Origin: Persephonella sp. KM09-Lau-8
Lineage (GTDB): Bacteria; Aquificota; Aquificia; Aquificales; Hydrogenothermaceae
Assembly: GCF_000703085.1 (NCBI RefSeq)
Contig: NZ_JNLL01000001.1
Span: 682,001-746,000, forward strand
Direction: 5' to 3'
DNA length: 64,000 nt
Below are positions 1 through 64,000 of the stretch, in pieces (positions within the stretch are counted from its first letter, which is position 1; each line of letters begins with the position of its first letter). Below the pieces are notes generated by a model. The model was not told where the DNA came from. It did no database searches and saw only the letters and a list, made by a program, of their open reading frames with translations. Position numbers and translations under genes: made by a program.

Positions 1-591
1 TCCTCTTTTGTTATTATGTTTGTTTATATAATAGCTTTAAAACTAACCACTGATTATGAAAAAAGACTTCTAAAAACAGCAGCCAGAGAGGTTGCAGAAG
101 AACTACATTACGAAAAAGTGCAGTTGAAAGAAGTAATCATAAAATCTATCTTCTTTTCAATCTTAATCATATTTGCAGCAATATTTCTCCCTGATGTAGG
201 GCACAAAATAACAGAGATTTTCGGATTAAGTGAAACATTTTTCGGAAGTTTATTTATAGCCATCTCAACATCCTTACCTGAACTTGCAGTATCTATTGCT
301 GCTGTTAGACTTAATCTGGTTCAGATTGCTGTAGCAAATCTTCTTGGAAGTAATATTTTCAATATTTTTATTTTACCTATAGCAGATATTTTTTACACAA
401 AGGGTTCAATTTTATCCAGTATGAGTCTTACCAACCTGCTCCCTGCTGGATTTTCCGTCTTGATGACAGGTATTGTTATTGTAGGACTTATCTATAAAGC
501 AGAAAGGAAATTTTTGCCTCTGGCATACGAATCAATAGTGTTGATATTTGTTTATATTGTTGGAATATATATCATCTTTATAGCCCGTTAA
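1..591 (+). CDS. Ca2+/Na+ exchanger family protein, C-terminal part
   Basis: The reading frame is open from base 1, so the gene starts outside the window; an internal ATG at 16 is not convincing as the start. The visible ~196 residues hold several hydrophobic membrane segments and the family's alpha-repeat signature, seen as TSLPELAVS followed by NLLGSNIFNI. These segments form the cation-binding site of Ca2+/cation antiporters (CaCA superfamily, YrbG-like). The likely role is cation/Na+ or cation/H+ exchange across the inner membrane; substrate cannot be told. A charged loop near the beginning (KRLLKTAAREVAEE) probably separates the two alpha-repeat halves. The next gene starts 85 bases downstream. 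Confidence 0.8.
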   Translation, partial: SSFVIMFVYIIALKLTTDYEKRLLKTAAREVAEELHYEKVQLKEVIIKSIFFSILIIFAAIFLPDVGHKITEIFGLSETFFGSLFIAISTSLPELAVSIAAVRLNLVQIAVANLLGSNIFNIFILPIADIFYTKGSILSSMSLTNLLPAGFSVLMTGIVIVGLIYKAERKFLPLAYESIVLIFVYIVGIYIIFIAR

Positions 592-676
592 TCTGTTTTA
601 AATCATTAATAACTTTGAAACTTTTGTGTAGTATATACTTGCCTATTATATTATGGAGCCTATTATTATTTAATAG

Positions 677-3358
677 ATGAATTTAAGAACAAAATTTTTA
701 CTACTTTATATAGGAACTTTCTTAATTCTAAGTAGTTTCTTCTTATCGCTTTATTTTTACACAGAAACAAGAAATTTTAAAAATATTGAATACCACTATA
801 TTTACTCCATATTTGAACATATTAATAAAGATTTAAATGATCAAATTCAAAGCTTAAAAAGTTTGTCTAAGAACGAAGCTCACTGGAACAATATATATTT
901 ATTCGTTTTAAATGAGAATGAAAATTTTATCAAAAATAATTTTGATTCTAAGAATTCTAATTTAGAAGAATACAAAATAAACATTTACACTATATTAGAT
1001 TCTGAAAAGAAAGTTATTTTAAACAGATGCTATCCATTATCTTTAAAATGTGAAAATATACTAAATACTTTACTGCGAACTGTATCAATAGATGAACCTA
1101 AAACCGGTATCGTTTCCATAGAAGGACAACCCTGGATAATTTCAATACAGCATATACTCCCAACTAATAAAACAGGAAAAAAAGTTGGATTTCTTATATT
1201 CGGCAGGAAAATTTTACCTATGGATATTCCTTTCGTAAATTTTAAAAATATTCCTGAATTTATAAAACCTTCGAAAAAATTTAAACTCAATAATGGAGAA
1301 ATATATATAAAAGAGAATGATAATGGTTATACATTTTCTTTTTTAAGAAAAGATCTAAATGGGAAATTATTACCTGTATACTCAGGGAATATACAACCAG
1401 GTATAACCCAGCAATCATATAAATACACGATTATTGCAGGTTTAATTTCTATTTTCGCATTTTTGACCATTTTTGCACTATTATATTTCTTTTTTAAAGA
1501 ATTTTTTAGAAAACCTTTAACTAATATTATTGAAAACCTAAACACTATTGCGAAGAAAAGAGATTTTAGCAAAAGATTGCCTGAAAACTTTAATTCAGAT
1601 GAATTTAAAACTCTTGCAAGAGAAATAAATTTTCTACTGTCTGCAACAGAAATATATTTAAAACAATCTAAAGAGCAATCCCAAATGTTTGAGATTCTCG
1701 CACAAAATTCACCTGTTGGAGTTTTCCTTTTCAGAGATAAGATTGAGTATATAAATCCATCCATAAAAAATATTTTAGGTTACTCCCCTACTGAAATTAT
1801 AGGAAGACCTATTGCTGATTTTCTAAAAGAAATAGATCCTAAATTGAAAGAAAATATTGTAAAGAATATCCAAAGAAGATTAAAAGGAGAAGTTTTTAAA
1901 AATGAATTTCAAATGAAAATAAAATCAAAAGAAGGGAATACCAAGGATGTATTAGTTATTTCCAATACTGTATTCATAAATGAAAAGCCTTATGGAATGG
2001 GAATATTAATTGATATAACTGAAATAAAAAAATTAGAAAATAAATTAAAAGAAATGGTGGAGAAAGATTCTTTAACGGACTTATTGAGTAGAAGAGGATT
2101 TTATGACAAATTAGATTATCTAATTAGTTTATATCACAAGAGCAGAAATAAATTTTTCCTATTATTTATAGATCTAAATCATTTTAAAAATATAAATGAT
2201 AGCCATGGGCACTCAATAGGAGATAAAGTTTTAAAAATTATTGGGCATAGACTGAAAAAAGCTTTATGGAAAGAAGATATTGTAGGAAGACTTGGTGGAG
2301 ATGAATTTGGAGTTATAATCCCTAATTTTGCTAAATTTGAAGATATATTTATTGTTTTAGACAAAATAATAAGACATATAGAAAAACCTGTTGTTATAAA
2401 CGATTATAAATTCTTTATAACTGCAAGTATAGGCGTTACTGTTTTTCCTGAAGATGGTATTTCTGTTGAACAGTTGATAAAAAGAGCAGATATAGCAATG
2501 TATAAAGCAAAAGAAAACTCCAGAAAAACCAATAAAAGTAGCTTCGTATTTTTCTCACCTGAATTTGAAAAGCATATTAAAGAAAAGTTTGAAATAGAGA
2601 AAGAACTCAAAAAGGCTATTCAAGAATCCCCTGAAGAATTCATTATTCTATATCAGCCTATATTTGATCTGCGGGCAAACAGACCGGTTAAAGTTGAAGC
2701 CCTTGTTAGATGGAATTCGGCAAAATTTGGCTTAATGCAGCCATCTGTTTTTATACCTGTTGCAGAAGAAACAGGCATTATCAGTTCTATTACAAAAATA
2801 GTTATTGAAAAGGTAACAAAACAAATAAAAAATTGGCAAGAAAAAGGGATAGAATTAAGAGCTTCAATAAATATTTCTCCTGTGGATTTCAAAAATGAAA
2901 ATGTTCTTGAGTTTTTGATGGACAAGGTAAAGGAAAACAATCTTGAGGGAAAAATATGTATTGAGATTACAGAAAATATTCTACTTGAAAATATAGACCA
3001 TAATAAACTTCTTCTTGATAAACTTACTTTAAATGGTATAGAAGTCATGCTGGACGACTTTGGAACAGGATATTCCTCTTTAACCTATTTGAAAAAATTC
3101 CCAATATCAGTTCTGAAAATTGACAGAGAATTTGTAAAGGATATGACTCATGACGAGTACGATAGGGGAATAGTTTTTACTATAATTAAACTAACCCAAA
3201 TTCTTTCAATGGACTCTCTTGCTGAAGGAATAGAAACAGAAGAACATCTAAATATCCTGAAAGAATTCGGCTGCACTTATGGACAGGGATACTTTTTCAG
3301 TAAGCCTGTATCTCCACAAGAGATTGAAAATAAATATTTTTCCACAGTTTCTATATAA
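677..3358 (+). CDS. CHASE4-HAMP-PAS-GGDEF-EAL membrane c-di-GMP enzyme
   Basis: 893-residue sensor protein. Domains in order: TM helix (about 7-27); extracytoplasmic CHASE4-like region with the hallmark HWNNIYLFV and a following FIKNNF; second TM (about 252-273); HAMP (about 275-325); PAS (about 340-455); GGDEF (about 460-620); EAL (about 635-890). The GGDEF motif is intact (RLGGDEFGVII), but the inhibitory RxxD site just upstream reads WKED, so product feedback is probably lost. All EAL catalytic elements are present: EALVRW, INISP, EITE, DDFGTG, LKID, AEGIE and QGY. Both synthesis and breakdown of c-di-GMP are therefore possible; which dominates is not visible. It stands alone, with 84-85 base gaps on both sides. 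Confidence 0.9.
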   Translation: MNLRTKFLLLYIGTFLILSSFFLSLYFYTETRNFKNIEYHYIYSIFEHINKDLNDQIQSLKSLSKNEAHWNNIYLFVLNENENFIKNNFDSKNSNLEEYKINIYTILDSEKKVILNRCYPLSLKCENILNTLLRTVSIDEPKTGIVSIEGQPWIISIQHILPTNKTGKKVGFLIFGRKILPMDIPFVNFKNIPEFIKPSKKFKLNNGEIYIKENDNGYTFSFLRKDLNGKLLPVYSGNIQPGITQQSYKYTIIAGLISIFAFLTIFALLYFFFKEFFRKPLTNIIENLNTIAKKRDFSKRLPENFNSDEFKTLAREINFLLSATEIYLKQSKEQSQMFEILAQNSPVGVFLFRDKIEYINPSIKNILGYSPTEIIGRPIADFLKEIDPKLKENIVKNIQRRLKGEVFKNEFQMKIKSKEGNTKDVLVISNTVFINEKPYGMGILIDITEIKKLENKLKEMVEKDSLTDLLSRRGFYDKLDYLISLYHKSRNKFFLLFIDLNHFKNINDSHGHSIGDKVLKIIGHRLKKALWKEDIVGRLGGDEFGVIIPNFAKFEDIFIVLDKIIRHIEKPVVINDYKFFITASIGVTVFPEDGISVEQLIKRADIAMYKAKENSRKTNKSSFVFFSPEFEKHIKEKFEIEKELKKAIQESPEEFIILYQPIFDLRANRPVKVEALVRWNSAKFGLMQPSVFIPVAEETGIISSITKIVIEKVTKQIKNWQEKGIELRASINISPVDFKNENVLEFLMDKVKENNLEGKICIEITENILLENIDHNKLLLDKLTLNGIEVMLDDFGTGYSSLTYLKKFPISVLKIDREFVKDMTHDEYDRGIVFTIIKLTQILSMDSLAEGIETEEHLNILKEFGCTYGQGYFFSKPVSPQEIENKYFSTVSI

Positions 3359-3442
3359 CAAATTTCCCTAAATTTCAAGATTGATTTAATCGAAAAATTT
3401 TTATAGATTTTTATTCCTCAAAACAGATACGGGGTTGGGAAA

Positions 3443-6400
3443 ATGTCAAAAGATTTTGTCCATTTACACCTTCACAGTCATTACTCAATGCTTGACGGAA
3501 TGATAAAAATACCTGAACTGGCACAAAAAGCACAGGAGTATGGATACAAAGCAGTAGCCTTAACAGACCATGGAAATATATTCGGTGCCATAGAGTTCTA
3601 TCAAGAGATGAAAAAGGTTGGCGTAAAGCCAATCATCGGAATGGAAGCATATTTCACCAACAATAGATTTGAGAAAAAAGGAGAAGGTTCAGACAGCATT
3701 CTTGCAGACAAAAACTATCACCTGATATTGCATGCCAAAGACAAACAGGGATTTAAAAATCTTATGAAACTTTCTTCCCTTGCATACACAGAAGGCTTTT
3801 ACTACAAACCCCGTATCGACTGGGAATTACTTGAAAAATATCATGAAGGGTTGATATGCCAGACAGCCTGTCTGAAAGGATTTATTCCTCATCTGCTTTC
3901 AAAGGGAAAATTTGATGAAGCCTATGAATATGCAAAAAGGCTGAAAGATATATTCGGAGAAGACCTGTATTTTGAAATACAGCTTAATGGTCTTGAGGAA
4001 CAGGATGAAGCAAATAAAGGTCTTTTTGAGCTGGCCAAAAAACTTGATGTTAAGATAGTAGCCACTAATGATTCCCATTACCTTAACGAAGAAGATGCTG
4101 AAGCACACGATGTTATAAAAGCCCTTCAAATGAAAATGACCCTAAAAGAACTTAAAGAAAAGGGTAGAGCATTTAAAGTTAGAGGGCTTCATTTCACAAC
4201 ACCGGAAGAGATGTATCAAAAATTCAAAGGCTATGAAGAAGTCCTGAAAAACACAATGGAAATTGCAGAAAAATGTAATGTTGAGATAGATACAGCAGAA
4301 ACAAGAGGATATCTATTCCCGAAATTCCAGATTCCCGGACTGGATAGAGAAGCCACCTATGAAGAAAAAGAAAAATATTTTGAAAAATTGGCATGGGAAG
4401 GTCTGGAAAAAAGATTATCTAAAATAAAAGAGCTTCCAAAAGAAAAATATCAGCAGTATAAAGAAAGACTTGAGTATGAAATAAATGTTATAAAACAGAT
4501 GGGCTTCCCTGAGTATTTCCTGATAGTTCAGGATTTTATCAACTATGCGAAACAAAACGGTATTCCTGTTGGTCCCGGAAGAGGTAGTGCCGCAGGTTCC
4601 CTTGTTGCATACACTCTGGGAATTACCGATGTTGACCCACTACAACACGGCCTTATTTTTGAGAGGTTTCTAAACCCAGACAGGATTTCTATGCCGGATA
4701 TTGATGTGGATTTCTGCCAGGAAAACAGGCCAAAAGTCATAGAGTATGTAAAAAATAAATACGGCGAAAATGCTGTTGCCCAGATTATTACATACAACTT
4801 TATGAAATCAAAGATGGTTATCAGGGATGTTGCACGGGCTTTAGGCTTTTCTTACGTAGAAGCAGACAAGATTGCAAAAATGATACTACCGGGTCCTGTG
4901 CAAGGCTCAACCCTCACAATTGATGAAAACCTTGAGGCAAATCCAGAATTTAGAAAGCTTTATGAAACAGATGAAAAAGTCAGAAAACTTATAGACCTTG
5001 CAAGGAAGCTTGAAGGTTCAGCAAGACATACAGGAATTCACGCTGCCGGTGTGGTTATCGCCCCCGGAGACCTTGATGAGTATGTTCCGGTATATGTTGA
5101 TAAAGATGGCACAAAAGCCACCCAGTTTGATATGGGAACCCTTGAGATGCTTGGTCTTGTCAAAATGGACTTCCTCGGCCTGAAAACCCTCACCGAACTT
5201 GATTATATGAGAAAACTGGTCAAGGAAAGACATGGTGTTGAGCTGAATTTCCTTGAGCTTGGATTTGATGATCCGAATGTTTATAAACTGCTACAATCTG
5301 GCAAAACCACAGGAGTATTCCAGCTTGAATCAAAAGGAATGCAAAATCTCCTTACAAGACTTAAACCGGATAAATTTGATGAAATCATAGCTATCCTTGC
5401 CCTGTTTAGACCAGGACCCCTTATGTCCGGAATGGTAGATGAATATATAGAAAGAAAACACGGAAGAAAACCAGTTGAGTATCCTTTTGATGAGGTAAAA
5501 GATATTCTGGAAGAAACTTACGGGCTTGTAATTTATCAAGAACAGATAATGTTCATGGCCAACATTCTCTCTGGCTTCACAATGGCAGAAGCTGACACCC
5601 TCAGGAAAGCTATAGGTAAGAAAAAGGCCGATGTTATGGCCAAAATGAAAGATAGATTTATATCCGGAGCCGTCAAAAACGGATTTGATAAACAAAAGAT
5701 AGAAAAGCTATGGGATGATATAGAAAAGTTTGCATCTTACTCATTTAACAAATCACACTCAACAGCCTATGCTTATCTTACATACTGGACAGCCTATATC
5801 AAAACCTACTATCCAGAGGAATTCTTTGCAGTTAAGCTGACAACAGAAGGAAATGATGATAAATTCCTTAATCTTCTTCTGGATATGAAAGACTTTGGAA
5901 TACAACTGCTTCCACCTGATGTAAACAAATCCCGTGCAGAATTTTATATTGAGGATAAAGGAAAAATCAGATTTGGACTGGCAAGGATTAAGAATGTGGG
6001 AGAACAATCTGCAGAAGAGATAGTAAAAGAAAGAGAAGCAAACGGAAAATATACAGATATCTTTGATATAGCAGAAAGACTGGATTCCAAAAAGTTAAAC
6101 AAAAGGGTTCTTGAAGCCCTGATAAAAGCCGGAGCCTTTGATTTTACAGGGGTTGATAGAGGCATTATGCTTGCCACAGTAGATAAAGCACTATCAGCCG
6201 GCCAGAAAACAAGGGAGCTTAAAGCCTCGGGCCAGAACTCATTGTTTGGCTTGATGACTGTTGAAAACACCGAACCAGTTATTTCCTATGAAAAGGCAAA
6301 TCCTTTATCTGAAAAGGAAAAACTCAATTATGAAAAGGAAGTTCTTGGATTTTACCTATCAGGACATCCATTAAAGGCCTATGAAAAAGAACTGAGAGGA

Positions 6401-6940
6401 TATGTAACTCCTATAAACAAACTGATTGATAGGAAAACAGGAGACAAAGTCAAAATTGCAGGAGTTATCTCTGATATCAAAAGGAAGAAAACCCGTTCAG
6501 GAGCTACAATGGCAATAATGACAGTTCAGGATGAAACAGGAATTATAGATGTCAGAGTTTTCACCGATAGAATGGAAGATACATCATTTCTGGAAGAGGA
6601 TAAAATTGTGATTATAGAAGGAAGTGTTGAGATAAATGAGGAACAGGAAAAGGTCTCAATGAACGCAATAAATGTTACCCCTGTTGAATATATAAACAAA
6701 CAGGTTTCTGCAGTCAGGTTTGTTTTATCCAAGGAAAAAGCAATGAACGGGGTTGCAGTTAAACTAAAGGAAATCTGCGAAAAATACAGAGGCGATAAAG
6801 ATGTAATAATTGAAATTAATGAACCAGGTAAGTTTAGAGCAGAAATAGCAGCCCATAGCAATTTTGCAGTTGATATAAATGATGAGTTTAAACAGGAAAT
6901 ATCAAAGATTCTATCTCCAGAGGAATTCTTCTTTGAATAA
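3443..6940 (+). CDS. dnaE: DNA polymerase III subunit alpha
   Basis: 1165 residues, normal length for DnaE1, the replicative polymerase. The N-terminal PHP domain opens with HLHLHSHYSMLDG. The polymerase palm has the GPGRGSAAGSL segment and the catalytic PDIDVDF aspartates. Helix-hairpin-helix, beta-binding and OB-fold regions follow; the OB fold is around KIAGVISDIKRKKTRSG. DnaE copies DNA within the Pol III holoenzyme, tethered by the DnaN clamp whose gene begins at 63757. The ATG at 3443 follows a GGGG-containing ribosome site and sits directly before the conserved HLH motif. A flavodoxin-like gene starts 14 bases downstream, so the two are probably cotranscribed. Confidence 0.97.
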   Translation: MSKDFVHLHLHSHYSMLDGMIKIPELAQKAQEYGYKAVALTDHGNIFGAIEFYQEMKKVGVKPIIGMEAYFTNNRFEKKGEGSDSILADKNYHLILHAKDKQGFKNLMKLSSLAYTEGFYYKPRIDWELLEKYHEGLICQTACLKGFIPHLLSKGKFDEAYEYAKRLKDIFGEDLYFEIQLNGLEEQDEANKGLFELAKKLDVKIVATNDSHYLNEEDAEAHDVIKALQMKMTLKELKEKGRAFKVRGLHFTTPEEMYQKFKGYEEVLKNTMEIAEKCNVEIDTAETRGYLFPKFQIPGLDREATYEEKEKYFEKLAWEGLEKRLSKIKELPKEKYQQYKERLEYEINVIKQMGFPEYFLIVQDFINYAKQNGIPVGPGRGSAAGSLVAYTLGITDVDPLQHGLIFERFLNPDRISMPDIDVDFCQENRPKVIEYVKNKYGENAVAQIITYNFMKSKMVIRDVARALGFSYVEADKIAKMILPGPVQGSTLTIDENLEANPEFRKLYETDEKVRKLIDLARKLEGSARHTGIHAAGVVIAPGDLDEYVPVYVDKDGTKATQFDMGTLEMLGLVKMDFLGLKTLTELDYMRKLVKERHGVELNFLELGFDDPNVYKLLQSGKTTGVFQLESKGMQNLLTRLKPDKFDEIIAILALFRPGPLMSGMVDEYIERKHGRKPVEYPFDEVKDILEETYGLVIYQEQIMFMANILSGFTMAEADTLRKAIGKKKADVMAKMKDRFISGAVKNGFDKQKIEKLWDDIEKFASYSFNKSHSTAYAYLTYWTAYIKTYYPEEFFAVKLTTEGNDDKFLNLLLDMKDFGIQLLPPDVNKSRAEFYIEDKGKIRFGLARIKNVGEQSAEEIVKEREANGKYTDIFDIAERLDSKKLNKRVLEALIKAGAFDFTGVDRGIMLATVDKALSAGQKTRELKASGQNSLFGLMTVENTEPVISYEKANPLSEKEKLNYEKEVLGFYLSGHPLKAYEKELRGYVTPINKLIDRKTGDKVKIAGVISDIKRKKTRSGATMAIMTVQDETGIIDVRVFTDRMEDTSFLEEDKIVIIEGSVEINEEQEKVSMNAINVTPVEYINKQVSAVRFVLSKEKAMNGVAVKLKEICEKYRGDKDVIIEINEPGKFRAEIAAHSNFAVDINDEFKQEISKILSPEEFFFE

Positions 6941-6954
6941 AAAGGAGAGGAAAA

Positions 6955-7488
6955 ATGGGTAAGGTTCTGGTTTTATATGACTCTCAAACCGGACATACCG
7001 CAAAAATGGCTGAATATGTTGCAAAAGGCGCAAGTAAATATCCTGTGGAGGTTAGACTTAAAAGTGTTGATGAGGCCACAAAAGAAGATATCTTGTGGTG
7101 TGATGGTATAGCCGTTGGTAGCCCTACACATCTTGGCGTTGTTTCATGGAAAATGAAAAAGTTCTGGGATGACCTTGTTGATTTATGGGGTGAGATAGAT
7201 GGCAAAATTGGATGTGCTTTTTCCTCTTCAGGTGGATGGGGCGGCGGTAGTGAGATAGTCTGTATGTCTATTCTTACAATCCTAATGAATTATGGATTTT
7301 TAGTGTTTGGAGTTACAGATTACACAGGGGATAAATTTACGCTCCACTATGGAGCTGTATCTGCAGGTGAACCGAGAAAAGAAGAAGAAATCAAAGCCTG
7401 TGAAAGACTGGGAGAAAGGCTTGCCCAATGGGTTCTTGTCTATGTTGACGGCAAAAAGGAGTATAAAAAATCACAATCTCAGGAGTAA
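6955..7488 (+). CDS. Flavodoxin-like NAD(P)H:quinone oxidoreductase-type protein (WrbA/flavodoxin family)
   Basis: 177 residues with a flavodoxin fold. The FMN phosphate-binding loop is at the N-terminus (DSQTGHTAKMAEYVAKG). The second FMN loop is near SPTHLGVVSWKMKKFWDD, and the third contains SSSGGWGGGSE. This resembles WrbA-type and NADPH-dependent FMN reductases, which transfer two electrons to quinones or other acceptors. It starts 14 bases after dnaE with a strong AAAGGAGAGG ribosome site. Its last 18 bases overlap the end of mfd on the other strand. The exact acceptor is unknown; it could equally be an electron carrier. Confidence 0.8.
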   Translation: MGKVLVLYDSQTGHTAKMAEYVAKGASKYPVEVRLKSVDEATKEDILWCDGIAVGSPTHLGVVSWKMKKFWDDLVDLWGEIDGKIGCAFSSSGGWGGGSEIVCMSILTILMNYGFLVFGVTDYTGDKFTLHYGAVSAGEPRKEEEIKACERLGERLAQWVLVYVDGKKEYKKSQSQE

Positions 7489-10278
7489 TTCTGTTATTTT
7501 AGGTATTTCCTTTTTATTTAAAAATATCTCAACTTTTTCAGGTGATAAAAACTTAATATCAAAATTTTTTGGTAATTCCATTATAAACTCCGGTGAAGGT
7601 GGATTTTCTGTATCCATATAAATTGTGGTAACCGGTTCCCTGAGCTCTATTTTGTTAATACCTTTTCCTGTTGCAGCCTTTTTGAGTTTTTCAATCTCCA
7701 GATATAATTCAAACACATCAGGTAGTCCTGAATAAAATTCCTTGAGATATTTACGGATATGTTCTATTTCTTTATAGTCTATAGCTTTTGACACAGTCAT
7801 ATATATATTCATCCTTTCTTTAGGGTCTGGTATAAACTCCTCAGGTATATAACTCTCCATATCAACAACCATAACAGGTTCTTTTTCCGAGCTGCCTTTT
7901 TCTTCTGAAATAGTTTCCTGAAGCAGTTTAATATACATCTCATATCCTACGGCTTTTATGTGTCCGCTCTGCTCAACTCCAAGTATATTTCCTGCTCCTC
8001 TAATCTGCATATCTTCAATAGAAATTTTAAGGCCTGAACCTGGTCTGGTTAATCTCAGAATTGCATCAAGTCTTTTTTCTGCATCTTTTGATATCTCAGG
8101 AGGAACAAGTAGATAGCAGTATGCCTGAATATTTCCCCGACCCACCCTTCCTCTAAGATGATAAAGCTGTGCAAGACCAAAAAGGTCTGCCCTTTCAACA
8201 ATAAGTGTGTTTGCAGTTGGAATATCTATTCCTGTTTCTATTATTGAGGTGGAAACAAGAATATCTATTTTTCCTTCAATAAAATCAAGTATTACCTTTT
8301 CTATCTGTTTAGGCTTCATTCTGCCGTGGGCAACTTCAACATTTGCCTGTGGAAACATATTTTTAAGTGTTTTTGCCTTTTCCTCAATTGTATCAATACG
8401 GTTATGCAGGTAAAAAACCTGACCTTTTCTTTTGAGCTCAAATTCGATTGCTTTTTTGATGATATTTTCATTTTCAACAAATACATAGGTTTTTGTTTCA
8501 AGTCTACCTTCAGGGGGAGTTTTAATCACAGATAGTTCTTTTAAACCTGAAAGCGCCATATTTAATGTTCTTGGTATAGGGGTTGCTGTCATATAAAGGG
8601 TATCCACATCTTTTTTGGTATGTCTTATCTTTTCTTTTGCACGGACGCCGAACCTGTGTTCCTCATCTATGATTAATAAGCCCAGATTTTTAAATTTAAC
8701 ATTATCCTGAAGTAGTTTGTGTGTGCCAATAACAATATCTATTTTTCCTTCTTCAAGCTGTCTTAAGATTTCTTCTGTTTCTTTTTTGGATTTCAGCCTT
8801 GACAGATTTTCAACTTTTATTCCAAATGGCTCAAGCCTTTCCTTAAAATTTCTGTAATGCTGATAAGAAAGTATAGTAGTTGGAGTTAAAACTGCCGTTT
8901 GCTTACCATTTATTGCAGCAATAAAAGCAGCTCTAAGGGCAACTTCTGTTTTACCAAACCCCACATCTCCGCAAATAACTCTTTCCATAGGTTTATTAGA
9001 GGACATATCTTTTTTGACGTCATTTATGGCTTTTAGCTGGTCTGGAGTTTCTATGTATGGAAAGCTTTTTTCAAATTCGGAAATAAGCTCATCTGATATA
9101 TCAAATGGTGGTCTTGTAATTTGTTGACGTTGGGAGTAAAGCTTAATAAGTTCCTTTGCTACTTTCTTTAGAGAATTTTTTATTTTTCTTTTTAGATTAC
9201 GCCATGAGGTTCCGCCTATTTTGTCTAAAACAACATTTCCCTGTGGAGTATATCTGTAAATCTTATCAAAATGCAAATAGGATACATATATCTTTTCTCC
9301 CCCTGCATACTCAAGTATCATAAAATCATAGGTCTTTCCTTTGATTTCCCTTGTTTCTATTCCTCTGAATATACCTATTCCGTAATCCTCATGGATTATG
9401 TAATCTCCAATCTCAAGGGGAGAAAATTCAAAATCAAGACTTTCCTGGCTTTCAGGTATAAAAATAGTTTTTTTCTCTTCTAAGACAGCAGGTTGTCTTA
9501 GTGGTAGACGGATTTTTTTGAAACCTGAGTGGTCAGTTCTTTTTCCTTCAGATACTTTATCTAATAAATAGACACCTTCTCCAATTTCTCTGTATATATT
9601 TAGATAATAAAAATCAGCACCTTTGAGAAACTTGCTAATATTTTCTTTTTCTGTTTCTCTGAACTGGATTTCAATCCCTGAACGGAGAATAACAGGCTCA
9701 TCATAGAGAGGATAGATATCTATCTGATTTATCTCTTTTCTGGTATTTAGCTTTGAGACCTGGAATATATTTTCAACTATATCACCAAAAAAATCTATCT
9801 CAAAAATACCGGTAAAAGGGATATAAATCCTGATAATTCCACCTTTTACTGAAAACTCTCCTTCATTTTCAAGATTTTCTTCTCTAATGTATCCGTGTTC
9901 AACAAGTTTATGAATTAGGTAATCTCTGTCTAAATCTATACCTGTGGCGATGGTAATTATCTCTTTGTCAAAATTCTTTCTAATAGATGTATTAAATATA
10001 TTAGAGTCTGAAACAGCTATAACCGGTTTTTTGCTTTTTATTAGCTGGGTAAGGGCAAAATTTCTTTTAATCTGGAGTTCAAGGTCATATTTATCAATCT
10101 GGGATGGCAGTTCAACAACCTGAATATCTTTTTTGAAATAATCAGCATAGACTCTGGCATCATTTAAAAAAAGTTTCTTTCTTTTCTGGTCTTCAGTGAT
10201 TACTAAGGATTTTCCTTCAGTCTGGGAAACCAGATAATATTCAGGAAGAGAACCTGTAAACCCGTATAGCTTTTTCAT
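7471..10278 (-). CDS. mfd: Transcription-repair coupling factor (short form)
   Basis: 935 residues, about 200 shorter than E. coli Mfd. It removes RNA polymerase stalled at DNA lesions and recruits UvrA. The reduced N-terminal UvrB-like region spans about 1-300. The CarD-like RNA polymerase interaction domain follows (GDYIIHEDYGIGIF). RecG-type translocase motifs come next: GDVGFGKTE (Walker A), IDEEHRFGV (Walker B), TATPIPRT and LRGRVGRG. The C-terminal TRCF domain follows. It begins 9 bases after the psiE-like gene, so it is last in the mltD operon. The stop codon lies inside the flavodoxin gene on the opposite strand. Confidence 0.95.
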   Translation of the reverse strand: MKKLYGFTGSLPEYYLVSQTEGKSLVITEDQKRKKLFLNDARVYADYFKKDIQVVELPSQIDKYDLELQIKRNFALTQLIKSKKPVIAVSDSNIFNTSIRKNFDKEIITIATGIDLDRDYLIHKLVEHGYIREENLENEGEFSVKGGIIRIYIPFTGIFEIDFFGDIVENIFQVSKLNTRKEINQIDIYPLYDEPVILRSGIEIQFRETEKENISKFLKGADFYYLNIYREIGEGVYLLDKVSEGKRTDHSGFKKIRLPLRQPAVLEEKKTIFIPESQESLDFEFSPLEIGDYIIHEDYGIGIFRGIETREIKGKTYDFMILEYAGGEKIYVSYLHFDKIYRYTPQGNVVLDKIGGTSWRNLKRKIKNSLKKVAKELIKLYSQRQQITRPPFDISDELISEFEKSFPYIETPDQLKAINDVKKDMSSNKPMERVICGDVGFGKTEVALRAAFIAAINGKQTAVLTPTTILSYQHYRNFKERLEPFGIKVENLSRLKSKKETEEILRQLEEGKIDIVIGTHKLLQDNVKFKNLGLLIIDEEHRFGVRAKEKIRHTKKDVDTLYMTATPIPRTLNMALSGLKELSVIKTPPEGRLETKTYVFVENENIIKKAIEFELKRKGQVFYLHNRIDTIEEKAKTLKNMFPQANVEVAHGRMKPKQIEKVILDFIEGKIDILVSTSIIETGIDIPTANTLIVERADLFGLAQLYHLRGRVGRGNIQAYCYLLVPPEISKDAEKRLDAILRLTRPGSGLKISIEDMQIRGAGNILGVEQSGHIKAVGYEMYIKLLQETISEEKGSSEKEPVMVVDMESYIPEEFIPDPKERMNIYMTVSKAIDYKEIEHIRKYLKEFYSGLPDVFELYLEIEKLKKAATGKGINKIELREPVTTIYMDTENPPSPEFIMELPKNFDIKFLSPEKVEIFLNKKEIPKITELLLRL

Positions 10279-10287
10279 AGGAAGAAA

Positions 10288-10785
10288 TTATTCTTCTTTA
10301 ATTGTTCTCGCAAGCCTTCTTGCTTTTAATCTTTGGGGTTTTTGTTTTATCTCAAATTTTTCTTCTGAAACAAAGATATATTTAGGGACATAATACATCA
10401 ATGCAAGAATTAGGGTAAGAACTCCTATTCCTATATAATCAAGAGGTTTAAAATGTGGTGCTTTTATTATTATTTCTCTCAGAACGGCTATAAGGGTTGT
10501 TTTCACTATTAATGAAGTATCTATTCTTCTTTCTTTTAAATACTGGATAGTTAATCTGAATAACTCAACAAGTATAAACAGGTATATAAATTTAGGTATC
10601 AGGTCATAAACTTTAACTTTTGCTTTTGTAAGAGAAAGGAATATATCATAAAGGGCATACAAACTGAGAACAAAAAGTAGAATAAGTAAAATAAGAACAA
10701 TGATATCCTCTAAAAATTCAAGGAAATTTCCTAACTGTCGGTGTATTTCGTGGGGTCTTAAAATATTTCTGAATTTATCCCTCAT
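10288..10785 (-). CDS. PsiE-like four-helix membrane protein
   Basis: 165 residues with four hydrophobic segments (approximately 27-48, 62-80, 90-108, 118-136) and a basic C-terminal tail. Length and layout match the PsiE (phosphate-starvation-inducible E) family, whose function is not known. Starts with ATG 18 bases after the 38-residue membrane gene and ends 9 bases before mfd, so it belongs to the mltD-to-mfd run. No phosphate-box-like sequence was seen. Confidence 0.7.
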   Translation of the reverse strand: MRDKFRNILRPHEIHRQLGNFLEFLEDIIVLILLILLFVLSLYALYDIFLSLTKAKVKVYDLIPKFIYLFILVELFRLTIQYLKERRIDTSLIVKTTLIAVLREIIIKAPHFKPLDYIGIGVLTLILALMYYVPKYIFVSEEKFEIKQKPQRLKARRLARTIKEE

Positions 10786-10803
10786 TGTATAACAAGCCCT
10801 GCA

Positions 10804-10920
10804 TTAGTTTTGTTTTTTTTCTTCTATATAATCCTGTATAGACTGGAAAGCAAGAATAAGACCACCTATAGCGAGGATTAGAAGACCTATTAAAAATATT
10901 GAAACTGCTAAGAGTTCCAT
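10804..10920 (-). CDS. Small single-pass membrane protein, 38 residues
   Basis: An open frame of 38 residues beginning MELLAVSIFLIG. One strongly hydrophobic helix (about residues 3-25) is followed by a charged tail (QDYIEEKKQN). The ATG overlaps the end of the upstream 90-residue gene by 13 bases, and the stop lies 18 bases before the psiE-like start. That spacing fits a run in which every other junction is also tight. No family recognised. The evidence for reality is the membrane-helix composition and the position; a similar tiny membrane protein occurs at 36712-36825. Confidence 0.55.
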   Translation of the reverse strand: MELLAVSIFLIGLLILAIGGLILAFQSIQDYIEEKKQN

Positions 10921-11180
10921 TTATCTAACTCCTTAATTTTTTTCTTAAATCTAACAACCTCAATTATAAATATAAGTCCTATTCCAAGAAAAATAATACC
11001 TAACATAATGATTATATAGGAATACCATAATTTAGGAATATCAATAATTTTTAAACTTGCTCCTATTCCTGCACCAATAGTAAGAAGAATTATAGATAGA
11101 GTTCTTATAAATCCTTCCTTGATTTTTAACTTCTCTATTTCTAATTTCTTAAGCTCTATCTCTTTTTGCAGGTTATCCAT
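10908..11180 (-). CDS. Small coiled-coil/two-TM membrane protein
   Basis: 90 residues. An amphipathic, heptad-like N-terminus (KEIELKKLEIEKLKIKEG) precedes two hydrophobic helices (about 25-43 and 52-73) and a basic C-terminal tail. No function recognised. Its ATG overlaps the stop of the lytic transglycosylase gene by 8 bases and its own end overlaps the next small gene by 13 bases, indicating translational coupling. It may organise or anchor a partner at the membrane, but nothing in the sequence says which. Confidence 0.7.
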   Translation of the reverse strand: MDNLQKEIELKKLEIEKLKIKEGFIRTLSIILLTIGAGIGASLKIIDIPKLWYSYIIIMLGIIFLGIGLIFIIEVVRFKKKIKELDKWNS

Positions 11181-12465
11181 CCATTTTAACTTTTATCAGC
11201 TTTTTAACCTGTTTAACATCCCTTTTCTTTACAGGAATAAATAACTTCATATTAGGATAAATGTTTCCTTTAAGTTTATTCCACAACTTAATAACAGTTA
11301 TAGAAACTCCAAACTTGCGGGAAATTTTCCTTAAGGTATCCCCTCTCTTAACCCTGTAATAAAATCCTTTTTGAGTATAGATTAATTCATCTGTCAGGTC
11401 AATTAAGCCTCTGTAGTAATCAGGTGGAGCAAGTATATATGAAGGAACAGTGATTATCATTTTTGAGTTTATATATGAAGACTTTAAATGATTGAGTTTT
11501 TTAAGCCTTCGGACTGATGTATGGAATTTTTGGGCTATTTTGGAAAGTGTGTCTCCTTTTTGCACCTCGTAATTTATAAGTGCAGGATATTTTTTAAGTG
11601 GGGCGTTTTCAACAACATATAAAACAGCATTTTTCATTCCTTTGGGAACATACAGGTTATACTCCTGATTATCTGGTGGAATAACGCTTCTTTTGAGATG
11701 GGGGTTCATTTCTTTTAGTTTTTTGTATGGAATACCTGTATGTCTGGATATATACTTAAGGGATACCGGTTTATTTAGTTTAACAACATCATAACTGATG
11801 TAATCATAATTGAAATTTTCCTTTTTTAGTAAGTCTTTAACTATGATTAAAGTTGCAATGAAGTTAGGAACATAATTTCTGGTTTCCCTTGAAAGATACT
11901 CATCTATATCCCAGAAGTTTGTTGCTCTGTATCTGTTAATTTTTCTTATTATTGCTCCCTCTCCTGCATTATAGCTGGCGAGGGCAAGTCCCCAGTCTTC
12001 AAAAATGCTGTGCAGGTCTTTAAGATAAAGTGCTGCAGCTATGGTGGATTTTTCAGGGTCTAATCTTTCATCCACCCATTTATTAATTCTCAGTCCATAT
12101 GTCCTTGCTGTGTGGGGCATAAATTGCCATAAACCCCTTGCACCTGCAGGAGATTTAGCATAGATATTAAAATGGCTTTCTATTATTGGTAGAAAAGCCA
12201 AATCCTCTGGAATTCCATGCTCTTTAAATATCTTTCTTATGGCAGGAATATACTTTTTGCCTCTATTTAGAATAACTTTAATTCTTGGTAAACCTCTTTT
12301 CCTGAAAAGGATTTCCCTGTTTCTAATTAGAGAATAGTTTGTAATCCCTATCTTTTGAAGTTTAAAATTCTTATGGGTCCAGGAGATAGACTCATCCCTT
12401 TCATTTGCTATAGAGAAGAAAAATATCCCTAAAAATGTTATAATTAATCTTGTAAACTTTATCAT
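11173..12465 (-). CDS. mltD: Membrane-bound lytic murein transglycosylase D-like, SLT plus LysM repeats
   Basis: 430 residues. A signal peptide (IKFTRLIITFLGIFFFSIA) leads to an SLT domain with the catalytic glutamate in PIIESHFN, followed by GLWQFMPHTARTYG and ASYNAGEG. Three LysM-type peptidoglycan-binding repeats follow. The last two are clear (QKGDTLSKIAQKFHTS and KRGDTLRKISRKFGVS); the first (about 235-280) is divergent. The enzyme cleaves the glycan backbone of peptidoglycan in the periplasm. No lipobox cysteine is visible in the signal peptide, so it may be soluble or anchored by the uncleaved signal. First gene of the minus-strand run ending with mfd. Confidence 0.9.
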   Translation of the reverse strand: MIKFTRLIITFLGIFFFSIANERDESISWTHKNFKLQKIGITNYSLIRNREILFRKRGLPRIKVILNRGKKYIPAIRKIFKEHGIPEDLAFLPIIESHFNIYAKSPAGARGLWQFMPHTARTYGLRINKWVDERLDPEKSTIAAALYLKDLHSIFEDWGLALASYNAGEGAIIRKINRYRATNFWDIDEYLSRETRNYVPNFIATLIIVKDLLKKENFNYDYISYDVVKLNKPVSLKYISRHTGIPYKKLKEMNPHLKRSVIPPDNQEYNLYVPKGMKNAVLYVVENAPLKKYPALINYEVQKGDTLSKIAQKFHTSVRRLKKLNHLKSSYINSKMIITVPSYILAPPDYYRGLIDLTDELIYTQKGFYYRVKRGDTLRKISRKFGVSITVIKLWNKLKGNIYPNMKLFIPVKKRDVKQVKKLIKVKMDG

Positions 12466-12580
12466 TCCTGTCTTAATTGCTGCTCCTTAATAATTTTTAT
12501 TTGAATTTATCATCAAACACTCAAATTATTTATAATATGGCTCATAAAAATTAAATGCAACTGGAATATATATAAAAGCC

Positions 12581-13492
12581 ATGAAATATCTGTTTGGACC
12601 TGTTAATTCAAGACGATTTGGACTTTCTCTGGGAATAGATTTATCCCCAGATAAAAAATCCTGCAATTTTGACTGCCTTTATTGTGAACTGGACAAAGCA
12701 AAACCTGTTTCTATGATACAAAATGAGCCTGACCCTGAAGAGATAATATCCGAGATAAAGCATTTTTTACAAAAAAATCCGTATCCTGAAGTTATCACAA
12801 TAACTGCAAATGGCGAGCCAACCTTATATTCAAAACTTGATATCCTGATAAAAAAACTACAAAAGATAAAAAGAAACTCCAAGCTTCTCATACTTTCAAA
12901 TGGTTCAACAATACATAAAAAAGAAATTCAGGAAACTCTCAAAAACCTTGATATTGTAAAAATCTCCCTTGATGCTACAGACCAGAAAATATTTCAAAAA
13001 GTTAACAAAACACTTAAGGAAATTAATGTAGAAGATATAATTCAGGGGCTAAAAGAGTTTAGAAAGATTTTCAAGGGATTTCTTGTTATTGAAATCCTTG
13101 TGGTAAAAAATGTAAATGATTCTCCTGAAAATATAAAAAATATAGCTGAAGTTCTGAAAGATATACAGCCTGATAGGGTTGACCTTGGAACAATTGACAG
13201 GCCACCTGCTTATCGTGTTTTTCCTGTATCGGATGAAGAATTGCTTAAACTGGGAGAGTATCTGAAAGATTTCAATCTGAACATCATAACCCGTGGTAAG
13301 GATGATATACTCTCTGAGTTTGAGTTATCAGAAGAAGAAATATTAAATACTTTCCGAAGAAGACCTTACACATACTCAGACATAGAAAAGGTTTTTAATC
13401 AAGAAACAATAAACAAGATAAAAGATATGATTGCACACGGAAAACTTATTGAAAAAAAGGTAGGAAATACATCTTTTATACTTCCAGGGTAG
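12581..13492 (+). CDS. Radical SAM protein, COG0731 type
   Basis: 303 residues. The 4Fe-4S/SAM cluster motif is CNFDCLYC (C-x3-C-x2-C) near residue 30, preceded by FGPVNSRRFGLSLGID, the standard opening of COG0731 Fe-S oxidoreductases. Later elements include ANGEPTLY, the GEP-type SAM contact, and KISLDA. The substrate of the bacterial members is not known; archaeal relatives (TYW1) act on tRNA-Phe wybutosine. The C-terminal 60 residues look like a small winged-helix or YfkA-like tail. It stands alone, divergent from mltD with 115 bases between starts. The ATG follows only a weak ribosome site. Confidence 0.85.
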   Translation: MKYLFGPVNSRRFGLSLGIDLSPDKKSCNFDCLYCELDKAKPVSMIQNEPDPEEIISEIKHFLQKNPYPEVITITANGEPTLYSKLDILIKKLQKIKRNSKLLILSNGSTIHKKEIQETLKNLDIVKISLDATDQKIFQKVNKTLKEINVEDIIQGLKEFRKIFKGFLVIEILVVKNVNDSPENIKNIAEVLKDIQPDRVDLGTIDRPPAYRVFPVSDEELLKLGEYLKDFNLNIITRGKDDILSEFELSEEEILNTFRRRPYTYSDIEKVFNQETINKIKDMIAHGKLIEKKVGNTSFILPG

Positions 13493-13550
13493 CCTATCAA
13501 AAAATTTCACTTATTATTATTTAATGAGCTTGAATTTTTCAATCTCAGGA

Positions 13551-13578
13551 TTGAATTTGATAAAAATTGACTTATATT
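13551..13578 (+). promoter_or_regulatory. Putative sigma-70-type promoter of the DUF2267 gene
   Basis: TTGAAT at 13551-13556 and TATATT at 13573-13578 are separated by 16 bases and lie 38 bases before the start codon. The -35 box overlaps the right arm of a 7-base inverted repeat (TTCAATC-tcag-GATTGAA, 13538-13555), which could be an operator. Judged by eye only, in AT-rich DNA. Confidence 0.35.
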
Positions 13579-13616
13579 TTTTATGTGAAAAATCATAAAA
13601 CAAAGGAGGGCGAGCC

Positions 13617-14054
13617 ATGAATTTCGAAAAATATGTCCAAAAAGGAAATGAGTTTTTAAAAGAACTTGCAGAAGAACTTGGAACTCCCGGAGACAAAGAT
13701 AGAGCAGGAAGGATACTCCGTGCAGTATTACACGCCCTCAGAAGAAGACTTACACCAGAAGAATTCCTTGATTTACTTGCACAACTTCCAATGTGCATAA
13801 AAGCAATAGCTGTTGATGGCTGGAGAATACATGAAAGCCCAGATAAATCTATTAAACATATAGATGACCTTATTGAAGCAGTTATGGAAGAAGATAGAAG
13901 AACAGCTGCCAGAGACCTTGGCAATGAAGAACATGCAAAAGAAGCTATAAAAGCTGTAATTAGAGTTATCAAAAGACACGTATCTGATGGCGAAATAAAA
14001 GACGTTGAGGCTGAACTTCCAAAACAACTAAGGGAGTTTATAGAAGAAGCCTGA
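13617..14054 (+). CDS. DUF2267 family protein
   Basis: 145 residues, all-helical and charged. It contains two related halves, each starting with an arginine-rich helix: RILRAVLHALRRRLTPEEF and AIKAVIRVIKRHVSDGEI. This is the typical form of DUF2267, a family of unknown function. The ATG follows a strong AAAGGAGGG site with 6 bases spacing. It has its own putative promoter upstream and a perfect palindromic terminator immediately after, so it is probably a single-gene transcription unit. Codon use is like its neighbours. Confidence 0.8.
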   Translation: MNFEKYVQKGNEFLKELAEELGTPGDKDRAGRILRAVLHALRRRLTPEEFLDLLAQLPMCIKAIAVDGWRIHESPDKSIKHIDDLIEAVMEEDRRTAARDLGNEEHAKEAIKAVIRVIKRHVSDGEIKDVEAELPKQLREFIEEA

Positions 14055-14058
14055 TCTC

Positions 14059-14090
14059 AAGCCCCGTTTAAACGGGGCTTTATTTTATTT
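14059..14090 (+). terminator. Rho-independent terminator after the DUF2267 gene
   Basis: A perfect 22-base palindrome (14059-14080) with arms AAGCCCCG and CGGGGCTT is followed by a T-rich stretch. This is one of only two clear GC-rich hairpin terminators in the window. Confidence 0.9.
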
Positions 14091-14162
14091 TCTCCTAATA
14101 AAAATCATTTTTTTATCTTCCCGAATATCCTTTAATTTTCTCAAAAACTCAGGAGAAGTCCC

Positions 14163-15185
14163 GTGGTGTATAAAAATTTTCTTGGTATGAAATTATCAGA
14201 AATAGGAATAGGAACATATCTTGGTCAACCTGATGACCAGACAGACAAAAGTTATCTTGAAACAATCACAGAAGGAATAAAAAGAGGAATAACCGTAATA
14301 GATACAGCAATAAACTACAGGAATATGCGAAGTGAGATTATTGTAGGCAAAGCTATAAAAAACACCGATAGAAAAAATGTTTATATTTCTACCAAAGGTG
14401 GATATATTGCAGTTCCTTACAACATCCAGCAGGATGCAACCCAGTGGTTTAAGGAAAATTTTGTTCAGACAGGAATAGTATCCCCATCAGAAATAACCCA
14501 GACAGGAAATATTATTACTACCAAATATATTGATTGGGCTTTTGAGCAAAGTCTAAAAAATCTGGACACAGAATATATTGATATTTATTTCTTGCATAAT
14601 CCGGAAGACCAACTACTGAAGTTTGATAGAGAAGCATTTTTAGACAGACTAAGGGGTGTTTTCAGACTTCTTGAAGGAAAAATTCAGGAAGGCAAACTCA
14701 GATTTTACGGCCTTGCAACTTGGAATGGCTTCAGAGTTCCTGAAAACCACCAGCAATATCTGAATCTGTCTGAAATATATAAACTGGCTGAAGAAGTAGG
14801 AGGAGTAAACCACCACTTTAGATTTATACAACTACCTTATAATCTGGCTATGCTTGAGGCATACAATCTTAAAAATCAAGAAATAGATGGGGAAAAACTT
14901 TCCACTCTGGAAGCAGCAGAAAAATTAGGAATTTATACATATATCAGTGCACCAACAATGCAGGGAAGATTAATCAGACCTGTAGCTCCTGAAATTTTAG
15001 AAAGATTTAAAGTCAAAAAATACTCCCATATTCCTATCCAGTTTGTCAGAAGCACAAAAGGAGTAGGCACAACTCTGATAGGAATGTCAAAAAAGCAGCA
15101 TCTATTAGAAAATCTTGAGATAGAAGATATCCCACCGTTGCCACCTGAGGAAATAGATAATATGATAAACTCAAGAAAAATTTAA
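14163..15185 (+). CDS. Aldo/keto reductase
   Basis: 340 residues, an (alpha/beta)8 NADPH-dependent oxidoreductase. The catalytic tetrad is visible: Asp in VIDTAINYR, Tyr in the same motif, Lys in ISTKGG and His in YFLHNPED. C-terminal nucleotide-binding elements include FVRSTKGVGTTLIGM. Length and layout resemble AKR subfamilies near the YghZ/Kv-beta group, but the substrate cannot be inferred. The start is GTG at 14163, 7 bases after AGGAG (14151-14155); a second GTG follows immediately at 14166. moeA begins 37 bases downstream. Confidence 0.85.
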   Translation: MVYKNFLGMKLSEIGIGTYLGQPDDQTDKSYLETITEGIKRGITVIDTAINYRNMRSEIIVGKAIKNTDRKNVYISTKGGYIAVPYNIQQDATQWFKENFVQTGIVSPSEITQTGNIITTKYIDWAFEQSLKNLDTEYIDIYFLHNPEDQLLKFDREAFLDRLRGVFRLLEGKIQEGKLRFYGLATWNGFRVPENHQQYLNLSEIYKLAEEVGGVNHHFRFIQLPYNLAMLEAYNLKNQEIDGEKLSTLEAAEKLGIYTYISAPTMQGRLIRPVAPEILERFKVKKYSHIPIQFVRSTKGVGTTLIGMSKKQHLLENLEIEDIPPLPPEEIDNMINSRKI

Positions 15186-15222
15186 TATAATTGATGTTAA
15201 ATCTGCCTCAAAGGAGCCCAGA

Positions 15223-16470
15223 ATGATTAGCTATGAAGAAGCAGTAAAAATAATCGTTGATAACACAAAAAGACTTGGAATTGAGAAGGTATTTCTGGAT
15301 AATGCACTGGGGAGAGTTCTTGCAGAAGATATATATGCAGATGCAGACAATCCACCTGCAGATAACAGCGGTATGGACGGCTTTGCTGTCAGATATGAGG
15401 ATATAAAAGGTGCAACAGAAGAAGAACCTGTTGTTTTGGAAATCATTGGAGAGTCAAAGGCAGGTGGAGAACCTGTATCAGTAAAACCAGGAACAGCTGC
15501 TTATATATACACAGGAGGATTAATTCCTGAGGGAGCTGATACAGTTGTCCAAAAAGAATTAACAAAAGTGGAAGACAACAAGGTTTTTATATTTCAGGAA
15601 CTGCCTAAAGGAGCAAACATAAGACCACAGGGCGGAGATTATAAAAAAGGAGACCTTTTAATCAAAAAGGGTAAAAGGCTAAGACCTGCAGAAATTGGAA
15701 TTTTATCGTCTGTAAACAAGCCTACAGTTTACGTTTATCAGGTTCCAAGGGTTGGAATTATAACAACAGGAGACGAAATAATAGACGTTGGAGAACCATT
15801 TGAAAGAAAATCACAGATAAGAACATCAAATACATACTCTTTATATTCACAGATTATTGAAGCAGGTGGAGAGCCTGTAATTATAGGCTTTGCAAAAGAT
15901 GAACCTGAAGATATAGAAAGAAAACTATCCTATGCAAAAAGCTGCGATATCTTACTGACAACAGGAGGCGTATCTGTAGGGGAATATGACCTTGTTAAAG
16001 ATTTTGTAGTCAAAGTGCTGGGAGTGGAAATACTATTCTGGAAGGTAAAACAAAAACCTGGAAAGCCTGTTGCATTTGGCGTTTGGGGAGCAGAAAAAGA
16101 AAAATTATTTTTCGGTATTCCCGGTAACCCTGTTGCTGCAATGGTTGTGTTTGAAAATATGGTAAAGCCTGCCATCAGAAAAATGAGAGGAGATGAAAAA
16201 TTATTTAATCCTGTAATAAAAGCAAAACTTAAAGGTGGATACAAAAGAAAAAAAGGAGAAAGACTGGAGTTTATCAGGGTAGCGCTGGAACTTACTGATG
16301 AAGGCTTTGTGGCAACTCCTTTTGGTAAGCAGGGCTCAAATATACTGACAGGAATGGTTTATGCCCACGGCTTTGGAATTGTCGATGTAGGAGTCACAGA
16401 AATAAAAGACGGAGAAGAAATTAAAGTAAGCGTATTTGATACCTCATTTATGGAAGGTGAAAAGATATGA
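15223..16470 (+). CDS. moeA: Molybdopterin molybdotransferase
   Basis: 415 residues, full length. MoeA inserts molybdate (or tungstate) into adenylylated molybdopterin in the last step of molybdenum cofactor synthesis. Visible motifs are NSGMDGFAVR, the TGDEII loop, TTGGVSVGEYD and FGIPGNPVAAM, and the C-terminal beta domain ends in a KDGEEIKV strand. The ATG follows AAAGGAG with 8 bases spacing. Its final 4 bases overlap the hisC start, so the two are translationally coupled although functionally unrelated. Confidence 0.95.
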   Translation: MISYEEAVKIIVDNTKRLGIEKVFLDNALGRVLAEDIYADADNPPADNSGMDGFAVRYEDIKGATEEEPVVLEIIGESKAGGEPVSVKPGTAAYIYTGGLIPEGADTVVQKELTKVEDNKVFIFQELPKGANIRPQGGDYKKGDLLIKKGKRLRPAEIGILSSVNKPTVYVYQVPRVGIITTGDEIIDVGEPFERKSQIRTSNTYSLYSQIIEAGGEPVIIGFAKDEPEDIERKLSYAKSCDILLTTGGVSVGEYDLVKDFVVKVLGVEILFWKVKQKPGKPVAFGVWGAEKEKLFFGIPGNPVAAMVVFENMVKPAIRKMRGDEKLFNPVIKAKLKGGYKRKKGERLEFIRVALELTDEGFVATPFGKQGSNILTGMVYAHGFGIVDVGVTEIKDGEEIKVSVFDTSFMEGEKI

Positions 16471-17573
16471 TTGAATACCCTGAATATTTAAAAAATGTGC
16501 AGGTATATCAGCCAGGAAAACCAATTGAGGAACTTCAAAGGGAACTGGGAATAAAAGAAATCATAAAACTGGCCTCTAATGAAAACCCTTTTGGTTGTTC
16601 ATTGTTTGTTAAGAAAAGAATAGAGGCTGAAGCAACCCATATAAACAGGTATCCTGATGGTGGAGCTTATTATCTGAGGAAGGCTTTATCTGATTTCCTT
16701 GTTGTTGACCCTGACCAGATTATATTCGGAAACGGCTCAAATGAAATTCTTGATATGATAGCGAGGGTTTTCCTTGCAGGTGGAAAGGAAGCATTATTTT
16801 TTCAGGGAAGTTTTGTTGTTTATAAATTAATAACACAGATTAATGGTGGAAAGTTCAGAGAAATTCCCCTTGAGTGTGATTTTTCAAGGGATTTAAATAA
16901 ACTCCTTGATGCTATAACTTCGGAAACAAGGGTTGTATTTATTGATAATCCCTGTAATCCTACAGGTTTTGCCAATAAAAAAGAAGAATTTAATGAGTTT
17001 ATCAAAAATTTACCTGACCATGTTCTTTTTGTAATTGATGAAGCATATTTTGAGTATGCAAGGCATCACGGGGTTCCTGATTCAGTAAACTATATCAGAA
17101 GGATAAATCCTGAAATTCCTGAAAAAAATATTATTGTTCTAAGGACTTTCTCAAAGGCTTATGGTCTTGCAGGGCTTAGAATAGGATACGGTATTGCCAA
17201 AAAAGAGATAATTGAGATATTAGAAAAAGTAAGACAGCCTTTTAACACGAACCATCTTGCACAGGTTGCTGCAATTGAGGCTTTAAAAGACCAGGAGTTC
17301 GTCGAGTTTTGTGTTCAGGAAAATGAAAAAGGAAAAGAACAGCTTTATGAAGGCTTAGAAAGAAGAGGCATAGAGTTTATTCCCACTTATGCAAATTTCA
17401 TAATGTTTAAAGTGGATAATGCAAAAGAAATTTATGAAAACTTGCTTAAACTGGGGGTTATAGTCCGACCAGCTTTTGGATTTGATAACTATCTGAGGGT
17501 TTCCATCGGCAGACAGGATGAAAATGAAAAATTCCTGCAAGCACTGGATAAACTGGGTATTTCCTGTAAATAA
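16467..17573 (+). CDS. hisC: Histidinol-phosphate aminotransferase, copy 1
   Basis: 368 residues, fold-type I PLP aminotransferase. It catalyses glutamate-dependent transamination of imidazole acetol phosphate in histidine synthesis. Key elements are LASNENPFG, GNGSNEI, DNPCNPTG, IDEAYFEYA and the PLP lysine in RTFSKAYGLAGLRIGYG. The start ATG overlaps the moeA stop by 4 bases. A second, different HisC-type gene lies at 55609-56658, so one of the two may serve aromatic amino acid or cobalamin-type transamination instead. Confidence 0.88.
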   Translation: MIEYPEYLKNVQVYQPGKPIEELQRELGIKEIIKLASNENPFGCSLFVKKRIEAEATHINRYPDGGAYYLRKALSDFLVVDPDQIIFGNGSNEILDMIARVFLAGGKEALFFQGSFVVYKLITQINGGKFREIPLECDFSRDLNKLLDAITSETRVVFIDNPCNPTGFANKKEEFNEFIKNLPDHVLFVIDEAYFEYARHHGVPDSVNYIRRINPEIPEKNIIVLRTFSKAYGLAGLRIGYGIAKKEIIEILEKVRQPFNTNHLAQVAAIEALKDQEFVEFCVQENEKGKEQLYEGLERRGIEFIPTYANFIMFKVDNAKEIYENLLKLGVIVRPAFGFDNYLRVSIGRQDENEKFLQALDKLGISCK

Positions 17574-17656
17574 AGTTTGAAAAGTTTTTCTCTATAAACT
17601 GGCTTTTAACATTTTACAAAATTCTTATCTCATAAATATTTCCAAAACTATAAAAA

Positions 17657-17685
17657 TTGCTTTTCCCAAAATCACACCCTAAATT
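17657..17685 (+). promoter_or_regulatory. Putative sigma-70-type promoter of the E1/E2 operon
   Basis: TTGCTT (17657-17662) and TAAATT (17680-17685) are 17 bases apart, in the 145-base gap before the E1 alpha gene, with start codon 33 bases downstream. No other promoter-like pair in this gap fits better. By eye only. Confidence 0.35.
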
Positions 17686-17718
17686 AAAGATATAACAATA
17701 TCCTTAAAGGGTCTTATC

Positions 17719-18690
17719 ATGGGAAAGTCAATAGTAGAGCGTGCCTATTATCTGATGAAATTAGGTCGTGTCTTTGAAGAAAGAGCCAAAGAAGAGTATA
17801 TGAAAGGTAATATCGCAGGTTTTCTCCATCTGGCAATAGGCGAAGAGGCAGTTCATGTTGGTGCCACCCTTGCCTTTGGCAAAGGAGATATTTTTGTTCA
17901 TTACAGGGAGCATGTCTGGGCACTTGCCAGAGGAATATCTCCAAAAGTTATAATGGCTGAGTTGTTTGGAAAAGTTACAGGTGTCTCAAAAGGTAAAGGT
18001 GGTTCAATGCACCTTTATGAGCCTTCAATGAACTTTTATGGTGGTAATGCAATTGTTGGCGCTCATATTCCCCATGCAGTAGGGGCAGCTTACGCAAGAA
18101 AATATCTTGGACATACTGAAGGAGTATTGGTTGCATTTGGAGATGGAGCTACAAATGCAGGAAATTACTATGAATCTCTCAATCTTGCTGCTTTATGGGA
18201 GCTACCTGTTTTATTTATAAACGAAAATAACTTTTATGCCATTGGAACCAGAGTTGATAGGGCTTCTGCAATAAAAGAGCTTTATAAAAAGGCAAAAGAG
18301 TATATGCCTTCCATAAGAATAGACGGAATGAACTTTTTTGAGGTTTATGATGCTGTTTCAAAAGCAAAGGAATATATAGAGACTGAAGGAAAACCTTATT
18401 ATATAGAAGCCATTACATATAGATATGAACCCCATTCAATGTCAGACCCAGGAGATTACAGGTCACCACGGGAGCTAAAAGTTTTCCATGACAAAGACCC
18501 TATAGAATTCCTGAAAAAAGAAGGTTTAAAAAGAGGTCTGTTAACAGAAGAATTTATAGAAGCTACAGATAAAAGAGTTGAAAGGGAGATAGAAGAAGCT
18601 GTTCAGTTTGCATTAGAATCTCCTGAACCTGATGATAAAGAACTTTATACAGATATCTTCTGTGAGGTGTGCACCGATGTTATACCGTGA
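17719..18690 (+). CDS. pdhA: Pyruvate/2-oxoacid dehydrogenase E1 component, alpha subunit
   Basis: 323 residues. The thiamine diphosphate motif is clear: GDGATNAGNYYESLNLA followed by FINENN. The phosphorylation-loop region YRYEPHSMSDPGDYRS and the N-terminal HLAIGEEAVHVG are also typical. Together with E1 beta it decarboxylates a 2-oxo acid and passes the acyl group to the E2 lipoyl arm. Pyruvate or acetoin are the likeliest substrates; branched-chain oxo acids are not excluded. Starts 145 bases after hisC behind AAAGGG. Its end overlaps the beta subunit start by 14 bases. Confidence 0.9.
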   Translation: MGKSIVERAYYLMKLGRVFEERAKEEYMKGNIAGFLHLAIGEEAVHVGATLAFGKGDIFVHYREHVWALARGISPKVIMAELFGKVTGVSKGKGGSMHLYEPSMNFYGGNAIVGAHIPHAVGAAYARKYLGHTEGVLVAFGDGATNAGNYYESLNLAALWELPVLFINENNFYAIGTRVDRASAIKELYKKAKEYMPSIRIDGMNFFEVYDAVSKAKEYIETEGKPYYIEAITYRYEPHSMSDPGDYRSPRELKVFHDKDPIEFLKKEGLKRGLLTEEFIEATDKRVEREIEEAVQFALESPEPDDKELYTDIFCEVCTDVIP

Positions 18691-19654
18691 AGCTTTAAAT
18701 AAAGCACTTGATGAGATGATGGCAAAGGATGAAACGGTTGTTATTCTGGGTGAAGATGTTGGTTTTTATGGGGGAAACTATAGGGTTACAGAAGGTCTTT
18801 ATGCAAAATATGGAGAAAAAAGAGCAATAGATACTCCTATTGCAGAAAACTCCATAGTTGGAAATGCCATAGGAATGGCACTTGGCGGTTTAAGACCTGT
18901 TGCAGAGATAATGACTGTGAATTTTATACTGATAGCTATGGATCAGATTGTTAATCAGATGGCAAAACTCAGATATATGAGCGGCGGGAAAATAGAACTT
19001 CCTATGGTTGTGAGAACACCGCAGGGAGTATCAAAACAGCTTGCAGCCCAGCACTCCCAGAGTTTAGAGAGATTTTTTACCTCTGTTCCAGGGCTTATTA
19101 CGATGGTGGCTTCTGATGCCACAGCTGCTTATTACGGCCTGAAATATGCAATAGAGCTTGATGACCCTGTTATATTCCTTGAGCATGAGCTTCTATATCC
19201 TATGAAAATGGAGATACAGGAAAGAAAGGATTTTAATCCATTTAAAGCAGATATTATAAAGGAAGGAAAAGATATAACCATTGTTTCCTATCTTAAAATG
19301 CTCCATGACACGCTAAAAGCTGTGCCTGTTATAGAAAAAGAGCTTGGTGTTTCTGTGGAAGTAATTAATCTGCACTCATTAAATCCCCTTGATATGCAAA
19401 CTATCGGGGAATCTATCAAAAAAACCAGAAGATTTGTTATTGTTACAGAGGAGCCTAAAACAGGCAGTTATGCTGCAGAAGTTGTATCACGAGTAACAGA
19501 AGAATTTTTCTACCAGCTGGATGCTCCGCCGCTGCGGATATGCGGTGAAGATGTTCCAACACCTTACAACAGAAAACTTGAATTATTATCTATCCCAACA
19601 CCTGACAAAATTGCAAAACAAATTATTTACTGGGGAAAAGAAAATGGAATATAA
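18677..19654 (+). CDS. pdhB: Pyruvate/2-oxoacid dehydrogenase E1 component, beta subunit
   Basis: 325 residues from the ATG at 18677, chosen because GAGGTG lies 7 bases before it and the protein then opens MLYREALNKALDEMM as in the family. A longer in-frame start at 18632 would add 15 residues taken from inside pdhA. Typical elements are LGEDVGFYGG, DTPIAENSIVG, MRYMSGG-like LRYMSGGKIELPMV and EEPKTGS. It completes the E1 heterotetramer active site. It overlaps pdhA by 14 bases and the E2 start by 11, consistent with stoichiometric, coupled translation. Confidence 0.9.
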   Translation: MLYREALNKALDEMMAKDETVVILGEDVGFYGGNYRVTEGLYAKYGEKRAIDTPIAENSIVGNAIGMALGGLRPVAEIMTVNFILIAMDQIVNQMAKLRYMSGGKIELPMVVRTPQGVSKQLAAQHSQSLERFFTSVPGLITMVASDATAAYYGLKYAIELDDPVIFLEHELLYPMKMEIQERKDFNPFKADIIKEGKDITIVSYLKMLHDTLKAVPVIEKELGVSVEVINLHSLNPLDMQTIGESIKKTRRFVIVTEEPKTGSYAAEVVSRVTEEFFYQLDAPPLRICGEDVPTPYNRKLELLSIPTPDKIAKQIIYWGKENGI

Positions 19655-20924
19655 AATGACAATGCCTCAGCTTACAGATACTATGGAAGAAGGTAAAATT
19701 GTCAGATGGTTAAAAAAGGAAGGTGATTATGTAAAGAAAAATGAGCCTATAGTTGAGATAGAGTCAGATAAAGCTGTGATAGAAGTTCCATCTATGAGGG
19801 AAGGGATTTTAAAAAAGATACTGGCTGAAGAAGGGGAAGAATTACCGGTAGGGGCACCTATTGCGATAATAGAAACTGAGACAAGGGCAGGAGAAGTAGA
19901 AGAAAAACAGCCATCTGAGGTGGAAGAAAAAGTCACACAACAACCTGAAATAAAAGAAGAACAACCAAAACCTCAACCTGAAAAGAAAGAAGAGATTAAA
20001 ATTGAAATACCAGAAGAAATTCCTGTTCAGAAACTTCCTGCAGGAACGGCATCACCTGCCGCCCGCCAGCTTGCAGCTAGATATGGTATAGATATACAAA
20101 AGCTTCAGGAAGAAGGTAAACTTCCTGTTCCTGCCCATGAAAAAGATATCAAAAAATTTGCATTTGAAAGATATTTCTCAAAACAGGCATTGGAGATATT
20201 AAACGAATATGGTTTAAACCCAGAAGAAGTTTATAATGAGATAAATAAAAAGAAGATATCCCAGAAAGATATTGAAAAATATATCAGAGAAAAGAATATT
20301 CCTTATGTATACAAACCGTCCGATATTCAAAGCATACTGATAAAAAATCTTTCAAAAAGCACCCATATTCCTACATATCATATTAAATACAAATACGATG
20401 TTAATTATTTCCTAAAAGAAGAGGAAAAAACAGGCTTTACACTAACTACATATTTGATAAAACTATTTGGGGATGTTCTACAGGAATTTCCAAAGCTAAG
20501 AACTGTTTATCGGGATGGTCAGTTTTACCAGTATCCAGCATCTAACATATCTGTTGCTGTTGCTGTAGGGGAAGAGCTTTTTAATCCTACAGTAAAAAAT
20601 GTTGAAGAAAAATCCCTAAAAGATATATACAACAGACTTAAGGAAATAAAACAAAAGGCAAAAGAAAAAAGACTTGGAATTGAGGATATTCAGGGAGCTA
20701 CATTTTCAATTTCAAATCTTGGAATGTTCGGTATAGAAGAATTTGATGCAGTTTTGCCACCTTATCATGCAGCAATCGTTGCAATTGGGAAGGCTGTTGA
20801 TGGAATAATAACAGCGGTTTTCACATTTGACCATCGGGTTATAAACGGAGCCGAAGCAGCAGAATTTGTCGTTGGGGTGGAAAAAAAGCTGAAAGATAAA
20901 AAGTATTTATCCTCGCTTAAATAA
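19644..20924 (+). CDS. pdhC: 2-oxoacid dehydrogenase E2 acyltransferase with altered catalytic motif
   Basis: 426 residues from ATG 19644 (GGGGA 7 bases upstream); a longer reading from 19521 would run through the pdhB end. Domains: one lipoyl domain (1-78) with lipoylated Lys43 in ESDKAVIE; an E/K/P-rich linker; a peripheral-subunit-binding domain (SPAARQLAARYGIDIQKL); then an additional helical segment and the acyltransferase domain. The usual catalytic HxxxDG reads HRVING, with Asn401 in place of Asp. The segment before TPHFY-type sequence also lacks the usual RRxIAxRM run. No E3 (lipoamide dehydrogenase) gene follows. The tail overlaps the opposite-strand gene by 18 bases. Confidence 0.88.
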   Translation: MEYKMTMPQLTDTMEEGKIVRWLKKEGDYVKKNEPIVEIESDKAVIEVPSMREGILKKILAEEGEELPVGAPIAIIETETRAGEVEEKQPSEVEEKVTQQPEIKEEQPKPQPEKKEEIKIEIPEEIPVQKLPAGTASPAARQLAARYGIDIQKLQEEGKLPVPAHEKDIKKFAFERYFSKQALEILNEYGLNPEEVYNEINKKKISQKDIEKYIREKNIPYVYKPSDIQSILIKNLSKSTHIPTYHIKYKYDVNYFLKEEEKTGFTLTTYLIKLFGDVLQEFPKLRTVYRDGQFYQYPASNISVAVAVGEELFNPTVKNVEEKSLKDIYNRLKEIKQKAKEKRLGIEDIQGATFSISNLGMFGIEEFDAVLPPYHAAIVAIGKAVDGIITAVFTFDHRVINGAEAAEFVVGVEKKLKDKKYLSSLK

Positions 20925-23288
20925 TTCCTCAAATGGTTTTGGTGGTGAAAGATAATACCCCTGACAGTAGTCTATTTCCAGATTTTTTGCCATTTCATAG
21001 ACTTCTTCTGAATGAACATATTCTGCAACAGTTCTTATTCCTAACTTTTTAGCAAAATTTATTATAGTTTCAACAATAACCTGTGAATATAAATCTTTAT
21101 CAATATTCTTTATGAGGGAACCATCTATTTTTATAAAGTCCACATCAAGTTTCAGAATATACTCAAAGTTTGAATATCCACTACCAAAATCATCTATGGC
21201 TATTCTGCCACCTAATTTTTTTATTTCCTTAAAAAATTCTGAGACTTCTGTATAACTTTTGATACCTTCTGATTCTAAGATTTCAAATACTACCCGATTT
21301 TTAAAATCTTCCTGACTAAGATAGTCAAAAATCATTTTTGTTATTTCTCTGTTATGGATATCTTCCACCGATATGTTAATTGAAAATCCTTTGTCCACGT
21401 CTCTAAAGTTTTCAAAAGTTTTTTGAAGAACCTTTTTGGTTATCTCTGGATAAAGCTTTGCTTTTTTGGCAATATCTAAAAATTCTTTAGGTGTCAACAA
21501 CTTACCATCAAAATCAACGACTCGGACAAGAGCCTCAAATTTATCTATATTTCCTGTTTTTGTTTCAAATATCGGTTGATAATGAACCAAAACTCTGTCT
21601 GTTTTTAAAGCATCTTTTATTTTATTTGTGATAAGAATATTTTTTTCATAAAGTTCTTTCATCTGAAGTTCATCTTTATAGTAGACAATAGGTTTTTTAT
21701 TGGCTTTGGCATATTTTAAAGCCATGTCCGCTTTGTTGAGTATGTTATGATTTTCCAGAGATATACCTGCTGTGATGGATACATGTATCTCGTTATCTTC
21801 ATAAATAATAGGTGTTTCCTGAATATGATAAATAAGCTGATTTATAACCCTTTCAAATTCGTGGGTCTGGATATATCTTATAGCAAGGACTGCATATTCA
21901 TCTGCAGATAGTTTATATAATCTGTAGCTGGAATCTGTAAGGAATTCCTTTATTTCAACCCCAAGTTGCTTTAATATGTAATCACCCACCTGATAACCAT
22001 AAAAATCATTTATTTCTTTGAAGTCATCAATATTAAGAATAGCAAGCTTTGGACTGGCAATGTTTTTTAAGTCTTCTATAAGTTTCAAACGGTTAGGTAG
22101 ACCTGTTAATGGATCTGTATATAACCTTTTTTCAAGTTTTTTGTTTAATTCTTCTAACTCCTTTTCTCTCTGGATGATATCTGTAATATCCCTCTTAATT
22201 CCAACATAATATTTATCATTTCCTTCCTTATCTTTTACTGCAAGGGCAACAATATCCAGATATTTTTTGTTTCCATGGCGATCTATAGTGGTTGATATGA
22301 ATCTCAATCTACCTTTCTTTTTGAGCTGTTCAAGGGTTTCTTCTGCGTTAGGTATTTTTAAAAAATCAGGAAATCTTTTGCCTCTGATTTCTTCTATTGA
22401 GTATCCAAGAAGCTCTTCATTGGATTTGTTCTGGTCTACATATCTTCCTTCTGTGTCTACAATACCAATTGCATCAAGGGTGTTCTCATAAATGGTTTTA
22501 TAAAGATTAAGAAAGTTTTCCTTTTCTTTTAGTTCCGAAACATCTTTAAGAACAAGAACTATCCCTTTAATGTCCGTATTTTTGCTTAAAGATGAGGCAA
22601 CAAGATGCATAGGTATCTCTCTTTCATCCAGCACCAGCTTACTGGTAAAGCTTTTGCAAGTTCTTTTATTATCTATAATTTCAGAAAGTAACTGTTTTAG
22701 TGGAATTTCCTTGCTATCTACTTTAACGAAAATTTTTTCTGTTATGTTCGGGATATTCTTTAATTTTTCTTTTGCAGCATCATTGCTTAATACAACATTT
22801 CCATTTTCGTCAAGGACAAGAAATATATCAGGAATACTTGATAGAACATTCTCAAGAAAGTTTTTAGTTTTTGTTAATTCTTTGGTTCTTTCCTGAACTA
22901 TCTCTTCAAGGGTCTCTGCATACTTTTCAAGCTGTTCTTTAAGTATATTAAGGTAAGTCAGATCTCTGGCATTTATTATAATCTGCTGAACTTTTCCGTT
23001 TTTTACAGCTCCTGCCCTTATTATTACCCTTATCCTTTTTCCTGAGTTTGATATTAAATATGCCTCCTGATCCTCTATAGGAAAATTATTTTCAATAGAA
23101 TGGATAAGTGAATCTATATGCTGGCTGTCTATGATTTTATCTGCTGGTTTTCCCAGAATTTCCTCTGGAGAAAATTCAAGAACTTCACAGAAGGTTTTGT
23201 TTATATAGATAATCTCTTTATCAGGTTTAATTACAAAAATAATATCCGGCGAATTTTCAAGAATTTTATGCTCTAAATTACTTTCCAT
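20907..23288 (-). CDS. PAS-PAS-PAS-degenerate GGDEF-EAL protein, predicted c-di-GMP phosphodiesterase
   Basis: 793 residues, cytoplasmic (no membrane segment seen). Three PAS-type domains lie at about 3-118, 140-260 and 262-385, with a coiled coil (KEQLEKYAETLEEIVQER) after the first. The GGDEF domain (about 392-540) has SADEY in place of GGDEF, so cyclase activity is unlikely and it may only bind GTP. The EAL domain (about 550-790) keeps EALVR, INIS, EILE, DDFGSG, IKID, AEYV and QGY, so phosphodiesterase activity is expected. It sits 9 bases after a 73-residue gene in a three-gene minus-strand run. Confidence 0.88.
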   Translation of the reverse strand: MESNLEHKILENSPDIIFVIKPDKEIIYINKTFCEVLEFSPEEILGKPADKIIDSQHIDSLIHSIENNFPIEDQEAYLISNSGKRIRVIIRAGAVKNGKVQQIIINARDLTYLNILKEQLEKYAETLEEIVQERTKELTKTKNFLENVLSSIPDIFLVLDENGNVVLSNDAAKEKLKNIPNITEKIFVKVDSKEIPLKQLLSEIIDNKRTCKSFTSKLVLDEREIPMHLVASSLSKNTDIKGIVLVLKDVSELKEKENFLNLYKTIYENTLDAIGIVDTEGRYVDQNKSNEELLGYSIEEIRGKRFPDFLKIPNAEETLEQLKKKGRLRFISTTIDRHGNKKYLDIVALAVKDKEGNDKYYVGIKRDITDIIQREKELEELNKKLEKRLYTDPLTGLPNRLKLIEDLKNIASPKLAILNIDDFKEINDFYGYQVGDYILKQLGVEIKEFLTDSSYRLYKLSADEYAVLAIRYIQTHEFERVINQLIYHIQETPIIYEDNEIHVSITAGISLENHNILNKADMALKYAKANKKPIVYYKDELQMKELYEKNILITNKIKDALKTDRVLVHYQPIFETKTGNIDKFEALVRVVDFDGKLLTPKEFLDIAKKAKLYPEITKKVLQKTFENFRDVDKGFSINISVEDIHNREITKMIFDYLSQEDFKNRVVFEILESEGIKSYTEVSEFFKEIKKLGGRIAIDDFGSGYSNFEYILKLDVDFIKIDGSLIKNIDKDLYSQVIVETIINFAKKLGIRTVAEYVHSEEVYEMAKNLEIDYCQGYYLSPPKPFEELFKRG

Positions 23289-23297
23289 AATATTCCT

Positions 23298-23519
23298 TTA
23301 CCTGTTATCAATCATATACCTTACTTCCTCGAACCATCTTAATGCCTCCTCTTTATTATCGAAAATTTTTCCATGAAATGTAGATTTGTCAGAGGGAGCT
23401 GTTGTGTAGAAGACCCACTGGTATGTTTCACCATAAGGTTCGGAACTTACAGTTATAAGTTCAACACCTACAATCTCATCAGAATTAAGATAGGTATTTT
23501 CTTCTATTTCTATAAACAT
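23298..23519 (-). CDS. Small soluble hypothetical protein
   Basis: 73 residues, acidic, with predicted beta strands and a C-terminal helix (NKEEALRWFEEVRYMI). Not recognised. The start follows an AGGAGG-like site (GAAAGGAGG in the transcript, 23526-23534). It lies 15 bases after the two-TM gene and 9 bases before the PAS/EAL gene, so it is probably cotranscribed with and perhaps connected to the signalling protein. Confidence 0.65.
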   Translation of the reverse strand: MFIEIEENTYLNSDEIVGVELITVSSEPYGETYQWVFYTTAPSDKSTFHGKIFDNKEEALRWFEEVRYMIDNR

Positions 23520-23534
23520 AACTGTGGCCTCCTT

Positions 23535-23774
23535 TCAGGCAGTTTCTTCTGCCTTTTCGGCTTCAAGTTGAGCTTTTTTCTTTTTAAACCATCTTACTGA
23601 TGAATATATGAGAATTAAACCAATAATCAATCCAGAAATTAGTTTAGCTGTAAAAACATCAATATTCCATATCCGAACTGCAGAGAACCATAAAAAGACA
23701 TATATTAAGTATGAACCATATAGAAGCAGAGCTACCGAAAATGCTTCCCATAATATTTTTGGAAGTATACTCAT
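23535..23774 (-). CDS. Small two-TM membrane protein
   Basis: 79 residues with two hydrophobic helices (about 10-30 and 42-60), a basic stop-transfer (RWFKKKKAQ) and an acidic Ala/Glu tail. No family recognised. First gene of the run leading to the PAS/EAL phosphodiesterase; divergent from panC with a 58-base gap between start codons. Confidence 0.65.
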   Translation of the reverse strand: MSILPKILWEAFSVALLLYGSYLIYVFLWFSAVRIWNIDVFTAKLISGLIIGLILIYSSVRWFKKKKAQLEAEKAEETA

Positions 23775-23832
23775 ATTTTTACTCCATTAATTTTTTATAA
23801 TTATTATAACTTTTTAGCAAGGAGTGGTGAGA

Positions 23833-24672
23833 ATGCTTGTAAAATCTATAGAAGAGATGAAGCAGATAGTTAAAAAACTGAAAAAAGAGGGTAAATCTAT
23901 AGGCTTTGTTCCAACTATGGGCTACCTCCATGAAGGGCATATCTCACTTATGAGATGTAGCAAAAAGGATAATGATATAACTGTTGTCAGTATCTTTGTA
24001 AACCCTATACAGTTTGGTGTAAATGAAGACCTTGATAGATATCCAAGGAATCTTGAAAGAGACCTCCAGATATGTAAAAAAGAAGGGGTGGACTATGTTT
24101 TCCATCCATCTGTTGAGGAGATGTATCCTGAGGGATTCTCAACTTATGTGGTAGTAGAAGGATTGACAGAAGGATTATGTGGTGCATACAGACCGGGGCA
24201 TTTTAAAGGTGTTACAACTGTTGTAAACAAACTATTTAATATTGTCCAGCCTGATAGGGCTTATTTTGGTGAAAAGGATTATCAACAATTAAAGGTAATT
24301 CAAAGAATGGTAAAAGACCTTAATATGAATGTTCAGGTGATAGGATGTCCTATTGTGAGAGAGCCTGATAGTCTTGCTATGTCTTCAAGAAATAAGTATC
24401 TATCCCCTGAAGAAAGAAAAGCAGCTTTATCCCTGAGCAAAGCACTGTTCAAGGCAAAAGAACTATTTGAGTCTGGAGAAACTGATATAAATAAGATAAG
24501 AAAAGAAATGGAAAAAATAATCCTGTCCCATCCTGAGGTTAAAGAAATTCAGTATATAGAATTTGTTGATGCTGAAACACTAAAGCCAAAAGAAAAACTT
24601 GAAAAAGGTAGTATAATTGCACTGGCAGTATTTGTTGGAAATACAAGATTAATAGATAACATAAAGGTGTGA
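23833..24672 (+). CDS. panC: Pantothenate synthetase
   Basis: 279 residues from the ATG at 23833, 8 bases after AAGGAG. An in-frame GTG at 23824 inside the ribosome site is less likely. PanC joins pantoate and beta-alanine using ATP. The nucleotidyltransferase HIGH motif is MGYLHEGH; downstream are FGEKDYQQL and SSRNKYLS, the KMSKS-type loop. Other CoA-pathway enzymes in the window are CoaB and CoaC (fused gene at 48548-49735). A MoxR-type ATPase gene begins 2 bases after the stop. Confidence 0.96.
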
Positions 24673-24674
24673 AT

Positions 24675-25604
24675 ATGCATATAAAAAATAAAAAAATTCA
24701 GGGAATTATAGAAACCTTATCACAGTTTTTACACGGAAAAGAGCAGGCATTAAGGCTATCTTTAATTACATTTTTTTCAAAAGGACATCTGCTTATAGAA
24801 GACATGCCCGGTCTGGGTAAAACAACACTTGCCATAGGAATAGCCAAAATAATGGGGCTTTCCTTTGGGAGAATACAGGCAACAAGTGATTTACTTCCCA
24901 CAGATATAACCGGTGTATCCATATACAATAAAGAACTCCAGAAATTTGAGTTCCATCCGGGACCTATTTTCAATAATATCGTGCTGGTTGATGAGATAAA
25001 CCGGGCTACCCCTAAAACCCAGAGTGCTTTGCTTGAGGCTATGGGAGAAAAGCAGGTTACAGTTGAAGGTGAGACATACAAACTTCCAAAACCATTTTTT
25101 GTAATTGCTACACAGAACCCTGTCGAGCAGTTTGGAACATTTCCCCTCCCTGAATCCCAGATGGATAGATTTATGATGAAAATAAGCATAGGATACCCTT
25201 CCAGAGAAGCAGAAAGGGAAATTCTAAAAGGTGGTAGCAAAAGGGAGGAGCTTTACAGAATTAGTCCTATACTGGACAAAGAGGAAGTTGTGAAAATACA
25301 AAATGAGATTGAACAGGTATATCTATCAGACAAAGTTATTGAATACATACTGGATATAGTTGAGGCAACCAGAAAATCTAAATATTTTGCCTCTGGGTTA
25401 TCAATCAGGGGAACATTAACTTTAGCAAAAACAGCACGGACAAATGCATATTTTAAAGGCAGAGACTATGTAATCCCTGAAGATATAAAGGAGCTTTTAC
25501 CTTACACAATACCCCACAGGATCATATTACACGAAATTTATCAAAATACAGACAGCGAGGAACTGATATTATCGGTAGTGGAAAAAATTCCCGTTCCAGC
25601 ATGA
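24675..25604 (+). CDS. MoxR-family AAA+ ATPase
   Basis: About 309 residues from ATG 24675 (GGTG 5 bases upstream; an in-frame GTG at 24669 is the alternative). Motifs: MPGLGKTTLA (Walker A), VDEINRATPKTQSALLEAMG (Walker B and following helix) and ATQNPVEQFGTFPLPESQMD (sensor region), all diagnostic of MoxR. These ATPases act as chaperones in cell envelope or metal-insertion processes. Here it is followed, with a 4-base overlap, by DUF58 and transglutaminase genes, the standard MoxR-DUF58-TgpA trio. Confidence 0.92.
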   Translation: MHIKNKKIQGIIETLSQFLHGKEQALRLSLITFFSKGHLLIEDMPGLGKTTLAIGIAKIMGLSFGRIQATSDLLPTDITGVSIYNKELQKFEFHPGPIFNNIVLVDEINRATPKTQSALLEAMGEKQVTVEGETYKLPKPFFVIATQNPVEQFGTFPLPESQMDRFMMKISIGYPSREAEREILKGGSKREELYRISPILDKEEVVKIQNEIEQVYLSDKVIEYILDIVEATRKSKYFASGLSIRGTLTLAKTARTNAYFKGRDYVIPEDIKELLPYTIPHRIILHEIYQNTDSEELILSVVEKIPVPA

Positions 25605-26476
25605 TAAAAATAACCAAAGCCGGATGGATATATATAGGGCTTACTATATTTCTGGGAGTTGCAGCTGTAAACACAGGAAACAACCTTGTTTATCTGATAG
25701 TTTCTGCAATGCTGAGTTTTATGGGAATTTCCGGATTTTTCGGAAGAAAAAATATTGATAAGCTCCAGATCGAACTGAAATTCCCTGAAGAGATTTATGC
25801 CAGTGTTGAAACCCCCGTAAAAATTGTTATAAAAAATCAAAAAAGATTTCTACCTTCTTTTTTGCTGAAGATTAGTATAAATAACCAGAAATCTGTAGTT
25901 CCCTATATAGATCCTTCTGGAGAATTTGACCTGCATCTGACCTTAAAATATAACCGGAGAGGATGGCACACCCTTGGATCTGTAGAAATATGTTCCGTAT
26001 TTCCATTTAATTTCTTTACCAGATGCAAAGAAACTCCTGTTAATCAAAAGTTCATAATTTTTCCAAAACCTGAAAAATGTAATCTATTAGTGCTTTATAC
26101 CAGCACAAAATCAGCAGGAGAATACCAATCAGATATTATAGGCACACAGGGGGAACTTATATCAATAAAGGATTACTCCCCGGGAGACCCTTTAAAGCTA
26201 ATCCACTGGAAAGCAACAGCAAAAACTGGACAACTAAAAACTAAAGAGCTAACAGAGGAAACTGTGCGTCCTGTTTTGATTGATTTTGATAATGTGAATA
26301 TTCCGGATATAGAAAAAAGGATTTCCTGTATAACATACAGCATATTACAGATGTATAAAGAAGGGATTCCCTTTGGACTGAAAATTGGAAATATTTTATT
26401 TCCTCCTGAGTATTCTACAGCAAACAAGGTGAAAATATTAACAGCACTGGCAGAATACGGAAAAAATGAAAATTAA
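25601..26476 (+). CDS. DUF58 domain membrane protein
   Basis: 291 residues. Two N-terminal hydrophobic helices (about 7-25 and 28-45) lead to an extracytoplasmic or cytoplasmic beta region and the DUF58 signature DYSPGDPLKLIHWKATAKTG. DUF58 proteins have a vWA-like fold and pair with MoxR ATPases. Overlaps the MoxR gene by 4 bases and the transglutaminase gene by 11. The function of the trio is not established biochemically. Confidence 0.88.
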   Translation: MIKITKAGWIYIGLTIFLGVAAVNTGNNLVYLIVSAMLSFMGISGFFGRKNIDKLQIELKFPEEIYASVETPVKIVIKNQKRFLPSFLLKISINNQKSVVPYIDPSGEFDLHLTLKYNRRGWHTLGSVEICSVFPFNFFTRCKETPVNQKFIIFPKPEKCNLLVLYTSTKSAGEYQSDIIGTQGELISIKDYSPGDPLKLIHWKATAKTGQLKTKELTEETVRPVLIDFDNVNIPDIEKRISCITYSILQMYKEGIPFGLKIGNILFPPEYSTANKVKILTALAEYGKNEN

Positions 26477-28352
26477 ACAGATAGTCTTTCTTATAACTTA
26501 TGTAATAGGGTTTATAGGTTTTTTATCGGTGGCACGGTTTATTGATTATCTGTATGACATTGTATTTTTAATTTTATTTATTACAGGTGCTTATTCAGAC
26601 TACAAAAATAAATATCCTGTTCCCCGTATAGCTTTAAACATTATTTCTCTAATTGTTGTAATTTTTATGGCCACCAGAATAAGTGCAGATAACTTAGTGA
26701 TACCTTCTATAGAAACGCTTCTTGTTTTACTTGGTATTAAGTTTCTGGAAAACAAAGAGTTCAGAGATTTTATGCAGATATACATGATTTCTGTATTCCT
26801 ATTGGCTGGCTCTGCCCTCCTTACAATAGATATATCCTTTATGCTGTTTTTTATTCTGCTATTTTTCCTTGTGGTTATCGGGGCAATACTGCTCACCTAT
26901 TACACACAGGATAAAGAGCTTATTGTTGAAAAAAGCATATTCAAAAAGCTTTTAATCAGGCTTACCATAATTCCTGTGGTTGCCATACCATTTACAATCC
27001 TGTTATTTATAATCCTTCCAAGGAGTCAGTATCCTGTTTTTAATTTCTTGAATTCCCAGTCAACAGGAAGAACAGGATTTTCTGATTCTGTTCAGCTGGG
27101 TGATGTTTCTCAGATACAGGAAGACAACAGCATTATAATGAGGCTAAAAACAGACAAGCCCCTTGATAAAGAAAATACATACTTCAGAGGAATTGTCTTG
27201 AACTTTTTTGATGGTCATAGGTGGTATAGAAGATTTTTAAGCTCAAAGGAAAAAGTTTCAGGAAAGCTTATAAAACAGGAAATCATTTTAGAGCCTTACG
27301 GAAACAAATATATTTTTGCAATTGATGTTCCTGTTAAATTTAATAGGCCTGTCAGAAAATATAATGATTTTACATTTGAAGCCCATAGAAGAATTTTCAA
27401 CAGGATTAAATATACAGCTTTATCCGTGGTTACAAACAGAATAAAGGTAATAAAAATAGATAAAAGAGGGTATTTACAATATCCCAAAAACATTAATTCT
27501 GAAATTATAAATCTTGCAAAACAGCTTAAAGGCAAAACAGATATTGAAACAGTAAAAAATGTAATTGGTTACCTAAAAAAATACAAATATTCCCTCAGAA
27601 ATCTGAAAAAAGGTAAGGACCCTTTATATGATTTTCTATTTATATCCAAAACAGGGAATTGTGAGTATTTTGCCTCGGCAGCTGCTGTATTACTCAGGAT
27701 AAATGGTATTCCCACAAGACTTGTTGCAGGATATAGAGGAGTCAGGTATAACGAACCAGGGAATTTTTATTACGTTCCCCAGAGTTTTGCACATACATGG
27801 ATAGAAAGCTATATAGATAGCTACTGGTATAGGTTTGATCCTACACCTTCGTATTCAGCAAGGGTTTTAGAGAAAAAAGGAAAATCAGTAATTGTGGAAA
27901 AAATCAGGGCGTTCTGGGAAGCTGTAGAGTATGCCTATATAAATATGATCATAAATTTTGATTTTAGTAAACAGATGAAGCTATTAAAGAAAACTAGCTC
28001 TGTAGCAAAAGGCTTCAGGGAAAGTATATCCATAGACAAATATCTAATTGTAAAGCTTGTCATTTTTGCTTCAGGTATTTATCTAATTTTTTATTTTGTC
28101 AGACACAAACCTGTTTTATTTTTACCGCCAGAAAAAAGACTACTTAACGCATTTTTGAAAAAAATGGAAAAACACGGCTATAAAAAAGAAATAAATGAAG
28201 GCCTTGAAGAGTTTGCAAACAGAATTGATGACGTAAAGTTAAAACAAAAAACGTTTGAGTTTATATCTTTATATCAGAGAATATATTACAGGGACAAAAA
28301 ATTCTCCCAAGAAGAAATCAGATATTTAAAAGATATTATCCGTAATATCTGA
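26466..28352 (+). CDS. TgpA-like transglutaminase/protease-fold membrane protein
   Basis: 628 residues. The N-terminal half to about residue 190 has six or more hydrophobic helices (DUF3488). A periplasmic transglutaminase-like core follows, with catalytic Cys in KTGNCEYFASAAAVLLR, His in SFAHTWIESY and Asp in RFDPTPS. A further TM helix (about 530-550) and a DUF4129-like tail end the protein. Homologous to Pseudomonas TgpA, which is essential in that organism. The last 27 bases overlap the end of the opposite-strand diguanylate cyclase gene. Confidence 0.9.
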   Translation: MKIKQIVFLITYVIGFIGFLSVARFIDYLYDIVFLILFITGAYSDYKNKYPVPRIALNIISLIVVIFMATRISADNLVIPSIETLLVLLGIKFLENKEFRDFMQIYMISVFLLAGSALLTIDISFMLFFILLFFLVVIGAILLTYYTQDKELIVEKSIFKKLLIRLTIIPVVAIPFTILLFIILPRSQYPVFNFLNSQSTGRTGFSDSVQLGDVSQIQEDNSIIMRLKTDKPLDKENTYFRGIVLNFFDGHRWYRRFLSSKEKVSGKLIKQEIILEPYGNKYIFAIDVPVKFNRPVRKYNDFTFEAHRRIFNRIKYTALSVVTNRIKVIKIDKRGYLQYPKNINSEIINLAKQLKGKTDIETVKNVIGYLKKYKYSLRNLKKGKDPLYDFLFISKTGNCEYFASAAAVLLRINGIPTRLVAGYRGVRYNEPGNFYYVPQSFAHTWIESYIDSYWYRFDPTPSYSARVLEKKGKSVIVEKIRAFWEAVEYAYINMIINFDFSKQMKLLKKTSSVAKGFRESISIDKYLIVKLVIFASGIYLIFYFVRHKPVLFLPPEKRLLNAFLKKMEKHGYKKEINEGLEEFANRIDDVKLKQKTFEFISLYQRIYYRDKKFSQEEIRYLKDIIRNI

Positions 28353-30683
28353 ATAAAATGTGTATCTATTTTTCCCTGTGAATTTTGAGTGATACATGGC
28401 ACGGTCTGCGTATTTAATAAGAGTTTCCAAGTCAATTGCATCATCAGGTAATATTGCTATACCTATACTTGCACCTATATGAATATAGTGTCCATCAATT
28501 AAAAATGGCTCATCAAGATTCATTAAAAGTTTATGGGCTATTCTTACAATATCCTCCTTTGAATATATATCTTTTAATACCACCACAAACTCATCACCGG
28601 CAAGCCTTGCCACAAAATCATCTCTTCTAACGGATTTTTTTAATCTTTTTGCCACTTCAACCAACAGCTTATCTCCAACTTCATGACCATAGGTATCATT
28701 TACCTCTTTAAAACCGTCAAGGTCTATAAACAGTAAGGCAACTTTTCCACCATCTCTTAGAGTTTCCTGAATCATTGATTTCAATTTTATAAAAAAGTAG
28801 GTTCTATTCGGTATTCCTGTAAGAGTATCATAATAAGCCAGATTTTCCAGTGTTTTTTCTTTGTGTTTCCTGAGTGTTATATCTGTTATCATTGCTATGT
28901 AATTCGTAGGTTTACCATCTGTTTTTACCTGAATTAATGAAAGCCATATAGGGAAAACCTCACTATTTTTCTTCAGTGCTATAAGCTCACCCTGCCATTT
29001 ACCTTTTCTTTTGACAAGTTCCCATATCCTCTGGAATTCTCTATGTTTAGCTCTAAATATAGGTAAAAATGTTATTTCTGTGCCCATGAGATCTTTCTTA
29101 TTGAATCCTGTAAGCTCTTCAAGTTCTCTATTTATTCTTAGAACTTTTCCATCACTGTCGGTGATAATAATACCTTCCAGTGCATTTTCAAATACTATAG
29201 ATGCCAGTTTAAGTTCTTTTTCTGCTATTTTCCTTTCTGTAATATCTCTTATTAAAAGCTGTATATATTTTTTATTTTTAATGGTAAACACACTTGCAGA
29301 AATCTCTGCTGGGAAGAAAGAATCATCAGATTTTTTCACACTGGCTTCGAATCTTGAATGACCTGTTTCCAGTAGTTTTGCAAGTAAATATCTAAAATAT
29401 TTTTTAAAGTCTTCACTAAAAAGATCCCTTATATTCATAATTCTTATATCAAACTTGTTATACCCAAGTTTATAGATTGCTCTCTGATTAGTATCGATAA
29501 TATTCCCCTGCAGGTCTGTTATTATGATGATATCATTTGAATACTCAAACAGATTTCTGTATCTTTCTTCATTTTCAAGTATTTTTTGATAGGCTTTGTG
29601 AATCTCGGTAATATCATAAACTATACCTATAAGCTTTTCTTTTGATGTATTTTCGTGGATGATTTTAGCTTTTTCTTTTATTATTTTTTCTCCACCATAG
29701 TTTATTCTGTATTCTATCTCATAAGGCCTTTTATATTTTATTGCTTCAAGCCTGACCTCAAAAACAGTCCTTCTATCTTCTGGATCAACAAGCTCTAAAA
29801 ATTCATTAAAACTCATAACACACTTTTTATCTTTACCACAGAAAATACTTTGAGCCTCTTCAGAAAGGAAAAAGCTAAGAGTATGTGGTTCAAACTCCCA
29901 GTATCCTAATCTTGCCAGTTCCTGCGCTTCATGGAGCTTTTCTTTTGTTTCCTTAAGTTTTTCTATTGTTTCTTTAAGCTGTTTTTCTCTTAAAAGTCTA
30001 TTTGTGATATCCCTGAATATGCCAAGAACTGCAGGTTTACCTTCGTATGTGATTACAGAAGGGTTAAACTCAAATATCCGTTCCTGACCATCTTTTGTTT
30101 TTAATTTAATCTGAAAATCTTTTTCTTTTTCTAATAACTCATCAAGATTAAGACCCATTATTTGATATAGGCTTTTATCCTTAATTTCTTCAGGATCATA
30201 ACCTAAAATTTCCTTAATTTTTGCATTGGCATACTTTATTTTATTTTCTTGAAGAATCAAAATAATCTCATTAACACCTTCAACGATGGAATGCCATTTT
30301 TCCTCACTTTCTTTAAGTTTTTCTTCATTTTTTTCTTTGTGTCTTATCCATTGATAAAAAGCAATGATTGTTAAAACTACACCAGGTAGCTTTACAGCTA
30401 TTTCTGAAATAAGGAGATAATGGAGATCTTCTTTTGTCAGAAAATAGGATATAAAGTTTGCCTGACCTGCAAGTATCAAAATGAAACCAAAATTTACTTT
30501 ATAATAGACTTCCGGAATATCTTTTAATCTCTGGGTGAGGTAATATGCACCGATTAGCACCAGAATTATAATTGAATTTGGGACAAGGATAGAGAAGTCA
30601 ATACTTTCCCGCAGACCAAATGAATATATATTAAAAACTATTATCAATACCACTAAGATTGAGGACAATAAAACTCTTAACAT
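28326..30683 (-). CDS. Four-TM, multi-PAS diguanylate cyclase
   Basis: 785 residues. Four hydrophobic helices (about 5-22, 31-49, 64-84, 91-112) form an N-terminal membrane sensor. Four PAS domains follow (about 127-235, 250-365, 370-490, 492-608), then a C-terminal GGDEF domain. The active motif is RLAGDEFVVVL, an accepted variant. The inhibitory RxxD site is present as RRDD, so product feedback is expected. No EAL domain, so this is the cleanest c-di-GMP synthase in the window. Divergent from the ribbon-helix-helix/EAL gene with 133 AT-rich bases between, which may hold shared regulation. Confidence 0.9.
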   Translation of the reverse strand: MLRVLLSSILVVLIIVFNIYSFGLRESIDFSILVPNSIIILVLIGAYYLTQRLKDIPEVYYKVNFGFILILAGQANFISYFLTKEDLHYLLISEIAVKLPGVVLTIIAFYQWIRHKEKNEEKLKESEEKWHSIVEGVNEIILILQENKIKYANAKIKEILGYDPEEIKDKSLYQIMGLNLDELLEKEKDFQIKLKTKDGQERIFEFNPSVITYEGKPAVLGIFRDITNRLLREKQLKETIEKLKETKEKLHEAQELARLGYWEFEPHTLSFFLSEEAQSIFCGKDKKCVMSFNEFLELVDPEDRRTVFEVRLEAIKYKRPYEIEYRINYGGEKIIKEKAKIIHENTSKEKLIGIVYDITEIHKAYQKILENEERYRNLFEYSNDIIIITDLQGNIIDTNQRAIYKLGYNKFDIRIMNIRDLFSEDFKKYFRYLLAKLLETGHSRFEASVKKSDDSFFPAEISASVFTIKNKKYIQLLIRDITERKIAEKELKLASIVFENALEGIIITDSDGKVLRINRELEELTGFNKKDLMGTEITFLPIFRAKHREFQRIWELVKRKGKWQGELIALKKNSEVFPIWLSLIQVKTDGKPTNYIAMITDITLRKHKEKTLENLAYYDTLTGIPNRTYFFIKLKSMIQETLRDGGKVALLFIDLDGFKEVNDTYGHEVGDKLLVEVAKRLKKSVRRDDFVARLAGDEFVVVLKDIYSKEDIVRIAHKLLMNLDEPFLIDGHYIHIGASIGIAILPDDAIDLETLIKYADRAMYHSKFTGKNRYTFYSDITDNIF

Positions 30684-30816
30684 ATTTATATTCTTATTAA
30701 GAAGAAAAAGTTTTAAACTTTTCTTATTATAACTTATAATAACTCTTGTTTTTAATTTCGGATTTATTGTTATATAATTATAATTTGATTCTAACTAAAA
30801 TGAATAGGGGGAGAAA

Positions 30817-32685
30817 ATGGCAAGTAAAAAAACAATCCTAAGTATAGCTATTGACAAAGACTTACTGGCCAAGCTTAAGAAGCTCTCCGAGGAAAAGGCA
30901 TCTTCTGTCTCAAAGTTAATAAGTAACTTAATAGAAGAGGCTCTCTATCTGGAAGAGAATGTTTTTAAAGACGATATATATCAGAATATTGACTGGCTCA
31001 GTGAAGAATGGAGAGATAAGCTGCAGGTCTTGTTTACAAAAGTTCTTGACACCACCCCAGACCCTATATGGATTAAAGATCTGAATCTCAAATTTATTTA
31101 TGTGAATCAGGCATTTGAAAAGGCATTTAAAGTCAAAAGAGAAGATATAATTGGTAAAGGAGATGTTGAAGTTTTACCACCTGAGGTGGCAAAAGAATGT
31201 ATATACTCTGATATGAAAGCTTTAGAGAAAAAAGAATCGTCCCATTCTTTAGAAAAAGTTCCTGCAGATAATGGTAAAGAGATTATATTTGATGTGATAA
31301 AAACTCCAATTTTTGACAGAACTGGAAAACTTATAGCTATCCTTGGTATATCCAGAGATATAACAGAGATAATAAATATTCAGAAAGAGCTTGAGAGAAA
31401 GAACAAAGAGCTTGCAGAAGCATATCAGCAGTTGAGAGATATATATGAATATGATGTGGTTACAGGTTTACTGAACAAAGAAAAATTTGTAGAAGAAGTG
31501 CATAACAAATTAGATGAAGCCAGTAATAGAGACAAATTTGAGTTTATTCTTATGGAAATATCAAATCTGATTTATGCAAATGAAGTCTATGGTTATGATT
31601 TTGGTAATAAAGTATTAAGAGAGTTTGCTGAATCTCTAAAAAAAGCCCTTGAAGAAAACAACTTTGAGTTTGTATTAGGAAAATTAAGCGGTAACAAATT
31701 TGGTCTTTTTGTGAAAAGTGAGGTATCTGATAGAAGGCTCCTGAGGAAATTTCTGAATTTTTTGAAAAATATAAGAATCCTTGCCCCTGATGATCATTAC
31801 TTCATTCCAAAAGTTAGTTTCGTTGTCAAGGATATAACTAAAAAAGATAAAGATGATTTTGAAAAACTAATTGTTTATATGGAAGACATACTCACAAGAG
31901 TTAGGGAAAATAGAAGAAAGAATTACCTCATATTAAGAAGTAATATGTCAATTTATGAAAAAGCTATAGAAGCTCAGAAAAAACTGAAAGAAGAAATAGA
32001 AAGCGGAAAATTTTCTCCTTCCCTCAGACCTATTGTTGAGCTTAATACCGGAAAAAAAGTTGCGTATGAAGTTACTTGTGGATTAAGTAGTATAAAAGAT
32101 GAAGACCTCTGCCATTTAGTAGATAACATTTATATAGAAGCTCCTCTTAGCCAGTTAGATGAAAAAATAATTCAGCTTGTAAAAAGAAAGGTTTATCCAA
32201 AACTCAAAGATGAAGAAAAAGTATTTGTAAAATTGAGACAACAATCTATAGAGCTAATGCTAAATATGCCAGATTCAGATATAGCAAAAGATATACTTTT
32301 TATAAAAGACAAAGCGGTTTTTGAGATAACAGAAGATACTTTTGTAAAAAATATCGGAACTCTTCATGAGTTGAAAAACTCCTATAATCTGCAGTTTTGT
32401 CTGGATGATTTTGGAACAGGTAATGCGTCTATAAAAAATCTGATCAGAATGCTTGAGTACGAAATGTTCCAGTATATAAAAATAAGCGAAAGTTTCATAA
32501 GAACATCAATGGTTTCATCTAAAAGAAAAAGAGTTTTAAAAGGTGTTATAGCTGTTACATCTGAGTTTGGAATAAAAACAATAGCCTCTGGAGTTTCATC
32601 TGAAAAATTGCTGGATTTTGTTAAAGAAATAGGTTTTGATTATGCAACAGGAAAGTTATTTAATGAGGAGAAAAAAATATTTTAA
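30817..32685 (+). CDS. Ribbon-helix-helix/PAS/degenerate GGDEF/degenerate EAL protein
   Basis: 622 residues. Residues about 6-48 match a CopG/Arc-type ribbon-helix-helix: a beta strand (TILSIAIDKDLLAKLKKLSE) then SSVSKLISNLIEEAL. A PAS domain (about 68-190) and coiled coil follow. The GGDEF domain has SGNKF at the active motif. In the EAL domain the motif is EVT, the SINISP asparagine is lost, the catalytic AEGxE segment reads ASGVS and QGY reads TGK. EITE, DDFGTG and the IKIS lysine remain. Both catalytic activities are predicted absent, with ligand binding still possible. The simplest reading is a DNA-binding regulator sensing a PAS signal and perhaps c-di-GMP. Start ATG follows AGGGGGAG. 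Confidence 0.85.
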   Translation: MASKKTILSIAIDKDLLAKLKKLSEEKASSVSKLISNLIEEALYLEENVFKDDIYQNIDWLSEEWRDKLQVLFTKVLDTTPDPIWIKDLNLKFIYVNQAFEKAFKVKREDIIGKGDVEVLPPEVAKECIYSDMKALEKKESSHSLEKVPADNGKEIIFDVIKTPIFDRTGKLIAILGISRDITEIINIQKELERKNKELAEAYQQLRDIYEYDVVTGLLNKEKFVEEVHNKLDEASNRDKFEFILMEISNLIYANEVYGYDFGNKVLREFAESLKKALEENNFEFVLGKLSGNKFGLFVKSEVSDRRLLRKFLNFLKNIRILAPDDHYFIPKVSFVVKDITKKDKDDFEKLIVYMEDILTRVRENRRKNYLILRSNMSIYEKAIEAQKKLKEEIESGKFSPSLRPIVELNTGKKVAYEVTCGLSSIKDEDLCHLVDNIYIEAPLSQLDEKIIQLVKRKVYPKLKDEEKVFVKLRQQSIELMLNMPDSDIAKDILFIKDKAVFEITEDTFVKNIGTLHELKNSYNLQFCLDDFGTGNASIKNLIRMLEYEMFQYIKISESFIRTSMVSSKRKRVLKGVIAVTSEFGIKTIASGVSSEKLLDFVKEIGFDYATGKLFNEEKKIF

Positions 32686-32750
32686 ATAAAGGCGGGAAGG
32701 GGAGGAGGCAAATCTATCTAAAAAATCTCTTCCGTTATTCTCAAAAGCAA

Positions 32751-35171
32751 TTATGCAACATTAATCAGATTAAACCTGTCTGCATACTTATTGAACATAA
32801 TTTCCTTAAGTAGAGGATGTTTTTCTAATTTTGGGTCTTTGCTTATCAGTTCTTCAGCTTCTTTTTTGGCATATTCAAGAATTATTCTGTCTTTTGGGCG
32901 AGTAAAATCTGCTATTGATAGTCCAAATCTACCTGACTGGGCAGTTCCCATTAAATCTCCGCTTCCCCTAAGCTCAAGGTCTGCTTCAGCTATCTTAAAG
33001 CCATCTGTTGTATCCACCAGAATTTTCATACGTTCAAGGGTTTTGAGTCTTTTCTTTTCAGCTTCAGGATCTTCTTGTTTATGCTTGAATTTTTCAGGTA
33101 ATACCAGATAACAATAACCTTCATAGTTTCCTCTACCTACTCTACCACGGAGCTGGTGTATCTGGGAAAGACCAAATCTGTAAGCATCCTCTATAACCAT
33201 AACCGAAGCATTGGGAATATCTACCCCAACCTCAATAACAGTGGTAGAGACAAGAATATCCGCCTTTTTGTTTCTGAAATCTTCCATTATTTTGTCTTTT
33301 TCTTCCTGTGTCATTTTTCCATGTAGCAGGATTACCTTTTTATCGGGGAATGCCTTTTTCCATTGCTGATATCCTTCTTCCGCAGATTTCAGATCTATCT
33401 TTTCTGATTCCTCAATCAATGGATAAACCACAAATGCCTGTCTGCCTTTGTCCAGTTCTTTTCTGACATTCCTGTATAAAATTTCCCTTTCATCATCATA
33501 ATAGATAAATGTATAAACAGGTTTTCTCCCTGCCGGCAGCTGTTTGATAATTGACAAGTCAAGGTCACCAAATTGGGCTAAAGCCAGTGTTCTTGGTATA
33601 GGTGTTGCTGTCATAACAAGGACATGGGGAACAACATGGGATTTTTCTATTAAGGCTTTTCTCTGGACAACTCCAAATCTGTGCTGTTCATCAACTATAA
33701 CAAGAGCCAGATTTTTAAACTTCAGTTCATCCTGTATAAGTGCATGGGTTCCTATTACAACTTTAGCCTCTCCAGTTTCTATCCTTTTGTAAATCTCTTT
33801 TTTTTCTGAAGCAGGAGTGCTACCTGTAAGCAGATAAACAGGAATATCAAACTTTTCCAATACATTTTTGAAGTTTTTATAATGCTGGTTTGCTAGAATT
33901 TCTGTTGGTGCCATTACGGCGACCTGTTTACCATCCAGAGCAACGGCAAGGGATGCTGCAGCTGCTACCATTGTTTTACCACTACCTACATCCCCCTGAA
34001 CCATTCTGTTCATAGGTGAGGGCTTTGTAATATCTGAGATAATATCTTTTATTGCTTTTTTCTGGTCATTGGTCAGTTTGAAGGGCAGTGCATCCTCAAA
34101 TTTTTGGATAAAATCAGGCTCTACATTTATAACAGGTGCAGGATTACTTTTTATAGCAGCTTTTCTATAAGCCTGCGCCAGTTCTAAAATAAAAAGCTCA
34201 TCAAAGATAAGCCTAATTTGTGGTCTTGTTTCAAAATCATTGAGTTTATCTAAATTTTCTTCTCTATCTGGGAAGTGTGTGTGCCGGAGAGCATCTTCAA
34301 TTGATGGTAGTTTGTATTTTTCAAGGATATACTCTGGCATATACTCAGGAAAGTATGGCAGATATTTTTCCATTATTTTGTATATTCCCCTCCGCAAATG
34401 ATTTATTGTCTGGGATGAGGTTTTTACAGAGCTGTCTCCCCGTAGAGAATATACAGGAACAATTCTATCAAGGATTATAGGGTCAAACTGGTTGTGTATC
34501 TCAGGTTGAACCATTGATTTTTCTTTACCGAATACAGAAACCTTTCCGTAAAGTAAGACCTCCTTACCTTTTCTAAAAAATGTAAATAAAAAGGGTTTAT
34601 CATGGACAAAATAAGCATTTAGTTTATGTTTATCCTGAGATAAGACAACCTGAACTTTGAGTTTCCCTCGATTTATTTTTTTGATTTCTTCAACGGTTAG
34701 CCTAAATAAACCAGTCTCCCCGTCCTTTATTTTTGCAAGTTTTTTTAATCTTTTGTCTTCGTATTTCTTAGGGAAAAGGGTAACTGCTTGATATATGTTT
34801 TCTGCTCCGACTTTTTTGAATGCCCGCTTTTCAATAGGTTTAAGGATTTTCAAATCCTGAATTTTTATAGAATAAAAAGAGTTCAGGTCTAATTTTTTTA
34901 CAGGTTTTTTCTCTTTTTTCTCGGGCTTTTGGACAACTTCTTTTTCCCTGATGTATGTTTGAACTTCCTTTAGTAGATGCTGTATGAAGGCCTTTTTCTT
35001 CTGGGGTGTAAGATTATCTATTAAGGATATATCCTCAATTAAACCTTCAGGAAAATTGTCTTCAAGCAGTTCCCTTAAGGTTTCTGATAAGCCTGTTATC
35101 CTTGATAAAGTTTTTTCATCGTAACTGCTTAGTTTCTCAAGTAATTGTTTAGCTTGATTTACCTTTTTCAT
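32751..35171 (-). CDS. recG: ATP-dependent DNA helicase RecG with N-terminal extension
   Basis: 806 residues; E. coli RecG is about 690. It remodels stalled forks and Holliday junctions. A helical extension of about 95 residues ends in a Lys/Glu/Pro stretch (EVVQKPEKKEKKPVKK). Then follow the wedge OB domain and helicase motifs GDVGSGKTM, VDEQHRFGV, TATPIPRT and LRGRVGRG. N-terminal extensions of this kind are known in other thermophile RecG proteins. Its ATG lies 23 bases inside the upstream DUF1858-like gene with no clear ribosome site, implying translational coupling. A 65-base gap separates it from the convergent RHH/EAL gene. Confidence 0.95.
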   Translation of the reverse strand: MKKVNQAKQLLEKLSSYDEKTLSRITGLSETLRELLEDNFPEGLIEDISLIDNLTPQKKKAFIQHLLKEVQTYIREKEVVQKPEKKEKKPVKKLDLNSFYSIKIQDLKILKPIEKRAFKKVGAENIYQAVTLFPKKYEDKRLKKLAKIKDGETGLFRLTVEEIKKINRGKLKVQVVLSQDKHKLNAYFVHDKPFLFTFFRKGKEVLLYGKVSVFGKEKSMVQPEIHNQFDPIILDRIVPVYSLRGDSSVKTSSQTINHLRRGIYKIMEKYLPYFPEYMPEYILEKYKLPSIEDALRHTHFPDREENLDKLNDFETRPQIRLIFDELFILELAQAYRKAAIKSNPAPVINVEPDFIQKFEDALPFKLTNDQKKAIKDIISDITKPSPMNRMVQGDVGSGKTMVAAAASLAVALDGKQVAVMAPTEILANQHYKNFKNVLEKFDIPVYLLTGSTPASEKKEIYKRIETGEAKVVIGTHALIQDELKFKNLALVIVDEQHRFGVVQRKALIEKSHVVPHVLVMTATPIPRTLALAQFGDLDLSIIKQLPAGRKPVYTFIYYDDEREILYRNVRKELDKGRQAFVVYPLIEESEKIDLKSAEEGYQQWKKAFPDKKVILLHGKMTQEEKDKIMEDFRNKKADILVSTTVIEVGVDIPNASVMVIEDAYRFGLSQIHQLRGRVGRGNYEGYCYLVLPEKFKHKQEDPEAEKKRLKTLERMKILVDTTDGFKIAEADLELRGSGDLMGTAQSGRFGLSIADFTRPKDRIILEYAKKEAEELISKDPKLEKHPLLKEIMFNKYADRFNLINVA

Positions 35172-35370
35172 TGTTTTTTATGAATTCTTTTAGCTCCTGT
35201 AAAAATTGTTCAGGGTCATGGCCATAATTTGTAGCTGCATAATATATCGTTTCATGTTTTTTGCAAGAACATATATTGCAATACATATTTTTTGAGCTGA
35301 AAAATTTTTGTGTAAATGGATATTTTCTTAAAACCTGTTGTATTGTTGTTTGCAGGTCTATATTTTTCAT
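35149..35370 (-). CDS. DUF1858-like small cysteine protein
   Basis: 73 residues. The pattern TIQQVLRKYP, then CNICSCKKHET and a helical end matches DUF1858 proteins (hybrid-cluster-protein-associated, putative disulfide or redox family), which carry a CxxC at this place; here three cysteines occur in CNICSC. Function unknown. It overlaps the ispF stop by 4 bases and recG by 23 bases, so it is embedded in the nadK-ispF-recG run. Confidence 0.7.
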   Translation of the reverse strand: MKNIDLQTTIQQVLRKYPFTQKFFSSKNMYCNICSCKKHETIYYAATNYGHDPEQFLQELKEFIKNNEKGKSS

Positions 35371-35852
35371 TCCTTCTCCTCCTTTCTCAGTAAGACTACA
35401 ACTTCTGCAAATGCTGCTGTTCCTTCACCAATTTCTCCTATTTTCTCATAGGTTTTACCTTTTATAAATATCCTTTCGGGATTTATTTTAAGAATTTTTG
35501 CTGTATTTTGTATGATTTTTTCCCTGTAAGGCAGGATTTTAGGTTTTTGCAGGACTATATATCCATCAATATTTTCTATCTCATATCCTTTTTCCCGAAT
35601 TATTCTGCAGGCTTCCTCAACAAATATTCTGCTATCTGCATTTTTCCATTTTTCCTGATTATCAGGGAACAACTGCCCAATATCACCGTATCCTATGGCT
35701 CCTAAAAGGGCATCGGTCAAAGCATGGAAAAATATGTCTCCATCTGAATGTGCCTTAAAGCCAATATCTGATGGTATTTCTATACCACCGATGATTAGCT
35801 TCCTTCCCTCTTCAAGTCTGTGAATATCAAAACCTATACCTATTCTGTACAC
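35367..35852 (-). CDS. ispF: 2-C-methyl-D-erythritol 2,4-cyclodiphosphate synthase
   Basis: 161 residues, full length for IspF, which forms the cyclic diphosphate of the MEP isoprenoid pathway as a trimer. Metal ligands and signature are in GIGFDIHRL and HSDGDIFFHALTDALLGA; the C-terminal GEGTAAFAEVVVLL is typical. Start is GTG at 35852, 5 bases after GGAAG, which lies at the nadK stop. Overlaps the DUF1858-like start by 4 bases. Confidence 0.96.
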   Translation of the reverse strand: MYRIGIGFDIHRLEEGRKLIIGGIEIPSDIGFKAHSDGDIFFHALTDALLGAIGYGDIGQLFPDNQEKWKNADSRIFVEEACRIIREKGYEIENIDGYIVLQKPKILPYREKIIQNTAKILKINPERIFIKGKTYEKIGEIGEGTAAFAEVVVLLRKEEKE

Positions 35853-35854
35853 TT

Positions 35855-36703
35855 TTACTTCCAGTCAAGTTTTTCACGGAGTATGTCAAAATAGTTTTTA
35901 TCCGGTGTTCTAACCAGATAGGTATAGTATGGAGATTGTTTAACAACTATTTTATCCCCATATTGTAGCTGTGTTCCTTCTTGACCATCAAGGGTGAGCC
36001 ATGCATCCTTTTCCTCTGCTACCAGTTCTATTGTGATAGGTTCATACGGGGGAAGCATTAAAGGTCTGTCTGTAAGTGTATGGGGACATATTGGAACTAT
36101 AAGAAAATTTTCCATCATTGGATAAACGATGGGTCCCCCTGCTGAAAGGGCGTATCCTGTTGAACCTGTTGGAGTTGAGATTATTATCCCATCTCCGTTA
36201 TAGGTTGTGATATATCTGTCTCCTACATAAACGGCAACATCAACTATTCTTGCAAGAATTGCTTTGTTTACAACAACATCGTTTAAGACATCAGCTTTTA
36301 AGATTTCTTTGCCATCTCTTATAAGGGTGGCTCTGAGCATCATTCTACGGGATATACACAGAGGTTTTGATAGTATTTCAGCAAGGACATCAAATGCTTC
36401 CTCTTCGTTTACCTCAGTTAAAAATCCCAGTCTACCAAGATTTATTCCCAGGATAGGTATTCCATGTTTTGCCACCCTTCTTGCTGTTATAAGAAGGGAA
36501 CCATCTCCACCAACAACAAGAAGCAGGTCAACCCCCTTCAGATTTTCCTCATGTTCAAGTTCAGCTAAGTTTTCAAATATTTCTGATTCTATAGCATAGC
36601 TATTAAGCCAGTTTTTTAGTCTAACTGCAAAGTTTTTTGCCTCTTCGCTTGCTTTTGTGAAGATATGAATTCTTTTAAATAGAGGATACATTTTTATCCG
36701 CAT
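35855..36703 (-). CDS. nadK: NAD kinase
   Basis: 282 residues from ATG 36703, preceded by GAGGA 5 bases upstream; an in-frame GTG at 36715 would cover that ribosome site. NadK phosphorylates NAD to NADP. Motifs: VVGGDGSLL, LGRLGFLTEV, NDVVV, TPTGSTGYALSAGGP, the last forming the substrate site. Two bases separate it from ispF. Upstream lie two tiny membrane protein genes that seem to belong to the same transcript. Confidence 0.95.
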   Translation of the reverse strand: MRIKMYPLFKRIHIFTKASEEAKNFAVRLKNWLNSYAIESEIFENLAELEHEENLKGVDLLLVVGGDGSLLITARRVAKHGIPILGINLGRLGFLTEVNEEEAFDVLAEILSKPLCISRRMMLRATLIRDGKEILKADVLNDVVVNKAILARIVDVAVYVGDRYITTYNGDGIIISTPTGSTGYALSAGGPIVYPMMENFLIVPICPHTLTDRPLMLPPYEPITIELVAEEKDAWLTLDGQEGTQLQYGDKIVVKQSPYYTYLVRTPDKNYFDILREKLDWK

Positions 36704-36711
36704 TAAATTCC

Positions 36712-36825
36712 TCACTGATGCTGTTTTTTCTTTTTATCCAGATACATAGGGAGAAACAAGAAAAGAAAACCTATTATTAGAACACCTAACAATATTATGC
36801 TCAAAGCTAAAACTAAATCATTCAT
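36712..36825 (-). CDS. Small single-pass membrane protein, 37 residues
   Basis: Open frame MNDLVLALSIILLG followed by a continued hydrophobic helix to about residue 27 and a basic tail (YLDKKKKQHQ). The ATG has an excellent AGGAGA site 7 bases upstream and overlaps the preceding gene by 8 bases; the stop is 8 bases before the nadK start. No family recognised. The ribosome site, composition and position make it likely to be real. Confidence 0.6.
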   Translation of the reverse strand: MNDLVLALSIILLGVLIIGFLFLFLPMYLDKKKKQHQ

Positions 36826-37021
36826 CTTTTTTCTCCTGTAAACTATCAAAATATAAAGAAGCTGAAAAAGATATTATTAAAAATATAAAGCTAAAAACTA
36901 TGAGTATCCAGCTACTTTTATTTTCCTGTAAGACAAATCCTACCATTGAAGCCACAAAGGAGCCTATTGATATACCTTTTAATGCATCTATAAAAGTTGA
37001 GAATGTTTTGTCATACATCAT
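36818..37021 (-). CDS. Small two-TM membrane protein
   Basis: 67 residues with two hydrophobic helices (about 16-30 and 38-56) and an acidic/basic tail. Layout resembles AtpZ/AtpI-type small proteins but no diagnostic motif is seen, and no ATP synthase genes are nearby. It overlaps the 37-residue gene by 8 bases and starts right after the glyA terminator hairpin. Confidence 0.6.
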   Translation of the reverse strand: MMYDKTFSTFIDALKGISIGSFVASMVGFVLQENKSSWILIVFSFIFLIISFSASLYFDSLQEKKDE

Positions 37022-37025
37022 TTTG

Positions 37026-37050
37026 AAAAAGGGGCATAAAGCCCCCTCTT
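37026..37050 (-). terminator. Hairpin terminator after glyA (possibly bidirectional)
   Basis: GGGGC (37031-37035) and GCCCC (37041-37045) form a stem around ATAAA, flanked by AAAAA on one side and CTTTTT on the other. On the minus strand this gives a GC hairpin followed by a U-run a few bases after the glyA stop, separating rpiB-glyA from the downstream small genes and nadK. Confidence 0.75.
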
Positions 37051-37051
37051 T

Positions 37052-38314
37052 TTATCCTAAATAATCTTTAGTCCATTCTGGATAAAGTGGATATGTTGAG
37101 CAAAGGGACAGAACATCCTCTTTGACTTCTTGAATAACTTTCTCATTATCAAGGTTTTTGAGAACCTTTACTATATTTTTTGCTATTCTTCTCATATCGT
37201 CTTCTTTCATGCCTCTTGTTGTTAGAGCTGCTGTTCCAAGTCTGATACCGGAGGTCACCATTGGTTTTTCAGGGTCAAACGGGATTGCGTTTTTGTTTAC
37301 TGTTATATTTGCCTTACCTAAAGCTTCCTCTGCCTGATTTCCTTTTACATTTAAAGGTCTAAGGTCAACAAGAACAATATGGCTATCAGTTCCACCTGAT
37401 ACTATTCTTAAGCCTTCTGCTTTTAACTCTTCTGCTAAAGCCTTAGCATTTTTTACAGTCTGGTGTGCATATTCTTTGAACTCAGGTGTCATGGCTTCCT
37501 TAAATGCAACAGCCTTTGCTGCTATAACATGCATTAAAGGACCACCTTGAAGTCTTGGGAATACCCATTTATCTATATCTTTTGCATATTGAGCTTTAGA
37601 AAGGATAAATCCACCTCTGGGACCCCTTAGTGTCTTATGTGTAGTTGAGGTAACAAAGTCTGCATAAGGAACAGGAGATGGATAAGCATTACCGGCAATA
37701 AGACCGGCATAATGAGCCATATCAACCATTAATAAAGCACCGACTTCGTCTGCAATCTCTTTGAATTTTGCCCAGTCTATTATTCTTGAATATGCAGAAG
37801 CACCTGCAACAATCATTTTAGGTTTGTGCTCTTTTGCAAGTCTGTAGACCTCATCATAATCTATAAGCTCTGTCTCAGGATTAACTCCATACTGAACAGA
37901 GTTGAAAACTATTCCTGACAGGTTTACCTTTGCCCCGTGTGTAAGGTGTCCACCATGGGCAAGGCTCATTCCCATTATTGTATCACCAGGCTGAAGTTGT
38001 GAGAAAAATACTGCCTGATTCGCCTGTGAACCTGAGTGGGGCTGGACATTTGCATGCTCAGCACCGAATATTTTTTTAACCCTTTCTATTGCAAGGTCTT
38101 CTGCAATATCCACATATTCACAACCACCATAATATCTTTTATGGGGCAGACCTTCTGCATATTTATTTGTTAAAACAGAGCCCTGAACTTCCATTACTGC
38201 ATAGGAAGTGTAGTTCTCAGAGGCTATCATTTCAAGGTGCTCTTGCTGTCTTTTGAACTCAAGGGAAAGTGCTTTGAATATTTCTGGGTCTTGATTTTTT
38301 ACGTGTTCAAGCAA
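37052..38314 (-). CDS. glyA: Serine hydroxymethyltransferase
   Basis: 420 residues, standard length. PLP enzyme interconverting serine and glycine with tetrahydrofolate, feeding one-carbon metabolism. The N-terminal [15 protein letters not shown], the [12 protein letters not shown] loop and the PLP lysine in [14 protein letters not shown] are all present. It begins 13 bases after rpiB and ends at a hairpin terminator, so rpiB-glyA is a two-gene unit. Confidence 0.98.
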
Positions 38315-38327
38315 TGATTAAACCTCC

Positions 38328-38780
38328 TTAACTGCAAAAATTTTTTTCCTCAATATTTTTAATCTCATTTACCCTTCTTTCATGTCTTCCGCCTTCAAAT
38401 TCTGTTTCAAAAAATACATCAACTATCCCAAGGGCAACATCTATACCTAAAACTCTTGCCCCAAATGCCAGTATATTTGCATCATTATGCCTTCTTGCCA
38501 TTCTCGCCATATATTCATTTGTGCATAAGGCTGCTCTAATTCCTTTTACTTTGTTCGCGGAAATAGATATTCCTATTCCTGTTCCACAGATAACAATTCC
38601 CCTGTCTGCCTCTCCTGAAGCTACAGCCTGTGCAACAGCTTCTCCAAAAATGGGGTAATCAACGCTTTCTTTGGAATAAGTTCCTTTGTCTATAACCTGA
38701 AAGCCCTTTTCCTCAAGATGTTTTTTGACTATTTCTTTGTAATCAAAACCTGCATGGTCGCTTCCAATAGCTACTTTCAA
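38328..38780 (-). CDS. rpiB: Ribose-5-phosphate isomerase B
   Basis: 150 residues from a TTG start at 38780. A perfect AGGAGG lies 5 bases before this TTG and the protein then begins KVAIGSDHAGFDYK, exactly the family N-terminus. A GTG at 38801 would place the ribosome site inside the coding region. RpiB interconverts ribose 5-phosphate and ribulose 5-phosphate. The catalytic cysteine is in RGIVICGTGIGISISANK, and the phosphate-binding region includes CTNEYMARMARRHNDAN. It is followed closely by glyA. Confidence 0.95.
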   Translation of the reverse strand: MKVAIGSDHAGFDYKEIVKKHLEEKGFQVIDKGTYSKESVDYPIFGEAVAQAVASGEADRGIVICGTGIGISISANKVKGIRAALCTNEYMARMARRHNDANILAFGARVLGIDVALGIVDVFFETEFEGGRHERRVNEIKNIEEKNFCS

Positions 38781-38785
38781 GATTT

Positions 38786-38791
38786 CCTCCT
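38786..38791 (-). promoter_or_regulatory. Ribosome binding site that decides the rpiB start
   Basis: AGGAGG on the minus strand, 5 bases from the TTG at 38780. It supports TTG over the upstream in-frame GTG. Confidence 0.8.
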
Positions 38792-38859
38792 GAGTTATCA
38801 CAGATAATTCACAGAAATATTATACTATAATAAAAACCAAACACTCAGGGGGTAAATGA

Positions 38860-39759
38860 ATGAAAAAATTAATTCTTACGCTGATTTTACTGATTTCTGC
38901 ATTCTTTGTTTATGCGGAAGAAGGGGAAGGATGTCTTGGAGCTGATGTAACCAAGGAAGAAGTTCAAAAAGCCCTTTCTCCATTAATAGGGAATGTAAAA
39001 GTTGAAAAGGTATCACCTTCACCTATTGAAGACCTTTATGAAGTAATTCTTGATACTCCAAGAGGTAAAATTCCTGTTTATGTAGACTGCTCACTTAATT
39101 ATCTGATTACAGGAAGCATAATAGATATCAAGAATAAAAGAGATTTAACAAGAGAAAAAGCAATGTCCCTTGCTCAGCAAAGTGCTGAAGAAAAAATAAA
39201 GAAACTGGAGAAACTGTTAGGAAAAGAAAAAGTTGAAAAACTTAAAAAAGCACTTGGTCCCAGATTCAACGACATTAAACTGGTTGATTTAAACGAAATT
39301 CCAAAAAAACATCTTATCACTTATGGAAATCCAAAAGCAAAATACACAATATATGTAGTAACTGACCCAGAATGTCCGTTCTGTGCAAAATTTGATAAAG
39401 AGATGAAAAAACTGCTCAAAATGAGAAATGATGTTAAGTTTGAGGTAATCTTATTCCCTCTTCCTTTCCACAAACATGCATCCCCAATATCACAAAACAT
39501 TCTTTGTGAAAAATCCGCTGCAAAGCAAAAAGAAATTCTTGACAAAAGTTTTGAATATGTAAGAAATAAGCAGTATGAAAAATTATCTTCTCTGGAAAAA
39601 TCATGTAAAGAAGGAAAAGACATCATAAGTGAGCATTTTGCATTTGGAAGCAAAGCGGGAATTAGCGGAACACCTACTTTAATATTTCCCCACGGTATTA
39701 TTATCTCTGGACTTATGTCAGCAGATCAAATGAACAAGGTTTTAGACGCATTAAAATGA
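38860..39759 (+). CDS. Periplasmic DsbC/DsbG-type thioredoxin-fold protein
   Basis: 299 residues. A cleavable signal peptide (KKLILTLILLISAFFVYA) is followed by an N-terminal dimerisation-like region and a lysine-rich linker helix. The thioredoxin domain carries the redox motif ECPFCAKF (CPFC) and the cis-proline loop ISGTPTLIF. This arrangement matches DsbC-type disulfide isomerases or SoxW/DsbG-like reductants; extra cysteines (CEKSAA, KSCKEG) flank the active site. Clients could include periplasmic c-type cytochromes. Overlaps the ABC ATPase start by 4 bases. Confidence 0.85.
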   Translation: MKKLILTLILLISAFFVYAEEGEGCLGADVTKEEVQKALSPLIGNVKVEKVSPSPIEDLYEVILDTPRGKIPVYVDCSLNYLITGSIIDIKNKRDLTREKAMSLAQQSAEEKIKKLEKLLGKEKVEKLKKALGPRFNDIKLVDLNEIPKKHLITYGNPKAKYTIYVVTDPECPFCAKFDKEMKKLLKMRNDVKFEVILFPLPFHKHASPISQNILCEKSAAKQKEILDKSFEYVRNKQYEKLSSLEKSCKEGKDIISEHFAFGSKAGISGTPTLIFPHGIIISGLMSADQMNKVLDALK

Positions 39760-40595
39760 TAAACAAAACTAAGGACAGGGAAGCCCCTGTCCTTTCTGTA
39801 AGAAACTTAAAAGTATTCTTTCATACTGACAATCAGGTTATAGAAGCTCTCAAAGGTATATCTTTTGATTTATACAGGAATGAAATTCTTGCTCTTGTTG
39901 GAGAATCAGGTTCAGGCAAAAGTGTGACCTGCCACTCAATACTTAACCTCCTTCCTAAATATGCAGAAGTTTCAGGAGAAATCCTGTTCAACAAAAACAG
40001 TAATACCTATGAAAATCTACTTGATTTAAATAAAGAAAAATTAAGAGATATTCGGGGAAATAAAATATCAATGGTTTTTCAGGAGCCTTCTGCTGTTTTA
40101 AATCCCTTACTGAAAATAGGAGACCAGATTGTTGAAGCAATTCTTGCCCATAATAAAATATCTGAAGAAGAAGCCAAAAAACTTGCTCTGAAAGCTATGG
40201 AAAAGGCCAGAATTCCACAATCAGAAAGAAGATTCAATCAATATCCCCATGAACTCTCAGGCGGATTAAAACAAAGGGTTGCAATTGCAATTGCCATAGC
40301 AAATAATCCTTCTGTATTGCTGGCTGACGAACCAACGACAGCCCTTGATGTCACCGTTGCAGCCCAGATACTTAAACTTTTCAAGGAATTAAAAGAAAAT
40401 TTAAACATGGGAATTTTGCTTATTACCCATGACCTTGGTGTTGTTGCAGAGATTGCAGACAGGGTTCTTGTTATTTACAAAGGAGAAATTGTTGAGGAAG
40501 GGGATGTATTTTCAATATTTGATAACCCAAAACATGAATATACAAAAAAGCTCTTATCTTCCCGTCCTTCTATAGAAAGGGTTATTTCTTCTTAA
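39756..40595 (+). CDS. Oligopeptide/nickel-type ABC transporter ATP-binding protein, DppD-like
   Basis: 279 residues. Walker A GESGSGKS, Q-loop MVFQEPSAVLNP, signature ELSGGLKQR, Walker B LLADEPTTALD and the switch histidine ITHDLG are intact. Closest layout is DppD/OppD. It ends soon after EYTKKLLSSRPS and so lacks the usual C-terminal cysteine-rich extension (about 40-50 residues). No permease or binding-protein gene is adjacent. The partner transporter must be elsewhere. It is coupled to the Dsb-like gene by a 4-base overlap, and its last 14 bases overlap the opposite-strand HepT-like gene. Confidence 0.88.
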   Translation: MINKTKDREAPVLSVRNLKVFFHTDNQVIEALKGISFDLYRNEILALVGESGSGKSVTCHSILNLLPKYAEVSGEILFNKNSNTYENLLDLNKEKLRDIRGNKISMVFQEPSAVLNPLLKIGDQIVEAILAHNKISEEEAKKLALKAMEKARIPQSERRFNQYPHELSGGLKQRVAIAIAIANNPSVLLADEPTTALDVTVAAQILKLFKELKENLNMGILLITHDLGVVAEIADRVLVIYKGEIVEEGDVFSIFDNPKHEYTKKLLSSRPSIERVISS

Positions 40596-41448
40596 AAATT
40601 GCCTTTGCTATTTCTTTGACAAAATCAAGGAATGCAGGAAGATTTTCCTTAAGTAATCTATATAGTTTATGGGGGTCAAATTCTGCTGTTGGGTCTGCAA
40701 ATATATCCCTGTATTGAATTATCTCACCCATTTTAACTGCAGTATTCTCAGATATTATCCCAAGCTGATTTAGTTTATCAATACAATCCTTTCCTTTTCC
40801 GGCTTTTTCTCCCAGTTTTCTAACAATATGTCTGCATACCCATAAACTACTGTCTATCAGGACTACAGCAAAATATCTTGCCCTGTCAATAAAAAGCGGG
40901 GTTTTAACAAACTCTTCTTCTGGGAAATTCAGGAAGTTAGATATTTTTCTAACTGCAGATTTTACTGCCTTTGCCTGTTCTTCAACTTTTTTCAGGTTAA
41001 CAGGTATTGCCAGCTCAGGTTGTCTTGCTTTAAGCTCTTTTACTACTGCAGCTAATTCTTTGATAAAAAGATTTATAAGAGTATCTGTTATCTCTTTTGC
41101 TACAACATATAACTCCTCAGGGGATAGAGAAAATTTTTCTTCCATAATGCTTTGGATATAATTGTGATAATCAATTAAAACTCTATTGATTTTTTCTGAA
41201 AAAACTTGCTGATTGGCCAGTTTTTCAACACAATGTCCTTTTGTTTTTTCTCCTGTTATTTCTTTGAGTAGATGACAGGCTATTTCCTCAAGCTCGTTAT
41301 AACCGGAAATAAGATAATACTGAACTCTGTCAGGATATATAGGAGTTGAAATAAATGTATCTTTACCGGATTTCAGAATTTTGTCAGCTTTTTTTAAGAA
41401 TAAGATCAGCTTACTAACTTTCTGGTTAAGCAGTTGTATATCAAGCAT
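40582..41448 (-). CDS. Tandem HepT/DUF86-like (HEPN) protein with degenerate motifs
   Basis: 288 residues made of two HepT-like helical domains. The second (about 155-285) shows the family pattern: DRARYFAVVLIDSSLWVCRH, NQLGIISENTA, YRDIFADP and LLKENLPAFLDFVKEI. The first (about 8-130) repeats it with RVQYYLISGYNELEEIACHL. The HepT R-x4-H-x-Y motif is lost in both: RDIFAD has Asp for His, and the first copy reads HNYIQS. No MntA nucleotidyltransferase gene is adjacent. It starts in a TAATG overlap with the coiled-coil membrane gene, so the two proteins are probably partners. Function unknown. Confidence 0.7.
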   Translation of the reverse strand: MLDIQLLNQKVSKLILFLKKADKILKSGKDTFISTPIYPDRVQYYLISGYNELEEIACHLLKEITGEKTKGHCVEKLANQQVFSEKINRVLIDYHNYIQSIMEEKFSLSPEELYVVAKEITDTLINLFIKELAAVVKELKARQPELAIPVNLKKVEEQAKAVKSAVRKISNFLNFPEEEFVKTPLFIDRARYFAVVLIDSSLWVCRHIVRKLGEKAGKGKDCIDKLNQLGIISENTAVKMGEIIQYRDIFADPTAEFDPHKLYRLLKENLPAFLDFVKEIAKAIFKKK

Positions 41449-42701
41449 TATTCTTCCTCTGACAACTCAAGTTCCAGCTCTTTTTTGACTGAATTAATTC
41501 CAAATATATGTCTTTCAATATTTGTCCTGAGAGCTATCAGGAATTCCTCAAATGATTTTATAAGTTTTGTTTCCTTTTGGAAAATGACAACAAGCATATT
41601 GTCTATCTTCATTGAACTTTTAATCATTTTTTCCTGTAAAGTTGTCACTATTTTATCTATACTTTTCTCAATATCATCCTCTATATTTTCTTTTACCTGT
41701 TTAATAAATTTTTTCATATGGTGTTTATTTATGTAAGCTGCATCAACGAAAGCATATACTCCGATACCAAATCCCAGTAAAACTATAAAAACTTTTACAA
41801 TTTCAGGAAAAGGTAAAAACATACCGGAGATAAAGAGAATAAGACCAACTACCATAAGCACAACAAATCTTTTGCTCTCCATATTGGCAAGAATAATATC
41901 AATCCTACTTATATCCTGTTGGGCTTCTGCAAAATGTTTCTTTATATCTGGAGCAGTATAGTAAATTGAGTATTTGTCTATTTTTGTTTCTTTTAATGTT
42001 TTCTTTATCTCAGATAAAATTTTTTCTCTAACGGCTCTGCTTTTTATTACACTGGAAATATACCCTTCTATCTCTTTGAGATAATCTTTTTTGTAATCTT
42101 CAAAAATTTCCTTCAATTTTTCCATAGCATCACTATGGAGATAAACATTAATCTCCCTTTCCATTGCCTTAACAAAATTTACAAGTTCATCGTAAGAGTC
42201 GTATTTGTAGATATACTTCAGCTTTTCTTTAAACTTATCCAGATCTGGTTTAATTTCCCTGTTAATTCGTGAGGAATATTTTTTATCTAAATTACTTCGT
42301 GCTTTTGCTATAAACTGTTCTATTGATAATCCTTCAAGACTCCCCGTAAGTTTACGGATGGTTTCATTAATATTGCTAATTGTTTCATAAAGAGCCTTCT
42401 CTAAATTTTTTATCACTGTTTCTATATTTTTGATTTCCTGTTTTAGTATTTCTTCTGTTTCACCGGAAACAGGCTTCTCCAGTAGATTAATCCCTTCTGT
42501 TATCAGTTTGTTAAGCCTCTGATATTCTGTATTTCTAAAAAAATTGGCAAATTCAATACTCTCTGGAAGTTCCTCATGGGTAAAGATATTTTTTGTGTAT
42601 CTATTTAAATCCTCTTTTATACTATTAAGCTCATTTATCAGTTGCCTTTTTATTTTGTAAATCCTACTAAGTTTCAGTTTCAGTTCTGCCTGCGAATCCA
42701 T
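41448..42701 (-). CDS. Coiled-coil protein with a two-TM hairpin
   Basis: 417 residues from ATG 42701 (AAGAAGGAA 5 bases upstream; a longer frame begins at 42728). Long charged helices of coiled-coil type span about 10-290. Two adjacent TM helices follow (about 297-316 and 320-338) with only a short FPFPE turn between them, then a second coiled-coil stretch and an acidic end (ELELELSEEE). The architecture recalls the helical and membrane part of dynamin-like proteins, but there is no GTPase domain or P-loop. No family recognised. Coupled to the HepT-like gene by a TAATG overlap. Confidence 0.7.
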   Translation of the reverse strand: MDSQAELKLKLSRIYKIKRQLINELNSIKEDLNRYTKNIFTHEELPESIEFANFFRNTEYQRLNKLITEGINLLEKPVSGETEEILKQEIKNIETVIKNLEKALYETISNINETIRKLTGSLEGLSIEQFIAKARSNLDKKYSSRINREIKPDLDKFKEKLKYIYKYDSYDELVNFVKAMEREINVYLHSDAMEKLKEIFEDYKKDYLKEIEGYISSVIKSRAVREKILSEIKKTLKETKIDKYSIYYTAPDIKKHFAEAQQDISRIDIILANMESKRFVVLMVVGLILFISGMFLPFPEIVKVFIVLLGFGIGVYAFVDAAYINKHHMKKFIKQVKENIEDDIEKSIDKIVTTLQEKMIKSSMKIDNMLVVIFQKETKLIKSFEEFLIALRTNIERHIFGINSVKKELELELSEEE

Positions 42702-42777
42702 TTTTATTCCTTCTTGGTTTTTTTGCAAATAATCATAAAAATTTCTGAAAAAACTCCTATTTATCTATATTAACAGG

Positions 42778-42793
42778 TGGCACGAATTTTGCA
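42778..42793 (+). promoter_or_regulatory. Sigma-54 (RpoN) promoter of lpxC
   Basis: TGGCACGAATTTTGCA matches the -24/-12 consensus TGGCACG-N4-TTGCA at every defined position, with exactly 10 bases between the GG and GC. It reads toward lpxC; transcription would start near 42804, 27 bases before the ATG. The ribosome site AAAGGAG then falls within the leader. Activator sites were not identified. Confidence 0.8.
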
Positions 42794-42830
42794 ATATAAA
42801 TTTTATGAGAAACCGTTAAAGGAGTTTAAA

Positions 42831-43712
42831 ATGCAGTGCACACAACAGAGAACAATAAAAAATGAAGTTGTTATAAAAGGTATAGGGTTACATTCCGGTG
42901 AGCCTGTTACTCTGAGATTAATACCTGCTGAAAGCCATGAGGGAATAAAATTTATAAAAAATGGTGTTTATATTCCTGCTCACGTGGAAAATGCTTCCGG
43001 TTTTGATTTTTCCACAACACTGGAAAATGACGGTCAGATTGTAAGAACTGTTGAACATCTTATGGCAGCTCTTTATTTTACAGGTATAGATAATATATAC
43101 ATCGAGATACAGGGTGAAGAAATTCCAATTTTAGATGGTAGTGCAATTGAGTTTATAAGACATATAAAATCTGCAGGTATAAAAATTCTCCCTGAAGAAA
43201 AACTTTTTGCAGTTTTGAAAAAGGAAGTTATTGTTAAGGATGGGGATAAATTTATAAAGGGCACTCCTTCTGATGAATTTTCTGCCACTTATCATGCCCA
43301 GTATAACAACAGCATTATCGGAAATAAAAAATATACCTTCTCACCATCAAAAGAACTTTACGAAAATGTAGCAATGGCAAGAACTTACTGCTTCCTTGAA
43401 GAAGTGGAAATGCTTCAAAAAATGGGATTGGCAAAAGGCGGTTCCCTTGAAAATGCTGTTGTTTTTGATAAAGATGATGTTTTAAATCCTGAAGGTCTTA
43501 GATTTGAAGATGAGCCTGTAAAACATAAAGTTTTAGACCTGATTGGAGACCTTTACCTTCTTGGTTTTCCACTGATTGCAGATGTTTACTCATTTAAAGG
43601 TGGACACAGACTTAATGCCCAGTTTGTCAAAAAATTGATTGATGAAGAGGCTTTTGAGATAAAATATTTCTCTGAGTTAGAAGGAAACAGACTCAAAAGA
43701 GCTGTTGCTTAA
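42831..43712 (+). CDS. lpxC: UDP-3-O-acyl-N-acetylglucosamine deacetylase
   Basis: 293 residues from ATG 42831, 6 bases after AAAGGAG. An in-frame extension to 42777 is rejected because it would cross the sigma-54 promoter. LpxC is the zinc-dependent committed step of lipid A synthesis. Zinc and catalytic motifs are TVEHLMAAL, ILDGSAIEFI, HKVLDLIGDLYLLG and GGHRLNAQF. Its presence implies a lipopolysaccharide outer membrane. The end overlaps hemD on the opposite strand by 20 bases. Confidence 0.96.
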   Translation: MQCTQQRTIKNEVVIKGIGLHSGEPVTLRLIPAESHEGIKFIKNGVYIPAHVENASGFDFSTTLENDGQIVRTVEHLMAALYFTGIDNIYIEIQGEEIPILDGSAIEFIRHIKSAGIKILPEEKLFAVLKKEVIVKDGDKFIKGTPSDEFSATYHAQYNNSIIGNKKYTFSPSKELYENVAMARTYCFLEEVEMLQKMGLAKGGSLENAVVFDKDDVLNPEGLRFEDEPVKHKVLDLIGDLYLLGFPLIADVYSFKGGHRLNAQFVKKLIDEEAFEIKYFSELEGNRLKRAVA

Positions 43713-44403
43713 TATTTTTGATTAGCTCTTCCATGGTAAATTTTGAAGGGATTATATCAGGTGTAATCCCTTCTTTTTCCAGTGCTTTTTGAGTTGTTGT
43801 CCCGATTACAGCTATTTTTGTATTCCTTAGCAATGATTTATCAATGATTTTTATAAAATTTTTGAATGTGGAAGGACTTGTGAAAACCACCACATCTATT
43901 TTTCCACCACTTAGCAAATTTTTAACCTCTTTCAGATTTTCAGGAATATTTTCCACTGTTTTATAAACTGGAACTGGGTAGATATCTGTTTTATTTTGCA
44001 TAAGCTCAAATAGTGTATTTACCCCTTCAACAGGTCGGATAACTGCAATTTTTTTATTTCTCAGGTCAGGTATTTTAGATAAAAGTTGATACACCCCTTC
44101 CGCAGAATATATCTCAGGGATAAGAGGCTTTAGCCCTCTTTTCTCAAGAAGATCTGCAGTTTTTTCCCCTGTAGCTATCACAGTTTTATTGGATATTTTT
44201 TCTGGAGATAGTTTTTCAAACAAAAATTTAACTGCGTTCTGGCTTGAAAATATAACAATATCTGCCTGTAAAACAGCCTTTTCATCAAAATCCACTTTCT
44301 CAAATCTGATTGTAGGAAATACAACAGGCTCAAAGCCTTCTTTTTCTAATAACTGTGCTGTTTTTTCTGCCTGTGATTTTTCCCGTGTGATTAAAACTTT
44401 CAT
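43693..44403 (-). CDS. hemD: Uroporphyrinogen-III synthase
   Basis: 236 residues from ATG 44403, which overlaps the K+ channel stop as TGATG. HemD closes and inverts hydroxymethylbilane to uroporphyrinogen III, the branch point to haem, sirohaem and cobalamin. The family is poorly conserved; recognised from VLITREKSQAEKTAQLLEKE, IATGEKTADLLEKRG, FTSPSTFKNF and the final IAVIGTTTQKALEKEG, matching the two-domain bilobed fold. Last gene of a ten-gene minus-strand run that also encodes an 11-haem cytochrome. Overlaps lpxC by 20 bases. Confidence 0.88.
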   Translation of the reverse strand: MKVLITREKSQAEKTAQLLEKEGFEPVVFPTIRFEKVDFDEKAVLQADIVIFSSQNAVKFLFEKLSPEKISNKTVIATGEKTADLLEKRGLKPLIPEIYSAEGVYQLLSKIPDLRNKKIAVIRPVEGVNTLFELMQNKTDIYPVPVYKTVENIPENLKEVKNLLSGGKIDVVVFTSPSTFKNFIKIIDKSLLRNTKIAVIGTTTQKALEKEGITPDIIPSKFTMEELIKNIKQQLF

Positions 44404-45953
44404 CACATACCTGCAGGTAAGAAAAATACAAAATCATCCTCTCTAAGTTTAAAATCATCAGGAGGATTTACAATATTTTCTCTACCTCTTTCTATTGCTA
44501 TAGGTAAATAATTATAATCTCTTGCAAATTTTAAAAGGTCTCCAAATGTCTCAAATTTACCTACTTCCTTTAACTGAATTTTTTTGATTCCTCTTTCTTT
44601 ATCAACAAGGGTTTTCATAAGCTCTGTAGCTCCCGGGTTCAGAATACTTGAAAACATTATTTTTCCTATTATTTTCCCATGAACAATAGTTTCTTTGATC
44701 TGTATTCTTTTTTCAAATATGTCTGCATCCTCATCAAGAAGAACTTCAACATATATATTTGCATTTGGATTAAGGTTCTTTACCAGCATTGCTGCAAGGG
44801 CTGTCCGTGCGTCTATATTTCTTTCTGATAATCCTTCTTCCCTTTCTGCCACTATAACCACATGCTCGGCTTTTTCTATTCCAACTTCAAGCAGATTTGT
44901 ATCGTATATAAAATCTCCCCTTTTGTAAAAGATATCACGGGGCAGTTCAACCCCAAACTCCTTTTTAGGAATATTGGTTACTATAACTACAGGTTTTTCT
45001 TTATCAATTCTCATGGAGATAATTTGCTCTATTATCTCTTCAGCTGTTTCATTCCATCCACAAATAACTATATGATTTTCAAGGTTATTCATTTTTAACT
45101 CTCCCTCTTTTAGTATTAACAGTCTGTTTACCAGTGCAGCAGATAAAGCACCTGTCAAGGTGGCCACTATGATTAATCCACCACCTATCATTATGGATGC
45201 AAGAGTTCTACCTGCAGGTGTTATCGGATGAATATCTCCATATCCAACTGTAGAGATTGTAACAATTCCCCAGTAAAATGCATGCCACATTGTTCTGAAC
45301 ATTTCTGTATTTCCGTAATGATACTCAACTATATAAACAAGCATAGAAAATGTGGTAACCCAGAGAATAAGGAGCATAAAAATCATTCCAAAGAGATAAC
45401 TTTCTTCTTTAAGGGCTTCAAATATACTTCTTAATGCAGAGCCATATCTGATAATCTTCAGTAATCTAAGAATTCTGAGAATCCTAAAAGCTCTTAAAGG
45501 TCTGATTATTGGAAGAATTGCCAGAAGGTCTATAATGGCATAGGGGGTTTTCATCCATTGCAATTTAGGCCTAAAAGCCTCTTTTAAGCCACATAAAACT
45601 CTGTTTAGTTTTCCTCTACATTCAGGATTCGTATATCCTGCTTTAAAATCATCCGTAAAATCCGAGATAACCCACCATCTAAGAAGATACTCAACAACAA
45701 AAAACCATAGAACTATCTCTTCATAATCATTAAGGAATTCATTCAGGTCTGGAGGGATTTTTACTTCTAAATTAAGAAGTTCAATTACAACCCCAATAGT
45801 TGAGGTAACAATTAAAAATAAGGCAAATATATTATAAAGCTGGTTATATGCACTGTTTTCGTTTTCTAAAATATTGTAAAGCCAGTTTTTTAGTGCCTTT
45901 TTTCTTCCTGCAAGGAATATATTTTTTCTTTTTCTTCTTAAGACTATATCCAA
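44403..45953 (-). CDS. Voltage-gated-type K+ channel with RCK (TrkA-N) domain
   Basis: 516 residues. Six TM segments: S1 about 33-53; an arginine-rich S4-like helix (RAFRILRILRLLKIIRYG); the pore helix with selectivity filter STVGYGDIHP. After S6 a cytoplasmic RCK domain begins NHIVICGWNETAEEII and carries a Rossmann nucleotide-binding fold, ending in a TrkA-C-like part. This is a Kv/Kch-type potassium channel gated by voltage and ligand. It overlaps epmA by 10 bases, and a CPA2 antiporter and its RCK-C partner lie two genes upstream, giving a K+ homeostasis group. Confidence 0.92.
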   Translation of the reverse strand: MDIVLRRKRKNIFLAGRKKALKNWLYNILENENSAYNQLYNIFALFLIVTSTIGVVIELLNLEVKIPPDLNEFLNDYEEIVLWFFVVEYLLRWWVISDFTDDFKAGYTNPECRGKLNRVLCGLKEAFRPKLQWMKTPYAIIDLLAILPIIRPLRAFRILRILRLLKIIRYGSALRSIFEALKEESYLFGMIFMLLILWVTTFSMLVYIVEYHYGNTEMFRTMWHAFYWGIVTISTVGYGDIHPITPAGRTLASIMIGGGLIIVATLTGALSAALVNRLLILKEGELKMNNLENHIVICGWNETAEEIIEQIISMRIDKEKPVVIVTNIPKKEFGVELPRDIFYKRGDFIYDTNLLEVGIEKAEHVVIVAEREEGLSERNIDARTALAAMLVKNLNPNANIYVEVLLDEDADIFEKRIQIKETIVHGKIIGKIMFSSILNPGATELMKTLVDKERGIKKIQLKEVGKFETFGDLLKFARDYNYLPIAIERGRENIVNPPDDFKLREDDFVFFLPAGM

Positions 45954-46885
45954 TTTAAAACCTGCACTTGCTTAATATTTTTTTTATTTAACAAAACCAT
46001 CAGTAACCTGTCAATTCCAAGGGATGCTCCGCTACACTCTGGCATTTTTTCGGCAGTTTTTATAAAAGCTGTATCTATTTTGTGGTTTTTTGCTTCTTTT
46101 TTTAATCTTTCTCCAAGCTCTACTGGGTCTGTAAGTTCGTAATATCCATTTACAAGCTCAAGTCCACCAATATAAGCCTCAAATCTTTTGCCCTTTCCAT
46201 TTATTATTTTTGCTAAAGCTGAAAATTCAGGAGGATAATCATATATAAAAGTTGGTTTTTCTTTCCCCAGATGTGGCTCAACATAAAAGGAATATGCCAG
46301 AAAGAAATTTGTTTCGTAATCTTCTTCCTTTAGATTGCCATGTTTCATAGGGGAATTTTTTAAAAATTGATACAGTTTTTCTTTCTGGTCTGGATATATG
46401 CCGGTATATTTATAAAAAGCCTCATCAACGGTTATTTTTTCCCAGTTTTCCAAATTGTATTTTTTCCCTTTGTATTCAATTTCATATCTGTTATAAAGAG
46501 CTTTTGCTGTTTCCATAAAAATCCTTTTAGTATCTTCCATAAGCATATCAAGGTTATAGTCCACTCTATACCATTCCAGCATCAAGAACTCTATTGTGTG
46601 TTTAAAAGAGCCTTCATAATTCCTGAAAACATGGGTTATCTGGTGTATATCTTTTTTGTATGCTGCAAGAATTTTTTTCATATTGTATTCAGGAGAGGTA
46701 TGAAGATAAGCTGTTATCTGTTTTCCTTCTGAGTTTTCTACTTTTAGTTCAACAGGGTATATATGTGGGTCAAGGTTTGGATAAATATTTAAAATAGGTG
46801 TCTCTACTTCTGTTGAACCTGTTTTTGCAAAATAATCCCTTATAGCTTTGATAACGGCTGCCCTGCTTTTTATTAAATTAATCAA
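45944..46885 (-). CDS. epmA: EpmA-like (GenX/PoxA) lysyl-tRNA synthetase paralogue
   Basis: 313 residues, class II synthetase catalytic core without an anticodon-binding domain. Motif 1 region EVETPILNIYPNLDPH, motif 2 FRNYE with LEWYRVDY, and motif 3 GASLGIDRLLMVLL are present. EpmA attaches beta-lysine to a lysine of elongation factor P; its partner EpmB is not in the window. Start is TTG at 46885, 6 bases after GAGG, inside the last codons of the antiporter gene (8-base overlap). It overlaps the K+ channel gene by 10 bases. Confidence 0.85.
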   Translation of the reverse strand: MINLIKSRAAVIKAIRDYFAKTGSTEVETPILNIYPNLDPHIYPVELKVENSEGKQITAYLHTSPEYNMKKILAAYKKDIHQITHVFRNYEGSFKHTIEFLMLEWYRVDYNLDMLMEDTKRIFMETAKALYNRYEIEYKGKKYNLENWEKITVDEAFYKYTGIYPDQKEKLYQFLKNSPMKHGNLKEEDYETNFFLAYSFYVEPHLGKEKPTFIYDYPPEFSALAKIINGKGKRFEAYIGGLELVNGYYELTDPVELGERLKKEAKNHKIDTAFIKTAEKMPECSGASLGIDRLLMVLLNKKNIKQVQVLNWI

Positions 46886-48077
46886 GCAAAGCCTCGTCTA
46901 TAATTTTTTTCTTTTTCTTCTTCTTTTTCTTCTTAGGTACTATGAGATTAGCAAGCTGTGGTGCATATTGGGCAAACAGAATTCCTACAAATGCCATTAT
47001 GAAAACATAAATACCTATAAAAGGTATCATAACCGTTGGTGAGAATTTAGACATAACCACAGAGAATTCACCACGGTTGATTATAGAAAATCCTGTTTCC
47101 AGAGCTTTTCTTTTTGAAAGTCCATAGATTAGACCACCTAAAAATCCAGTAAGGAATTTACCTATTATGGAAATTATTATCAGAATTATCAGAGCGATTA
47201 TCATTTTTTGAGAGAAACTACCGCTAAACTGGATACCTGCACCAAACAGGAAGAAGAATATTGCAACAGCTAAATCCCTTATTGAGTACATAACCTTTTC
47301 TATCTCATGGGACTTTCCACTTTCAGAAACTATCATTCCCATCAGAAATGCTCCGAGAGCTTCAGAAAGACCTAAAAACTGGGTAAATCCTGCAAAGAAA
47401 ATCAGTCCGCCAAGTGAAAACAGGGTAAAGATATCTTCATTTACAAATTTGTCTATAAACTGGGCAATTTTGTCTTTAAAGAAATAGGCAACTGCAATGG
47501 AAATTCCAAAAACAGCAGCGATTTTAACAAATATAAGTCCAAGTGATACCAGCGAAAAATCACTTCCAGAGGACATTGCAGCAATAACAGCAAGAAGAAC
47601 CGGAGCAACTATATCCTCAAATACCATTAAACCCAGAATAAGCTCTGTTTCGGGGTTTGCTATACGGTGGTTATCAACTATAATTTTTGTGGTTATTGCA
47701 GAGGAAGAAGCATAAGCTACTCCACCTGTTAAAATTGCTGTAAACAGGTCAAATCCCAGAAATAACATAAGTCCAAATACAATAAAGAAATTAAAGAATA
47801 AATCCAGTAATCCTACTGACCAAATTCTTTTGGCTGTGGATATGGCTCTATCTATATTAAATTCCAGACCAAGATAGAAGAATAATAGAACAATACCTAT
47901 TTCACTGAATATCTCTATAGCATGTTCTGCATGGATAAATCTGCCTAAAATAATACCTGCCAGTATGTAGAATAGAACCGGTGGAAATTTTGTAAATTTT
48001 CCTAAAACTCCAGCAATGAATAACGCTAAATTTAAAAAACCGAACAACATTAAAAAAGGAAGTTCCCCGTTATGCAT
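46878..48077 (-). CDS. CPA2-family (Kef/YbaL-type) cation:proton antiporter
   Basis: 399 residues with about 12 hydrophobic helices. The family core is visible: FFYLGLEFNID, GVAYASSSAITTKI and GLMVFEDIVAPVLL (Asp of the ion-binding site), and RGEFSVVMSKF. Unlike KefB/C it has no fused RCK domain; the preceding gene supplies a separate RCK-C protein. Expected role is K+ or Na+ exchange for protons. The C-terminus carries ten lysines in a row followed by IIDEALLD. Overlaps its upstream and downstream genes by 8 bases each. Confidence 0.9.
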   Translation of the reverse strand: MHNGELPFLMLFGFLNLALFIAGVLGKFTKFPPVLFYILAGIILGRFIHAEHAIEIFSEIGIVLLFFYLGLEFNIDRAISTAKRIWSVGLLDLFFNFFIVFGLMLFLGFDLFTAILTGGVAYASSSAITTKIIVDNHRIANPETELILGLMVFEDIVAPVLLAVIAAMSSGSDFSLVSLGLIFVKIAAVFGISIAVAYFFKDKIAQFIDKFVNEDIFTLFSLGGLIFFAGFTQFLGLSEALGAFLMGMIVSESGKSHEIEKVMYSIRDLAVAIFFFLFGAGIQFSGSFSQKMIIALIILIIISIIGKFLTGFLGGLIYGLSKRKALETGFSIINRGEFSVVMSKFSPTVMIPFIGIYVFIMAFVGILFAQYAPQLANLIVPKKKKKKKKKKIIDEALLD

Positions 48078-48558
48078 TTATCTGGAACTCCCTCATAAAA
48101 TTCTCAACTTGCTCTCTGGTTCCAACAATCACAACTGTGTCCCCACCTGAAATAACTTCTTCCGGTCGTGGATTTACAATAGTTTCATCTTTTTTAATTA
48201 TAGCTATAACAGTCACACCAGCTTTTCTTCTTATGTCTGCTTCCTTTATACTTTTGCCTGCAAGAGGAGAGTTAGGAGGAACTTTAACCCATTCTATAGC
48301 CAGATTTTCAATAAGAACCTCTTTTTCTCTTTCCTGTTCTGGACGGTAGTAGGCACCCATCAATATGGAACCAAGCTGATTTGCTTCATCCTCATTCAGA
48401 ACAACATCACAGGAAGGTTCATCAAAATCATCAGGCTCAAAAACAAAAATTTCCCTTTTTCCTGTTATGTGCATTATAACAGTGAGCTTATCCCCTGCCT
48501 GTGTAACCAAAGAAAATTTTTTTCCAATTCCTGGTAAATCACTTTCTTTAAAATCCAT
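48070..48558 (-). CDS. RCK-C (TrkA-C) regulatory protein, KhtT-like
   Basis: 162 residues from ATG 48558 (GGGGTGAGGAAG just upstream; the longer frame to 48585 would run deep into coaBC). N-terminal half is an alpha/beta domain with strands EIFVFEPDDF and a helix; C-terminal half is a TrkA-C domain with SIKEADIRRKAGVTVIAIIK and ISGGDTVVIVGTREQVENF. This matches KhtT-type subunits that gate a CPA2 antiporter (KhtU), encoded immediately downstream with an 8-base overlap. In Bacillus the pair exports K+ in response to c-di-AMP. Confidence 0.88.
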   Translation of the reverse strand: MDFKESDLPGIGKKFSLVTQAGDKLTVIMHITGKREIFVFEPDDFDEPSCDVVLNEDEANQLGSILMGAYYRPEQEREKEVLIENLAIEWVKVPPNSPLAGKSIKEADIRRKAGVTVIAIIKKDETIVNPRPEEVISGGDTVVIVGTREQVENFMREFQINA

Positions 48559-49735
48559 CTTCCTCACCCCTGAAAATATTTTCAAGAATAAAATATGCAG
48601 AAGTTTCTTTATCTAAAGCTGGAATTTCTTCTATAAGGCCATTTTTATAAATAATCCAGCCTTGATGGGTATCTTTACTAAACACATCAAGCTTATTTGC
48701 AACTATCACATCAAGATTTTTCCTGTTTAATTTATCTTTAGCATTTTCAAGGATATTTTCGCTTTCTGCAGCAAATCCTATAAGTATCTGGTCTTTTCTT
48801 TTTTTCTCTCCTATAGTTTTTAGTATATCCGGATTTGGAACTAATTTAACCACAGGATTTTCCTTTGATTTTTTTAGTTTTTGCTGGCTATAACTTTCTG
48901 GACGAAAATCAGCAACTGCTGCATTCATTATAATTATATCTGCCCAGTCTAAATTTCCCATAACTGCATCAAACATTTCTTGAGCAGATACTACATCTAT
49001 TTTATCAACACCATAAGGCTTTTTTAAACATGTTGGAGCAGAAATCAGTTTTACCTGTGCCCCCATTGTATATGCTATCTTTGCCAGTTCATAACCCATT
49101 TTCCCTGAAGATGCATTGGATATGTAGCGTATAGGGTCAAAATGCTCTCTGGTTCCACCTGCTGTAATAAGAACTTTTTTGCCTTTGAGATATTTAGGAA
49201 AGATTGAATACATAACTCCAACCATTATATCCTCTATCTCTGCCAGTTTACCTTCACCTTCTTCTCCACAGGCAAGCTCTCCTTCTGCTGGGTTTATTAC
49301 AATATTTCCCCACTCTTTAAGCTGCTTCAGGTTTTCCTGCACAGCAGGATGTTGATACATTTTTGTATTCATCGCAGGGGCTATCACAACAGGCTTATTG
49401 TAGGCAAGTGCTACAGAGGTTAAAAAGCTATCAGCTATTCCTGTTCTAAGTTTTGAGATTGTTGTTGCTGTTGCAGGTGCTATCACAAAGCTATCTGCCC
49501 ATCTTGCCCAGAAAATATGCTCAAGACCTGTTTCTCCATCTTTCCAGTCTAACAAAACCTGATATCCGGTAAGTGCTCTTAGTGTAAGCTCTCCTATGAA
49601 CTCTTTTGCTGAAGGAGTTAAACTGGCTCTAACCTCTGCTCCCTTTTTTTGCAGAGCTCTAATAAGCTCACAGCCTTTATATGCAGCTATAGAACCTGAT
49701 ATACCAACCAGAATTTTTTTATCTTTTAAAATCAT
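48548..49735 (-). CDS. coaBC: Bifunctional phosphopantothenoylcysteine decarboxylase/phosphopantothenate-cysteine ligase
   Basis: 395 residues. The N-terminal CoaC flavoprotein half has VGISGSIAAYKGCELIRALQ, the catalytic His in LEHIFWARWAD and the PAMNTKMYQHPAVQENL loop with catalytic Asn. The C-terminal CoaB half has ITAGGTREHFDPIRYISN, SSGKMGYELA and MNAAVADFRPE. Two successive steps of CoA synthesis after PanC and pantothenate kinase. The ATG overlaps the multihaem cytochrome stop by 4 bases, and the stop overlaps the RCK-C start by 11. Confidence 0.96.
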   Translation of the reverse strand: MILKDKKILVGISGSIAAYKGCELIRALQKKGAEVRASLTPSAKEFIGELTLRALTGYQVLLDWKDGETGLEHIFWARWADSFVIAPATATTISKLRTGIADSFLTSVALAYNKPVVIAPAMNTKMYQHPAVQENLKQLKEWGNIVINPAEGELACGEEGEGKLAEIEDIMVGVMYSIFPKYLKGKKVLITAGGTREHFDPIRYISNASSGKMGYELAKIAYTMGAQVKLISAPTCLKKPYGVDKIDVVSAQEMFDAVMGNLDWADIIIMNAAVADFRPESYSQQKLKKSKENPVVKLVPNPDILKTIGEKKRKDQILIGFAAESENILENAKDKLNRKNLDVIVANKLDVFSKDTHQGWIIYKNGLIEEIPALDKETSAYFILENIFRGEEDGF

Positions 49736-52146
49736 TTTTTGCTCTTTCTCCTTTTATATAAAATTATTCCACCTATAAGCAAAAATGCACCTGCTACAAC
49801 TCCTAATATCTGAACCCATGCCCCAAGCAAAACAAGCTTGCGTAGAATCGAGTTATGTTTTTCTCTATCTATTTTAATACCTGCATACTCTTTAACGTGA
49901 ACCATAAGGCTTACTGCAAGGTCTTTATCAGGCATTGTTTGATGGCAGGACAGACATATGCCTCTTCTGTCTAATTTTGCCCTTTCTTCATTGTTTAGAG
50001 GCCTTGAACCTGAGTAATGGTGTCCAACAGTTTGTAGTTGCTGTCCTTTTTCTGAAACAAATCTTGACCAGTCATATTTTAGATTTGGAATTGAGTTAAT
50101 CTGGGTTTTGTATATTTTAGGTATTACTTTTCCATCTGCCGTCATAAGCTCAACTATATAAGGCTTTGAAGGGTCAGCATAAAGCTTTCCTTCTTCTATG
50201 CCATATCCCATTGCTACAGGATTTGTATGGCAGCTTTCACATTTTCTTGCTTCTTTTTGTATTGTGTGGGGTTGCACAGGGGATATATCAATAGCCAGCT
50301 GACCTTCCTTTCCTGCACCTTCTACATCTGGAATTTTGAATATATGATTGAGTAGCAGTGGTTTTCCATCTTTGCCAATAACAGTTACAGTTGTCTGACA
50401 GCCAGGAATTGCAGGGGATATTCTATGCTCACCATTTACAGCAAGAGGTGGATTTTCCCATCTTAGATAGCTTCTGGTTTCAACTATATTTCCATCTATC
50501 AGATGTTTTTTGTATTCTCCTCTTGCATCTGCTGTGAGGCCATCTGGAGTTCTGTCATTTCCCATTGCTATCCAGTCAGGATGTTTTATACCTTTTGAGT
50601 AATCTATTTTTATATGGCAGCCATAACATTGAGGAGCCCATGTTGCGTGGCAGGCATAGCACTCCATTTTGTCTATATGTGCCTTTATATGAACCATAGC
50701 AACCATAGCTTCATCGTTAAGTTTGCCTTTTTCTTTTAGCTTTTTAAGAGGCTCAAGTTTCAGGTCTTTTCCTCCTGCTGTATGGACAATAACATCATTG
50801 CCTTTCCTAACAACATTGCCAAATGGATTTCCCCTTGCGGTAAGTAAATAACCGTCCTCTTTCGGGTATTCTGTTCCCTGTTTTAGATATTCTAAAAGGG
50901 TATCTGCTACTCCACGGGGTTTTCCCTTTGCAGGAACCTCTCCTTTTACCTCATCTCCATAACCCAGAGGTAATTCCCATGGATATTTATCCGGTGTTCC
51001 ATGGCAGTCCTGACATTCTACTTCAACAGGTGCAAGTGTTGTTCCTGAAAGTATCCCGTCACTATGAACATCAATTGAGGTAGGACAGTCCTGACAGAGC
51101 ATTCCTTTCCGCAAATGAATATCAGCATGAAGATGAAGATAATGTTTTGTGTGGAGTTTAGGCTGGTCTGAACCATCCTCAAGGAATGGGGATTTGTAAG
51201 CTGTTTCCATCAATCCTTGGTAGGATACTCCTATCCTTTTTCCTCTGTCATGGCAGGTTGTGCAGGTTTCAACCGGTATTCCAGAATATGTAATCCCATG
51301 AACTTTAACCTTTGCTTCCCTTGTTCCCTGTATTTCATGAACAAGCAGATGTCCTCTTTCATTTTTGGGTATAGTTGGGTCGCTTCCTTCGTAAAATCCC
51401 TCATTTGAGTATGGAATATGACATGAGGAGCAACCCATTCCTCTGTAATCACCTCTTTTCTGTCTGCCTTTGACACCAGTATGACATCTCAAGCATTCCT
51501 GCCTGAGATATGTATAAACTGCAAGCTGAGGATTTTTTTCTACTTCTTCTGCGGTGGGAGCTGGTGGTAGAGCTTTCATGCTGATTGGATATACTTGAGG
51601 TTCAGCTTTTTTTATTTCTTGCATATATTTTTTATAAGTTTCTGTTCCCAAAACTTTATGAATATTAAGGGTATGGACATTGTAATTCCCAATCTTATGC
51701 TGGTATCCTTCAATACCACCAAACCCCCATAATGAGCCCTGTATTTTACCTGCTTCTGTAAACATTAAAGATGTATACTGGGTCATAACCTGCTCTTTAT
51801 GACACATTCCACAGGTATATTTGTTTATCCACGGACTTCCCGGGTCAGGATAAAAATTCTGGGGGCCCTTTATAATTCCGTGCTCTGTTTTTATACCCTC
51901 TATAAAAGGTTTTATTGTTCCCTTATGGGCTTCTTCTTTGGTGGTTGCTTCCGGATTTCCGCCGTGGCACACGATACAATCATTTCGGGGATAGCCTACC
52001 TTTTCTGCTATATGAAAAATCTCTTTCATCATTTCCGAATCAGGCTGTCTAATATTTTCTATTCCTTTATGACATTTTAGACAGTTATTTTCTGCAGCAA
52101 TAACAAAGCTAAAGGAGAAGAAAATAGCGAGGAATAAATAAAACAT
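49732..52146 (-). CDS. Membrane-anchored multihaem c-type cytochrome (11 CXXCH)
   Basis: 804 residues from ATG 52146 behind GGGAGGGTGG; an upstream frame would prevent signal peptide recognition. A signal peptide (FYLFLAIFFSFSFVIAA) leads to 11 CXXCH haem motifs: CLKCH, CIVCH, CGMCH, CLRCH, CSSCH, CTTCH, CQDCH, CYACH, CYGCH, CESCH and CLSCH. A further CQDCP has proline where the haem histidine should be. A C-terminal TM helix (VVAGAFLLIGGIILY) and basic tail anchor it facing the periplasm. Many extra histidines could be distal ligands. Likely an electron conduit or reductase for nitrogen, sulfur or metal compounds; substrate unknown. Overlaps coaBC by 4 bases. Confidence 0.9.
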   Translation of the reverse strand: MFYLFLAIFFSFSFVIAAENNCLKCHKGIENIRQPDSEMMKEIFHIAEKVGYPRNDCIVCHGGNPEATTKEEAHKGTIKPFIEGIKTEHGIIKGPQNFYPDPGSPWINKYTCGMCHKEQVMTQYTSLMFTEAGKIQGSLWGFGGIEGYQHKIGNYNVHTLNIHKVLGTETYKKYMQEIKKAEPQVYPISMKALPPAPTAEEVEKNPQLAVYTYLRQECLRCHTGVKGRQKRGDYRGMGCSSCHIPYSNEGFYEGSDPTIPKNERGHLLVHEIQGTREAKVKVHGITYSGIPVETCTTCHDRGKRIGVSYQGLMETAYKSPFLEDGSDQPKLHTKHYLHLHADIHLRKGMLCQDCPTSIDVHSDGILSGTTLAPVEVECQDCHGTPDKYPWELPLGYGDEVKGEVPAKGKPRGVADTLLEYLKQGTEYPKEDGYLLTARGNPFGNVVRKGNDVIVHTAGGKDLKLEPLKKLKEKGKLNDEAMVAMVHIKAHIDKMECYACHATWAPQCYGCHIKIDYSKGIKHPDWIAMGNDRTPDGLTADARGEYKKHLIDGNIVETRSYLRWENPPLAVNGEHRISPAIPGCQTTVTVIGKDGKPLLLNHIFKIPDVEGAGKEGQLAIDISPVQPHTIQKEARKCESCHTNPVAMGYGIEEGKLYADPSKPYIVELMTADGKVIPKIYKTQINSIPNLKYDWSRFVSEKGQQLQTVGHHYSGSRPLNNEERAKLDRRGICLSCHQTMPDKDLAVSLMVHVKEYAGIKIDREKHNSILRKLVLLGAWVQILGVVAGAFLLIGGIILYKRRKSKK

Positions 52147-52165
52147 TATGCCACCCTCCCGCAAA

Positions 52166-52780
52166 CTAAGAAAACCTTGGTAATTTCCACTTATAAAGTA
52201 TAGCAAGAACTCTTATCATCAGGACTGATAGGCTACAGATTACCGCCGAGCTGTTAAGACCCAGACCGGATTTTACAGAAATGTAAAACGCAACAGCCCC
52301 GATAATTGCACAGGAAGCATAAAAATCATCCTTCAAAACAACAGGAATTTTACCAAGAAGGATATCACTGATAATCCCACCACCTATGCCGGTTAAAGTA
52401 GCAAGAATAACAATACCAAAAAATGAAACGTCAGCATTATAAGCTATCATTGCACCTGTTGTTGTAAATGCAGACAGACCTATTGCATCAGGAATAAGTA
52501 TAAAATAACGATTACTTATATCCTTTTGAAAAATCCTGTATAAAACTATTGCAAGCCACACACCAATAAGGGCAAAGGCAAAATCTGAATACGAAGTCAA
52601 AGCATTGGGAATTTTATTAACCAGTAAATCTCTCGTAATCCCGCCTCCGAGGGCAGTTAAAACTCCCAGAACTGTGATACCGAATAAATCAAGTCCTTCT
52701 CTCAAAGCCTTGAAAGAGCCCATAACTGCAAAAGCAACAAGCCCTATCATATTCATAAATTGGAAAATCTCGGAAAACAC
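52166..52780 (-). CDS. TRIC-type/UPF0126 membrane channel protein
   Basis: 204 residues with seven hydrophobic helices built from two related halves. Each half contains the glycine-rich family signature: GVLTALGGGITRDLLVNKIP and TLTGIGGGIISDILLGKIP. UPF0126 proteins are prokaryotic homologues of trimeric intracellular cation channels and also include reported glycine transporters. Starts 4 bases after the sfsA stop; the cytochrome gene starts 19 bases after its end. Confidence 0.9.
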   Translation of the reverse strand: MFSEIFQFMNMIGLVAFAVMGSFKALREGLDLFGITVLGVLTALGGGITRDLLVNKIPNALTSYSDFAFALIGVWLAIVLYRIFQKDISNRYFILIPDAIGLSAFTTTGAMIAYNADVSFFGIVILATLTGIGGGIISDILLGKIPVVLKDDFYASCAIIGAVAFYISVKSGLGLNSSAVICSLSVLMIRVLAILYKWKLPRFS

Positions 52781-52784
52781 GCCT

Positions 52785-53474
52785 TTACCTCTTACAGAGG
52801 GAGATATTTTCCTTTAAATTGATATTAAATTCATTGTCTATTTCTACCTGAAAAGCTACGAATTCCACACCTTTTTTAAGTGCTTTATAAAAAACATCAG
52901 CAAAGTCAGGGTCTAATCTGCTATTAGGCTCAAAACATTTGCATTTCCTTAGAAGCATAAACAATATAATAGCTTCATATCCTTTCTCTACAGCTTCCAT
53001 TAGCTCCTCAACATGCCTTTTTCCTCTGGAAGTAGGAGCATCAGGAAACAGGCATTTTCCATCAACAAGCAGATTACTGCCTTTCAGTTCAACAAACACC
53101 TTATCATCTATCAGATAATCAAGACGGCTACTGCCAAACTTTACCTCTGATTTTATTTTTTTAGGGATAAATCCCAGAACTCCTTTTTCTATGGCTTTCC
53201 TACCAATTTTTGAATGAAAAGATGTATTAAGTAGAATCCAGCCATCTTCCATTTTTGCTGCTACTACCTTATAGTCTGTTTTCATTCCTGAAGGATTTTT
53301 GACCACAAGGAGTTCTCTACCTTTTGTAAGAATTTCCTTTAATCTACCTGAGTCAGCTATATGACATCTTTTGATATCTCCGTTAATATCACACAAACCA
53401 ACGAATCTGTTAGGTCTTTCTATGAATTTTGCTTCTTCCAGTTTTCCCAGATTTTTCAAATCAAACAGCTTCAT
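52785..53474 (-). CDS. sfsA: SfsA family DNA-binding/nuclease-fold protein
   Basis: 229 residues, typical length. Opens with AKFIERPNRFVG, then CHIADSGRLKEIL and LLNTSFHSKIGRKAIEKG. The conserved block SRLDYLIDDKVFVELKGS and the C-terminal RLDPDFADVFYKALKKGVE carry the acidic residues of the predicted nuclease-like centre. E. coli SfsA was named for stimulating maltose fermentation; its biochemical role is unclear. Starts 14 bases inside the end of the TPR gene. Confidence 0.9.
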   Translation of the reverse strand: MKLFDLKNLGKLEEAKFIERPNRFVGLCDINGDIKRCHIADSGRLKEILTKGRELLVVKNPSGMKTDYKVVAAKMEDGWILLNTSFHSKIGRKAIEKGVLGFIPKKIKSEVKFGSSRLDYLIDDKVFVELKGSNLLVDGKCLFPDAPTSRGKRHVEELMEAVEKGYEAIILFMLLRKCKCFEPNSRLDPDFADVFYKALKKGVEFVAFQVEIDNEFNINLKENISLCKR

Positions 53475-54306
53475 TTTCTTTTAATTTCCTGTTTATTTTA
53501 TTCAGGAGTTTCTTGAATTTTCTGTATTGGAGCACCTGTTTTGCAAGAGAGGTATTTTCCTCTATCACCTGTCTTGCTTTCCAATAATCCCCTGCCAGAT
53601 AATAGCTCTTTGCAATAAAATATGCTGAAGAAACAGCAGATTTTTTATCTCCAAGCTTAATATAAATCTTATATGCCTCTTGCAGATATTTAACTGCTTG
53701 ATTCCAGTTTTTAAGTCTAAAATGTGCAATTCCTGTGTTGTAAGAATTTAAAGCTATATAGGACGGCCTGATATTTATCTTTTTCCCTATTTCAAGCCCT
53801 TTCAGGTAATACTCTATTGCTTTGTTATATTCCCTTTTATCAAAATAAATATTCCCTAAATTTGCATAGGCTGCCGGCAGCATTTTTTGATTTTTGTTAT
53901 CCTCAGCAAGCTGAAGGGATATCTTAAAGTGATACAAAGCTTTATCATACTTTCCAAGATATCTGAGGATTTCTCCAACCAATGTATGTGAATAGGCTTT
54001 CCATCTATAATTGTCATAATTTTGAGAATAATCAACAGCAAGATTTGCATACTCAAGGGCTTTATCAACTTTTCCCCGCATAAAATAAGCTATTCCAATG
54101 TAATAATAGCCTTCAGCAATACCTTTGGGATAATTAATTTCCTTTGATTCCTGAACAACTTTTTTAGAGATTTTCTCCATAGAAACATATCTGCCCTTTT
54201 CATACATCTGCCAGGCTTTTTGAAGCTGTTTGTCTATTTCCTCTTTTGTGATACCAAAAGCAACAGTTGAAATTGTAAGTAGAAACAAAAAAATCCTTAA
54301 AATCAT
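53461..54306 (-). CDS. Exported TPR repeat protein
   Basis: 281 residues. Signal peptide (ILRIFLFLLTISTVAFG) followed by about five or six tetratricopeptide repeats, for example AEGYYYIGIAYFMRGKVDKA, AAYANLGNIYFDKREYNKA and NSYNTGIAHFRLKNWNQA. Probably a periplasmic scaffold; partner unknown. It is the first gene of the minus-strand run to hemD and overlaps sfsA by 14 bases. No lipobox cysteine is visible. Confidence 0.85.
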   Translation of the reverse strand: MILRIFLFLLTISTVAFGITKEEIDKQLQKAWQMYEKGRYVSMEKISKKVVQESKEINYPKGIAEGYYYIGIAYFMRGKVDKALEYANLAVDYSQNYDNYRWKAYSHTLVGEILRYLGKYDKALYHFKISLQLAEDNKNQKMLPAAYANLGNIYFDKREYNKAIEYYLKGLEIGKKINIRPSYIALNSYNTGIAHFRLKNWNQAVKYLQEAYKIYIKLGDKKSAVSSAYFIAKSYYLAGDYWKARQVIEENTSLAKQVLQYRKFKKLLNKINRKLKENEAV

Positions 54307-54318
54307 CTTTCTAAACCC

Positions 54319-54348
54319 CTGAAAATCTGCCTAATTATAACCTATAAT
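54319..54348 (+). promoter_or_regulatory. Possible sigma-70-type promoter of ubiE
   Basis: CTGAAA (54319-54324) and TATAAT (54343-54348) are 18 bases apart in the 97-base divergent gap, 55 bases before the ubiE ATG. The -10 box is perfect, the -35 box is weak. Confidence 0.3.
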
Positions 54349-54403
54349 AAAAATCATAAAATTTCTGTGATGAAAAACATTCTTTACAGGGGATATCGCT
54401 GAA

Positions 54404-55087
54404 ATGGGAATTAAGATAAAAAAAGTTCGAAAGACGTTCGATGCTATTGCTGACAGATATATACTGGCAAATCATATCCTTAGTTTTGGTCAGGATATAT
54501 GCTGGCGAAAAAAGATGTGTCAGAAGGTTTCCAAACATCTTAAGGAAAAAAGTCTTATTTTAGATATAGCAACAGGAACCGGAGAAAATTTTAAATATTG
54601 CCCTTCTATATTTGAGACAAAAATTGGACTTGACCCTGCAAGAAATATGCTTTTGAAAGCAAAAGAAAGATTTCCAGATGTTAGATTTATTGAAGGAGTT
54701 GCTGAAGAGCTTCCCTTAAAGGACAATACCGTTGATTTAATCCTTGTGTCTTTTGGTGTAAGAAATTTTGAAAACAGACCTGAAGCATTCAAAGAGTTCA
54801 ATAGGGTTCTTAAAAAAGATGGAATTGTTGCAATACTTGAGTTTTTCCCTATGGAAAATGGAACATTATTAAACAAAGCTGCGGCATTTTATATATACAA
54901 AGTTTTACCCTATTTTGGTGGGCTTATAACCGGAAATTTTGATGCCTATAAATATCTGTCTATTTCGATACAAAACTTTGTTCCTCCAGAAATAATGAAA
55001 CTGGAACTGGAACAAAACAACCTTAAAGTTGTGGAAAAAGAAAAAATATTCCCTGATGTTTATATATTTGTGGCGAAAAAAGAGTAA
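54404..55087 (+). CDS. ubiE: UbiE/MenG-type quinone methyltransferase
   Basis: 227 residues. Class I SAM methyltransferase with motif I LDIATGTGE, the N-terminal VRKTFDAIADRYILANHILSFG, and VSFGVRNFENRPEAFKEFNR, all typical of UbiE/MenG. It C-methylates demethylmenaquinone (or a ubiquinol precursor); with Aquificota as host, menaquinone-type quinones are likelier. Starts behind CAGGGG. Nothing follows on this strand except the CRISPR leader and array. Confidence 0.88.
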   Translation: MGIKIKKVRKTFDAIADRYILANHILSFGQDICWRKKMCQKVSKHLKEKSLILDIATGTGENFKYCPSIFETKIGLDPARNMLLKAKERFPDVRFIEGVAEELPLKDNTVDLILVSFGVRNFENRPEAFKEFNRVLKKDGIVAILEFFPMENGTLLNKAAAFYIYKVLPYFGGLITGNFDAYKYLSISIQNFVPPEIMKLELEQNNLKVVEKEKIFPDVYIFVAKKE

Positions 55088-55372
55088 ATCTAATATAATC
55101 AATTAAGGGCTACATGAAAAATGAATATGAATATTAGAATAAATATATTAGATATAAATCTTTTCTGCTTGCATTTTGAATAGAAAATATATTTTTGTGT
55201 AAGTCAGCTTTTTACAGGGATTAGCGAGAATATAACAGAAAATATGTTTGCATTAATGGAGGTCTAATGCAACTTAATACCTCCAGCAAGGATTTGGAAA
55301 AATTTTTAAACCTCTGCTAACCCTTGAGCCACACTTGCCAAATTAAATTTTTTTTCTTAACCTAATTAACGG
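55088..55372 (+). other. CRISPR leader region/intergenic DNA with overlapping inverted repeats
   Basis: 285 non-coding bases between ubiE and the first CRISPR repeat. It is AT-rich and ends with long T and A runs just before the array, as leaders do. Within it, GCATTA (55250-55255) can pair with TAATGC (55265-55270), and TGGAGGT (55257-55263) can pair with ACCTCCA (55279-55285); the two hairpins exclude each other. A 17-codon frame (55267-55320) follows the GGAGGT. No tRNA, known small RNA or terminator was recognised. The leader role is inferred from position and from the decayed repeat at the opposite end. Confidence 0.5.
55257..55285 (+). repeat. Inverted repeat in the CRISPR leader region
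   Basis: TGGAGGT and ACCTCCA, 7-base perfect arms with a 15-base loop. The left arm contains a ribosome-site-like GGAGGT and overlaps an alternative hairpin. No T-run follows, so it is not a terminator. Confidence 0.5.
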
Positions 55373-55596
55373 GTTTTATCTGAACTAAGTGGGATAGAAA
55401 GTCCGTAACTTTCTTTATGTGTCTTTTAAGTTCCTCAAGTTTTATCTGAACTAAGTGGGATAGAAAGTGAGAAAGATTTTATTTTTGATACTCTCAGTAG
55501 TAGTTTTATCTGAACTAAGTGGGATAGAAAGCTTGGAACTTCTAAAAAATCTTCTATCTGTTTTGCTGTTTTATCTGAACTAAGTGGGATGAAAAC
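55373..55596 (+). CRISPR. Short CRISPR array, 4 repeats and 3 spacers
   Basis: 29-base repeats at 55373-55401, 55439-55467, 55503-55531 and 55568-55596, beginning GTTTTATCTGAAC and ending GGGATAGAAAG. Spacers are 37, 35 and 36 bases and all different. The first three repeats are identical; the fourth differs at positions 24, 25 and 29 (ends GATGAAAAC), marking the leader-distal end. So the array reads left to right, with a likely 8-base crRNA handle ATAGAAAG. No cas gene is present in the window; effector genes must be elsewhere. The array ends 12 bases from the stop of the convergent hisC gene. Confidence 0.95.
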
Positions 55597-55608
55597 CTTT
55601 TATCCAAG

Positions 55609-56658
55609 CTAAATTCTTCTCATAACAAGTTTTAACTTTTCTACAAATATTTGATTTTCTTCAGGTTTACCTATAGAGACCCTCAAACTATTTTCCATAT
55701 AAGGCAGATGAGACATATTTCTAACAAGGACACCTTCCTCAATCAGCATTGAATGGACAAGATTCCCATCTGGAACTTTTATCAGGAAAAAGTTTGCATC
55801 TGAAGGGTAAACTTTGACATTTTCTATTTTAGATACCTCTTCCATTACTTTTTCTCTTTCCTGCTTTATTATTTGAATTTGCTCTCTTATAACCTCCCTA
55901 CCTTCACTCAAAACTATTTTCCCTATTACCTGTGTAGGATATGTGATATTAAAAGGTGGTCTTGCCCTGTCCAGTAACGAAGCAATTTCCTCATTAGCAA
56001 TTAAAGCTCCTAATCTTATACCTGCCAGACCTATTTTTGACATTGTTCTAAGAACAACAACATTCTCAGAAGATAGGGCTTCTTTCACAAAATCCTCTTT
56101 ATCAGAAAAATCTATATAAGCCTCGTCAACAGCAGTAAAAACATTTTGCTTTGCAACATATTTAATAAGCTCTCTATCAAAACTATTTCCTGTTGGATTA
56201 TTGGGAGAAGCAAAAAAGGCAAGCACTGGAGAGTAAGACAACCCGTTGTCTATATTTTCTTTTTTTAGCTGGAAATTCTCATCAAGGGGAAACTCAACTT
56301 TAGGTCTCGTTAATATGTCAGCCGATACCTGATACATAGGAAATGTAGGAACAGGGTACATAACAGGCTGTTTAATATCCCCAACCACAGTAACAAGCAG
56401 ATGAATTAATTCATCTGAACCATTTCCAAGGACGAGATTTTCAGGTTTCACCCCATAAAAATCAGCTATTACTTCCTTTAATTCCTGTGATGTTGGGTCA
56501 GGATATCTATTGAAAGGAATTTTTTTGACTTCATCAGCTATCTTTTCTTTGAGCCATTCTGGCAGTTCAAATGGCATCTCATTTGAGGAAAGTTTTATCT
56601 TGCATGGTGTTGTTTCGGTTTTATAACTCTTAAAATTTTTCAGCCTGTCCAGAAACAT
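55609..56658 (-). CDS. hisC: Histidinol-phosphate/aromatic aminotransferase, copy 2
   Basis: 349 residues from ATG 56658. GGAGG (56664-56668) is 5 bases upstream and overlaps the earlier ATG at 56670, so the second ATG is preferred. PLP aminotransferase of HisC type: KLSSNEMPFELP, GNGSDELIHLL, ASPNNPTG, VDEAYIDFSD, PLP lysine in RTMSKIGLAGIRLG and RVSIGKPEEN. It differs clearly from the copy at 16467 (for example IGLAG rather than AYGLAG after the lysine). Histidine synthesis is likely for one copy; the other may act on aromatic substrates. It ends just beyond the CRISPR array. Confidence 0.85.
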   Translation of the reverse strand: MFLDRLKNFKSYKTETTPCKIKLSSNEMPFELPEWLKEKIADEVKKIPFNRYPDPTSQELKEVIADFYGVKPENLVLGNGSDELIHLLVTVVGDIKQPVMYPVPTFPMYQVSADILTRPKVEFPLDENFQLKKENIDNGLSYSPVLAFFASPNNPTGNSFDRELIKYVAKQNVFTAVDEAYIDFSDKEDFVKEALSSENVVVLRTMSKIGLAGIRLGALIANEEIASLLDRARPPFNITYPTQVIGKIVLSEGREVIREQIQIIKQEREKVMEEVSKIENVKVYPSDANFFLIKVPDGNLVHSMLIEEGVLVRNMSHLPYMENSLRVSIGKPEENQIFVEKLKLVMRRI

Positions 56659-56698
56659 CCTATCCTCCATTTAAGATTCATCAGATATATTATAATCA

Positions 56699-56728
56699 TT
56701 GAGATTTATAAATAATATGTTTTAGAAT
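56699..56728 (+). promoter_or_regulatory. Putative sigma-70-type promoter of fadL-fadD
   Basis: TTGAGA (56699-56704) and TAGAAT (56723-56728), 18 bases apart, 31 bases before the fadL-like ATG and its GGAGGAGG ribosome site. Lies in the 100-base divergent gap with hisC. Confidence 0.4.
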
Positions 56729-56758
56729 GAAAAGAGATTTTTTAGGAGGAGGTTTGCC

Positions 56759-57988
56759 ATGAGAAAAATAAACTTAGCAATGGCAGGGCTTTTAATCAGT
56801 TATACAGCTTTCGGTGCTGCATATAAAATTCCTGAACAATCAACAAGAGCTATGGCCACTGCAGCAGCCTATTTTGCAAGTGTAGACCATGCAGACGCTG
56901 CATATTACAACCCAGCAGCAATGAGCTGGCTTGAAAATAAAACCCTAACTGAACTGGGAATAAAATATATTTACCTGCCTAAAATAAAATTTAATGGATA
57001 TGCAAGAGACCAGATAACAAATGTCTTCTTTATATCCAATGCAAAAACAACAAAGGAAGAATTTGTTATTCCATATTTCCACATGGTAATACCATCTACA
57101 AACAATCTTAGATTTGGGTTTTCTTTCACAACCCCATTTGGATTGTCAAAAAGATGGTCTTCAAACCTCCAGAAACAAACAGCTGAAGAATTTACACTGA
57201 AAGTCTTTGAGTTTGATACCACAGTAGCATACAAACTAAACAAAAACTTTTCACTGGGAGCAGGACTGAGAACAGTTTATTCCTCAGGGAAAATTAAAGC
57301 TGTTAGGGAACCAGGATATAGACTGCGTATGAGTGGAGAAAGTGGACTTACATTTGGATATCTAATATCTGCTGCACTTAATTTTGATAAAGTAAAGATT
57401 GCAACTATTTATAAGTCAAAAATTAAACCTGAAATAGATGGTCAGGCTACAGGTAATGTTATAATTCCAGGACCAACTCTTTATCCAATTTCTACAGAAG
57501 GAAGTGTAAAAGTTGTTTTACCTGCTGAATGGAGACTGGGAATTGCTTACACCCCAATTCCATCAACGACCTTTGACCTGACCTATGAGATAACCTTCTG
57601 GGGAGAATATAAAAGATTAGATTTTAACTTTGATGACCCTGTTGCAGAAGCGACTTTAGGTCAACCTAAAGACAAATACTGGCATGATAGCAAAACAATA
57701 AGATTAGGGGTAAGGCACCAGTTCAATGAGAAATTCACAGGAATGGCAGGGATAGCCTATGATGAAACACCTATTCCCGAAAAAACATTGGGTTTTGAGC
57801 TGCCTGACGCAAACGGTTGGATATTCTCCCTTGGTGGTTTATGGACACCAATAAATAATTTTGAGGTAGGGCTTGCATACCTTTATGTAACAAAAATAGA
57901 TAGAAATGTTCATAACACAAACATAGAAGGTAAATTCACAGATATGGCTGCTCATCTTGTAAATCTTTCTATTGGATATAAATTTTAG
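56759..57988 (+). CDS. FadL/OmpP1/TodX-family outer membrane transport protein
   Basis: 409 residues. A signal peptide (RKINLAMAGLLISYTAFG) is followed by the family N-terminus AAYKIPEQSTRAMATAAAYF and ADAAYYNPAAMSWL, which forms the hatch. Alternating beta strands follow, ending in the C-terminal phenylalanine (SIGYKF) needed for outer membrane insertion. FadL-type barrels admit long-chain fatty acids or other hydrophobic molecules. It has a strong ribosome site and a putative promoter. An acyl-CoA synthetase gene follows 9 bases later, so the pair probably imports and activates a hydrophobic carboxylate. Confidence 0.9.
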   Translation: MRKINLAMAGLLISYTAFGAAYKIPEQSTRAMATAAAYFASVDHADAAYYNPAAMSWLENKTLTELGIKYIYLPKIKFNGYARDQITNVFFISNAKTTKEEFVIPYFHMVIPSTNNLRFGFSFTTPFGLSKRWSSNLQKQTAEEFTLKVFEFDTTVAYKLNKNFSLGAGLRTVYSSGKIKAVREPGYRLRMSGESGLTFGYLISAALNFDKVKIATIYKSKIKPEIDGQATGNVIIPGPTLYPISTEGSVKVVLPAEWRLGIAYTPIPSTTFDLTYEITFWGEYKRLDFNFDDPVAEATLGQPKDKYWHDSKTIRLGVRHQFNEKFTGMAGIAYDETPIPEKTLGFELPDANGWIFSLGGLWTPINNFEVGLAYLYVTKIDRNVHNTNIEGKFTDMAAHLVNLSIGYKF

Positions 57989-57997
57989 AGGTGAAAA

Positions 57998-59557
57998 ATG
58001 GGAGAAAAGTATCCTTACCAGAACTTCTACCAGCTACTTGAAAAAAATGCCAGAAAATATGGGAAAAAACCTGCCATATTTGAAGACAATTTAAAAATAA
58101 CCCATTCTGAGCTTAAACATTATGTTGATTCATTTGCCAGATATCTGGAATTATCTGCCGGTATTCAAAAAGGCGATCATGTTGCAATATTAATGCAAAA
58201 CTCAAAGGAGTTTATAATCGCTTTACTTGCTATTACCAAATTAGGTGCCGTTGCAATTCCTGTAAACACATTCTTAAAAAAGAATGAGATTGAATATATT
58301 CTTGACCATAGTGATTCAAAACTCTTAATAACTCAGGAAAAATTTCAGAAAGAACTGACAGATATTTTCCAGAATACAAAAGTTCAGAAAATAATCTGGG
58401 CAGGAGATTATAAAAATTTTGACCAGAAGAATCTCCCCTTTGATGAAGGACTTTCAATGGAAGATTATGAACATATACAGCCACAGGGAAAGCTTGATGA
58501 TGTTGCAATAATGGTCTACACCTCAGGAACAACAGGAAAACCAAAAGGTGTAATGCTAACTTATAAAAATATATTTTCAAATCTGGTAAATATAGAAAAA
58601 CTATTTAAACTTACCCATAAAGACAGATTTATAGTCTATCTTCCTATGTTCCACACCTTCACATTGACAGCAACTGTTTTGCTACCACTTTATGTCGGGT
58701 CAGCCATCGTTGTTATAAAATCCATACTTCCATTTTCTAATATTTTGAAACAAACCCTCCTGAAGAGAGTTACCATTTTTATGGGAGTTCCAGAGGTTTA
58801 CAATGCCTTATCAAAGGCAAAACTTCCATGGTATTTCATGTGGTTTAACAAGCTCAGAGTTTTTGTATCAGGAGCAGCTCCATTACCTGAAGCAACTCTT
58901 AAAAGAATGAGGGAAAAATTCCCTAAAGTCCCATTATTAGAAGGATATGGTCTCTCAGAAGCTTCACCGGTAGTATCAATAAATAGACGTGAAAAACAAA
59001 AACCCCTTTCTGTAGGACCTCCATTGCCTGACTATCAGGTAAAGATTGTGGATGATGAGCTTATGGAACTTCCTGTAGGAGAGATAGGAGAAATCATAGT
59101 AAAAGGTGACAATGTGATGAAAGGGTATTACAAAGACCCTACAGCCACAGAAGAAACAGTGATAAACGGATGGCTGCTTACAGGAGATATGGGATATGTA
59201 GATGAGGAAGGGTATATATACATTGTTGACAGAAAAAAAGACCTGATAATTTCTAAAGGTATCAATATTTATCCCCGTGAAATAGAAGAAGCCTTGATGT
59301 CCCACCCTGAGATTGAAGAAGCCGCCGTAGTAGGCAAAAAAGACGAAACACAGGGAGAAATTCCTGTTGCATTTATTAAACTAACAGAAGGTTCAAATCT
59401 CACAGAAAAAGAAATCAGGAACTACCTGAAAGACAAGCTGGCCAATTATAAAATCCCGAAATTATTTTACTTTGTGGAAGACATGCCAAGAAATGCCACA
59501 GGTAAAATACTCAAAAGGGTTCTGAGGGAAAAAGTGAATAAAGGCGAATTCGATTAA
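57998..59557 (+). CDS. fadD: Long-chain fatty acid-CoA ligase-type AMP-binding enzyme
   Basis: 519 residues, ANL superfamily. The ATP/AMP motif MVYTSGTTGKPKGVMLTYKN, the LPMFHTFT and GYGLSEASPV motifs and TGDMGYVDEEGYIYIVDRKKD are intact, and the catalytic lysine is in RNATGKILKRVL. It activates a carboxylic acid to an acyl-adenylate and then acyl-CoA. Closest in layout to medium/long-chain ligases; chain length is not readable. Starts 9 bases after the FadL-like gene, so they are one unit. Confidence 0.9.
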   Translation: MGEKYPYQNFYQLLEKNARKYGKKPAIFEDNLKITHSELKHYVDSFARYLELSAGIQKGDHVAILMQNSKEFIIALLAITKLGAVAIPVNTFLKKNEIEYILDHSDSKLLITQEKFQKELTDIFQNTKVQKIIWAGDYKNFDQKNLPFDEGLSMEDYEHIQPQGKLDDVAIMVYTSGTTGKPKGVMLTYKNIFSNLVNIEKLFKLTHKDRFIVYLPMFHTFTLTATVLLPLYVGSAIVVIKSILPFSNILKQTLLKRVTIFMGVPEVYNALSKAKLPWYFMWFNKLRVFVSGAAPLPEATLKRMREKFPKVPLLEGYGLSEASPVVSINRREKQKPLSVGPPLPDYQVKIVDDELMELPVGEIGEIIVKGDNVMKGYYKDPTATEETVINGWLLTGDMGYVDEEGYIYIVDRKKDLIISKGINIYPREIEEALMSHPEIEEAAVVGKKDETQGEIPVAFIKLTEGSNLTEKEIRNYLKDKLANYKIPKLFYFVEDMPRNATGKILKRVLREKVNKGEFD

Positions 59558-59612
59558 TTTTTCCCTCTAAATAATACGAAAAAGTAAAAAATAACTGTTT
59601 CAGGGTATAAAA

Positions 59613-62600
59613 ATGTCAGGAGCTTATATTGACAGAATAAATGTTTATGGATTCAAATCCTATGGAAACCGCAGATTGTCCATTCCTGTAGGCAATGGCT
59701 TTGTTGGAATAGTTGGTCCAAACGGTTCTGGTAAAAGTAATATAGGGGATGCTATAGTTTTTGCCCTTGGTCTTGCAACTGCAAAATCAATGAGAGCCCT
59801 GAAACTATCTGACCTGATTTTCTCATCAAGGGGAAAATCAGCAGAATATGCAGAAGTTGAAGTGATTTTCAAAAATGAAGGAGCATTCCCTTTAAATGAT
59901 GAAGAAGTATCAATCTACAGAAAAGTAGAACACAACGGAAAATCAACATATAAAATAAATGGCAGACCTGCCAAACAATACGAAGTAGAAGAACTTCTCT
60001 CCTATGCAGGAATACCAAAGCAGGGCTATAACATCGTTACTCAGGGAGATATATTCAAATTCATCAAAATGACCCCTTCCGAAAGAAGAGACCTTCTCAG
60101 TGAGATAGCAGGTATCACAGAATATGAAGAAAGGAAAGAAAAAGCCCTGAAAGACCTTGAAGAAACAGAAGAAAAAATCTCATCTGCAAAACTTATTTTA
60201 AAAGAAGTCAAATCAAACCTGAAAAGACTTGAAGAAGAAAGGGAAAACGCACTCCTTGCATCTCAGTTAGAGGAAAAAATCAAAGAGATACAGGAAAAAA
60301 TAAAAGGAGTAAAGCTATATTTTCTCTTAACAGAGCAGGAAAAAGCACTGAAAGAACTGGAACAGGTAGAAAATAGAATAAACCAGTTATATCTAGATAA
60401 AGAAAAATCTATAGAAAAACAAAAAGAAAAGATATCCCAGATAAAAGAACTGGAAAATAAACTGAATGAATTACAGGAATCACTTTTACCTGTAAAAGAA
60501 AAAGAAGGAGCAATAACCTCACAGATAAGGCACCTTAACGAAAAGAAATCAGAGATAGAAGAACAACTTCAGGAGCTTCAGGAACTTCTAAAAGAACTGG
60601 CCAAGGAAAAGGAAGAAAAAGTAAAAGAAGTAATCCAGCTTGAAGAAGAAATAAAAAATCTAAAAAGAAAACTTCCAGAGATAAAAAGAGAACTTGAGGA
60701 AGCAGAAAAAGAGTTAGAGGAAAAAAATAAAAAACTAAAAGAGATTGAGATAGGCGGTTCAAAGGCAAAACTTGACCTTGGACAGATAGAAAAGGAAGAA
60801 AAAGAGCTTAAAGAAAAACAGGGGTATCTCCACAAAGAAAAACTCCATCTTGAAATGGAATTAACAAGACTACAGGAAAAAATAGAAAGTTACAGACAGG
60901 AAATAGAACAACTTACAGAGGAATTAGAAGGCCTGAGAAAATCCAAAGGAAATATCAAAAGCTTTGTTGAATCACAAGAAAGAAAGATAAAGGGTCTGCA
61001 AAGCGAACTCCAGAGATTAAAAATCAGGAAAGAGACCCTTACCAAAAAACTCAAAGAAAACAGGGAAAAAATAGAACAAAACTTCCAGAGACTTGCCCAG
61101 ATTTTAGCCCAGCTTTCCCAGATTAGAGAAGATAAAGTAATGACACTAATCAGAGATGTAAAAGGTGTTTACGGACAGGTTGCAGACCTGATAGGCGTAA
61201 AAGACCCAGAGCTAACAACAGCTATAGAAGCGGCAGCAGGTGGAAGGTTGAAAAATATTGTTGTTGAAGATGACAGGGTTGCAGAAGAATGCATAAGAAT
61301 CCTAAAGCAAAACAAAGCAGGAAAAGCAACATTTATACCTTTAAATAGAATTAAGGTTCAGCAAGCTACAAAGCCACCATTGATGAGAGGTGTTATCGGA
61401 CTTGCAGCAGATTTTGTTGAGTATAGCAAAGATATAGAAAAAGCTATTAAATACGTTTTTGGTGAAACAGTCATAGTAGAAAACTTTGATGCTGCCAGAA
61501 CACTTGGCATAGGCACCTTTAGAATGGTAACCCTTGAAGGTGATATTTTTGAAAAAAGCGGAACAATCACAGGTGGAGCAGACAAACACAAAGGAGCTTC
61601 TCTGGGCAGAGGAACACTGGAACAGGAAAAAATCAGACTGGAAAAAGAAGATGACAGACTGAAAAAAGAAGAAGAAATGATGGAAGAGGAGCTGAAAAAA
61701 ATAGACCAGAAAATAGCTTTAACAGAAAAAGAGTTATACCAGCTCCAGACAGAAAGCCAGAATGTCCTTGAAAGAAACAGAGAAATAGAAGAAAAAATCC
61801 AGCAAAATGTTTCCAGAATAAATATCCTTGAAGAAGAAATAATGAACCTGAAGAAAAAACAGCTTGAGATAGAAAATAAATTAGATGTTGCCAACAGGCA
61901 TCTTGCAGAAGTAGAAAGACAAATTCAGGCTGTTGAAGAAAGAAAAAAAGAGATCTTAGAAAAAATGGAAAGTGAAGGACTTCATAAACTTAGAAAAGAA
62001 TGGGAAGAAGCAACCCAGAAGGTCTATTCACTAAGAGAAAAGAAAAATGAACTTGAAAATCAGATTGAAAAATTAACAGACAGACTGGAAAACAGCCTGA
62101 AGGTAAGAATATTCCAGATTGAAAATGAGAAACTCAAAACAGAAGACAGCATAAAACTTAAACAAAAACAGATTGAAGAGATAAAATCCCAGATAGAACA
62201 GCTTAGTAATGAACTGTCTAATCTGTGGAAAGGCCTGAAAGAAAAAGAAAAAGAAAGGGATACACTCCTTGAAAAGATAGAAACCCTCAAAGAAGAGCTT
62301 AAAATCCTCAGATATGAGGAAGAGAATATAAACAAAGAAATCACATATCTGCTGGAAGACAAAGGAAAATATGAACAAAAGGTTGAAGATCTGAAAGAAG
62401 AGCTAATGCTCCTGAAAGAAGAGTATGACGGAGAACCAATAGAAGGAGATTTAAAACAACTGGAAAAAGAGCTTAGAGAATATCAGGAAAAGAGACAACA
62501 GATTGGTGCAGTCAACCAAAAAGCATTGGAAGATTACGAAGAAATAAAAGAAAGATACGAAGACCTTAGCCAGAAATTAAAAGTTCTTATAGACGAGAAA

Positions 62601-63101
62601 AAATCAATAGAAGAACTTATTGAAAATCTTGAGCAAAAGAAAATACAGGCATTTATGGAGGTTTATGAGGCAGTTAACAAAAATCTTGGAAAAATATTCA
62701 AAAGATTATCCCCTGGTGGAAAGGCTTACCTTGAAATAGAAAATGAGGAAGACCCACTTTCAGGTGGAATACTCCTGAAAGCAAGACCAAGAGGAAAAGA
62801 CGTAAAAAGACTTGAAATCATGTCAGGTGGGGAAAAAACATTAACAGCACTTGCATTCCTGTTTGCAGTTCAGCAGTATAGACCTGCCCCATTTTATTAC
62901 TTTGATGAGGTTGATGCCCACCTTGATGATGCAAATGCCAGAAAAATAGCAGAGCTGATGAAAGAACTATCTCAGGAAGCCCAATTTATAGTGGTTACCC
63001 TCAGAGATACAATGGCATCTTATGCAGATAGATTACTTGGAGTATCTGCAAGAGAAGGAATATCAAATGTATACAGCCTTGAACTTGCAGAAGTATTATA
63101 A
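59613..63101 (+). CDS. smc: Chromosome segregation protein SMC
   Basis: 1162 residues, full length. The head opens with GPNGSGKSNIGDAIVFALG (Walker A). A long heptad-rich coiled coil (about 165-500) leads to the hinge (about 510-660, containing DLIGVKDPELTTAIEAAAGG and GTITGGAD). The returning coiled coil runs from about 665 to 1010, and the C-terminal head has the signature EIMSGGEKTLTALAF and Walker B YYFDEVDAHLDDAN. SMC dimers compact and segregate the chromosome with ScpAB, neither of which is here. Gap of 55 bases after fadD; a GTPase gene follows 15 bases after the stop. Confidence 0.97.
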   Translation: MSGAYIDRINVYGFKSYGNRRLSIPVGNGFVGIVGPNGSGKSNIGDAIVFALGLATAKSMRALKLSDLIFSSRGKSAEYAEVEVIFKNEGAFPLNDEEVSIYRKVEHNGKSTYKINGRPAKQYEVEELLSYAGIPKQGYNIVTQGDIFKFIKMTPSERRDLLSEIAGITEYEERKEKALKDLEETEEKISSAKLILKEVKSNLKRLEEERENALLASQLEEKIKEIQEKIKGVKLYFLLTEQEKALKELEQVENRINQLYLDKEKSIEKQKEKISQIKELENKLNELQESLLPVKEKEGAITSQIRHLNEKKSEIEEQLQELQELLKELAKEKEEKVKEVIQLEEEIKNLKRKLPEIKRELEEAEKELEEKNKKLKEIEIGGSKAKLDLGQIEKEEKELKEKQGYLHKEKLHLEMELTRLQEKIESYRQEIEQLTEELEGLRKSKGNIKSFVESQERKIKGLQSELQRLKIRKETLTKKLKENREKIEQNFQRLAQILAQLSQIREDKVMTLIRDVKGVYGQVADLIGVKDPELTTAIEAAAGGRLKNIVVEDDRVAEECIRILKQNKAGKATFIPLNRIKVQQATKPPLMRGVIGLAADFVEYSKDIEKAIKYVFGETVIVENFDAARTLGIGTFRMVTLEGDIFEKSGTITGGADKHKGASLGRGTLEQEKIRLEKEDDRLKKEEEMMEEELKKIDQKIALTEKELYQLQTESQNVLERNREIEEKIQQNVSRINILEEEIMNLKKKQLEIENKLDVANRHLAEVERQIQAVEERKKEILEKMESEGLHKLRKEWEEATQKVYSLREKKNELENQIEKLTDRLENSLKVRIFQIENEKLKTEDSIKLKQKQIEEIKSQIEQLSNELSNLWKGLKEKEKERDTLLEKIETLKEELKILRYEEENINKEITYLLEDKGKYEQKVEDLKEELMLLKEEYDGEPIEGDLKQLEKELREYQEKRQQIGAVNQKALEDYEEIKERYEDLSQKLKVLIDEKKSIEELIENLEQKKIQAFMEVYEAVNKNLGKIFKRLSPGGKAYLEIENEEDPLSGGILLKARPRGKDVKRLEIMSGGEKTLTALAFLFAVQQYRPAPFYYFDEVDAHLDDANARKIAELMKELSQEAQFIVVTLRDTMASYADRLLGVSAREGISNVYSLELAEVL

Positions 63102-63116
63102 GAAAGGGAGGGAATT

Positions 63117-63638
63117 ATGGAACTAAAAATTTTGATCACAGGTGCATTTGCCGCAGGAAAAACACAATTTATAAATACGCTTGCTGGGGATGCTGTTAAA
63201 ACAGAAGTTCAGCTGTCCCAGAAAACAGAGAAACTGCAAAAAGATAAAACCACCGTTGCAATGGATTACGGAAAAATTGAGATAAATGGCACAAAAATAC
63301 ATCTTTTTGGAACACCAGGACAGGACAGATTTGATTTTATGCTTGAGATTTTAAGCCAGCACAAAGATGGTGCCATTATTATCGTTGATAGTGCTAATCC
63401 CGAAAGTATCCACAATACCAAAAAGTTTAGCGATTTTATAAGGAATATAGGGAAACCTTTTGTAATTGCCTGCAATAAACAGGATTTAGATAGTAGCCTA
63501 TCTCCTGAAGAAATCGCAAAAATTCTTGGAATACCCCCAAATATGGTAAAACCTCTTGTTGCAAAGGATAAAGATAGCTGTTTGCAGATTTTGAAAGAGT
63601 TTGAAAAGATTTTGGCAGCTGACAAAAAAGCCGCTTAA
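63117..63638 (+). CDS. Small Ras/Arf-like GTPase, COG2229 type
   Basis: 173 residues. G1 loop GAFAAGKTQF, G3 FGTPGQDRFDFM and G4 CNKQDLD mark a small GTPase of the prokaryotic Arf/MglA-related group (COG2229, CvnD-like). The glutamine after GTPG is in the usual catalytic place. Such proteins act with roadblock/LC7 partners in polarity or signalling in other bacteria; no roadblock gene is seen. AGGGAGGG precedes the ATG, 15 bases after smc, indicating cotranscription. Confidence 0.85.
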   Translation: MELKILITGAFAAGKTQFINTLAGDAVKTEVQLSQKTEKLQKDKTTVAMDYGKIEINGTKIHLFGTPGQDRFDFMLEILSQHKDGAIIIVDSANPESIHNTKKFSDFIRNIGKPFVIACNKQDLDSSLSPEEIAKILGIPPNMVKPLVAKDKDSCLQILKEFEKILAADKKAA

Positions 63639-63756
63639 AGCTATAGAAATAGCCATATCACAACTTCATAAATTATTAATTTACCAATAATTTCCGCTGA
63701 TTTATACCTGTAAAAAGTGGTAAAATATATCAAAATATGTGGAGGTAATTCTAAAA

Positions 63757-64000
63757 TTGGAATTACTAATAGATAAAACTGACCTTCAAAATGTCCTAAA
63801 AAAAGCTATATCTGCAACAGAAAAAAAATCAGCTCTTCCAATACTATCAAACTTTCTACTTGAAGCAAAAGACAGCAAACTTATAGTTCAGGGAACAGAC
63901 CTTGAGGTTCATGTTTCTGTATCAGTTTTTGCAAAGGTTGAACAGGAAGGAACTGCCTGTGTAAACGCAAAAAAACTGACAGACATATCTCGTCTTTTAC
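63757..64000 (+). CDS. dnaN: DNA polymerase III beta clamp, N-terminal part
   Basis: About 81 residues visible; the gene runs off the window. The text LLIDKTDLQNVLKKAISATE, KSALPILSNFLLEAK and QGTDLEVHVSV is the N-terminus of the sliding clamp that holds DnaE on DNA. Start is TTG at 63757, giving the spacing to LKKA seen in Aquifex DnaN as recalled; GGAGGT lies 10 bases upstream. No ATG is available nearby in frame. An AT-only inverted repeat (63670-63676 with 63687-63693) lies in the 118-base gap before it. Confidence 0.9.
   Translation, partial: MELLIDKTDLQNVLKKAISATEKKSALPILSNFLLEAKDSKLIVQGTDLEVHVSVSVFAKVEQEGTACVNAKKLTDISRLL

Follow-up and report, generated by a model that had tools for sequence, protein, structure and literature searches.

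Can a protein with the domains of the c-di-GMP network act on transcription through a ribbon-helix-helix (RHH) domain at its N-terminus? The question arises from an open reading frame at 30817..32685 (+) in a stretch of 64,000 nt from the thermophilic vent bacterium Persephonella sp. KM09-Lau-8, which we refer to as the window. A strong ribosome-binding site, AGGGGGAG (30806..30813, +), lies upstream, and the frame encodes a protein of 622 aa in which an RHH domain is followed by a PAS domain, a degenerate GGDEF domain and a degenerate EAL domain. No Rfam family was found between 24000 and 36000 of the window.

Domain layout and the N-terminal domain

With the whole protein as query, Pfam returned EAL (1.4e-26), PAS_4 (3.7e-20), GGDEF (3.9e-14), DUF6364 (3e-4) and RHH_1 (0.02). 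The RHH domain covers residues 1–48 (30817..30960, +), with a strand at about residues 5–12 and helices at 14–27 and 31–48, and is delimited by Pfam, PHROGs, a search of the phylum, hhalign and the helix spacing of AF2 models. A linker (residues 49–76; 30961..31044, +) with a helix at 63–77 was defined by identity comparison and the AF2 model. It leads to the PAS domain, which had been read from the sequence alone and is recovered by Pfam at residues 77–184 (31045..31368, +). The nearest solved relatives of this PAS domain are the PAS domains of HTH regulators (6ugl, 6kju and 6ide; 1.6e-6), a weak match that would follow the same logic as the switch proposed below. A signalling helix (residues 185–211; 31369..31449, +; AF2 helix 183–211) connects it to the degenerate GGDEF domain (residues 212–368; 31450..31920, +), found by Pfam, and the degenerate EAL domain (residues 388–616; 31978..32664, +), found by Pfam and a fold match, closes the protein.

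The sequence-only reading had taken the first 48 residues for an RHH domain, and profile comparisons bear this out. For the N-terminus alone we obtained DUF6364 (7e-6), RHH_3 (1.4e-4, just over its cut-off), RHH_1 (0.0015) and RHH_5 (0.011), several of the Pfam RHH models scoring near, at or just under their cut-off. The PHROGs family phrog_3180 (‘Arc-like repressor’) matched 14 of the 14 family members tested, at 7.3e-7 for the window protein and at 1.6e-9 in the best case. When a profile of the 48 residues was run against 136 Aquificota genomes, two groups were retrieved in addition to the PAS-GGDEF-EAL family. The first consists of antitoxin-like RHH proteins that stand alone (best E 1.5e-11), and the second of RHH domains at the C-terminus of HNH/NUMOD4 endonuclease-like proteins of the same genus, including this genome. 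Using hhalign, the RHH domain of the window family aligned with the first group along its full 48 columns with an identity of 40% (E 1.2e-12) and with the second group at E 8e-12, and it has the strand motif KKxILSI in common with the second group (KKDILSI in the protein of the same genome). The stand-alone proteins (RHH_5/DUF6290; G122, G107 and G111) are the closest RHH sequences outside the family, but unlike the window protein they are about 75–77 aa long and carry no sensor or output domains. The HNH_3/NUMOD4 proteins with a C-terminal RHH domain close to that of the window (L059 in the G000:C1:1034893 region, L060 and L061) are themselves conserved across several genomes of the genus.

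The N-terminus thus shows what defines the RHH superfamily (MetJ/Arc/CopG), a strand-helix-helix pattern about 45 residues long that resembles the profiles of RHH families. Four of its residues, K5, S9, S30 and S32, are invariant. In RHH proteins DNA is touched by the exposed side of the strand and by the beginning of helix 2 (PMC7156744), and the four residues map to these places. However, while many RHH repressors carry R, K or T at the strand positions facing DNA, the positions expected to do so in the window protein (I7, S9 and A11) are mostly non-polar. Structure prediction reproduced no more than the helix spacing. AF2 models of a single chain (alignment of 7 sequences; pLDDT 67 and 59, full protein and residues 1–60 modelled) place two helices with low confidence at 14–27 and 31–48, a spacing that is right for an RHH domain, but they contain no strand, because the RHH strand needs a dimer, and leave the fold unconfirmed. 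When these models were compared with known folds, nothing useful matched the RHH domain, and the RHH profile retrieved weak matches only from the PDB sequences (best AvtR, 0.006). Since the profile and hhalign matches are good whereas the AF2 models are of low confidence and lack the strand, we base the RHH fold on homology, which we take to establish it, and not on the structure models.

Distribution, conservation and catalytic decay of the family

Orthologues with their N-terminus were observed in 23 genomes from six of the ten genera of Hydrogenothermaceae compared (g1, g2, g3, g4, g5 and g7); two g1 genomes have no orthologue, and both are incomplete (78% and 55%). The RHH domain was found in each clade member that has its N-terminus on the contig. 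A maximum-likelihood tree built from the PAS-GGDEF-EAL region groups the 16 rows with an RHH domain in a single clade (support 100/99). Paralogues from these genomes that lack RHH fall outside it, a pattern compatible with one fusion event. A search for RHH plus EAL architectures across Aquificota, suggested together with the initial assignment, ends in this one supported clade: the RHH-PAS-GGDEF-EAL architecture was found nowhere else among the 136 Aquificota genomes, and the plasmid, phage and viral-contig collections, which complete the scope of this statement, held no RHH-bearing relative, the matches listed there beginning at residue 70 or later.

Next, we compared the conservation of the single domains. 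The mean pairwise identity is 72% for the RHH domain, 86% for the linker, which is the most conserved stretch of the protein, 75% for the PAS domain, 43% for GGDEF and 42% for EAL. The dN/dS ratio is about 0.1 or less in each domain for all computable pairs, and all domains are under purifying selection. This selection and the presence of the RHH domain throughout the clade place the architecture beyond chance. One member, in G005, consists of RHH and PAS alone (186 aa) and stops cleanly against recG with no remnant of GGDEF-EAL. From this member and from the identities of 72–86% compared to about 42% for the GGDEF and EAL domains, the RHH-linker-PAS unit appears as the core of the protein.

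Catalytic competence was scored at eleven key positions of the EAL domain and six of the GGDEF domain, of which the window protein retains 5 and 3, respectively. The loss of both catalytic motifs had been read correctly: SGNKF replaces GGDEF (residues 291–295; 31687..31701, +), EVT replaces EAL with the R of EAxxR changed to G (residues 418–420; 32068..32076, +), ASGVS replaces AEGVE (residues 590–594; 32584..32598, +) and TGK replaces QGY (residues 611–613; 32647..32655, +). By comparison, 10–11 of the 11 EAL residues are retained in seven further GGDEF-EAL proteins encoded by this genome. The other family members in the window genus retain 1–4, those of the g3 type 7–8 and those of the g4 type 9. 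The orthologue in G016, which we take to be Persephonella marina EX-H1 and therefore call the probable P. marina orthologue, retains 10 of 11 EAL and 6 of 6 GGDEF residues (as SGDEF), with D at the metal-binding E and EVF where EAL is expected. Judged by these residues, catalytic decay is graded across the family, and inactivity marks the window lineage, not the family as a whole. Close homologues that keep catalytic residues had been named as evidence against the initial assignment; the P. marina type does keep nearly all of them, whereas the members of the window lineage are decayed.

As a separate observation, the genome (G000; 2.07 Mb) has about 20 places with relatives of GGDEF, EAL or PAS, and most of those that were checked have their EAL residues intact. 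By this count its c-di-GMP network is rich for a small thermophile genome.

The divergent cyclase gene and the intergenic region

The neighbouring gene at 28326..30683 (−) encodes, according to Pfam and sequence, a membrane-anchored diguanylate cyclase (DGC) with three PAS domains and a GGDEF domain with intact AGDEF and RxxD site (RRDD I-site). The sequence-only reading had pointed to the divergence from a c-di-GMP synthase gene and to this gene as a plausible target, and the divergence is confirmed: the pairing is kept across the genus and in P. marina, in both of which the RHH gene is also convergent with recG, and orthologues of the DGC occur in P. marina and in 10 genomes of the genus besides this one. 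The DGC gene is likely the target or partner of the RHH protein. However, synteny extends over the entire neighbourhood in the window genus and P. marina, and for this reason the pairing alone is weak evidence. Genes for a MoxR ATPase, a DUF58-like protein and a TgpA-type transglutaminase, which lie in a row at 24669–28352 of the window, are likewise kept in the genus and P. marina.

In the genera g3 and g4 the DGC gene does not adjoin the RHH gene, and in G002 and G004 we found neither an adjacent DGC gene nor an orthologue of the window DGC, so that the window DGC is not a universal target and the target of the regulator may differ between genera. In g4 (L050:6222-8818 and L051:6355-8963) the RHH-PAS-GGDEF-EAL gene is followed, at a distance of 5 to 11 nt, by a ZIP metal transporter gene in the same orientation. 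The RHH-PAS gene of G005 (L053:3770-6265) is convergent with recG and divergent from a gene for a HAMP-GGDEF cyclase (GGEEF, intact), in a neighbourhood that differs from that of the window and whose genes read like a cytochrome bc1 set. We considered this cyclase as an orthologue of the window DGC and rejected it, as genome search and Pfam identified a different HAMP-GGDEF protein. No toxin gene was found adjoining the RHH gene.

The RHH and DGC genes are separated by 133 bp (30684..30816). This region contains two 18-bp blocks without a single difference among 4 genomes, compared to an identity of 44–54% at the four-fold sites of the gene. The first block forms the core of a palindrome, TTATTATAACTTATAATAA (30724..30742), a candidate operator or a pair of overlapping divergent −10 boxes. 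The second, ATTGTTATATAATTATAA (30766..30783, +), holds a TATAAT hexamer and probably is the promoter from which the RHH gene is transcribed. In the sister group a different block, of 46 bp, is 96–100% identical in 6 genomes at a four-fold identity of 35–55%. The constraint on these blocks is clear; what binds them we infer below. The palindrome is the sole perfect copy in the genome and, taken alone, is only modestly unlikely to arise by chance (4 of 60 shuffles reach it), and since TATAAT occurs on both its strands, it may be an operator, a promoter pair or both. Searching the genome for a regulon with the palindrome, the second block or the block of the sister group, we found no second strong site. 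A copy of the palindrome with 2 mismatches lies at 54332–54350 of the window, upstream of a TPR-like gene (53461–54306, −) and a methyltransferase-like gene (54404–55087, +).

Function of the fusion protein

We favour, with moderate confidence, the reading that the protein is a PAS-controlled one-component RHH regulator that acts on the cyclase gene and on its own, and in which GGDEF-EAL is a module without catalysis. A one-component regulator had already been proposed from the sequence, and the RHH fusion, the PAS domain and the conserved divergence from the DGC gene make it plausible. The protein would be a dimer in which the N-terminal RHH domain, antitoxin- or Arc-like by sequence, forms a DNA-binding ribbon with that of the second subunit. 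The PAS domain would read a signal, and the nearly invariant helical linker would pass it on to the RHH dimer, whose subunits would change in spacing or pairing, while GGDEF-EAL would serve in the window lineage for dimerisation or protein interaction and may still be an enzyme in the P. marina type. Most likely the regulator would bind within 30684–30816 and adjust its own gene and the divergent DGC gene, in the simplest account by repressing both, and a PAS input would then become a c-di-GMP output at the level of transcription. The homology of the RHH domain, its invariant K5, S9, S30 and S32, the strand KKDILSI found again in the endonuclease-like protein of the same genome, the conserved RHH-linker-PAS unit, the DGC pairing and the constrained intergenic blocks all point in this direction, as does the RHH-PAS-only relative in G005, which is divergent from a different intact DGC. 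Against it, the constrained blocks hold promoter hexamers and could be two promoters only, the strand residues I7 and A11 are non-polar, the AF2 model of the RHH domain is of low confidence and the DGC is not a universal neighbour.

The initial proposal had also combined the PAS signal with nucleotide binding, and this part is not supported in the window lineage. That the GGDEF-EAL part of the window protein binds c-di-GMP or GTP appears unlikely, although its EAL domain matches the folds of LapD, FimX and PA0861 and still has DDFG, K and two E residues, both domains are under purifying selection, and the P. marina-type and g4 members keep 9–10 of the 11 key residues. LapD and FimX resemble the window protein in their tandem GGDEF-EAL domains with lost catalysis, but they have no DNA-binding domain and retain the ligand-contact residues. 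In the window protein these residues are replaced (Q by R, the R of EAxxR by G, N by K, the E of AEG by S and the Q of QGY by T), the GGDEF domain has no RxxD site and relatives of the same genus go down to 1 of 11. As the residues holding the ligand are lost as well, it is doubtful that the window protein serves as a receptor for c-di-GMP. The RHH domain itself can be compared to CdbA, an RHH protein tied to c-di-GMP with similar helices (16–28 and 32–48) and without PAS, GGDEF or EAL. The polar pocket of CdbA (K6, K8, Y12 and R30) is absent, with I7, A11 and S29 in the places of K8, Y12 and R30 in a register inferred from secondary structure.

An enzyme tethered to DNA is a further reading. 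E. coli PdeL (YahA), a trigger phosphodiesterase with a LuxR-type HTH (PMC5052742), is a precedent for a one-component regulator with a DNA-binding domain N-terminal to EAL; it differs from the window protein in its HTH domain, in having no PAS or GGDEF and in its active EAL domain. A competent EAL domain of this kind is near complete only in the P. marina-type orthologue, whose residue counts would suit an ancestral form that is an active phosphodiesterase and/or cyclase bound to DNA via RHH, the window form being a regulator only. Nevertheless, the D and EVF substitutions make the activity of the P. marina form uncertain, and such a scheme accounts for the origin of the family, not for the present window protein; we consider it quite improbable. 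Finally, the RHH domain could bind no DNA and instead mediate dimerisation or contacts with other proteins, such as a partner protein or a DGC, which would make the protein an adaptor. The non-polar exposed strand residues would suit this role. So would the 40% identity, over 48 residues, with the stand-alone antitoxin-like proteins, since RHH proteins of that class bind partner proteins as well. But with invariant K5, S9, S30 and S32 at DNA-contact positions, no adjoining toxin gene and constrained intergenic DNA we regard it as very unlikely.

In a full-text search of the literature we found no description of an RHH domain fused to PAS, GGDEF or EAL, and the RHH proteins linked there to c-di-GMP are stand-alone factors only (CdbA and AmrZ). 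The Arc-type RHH-HisKA-REC proteins of Lokiarchaeum (PMC5847659) are also fusions of RHH to signal-transduction domains, but to a histidine kinase and a receiver instead of PAS-GGDEF-EAL. The novelty would lie in a one-component regulator with RHH where HTH is usual, DNA-binding EAL proteins being known with HTH (PdeL). We tentatively suggest that a PAS-GGDEF-EAL enzyme captured an antitoxin-like RHH domain once in an ancestor within the Hydrogenothermaceae and became a one-component transcription regulator of c-di-GMP synthesis, with stepwise decay of the enzyme domains from the nearly intact P. marina type through the window protein, in which both are dead, to their complete loss in RHH-PAS alone. 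If so, the family would preserve a series in which an enzyme becomes a transcription factor. Should the favoured regulator reading be true, it would bring a further type of DNA-binding domain into the c-di-GMP network, and would do so in a phylum of thermophiles where c-di-GMP has been little studied. It would also provide graded natural intermediates in the conversion of a second-messenger enzyme into a transcription factor.
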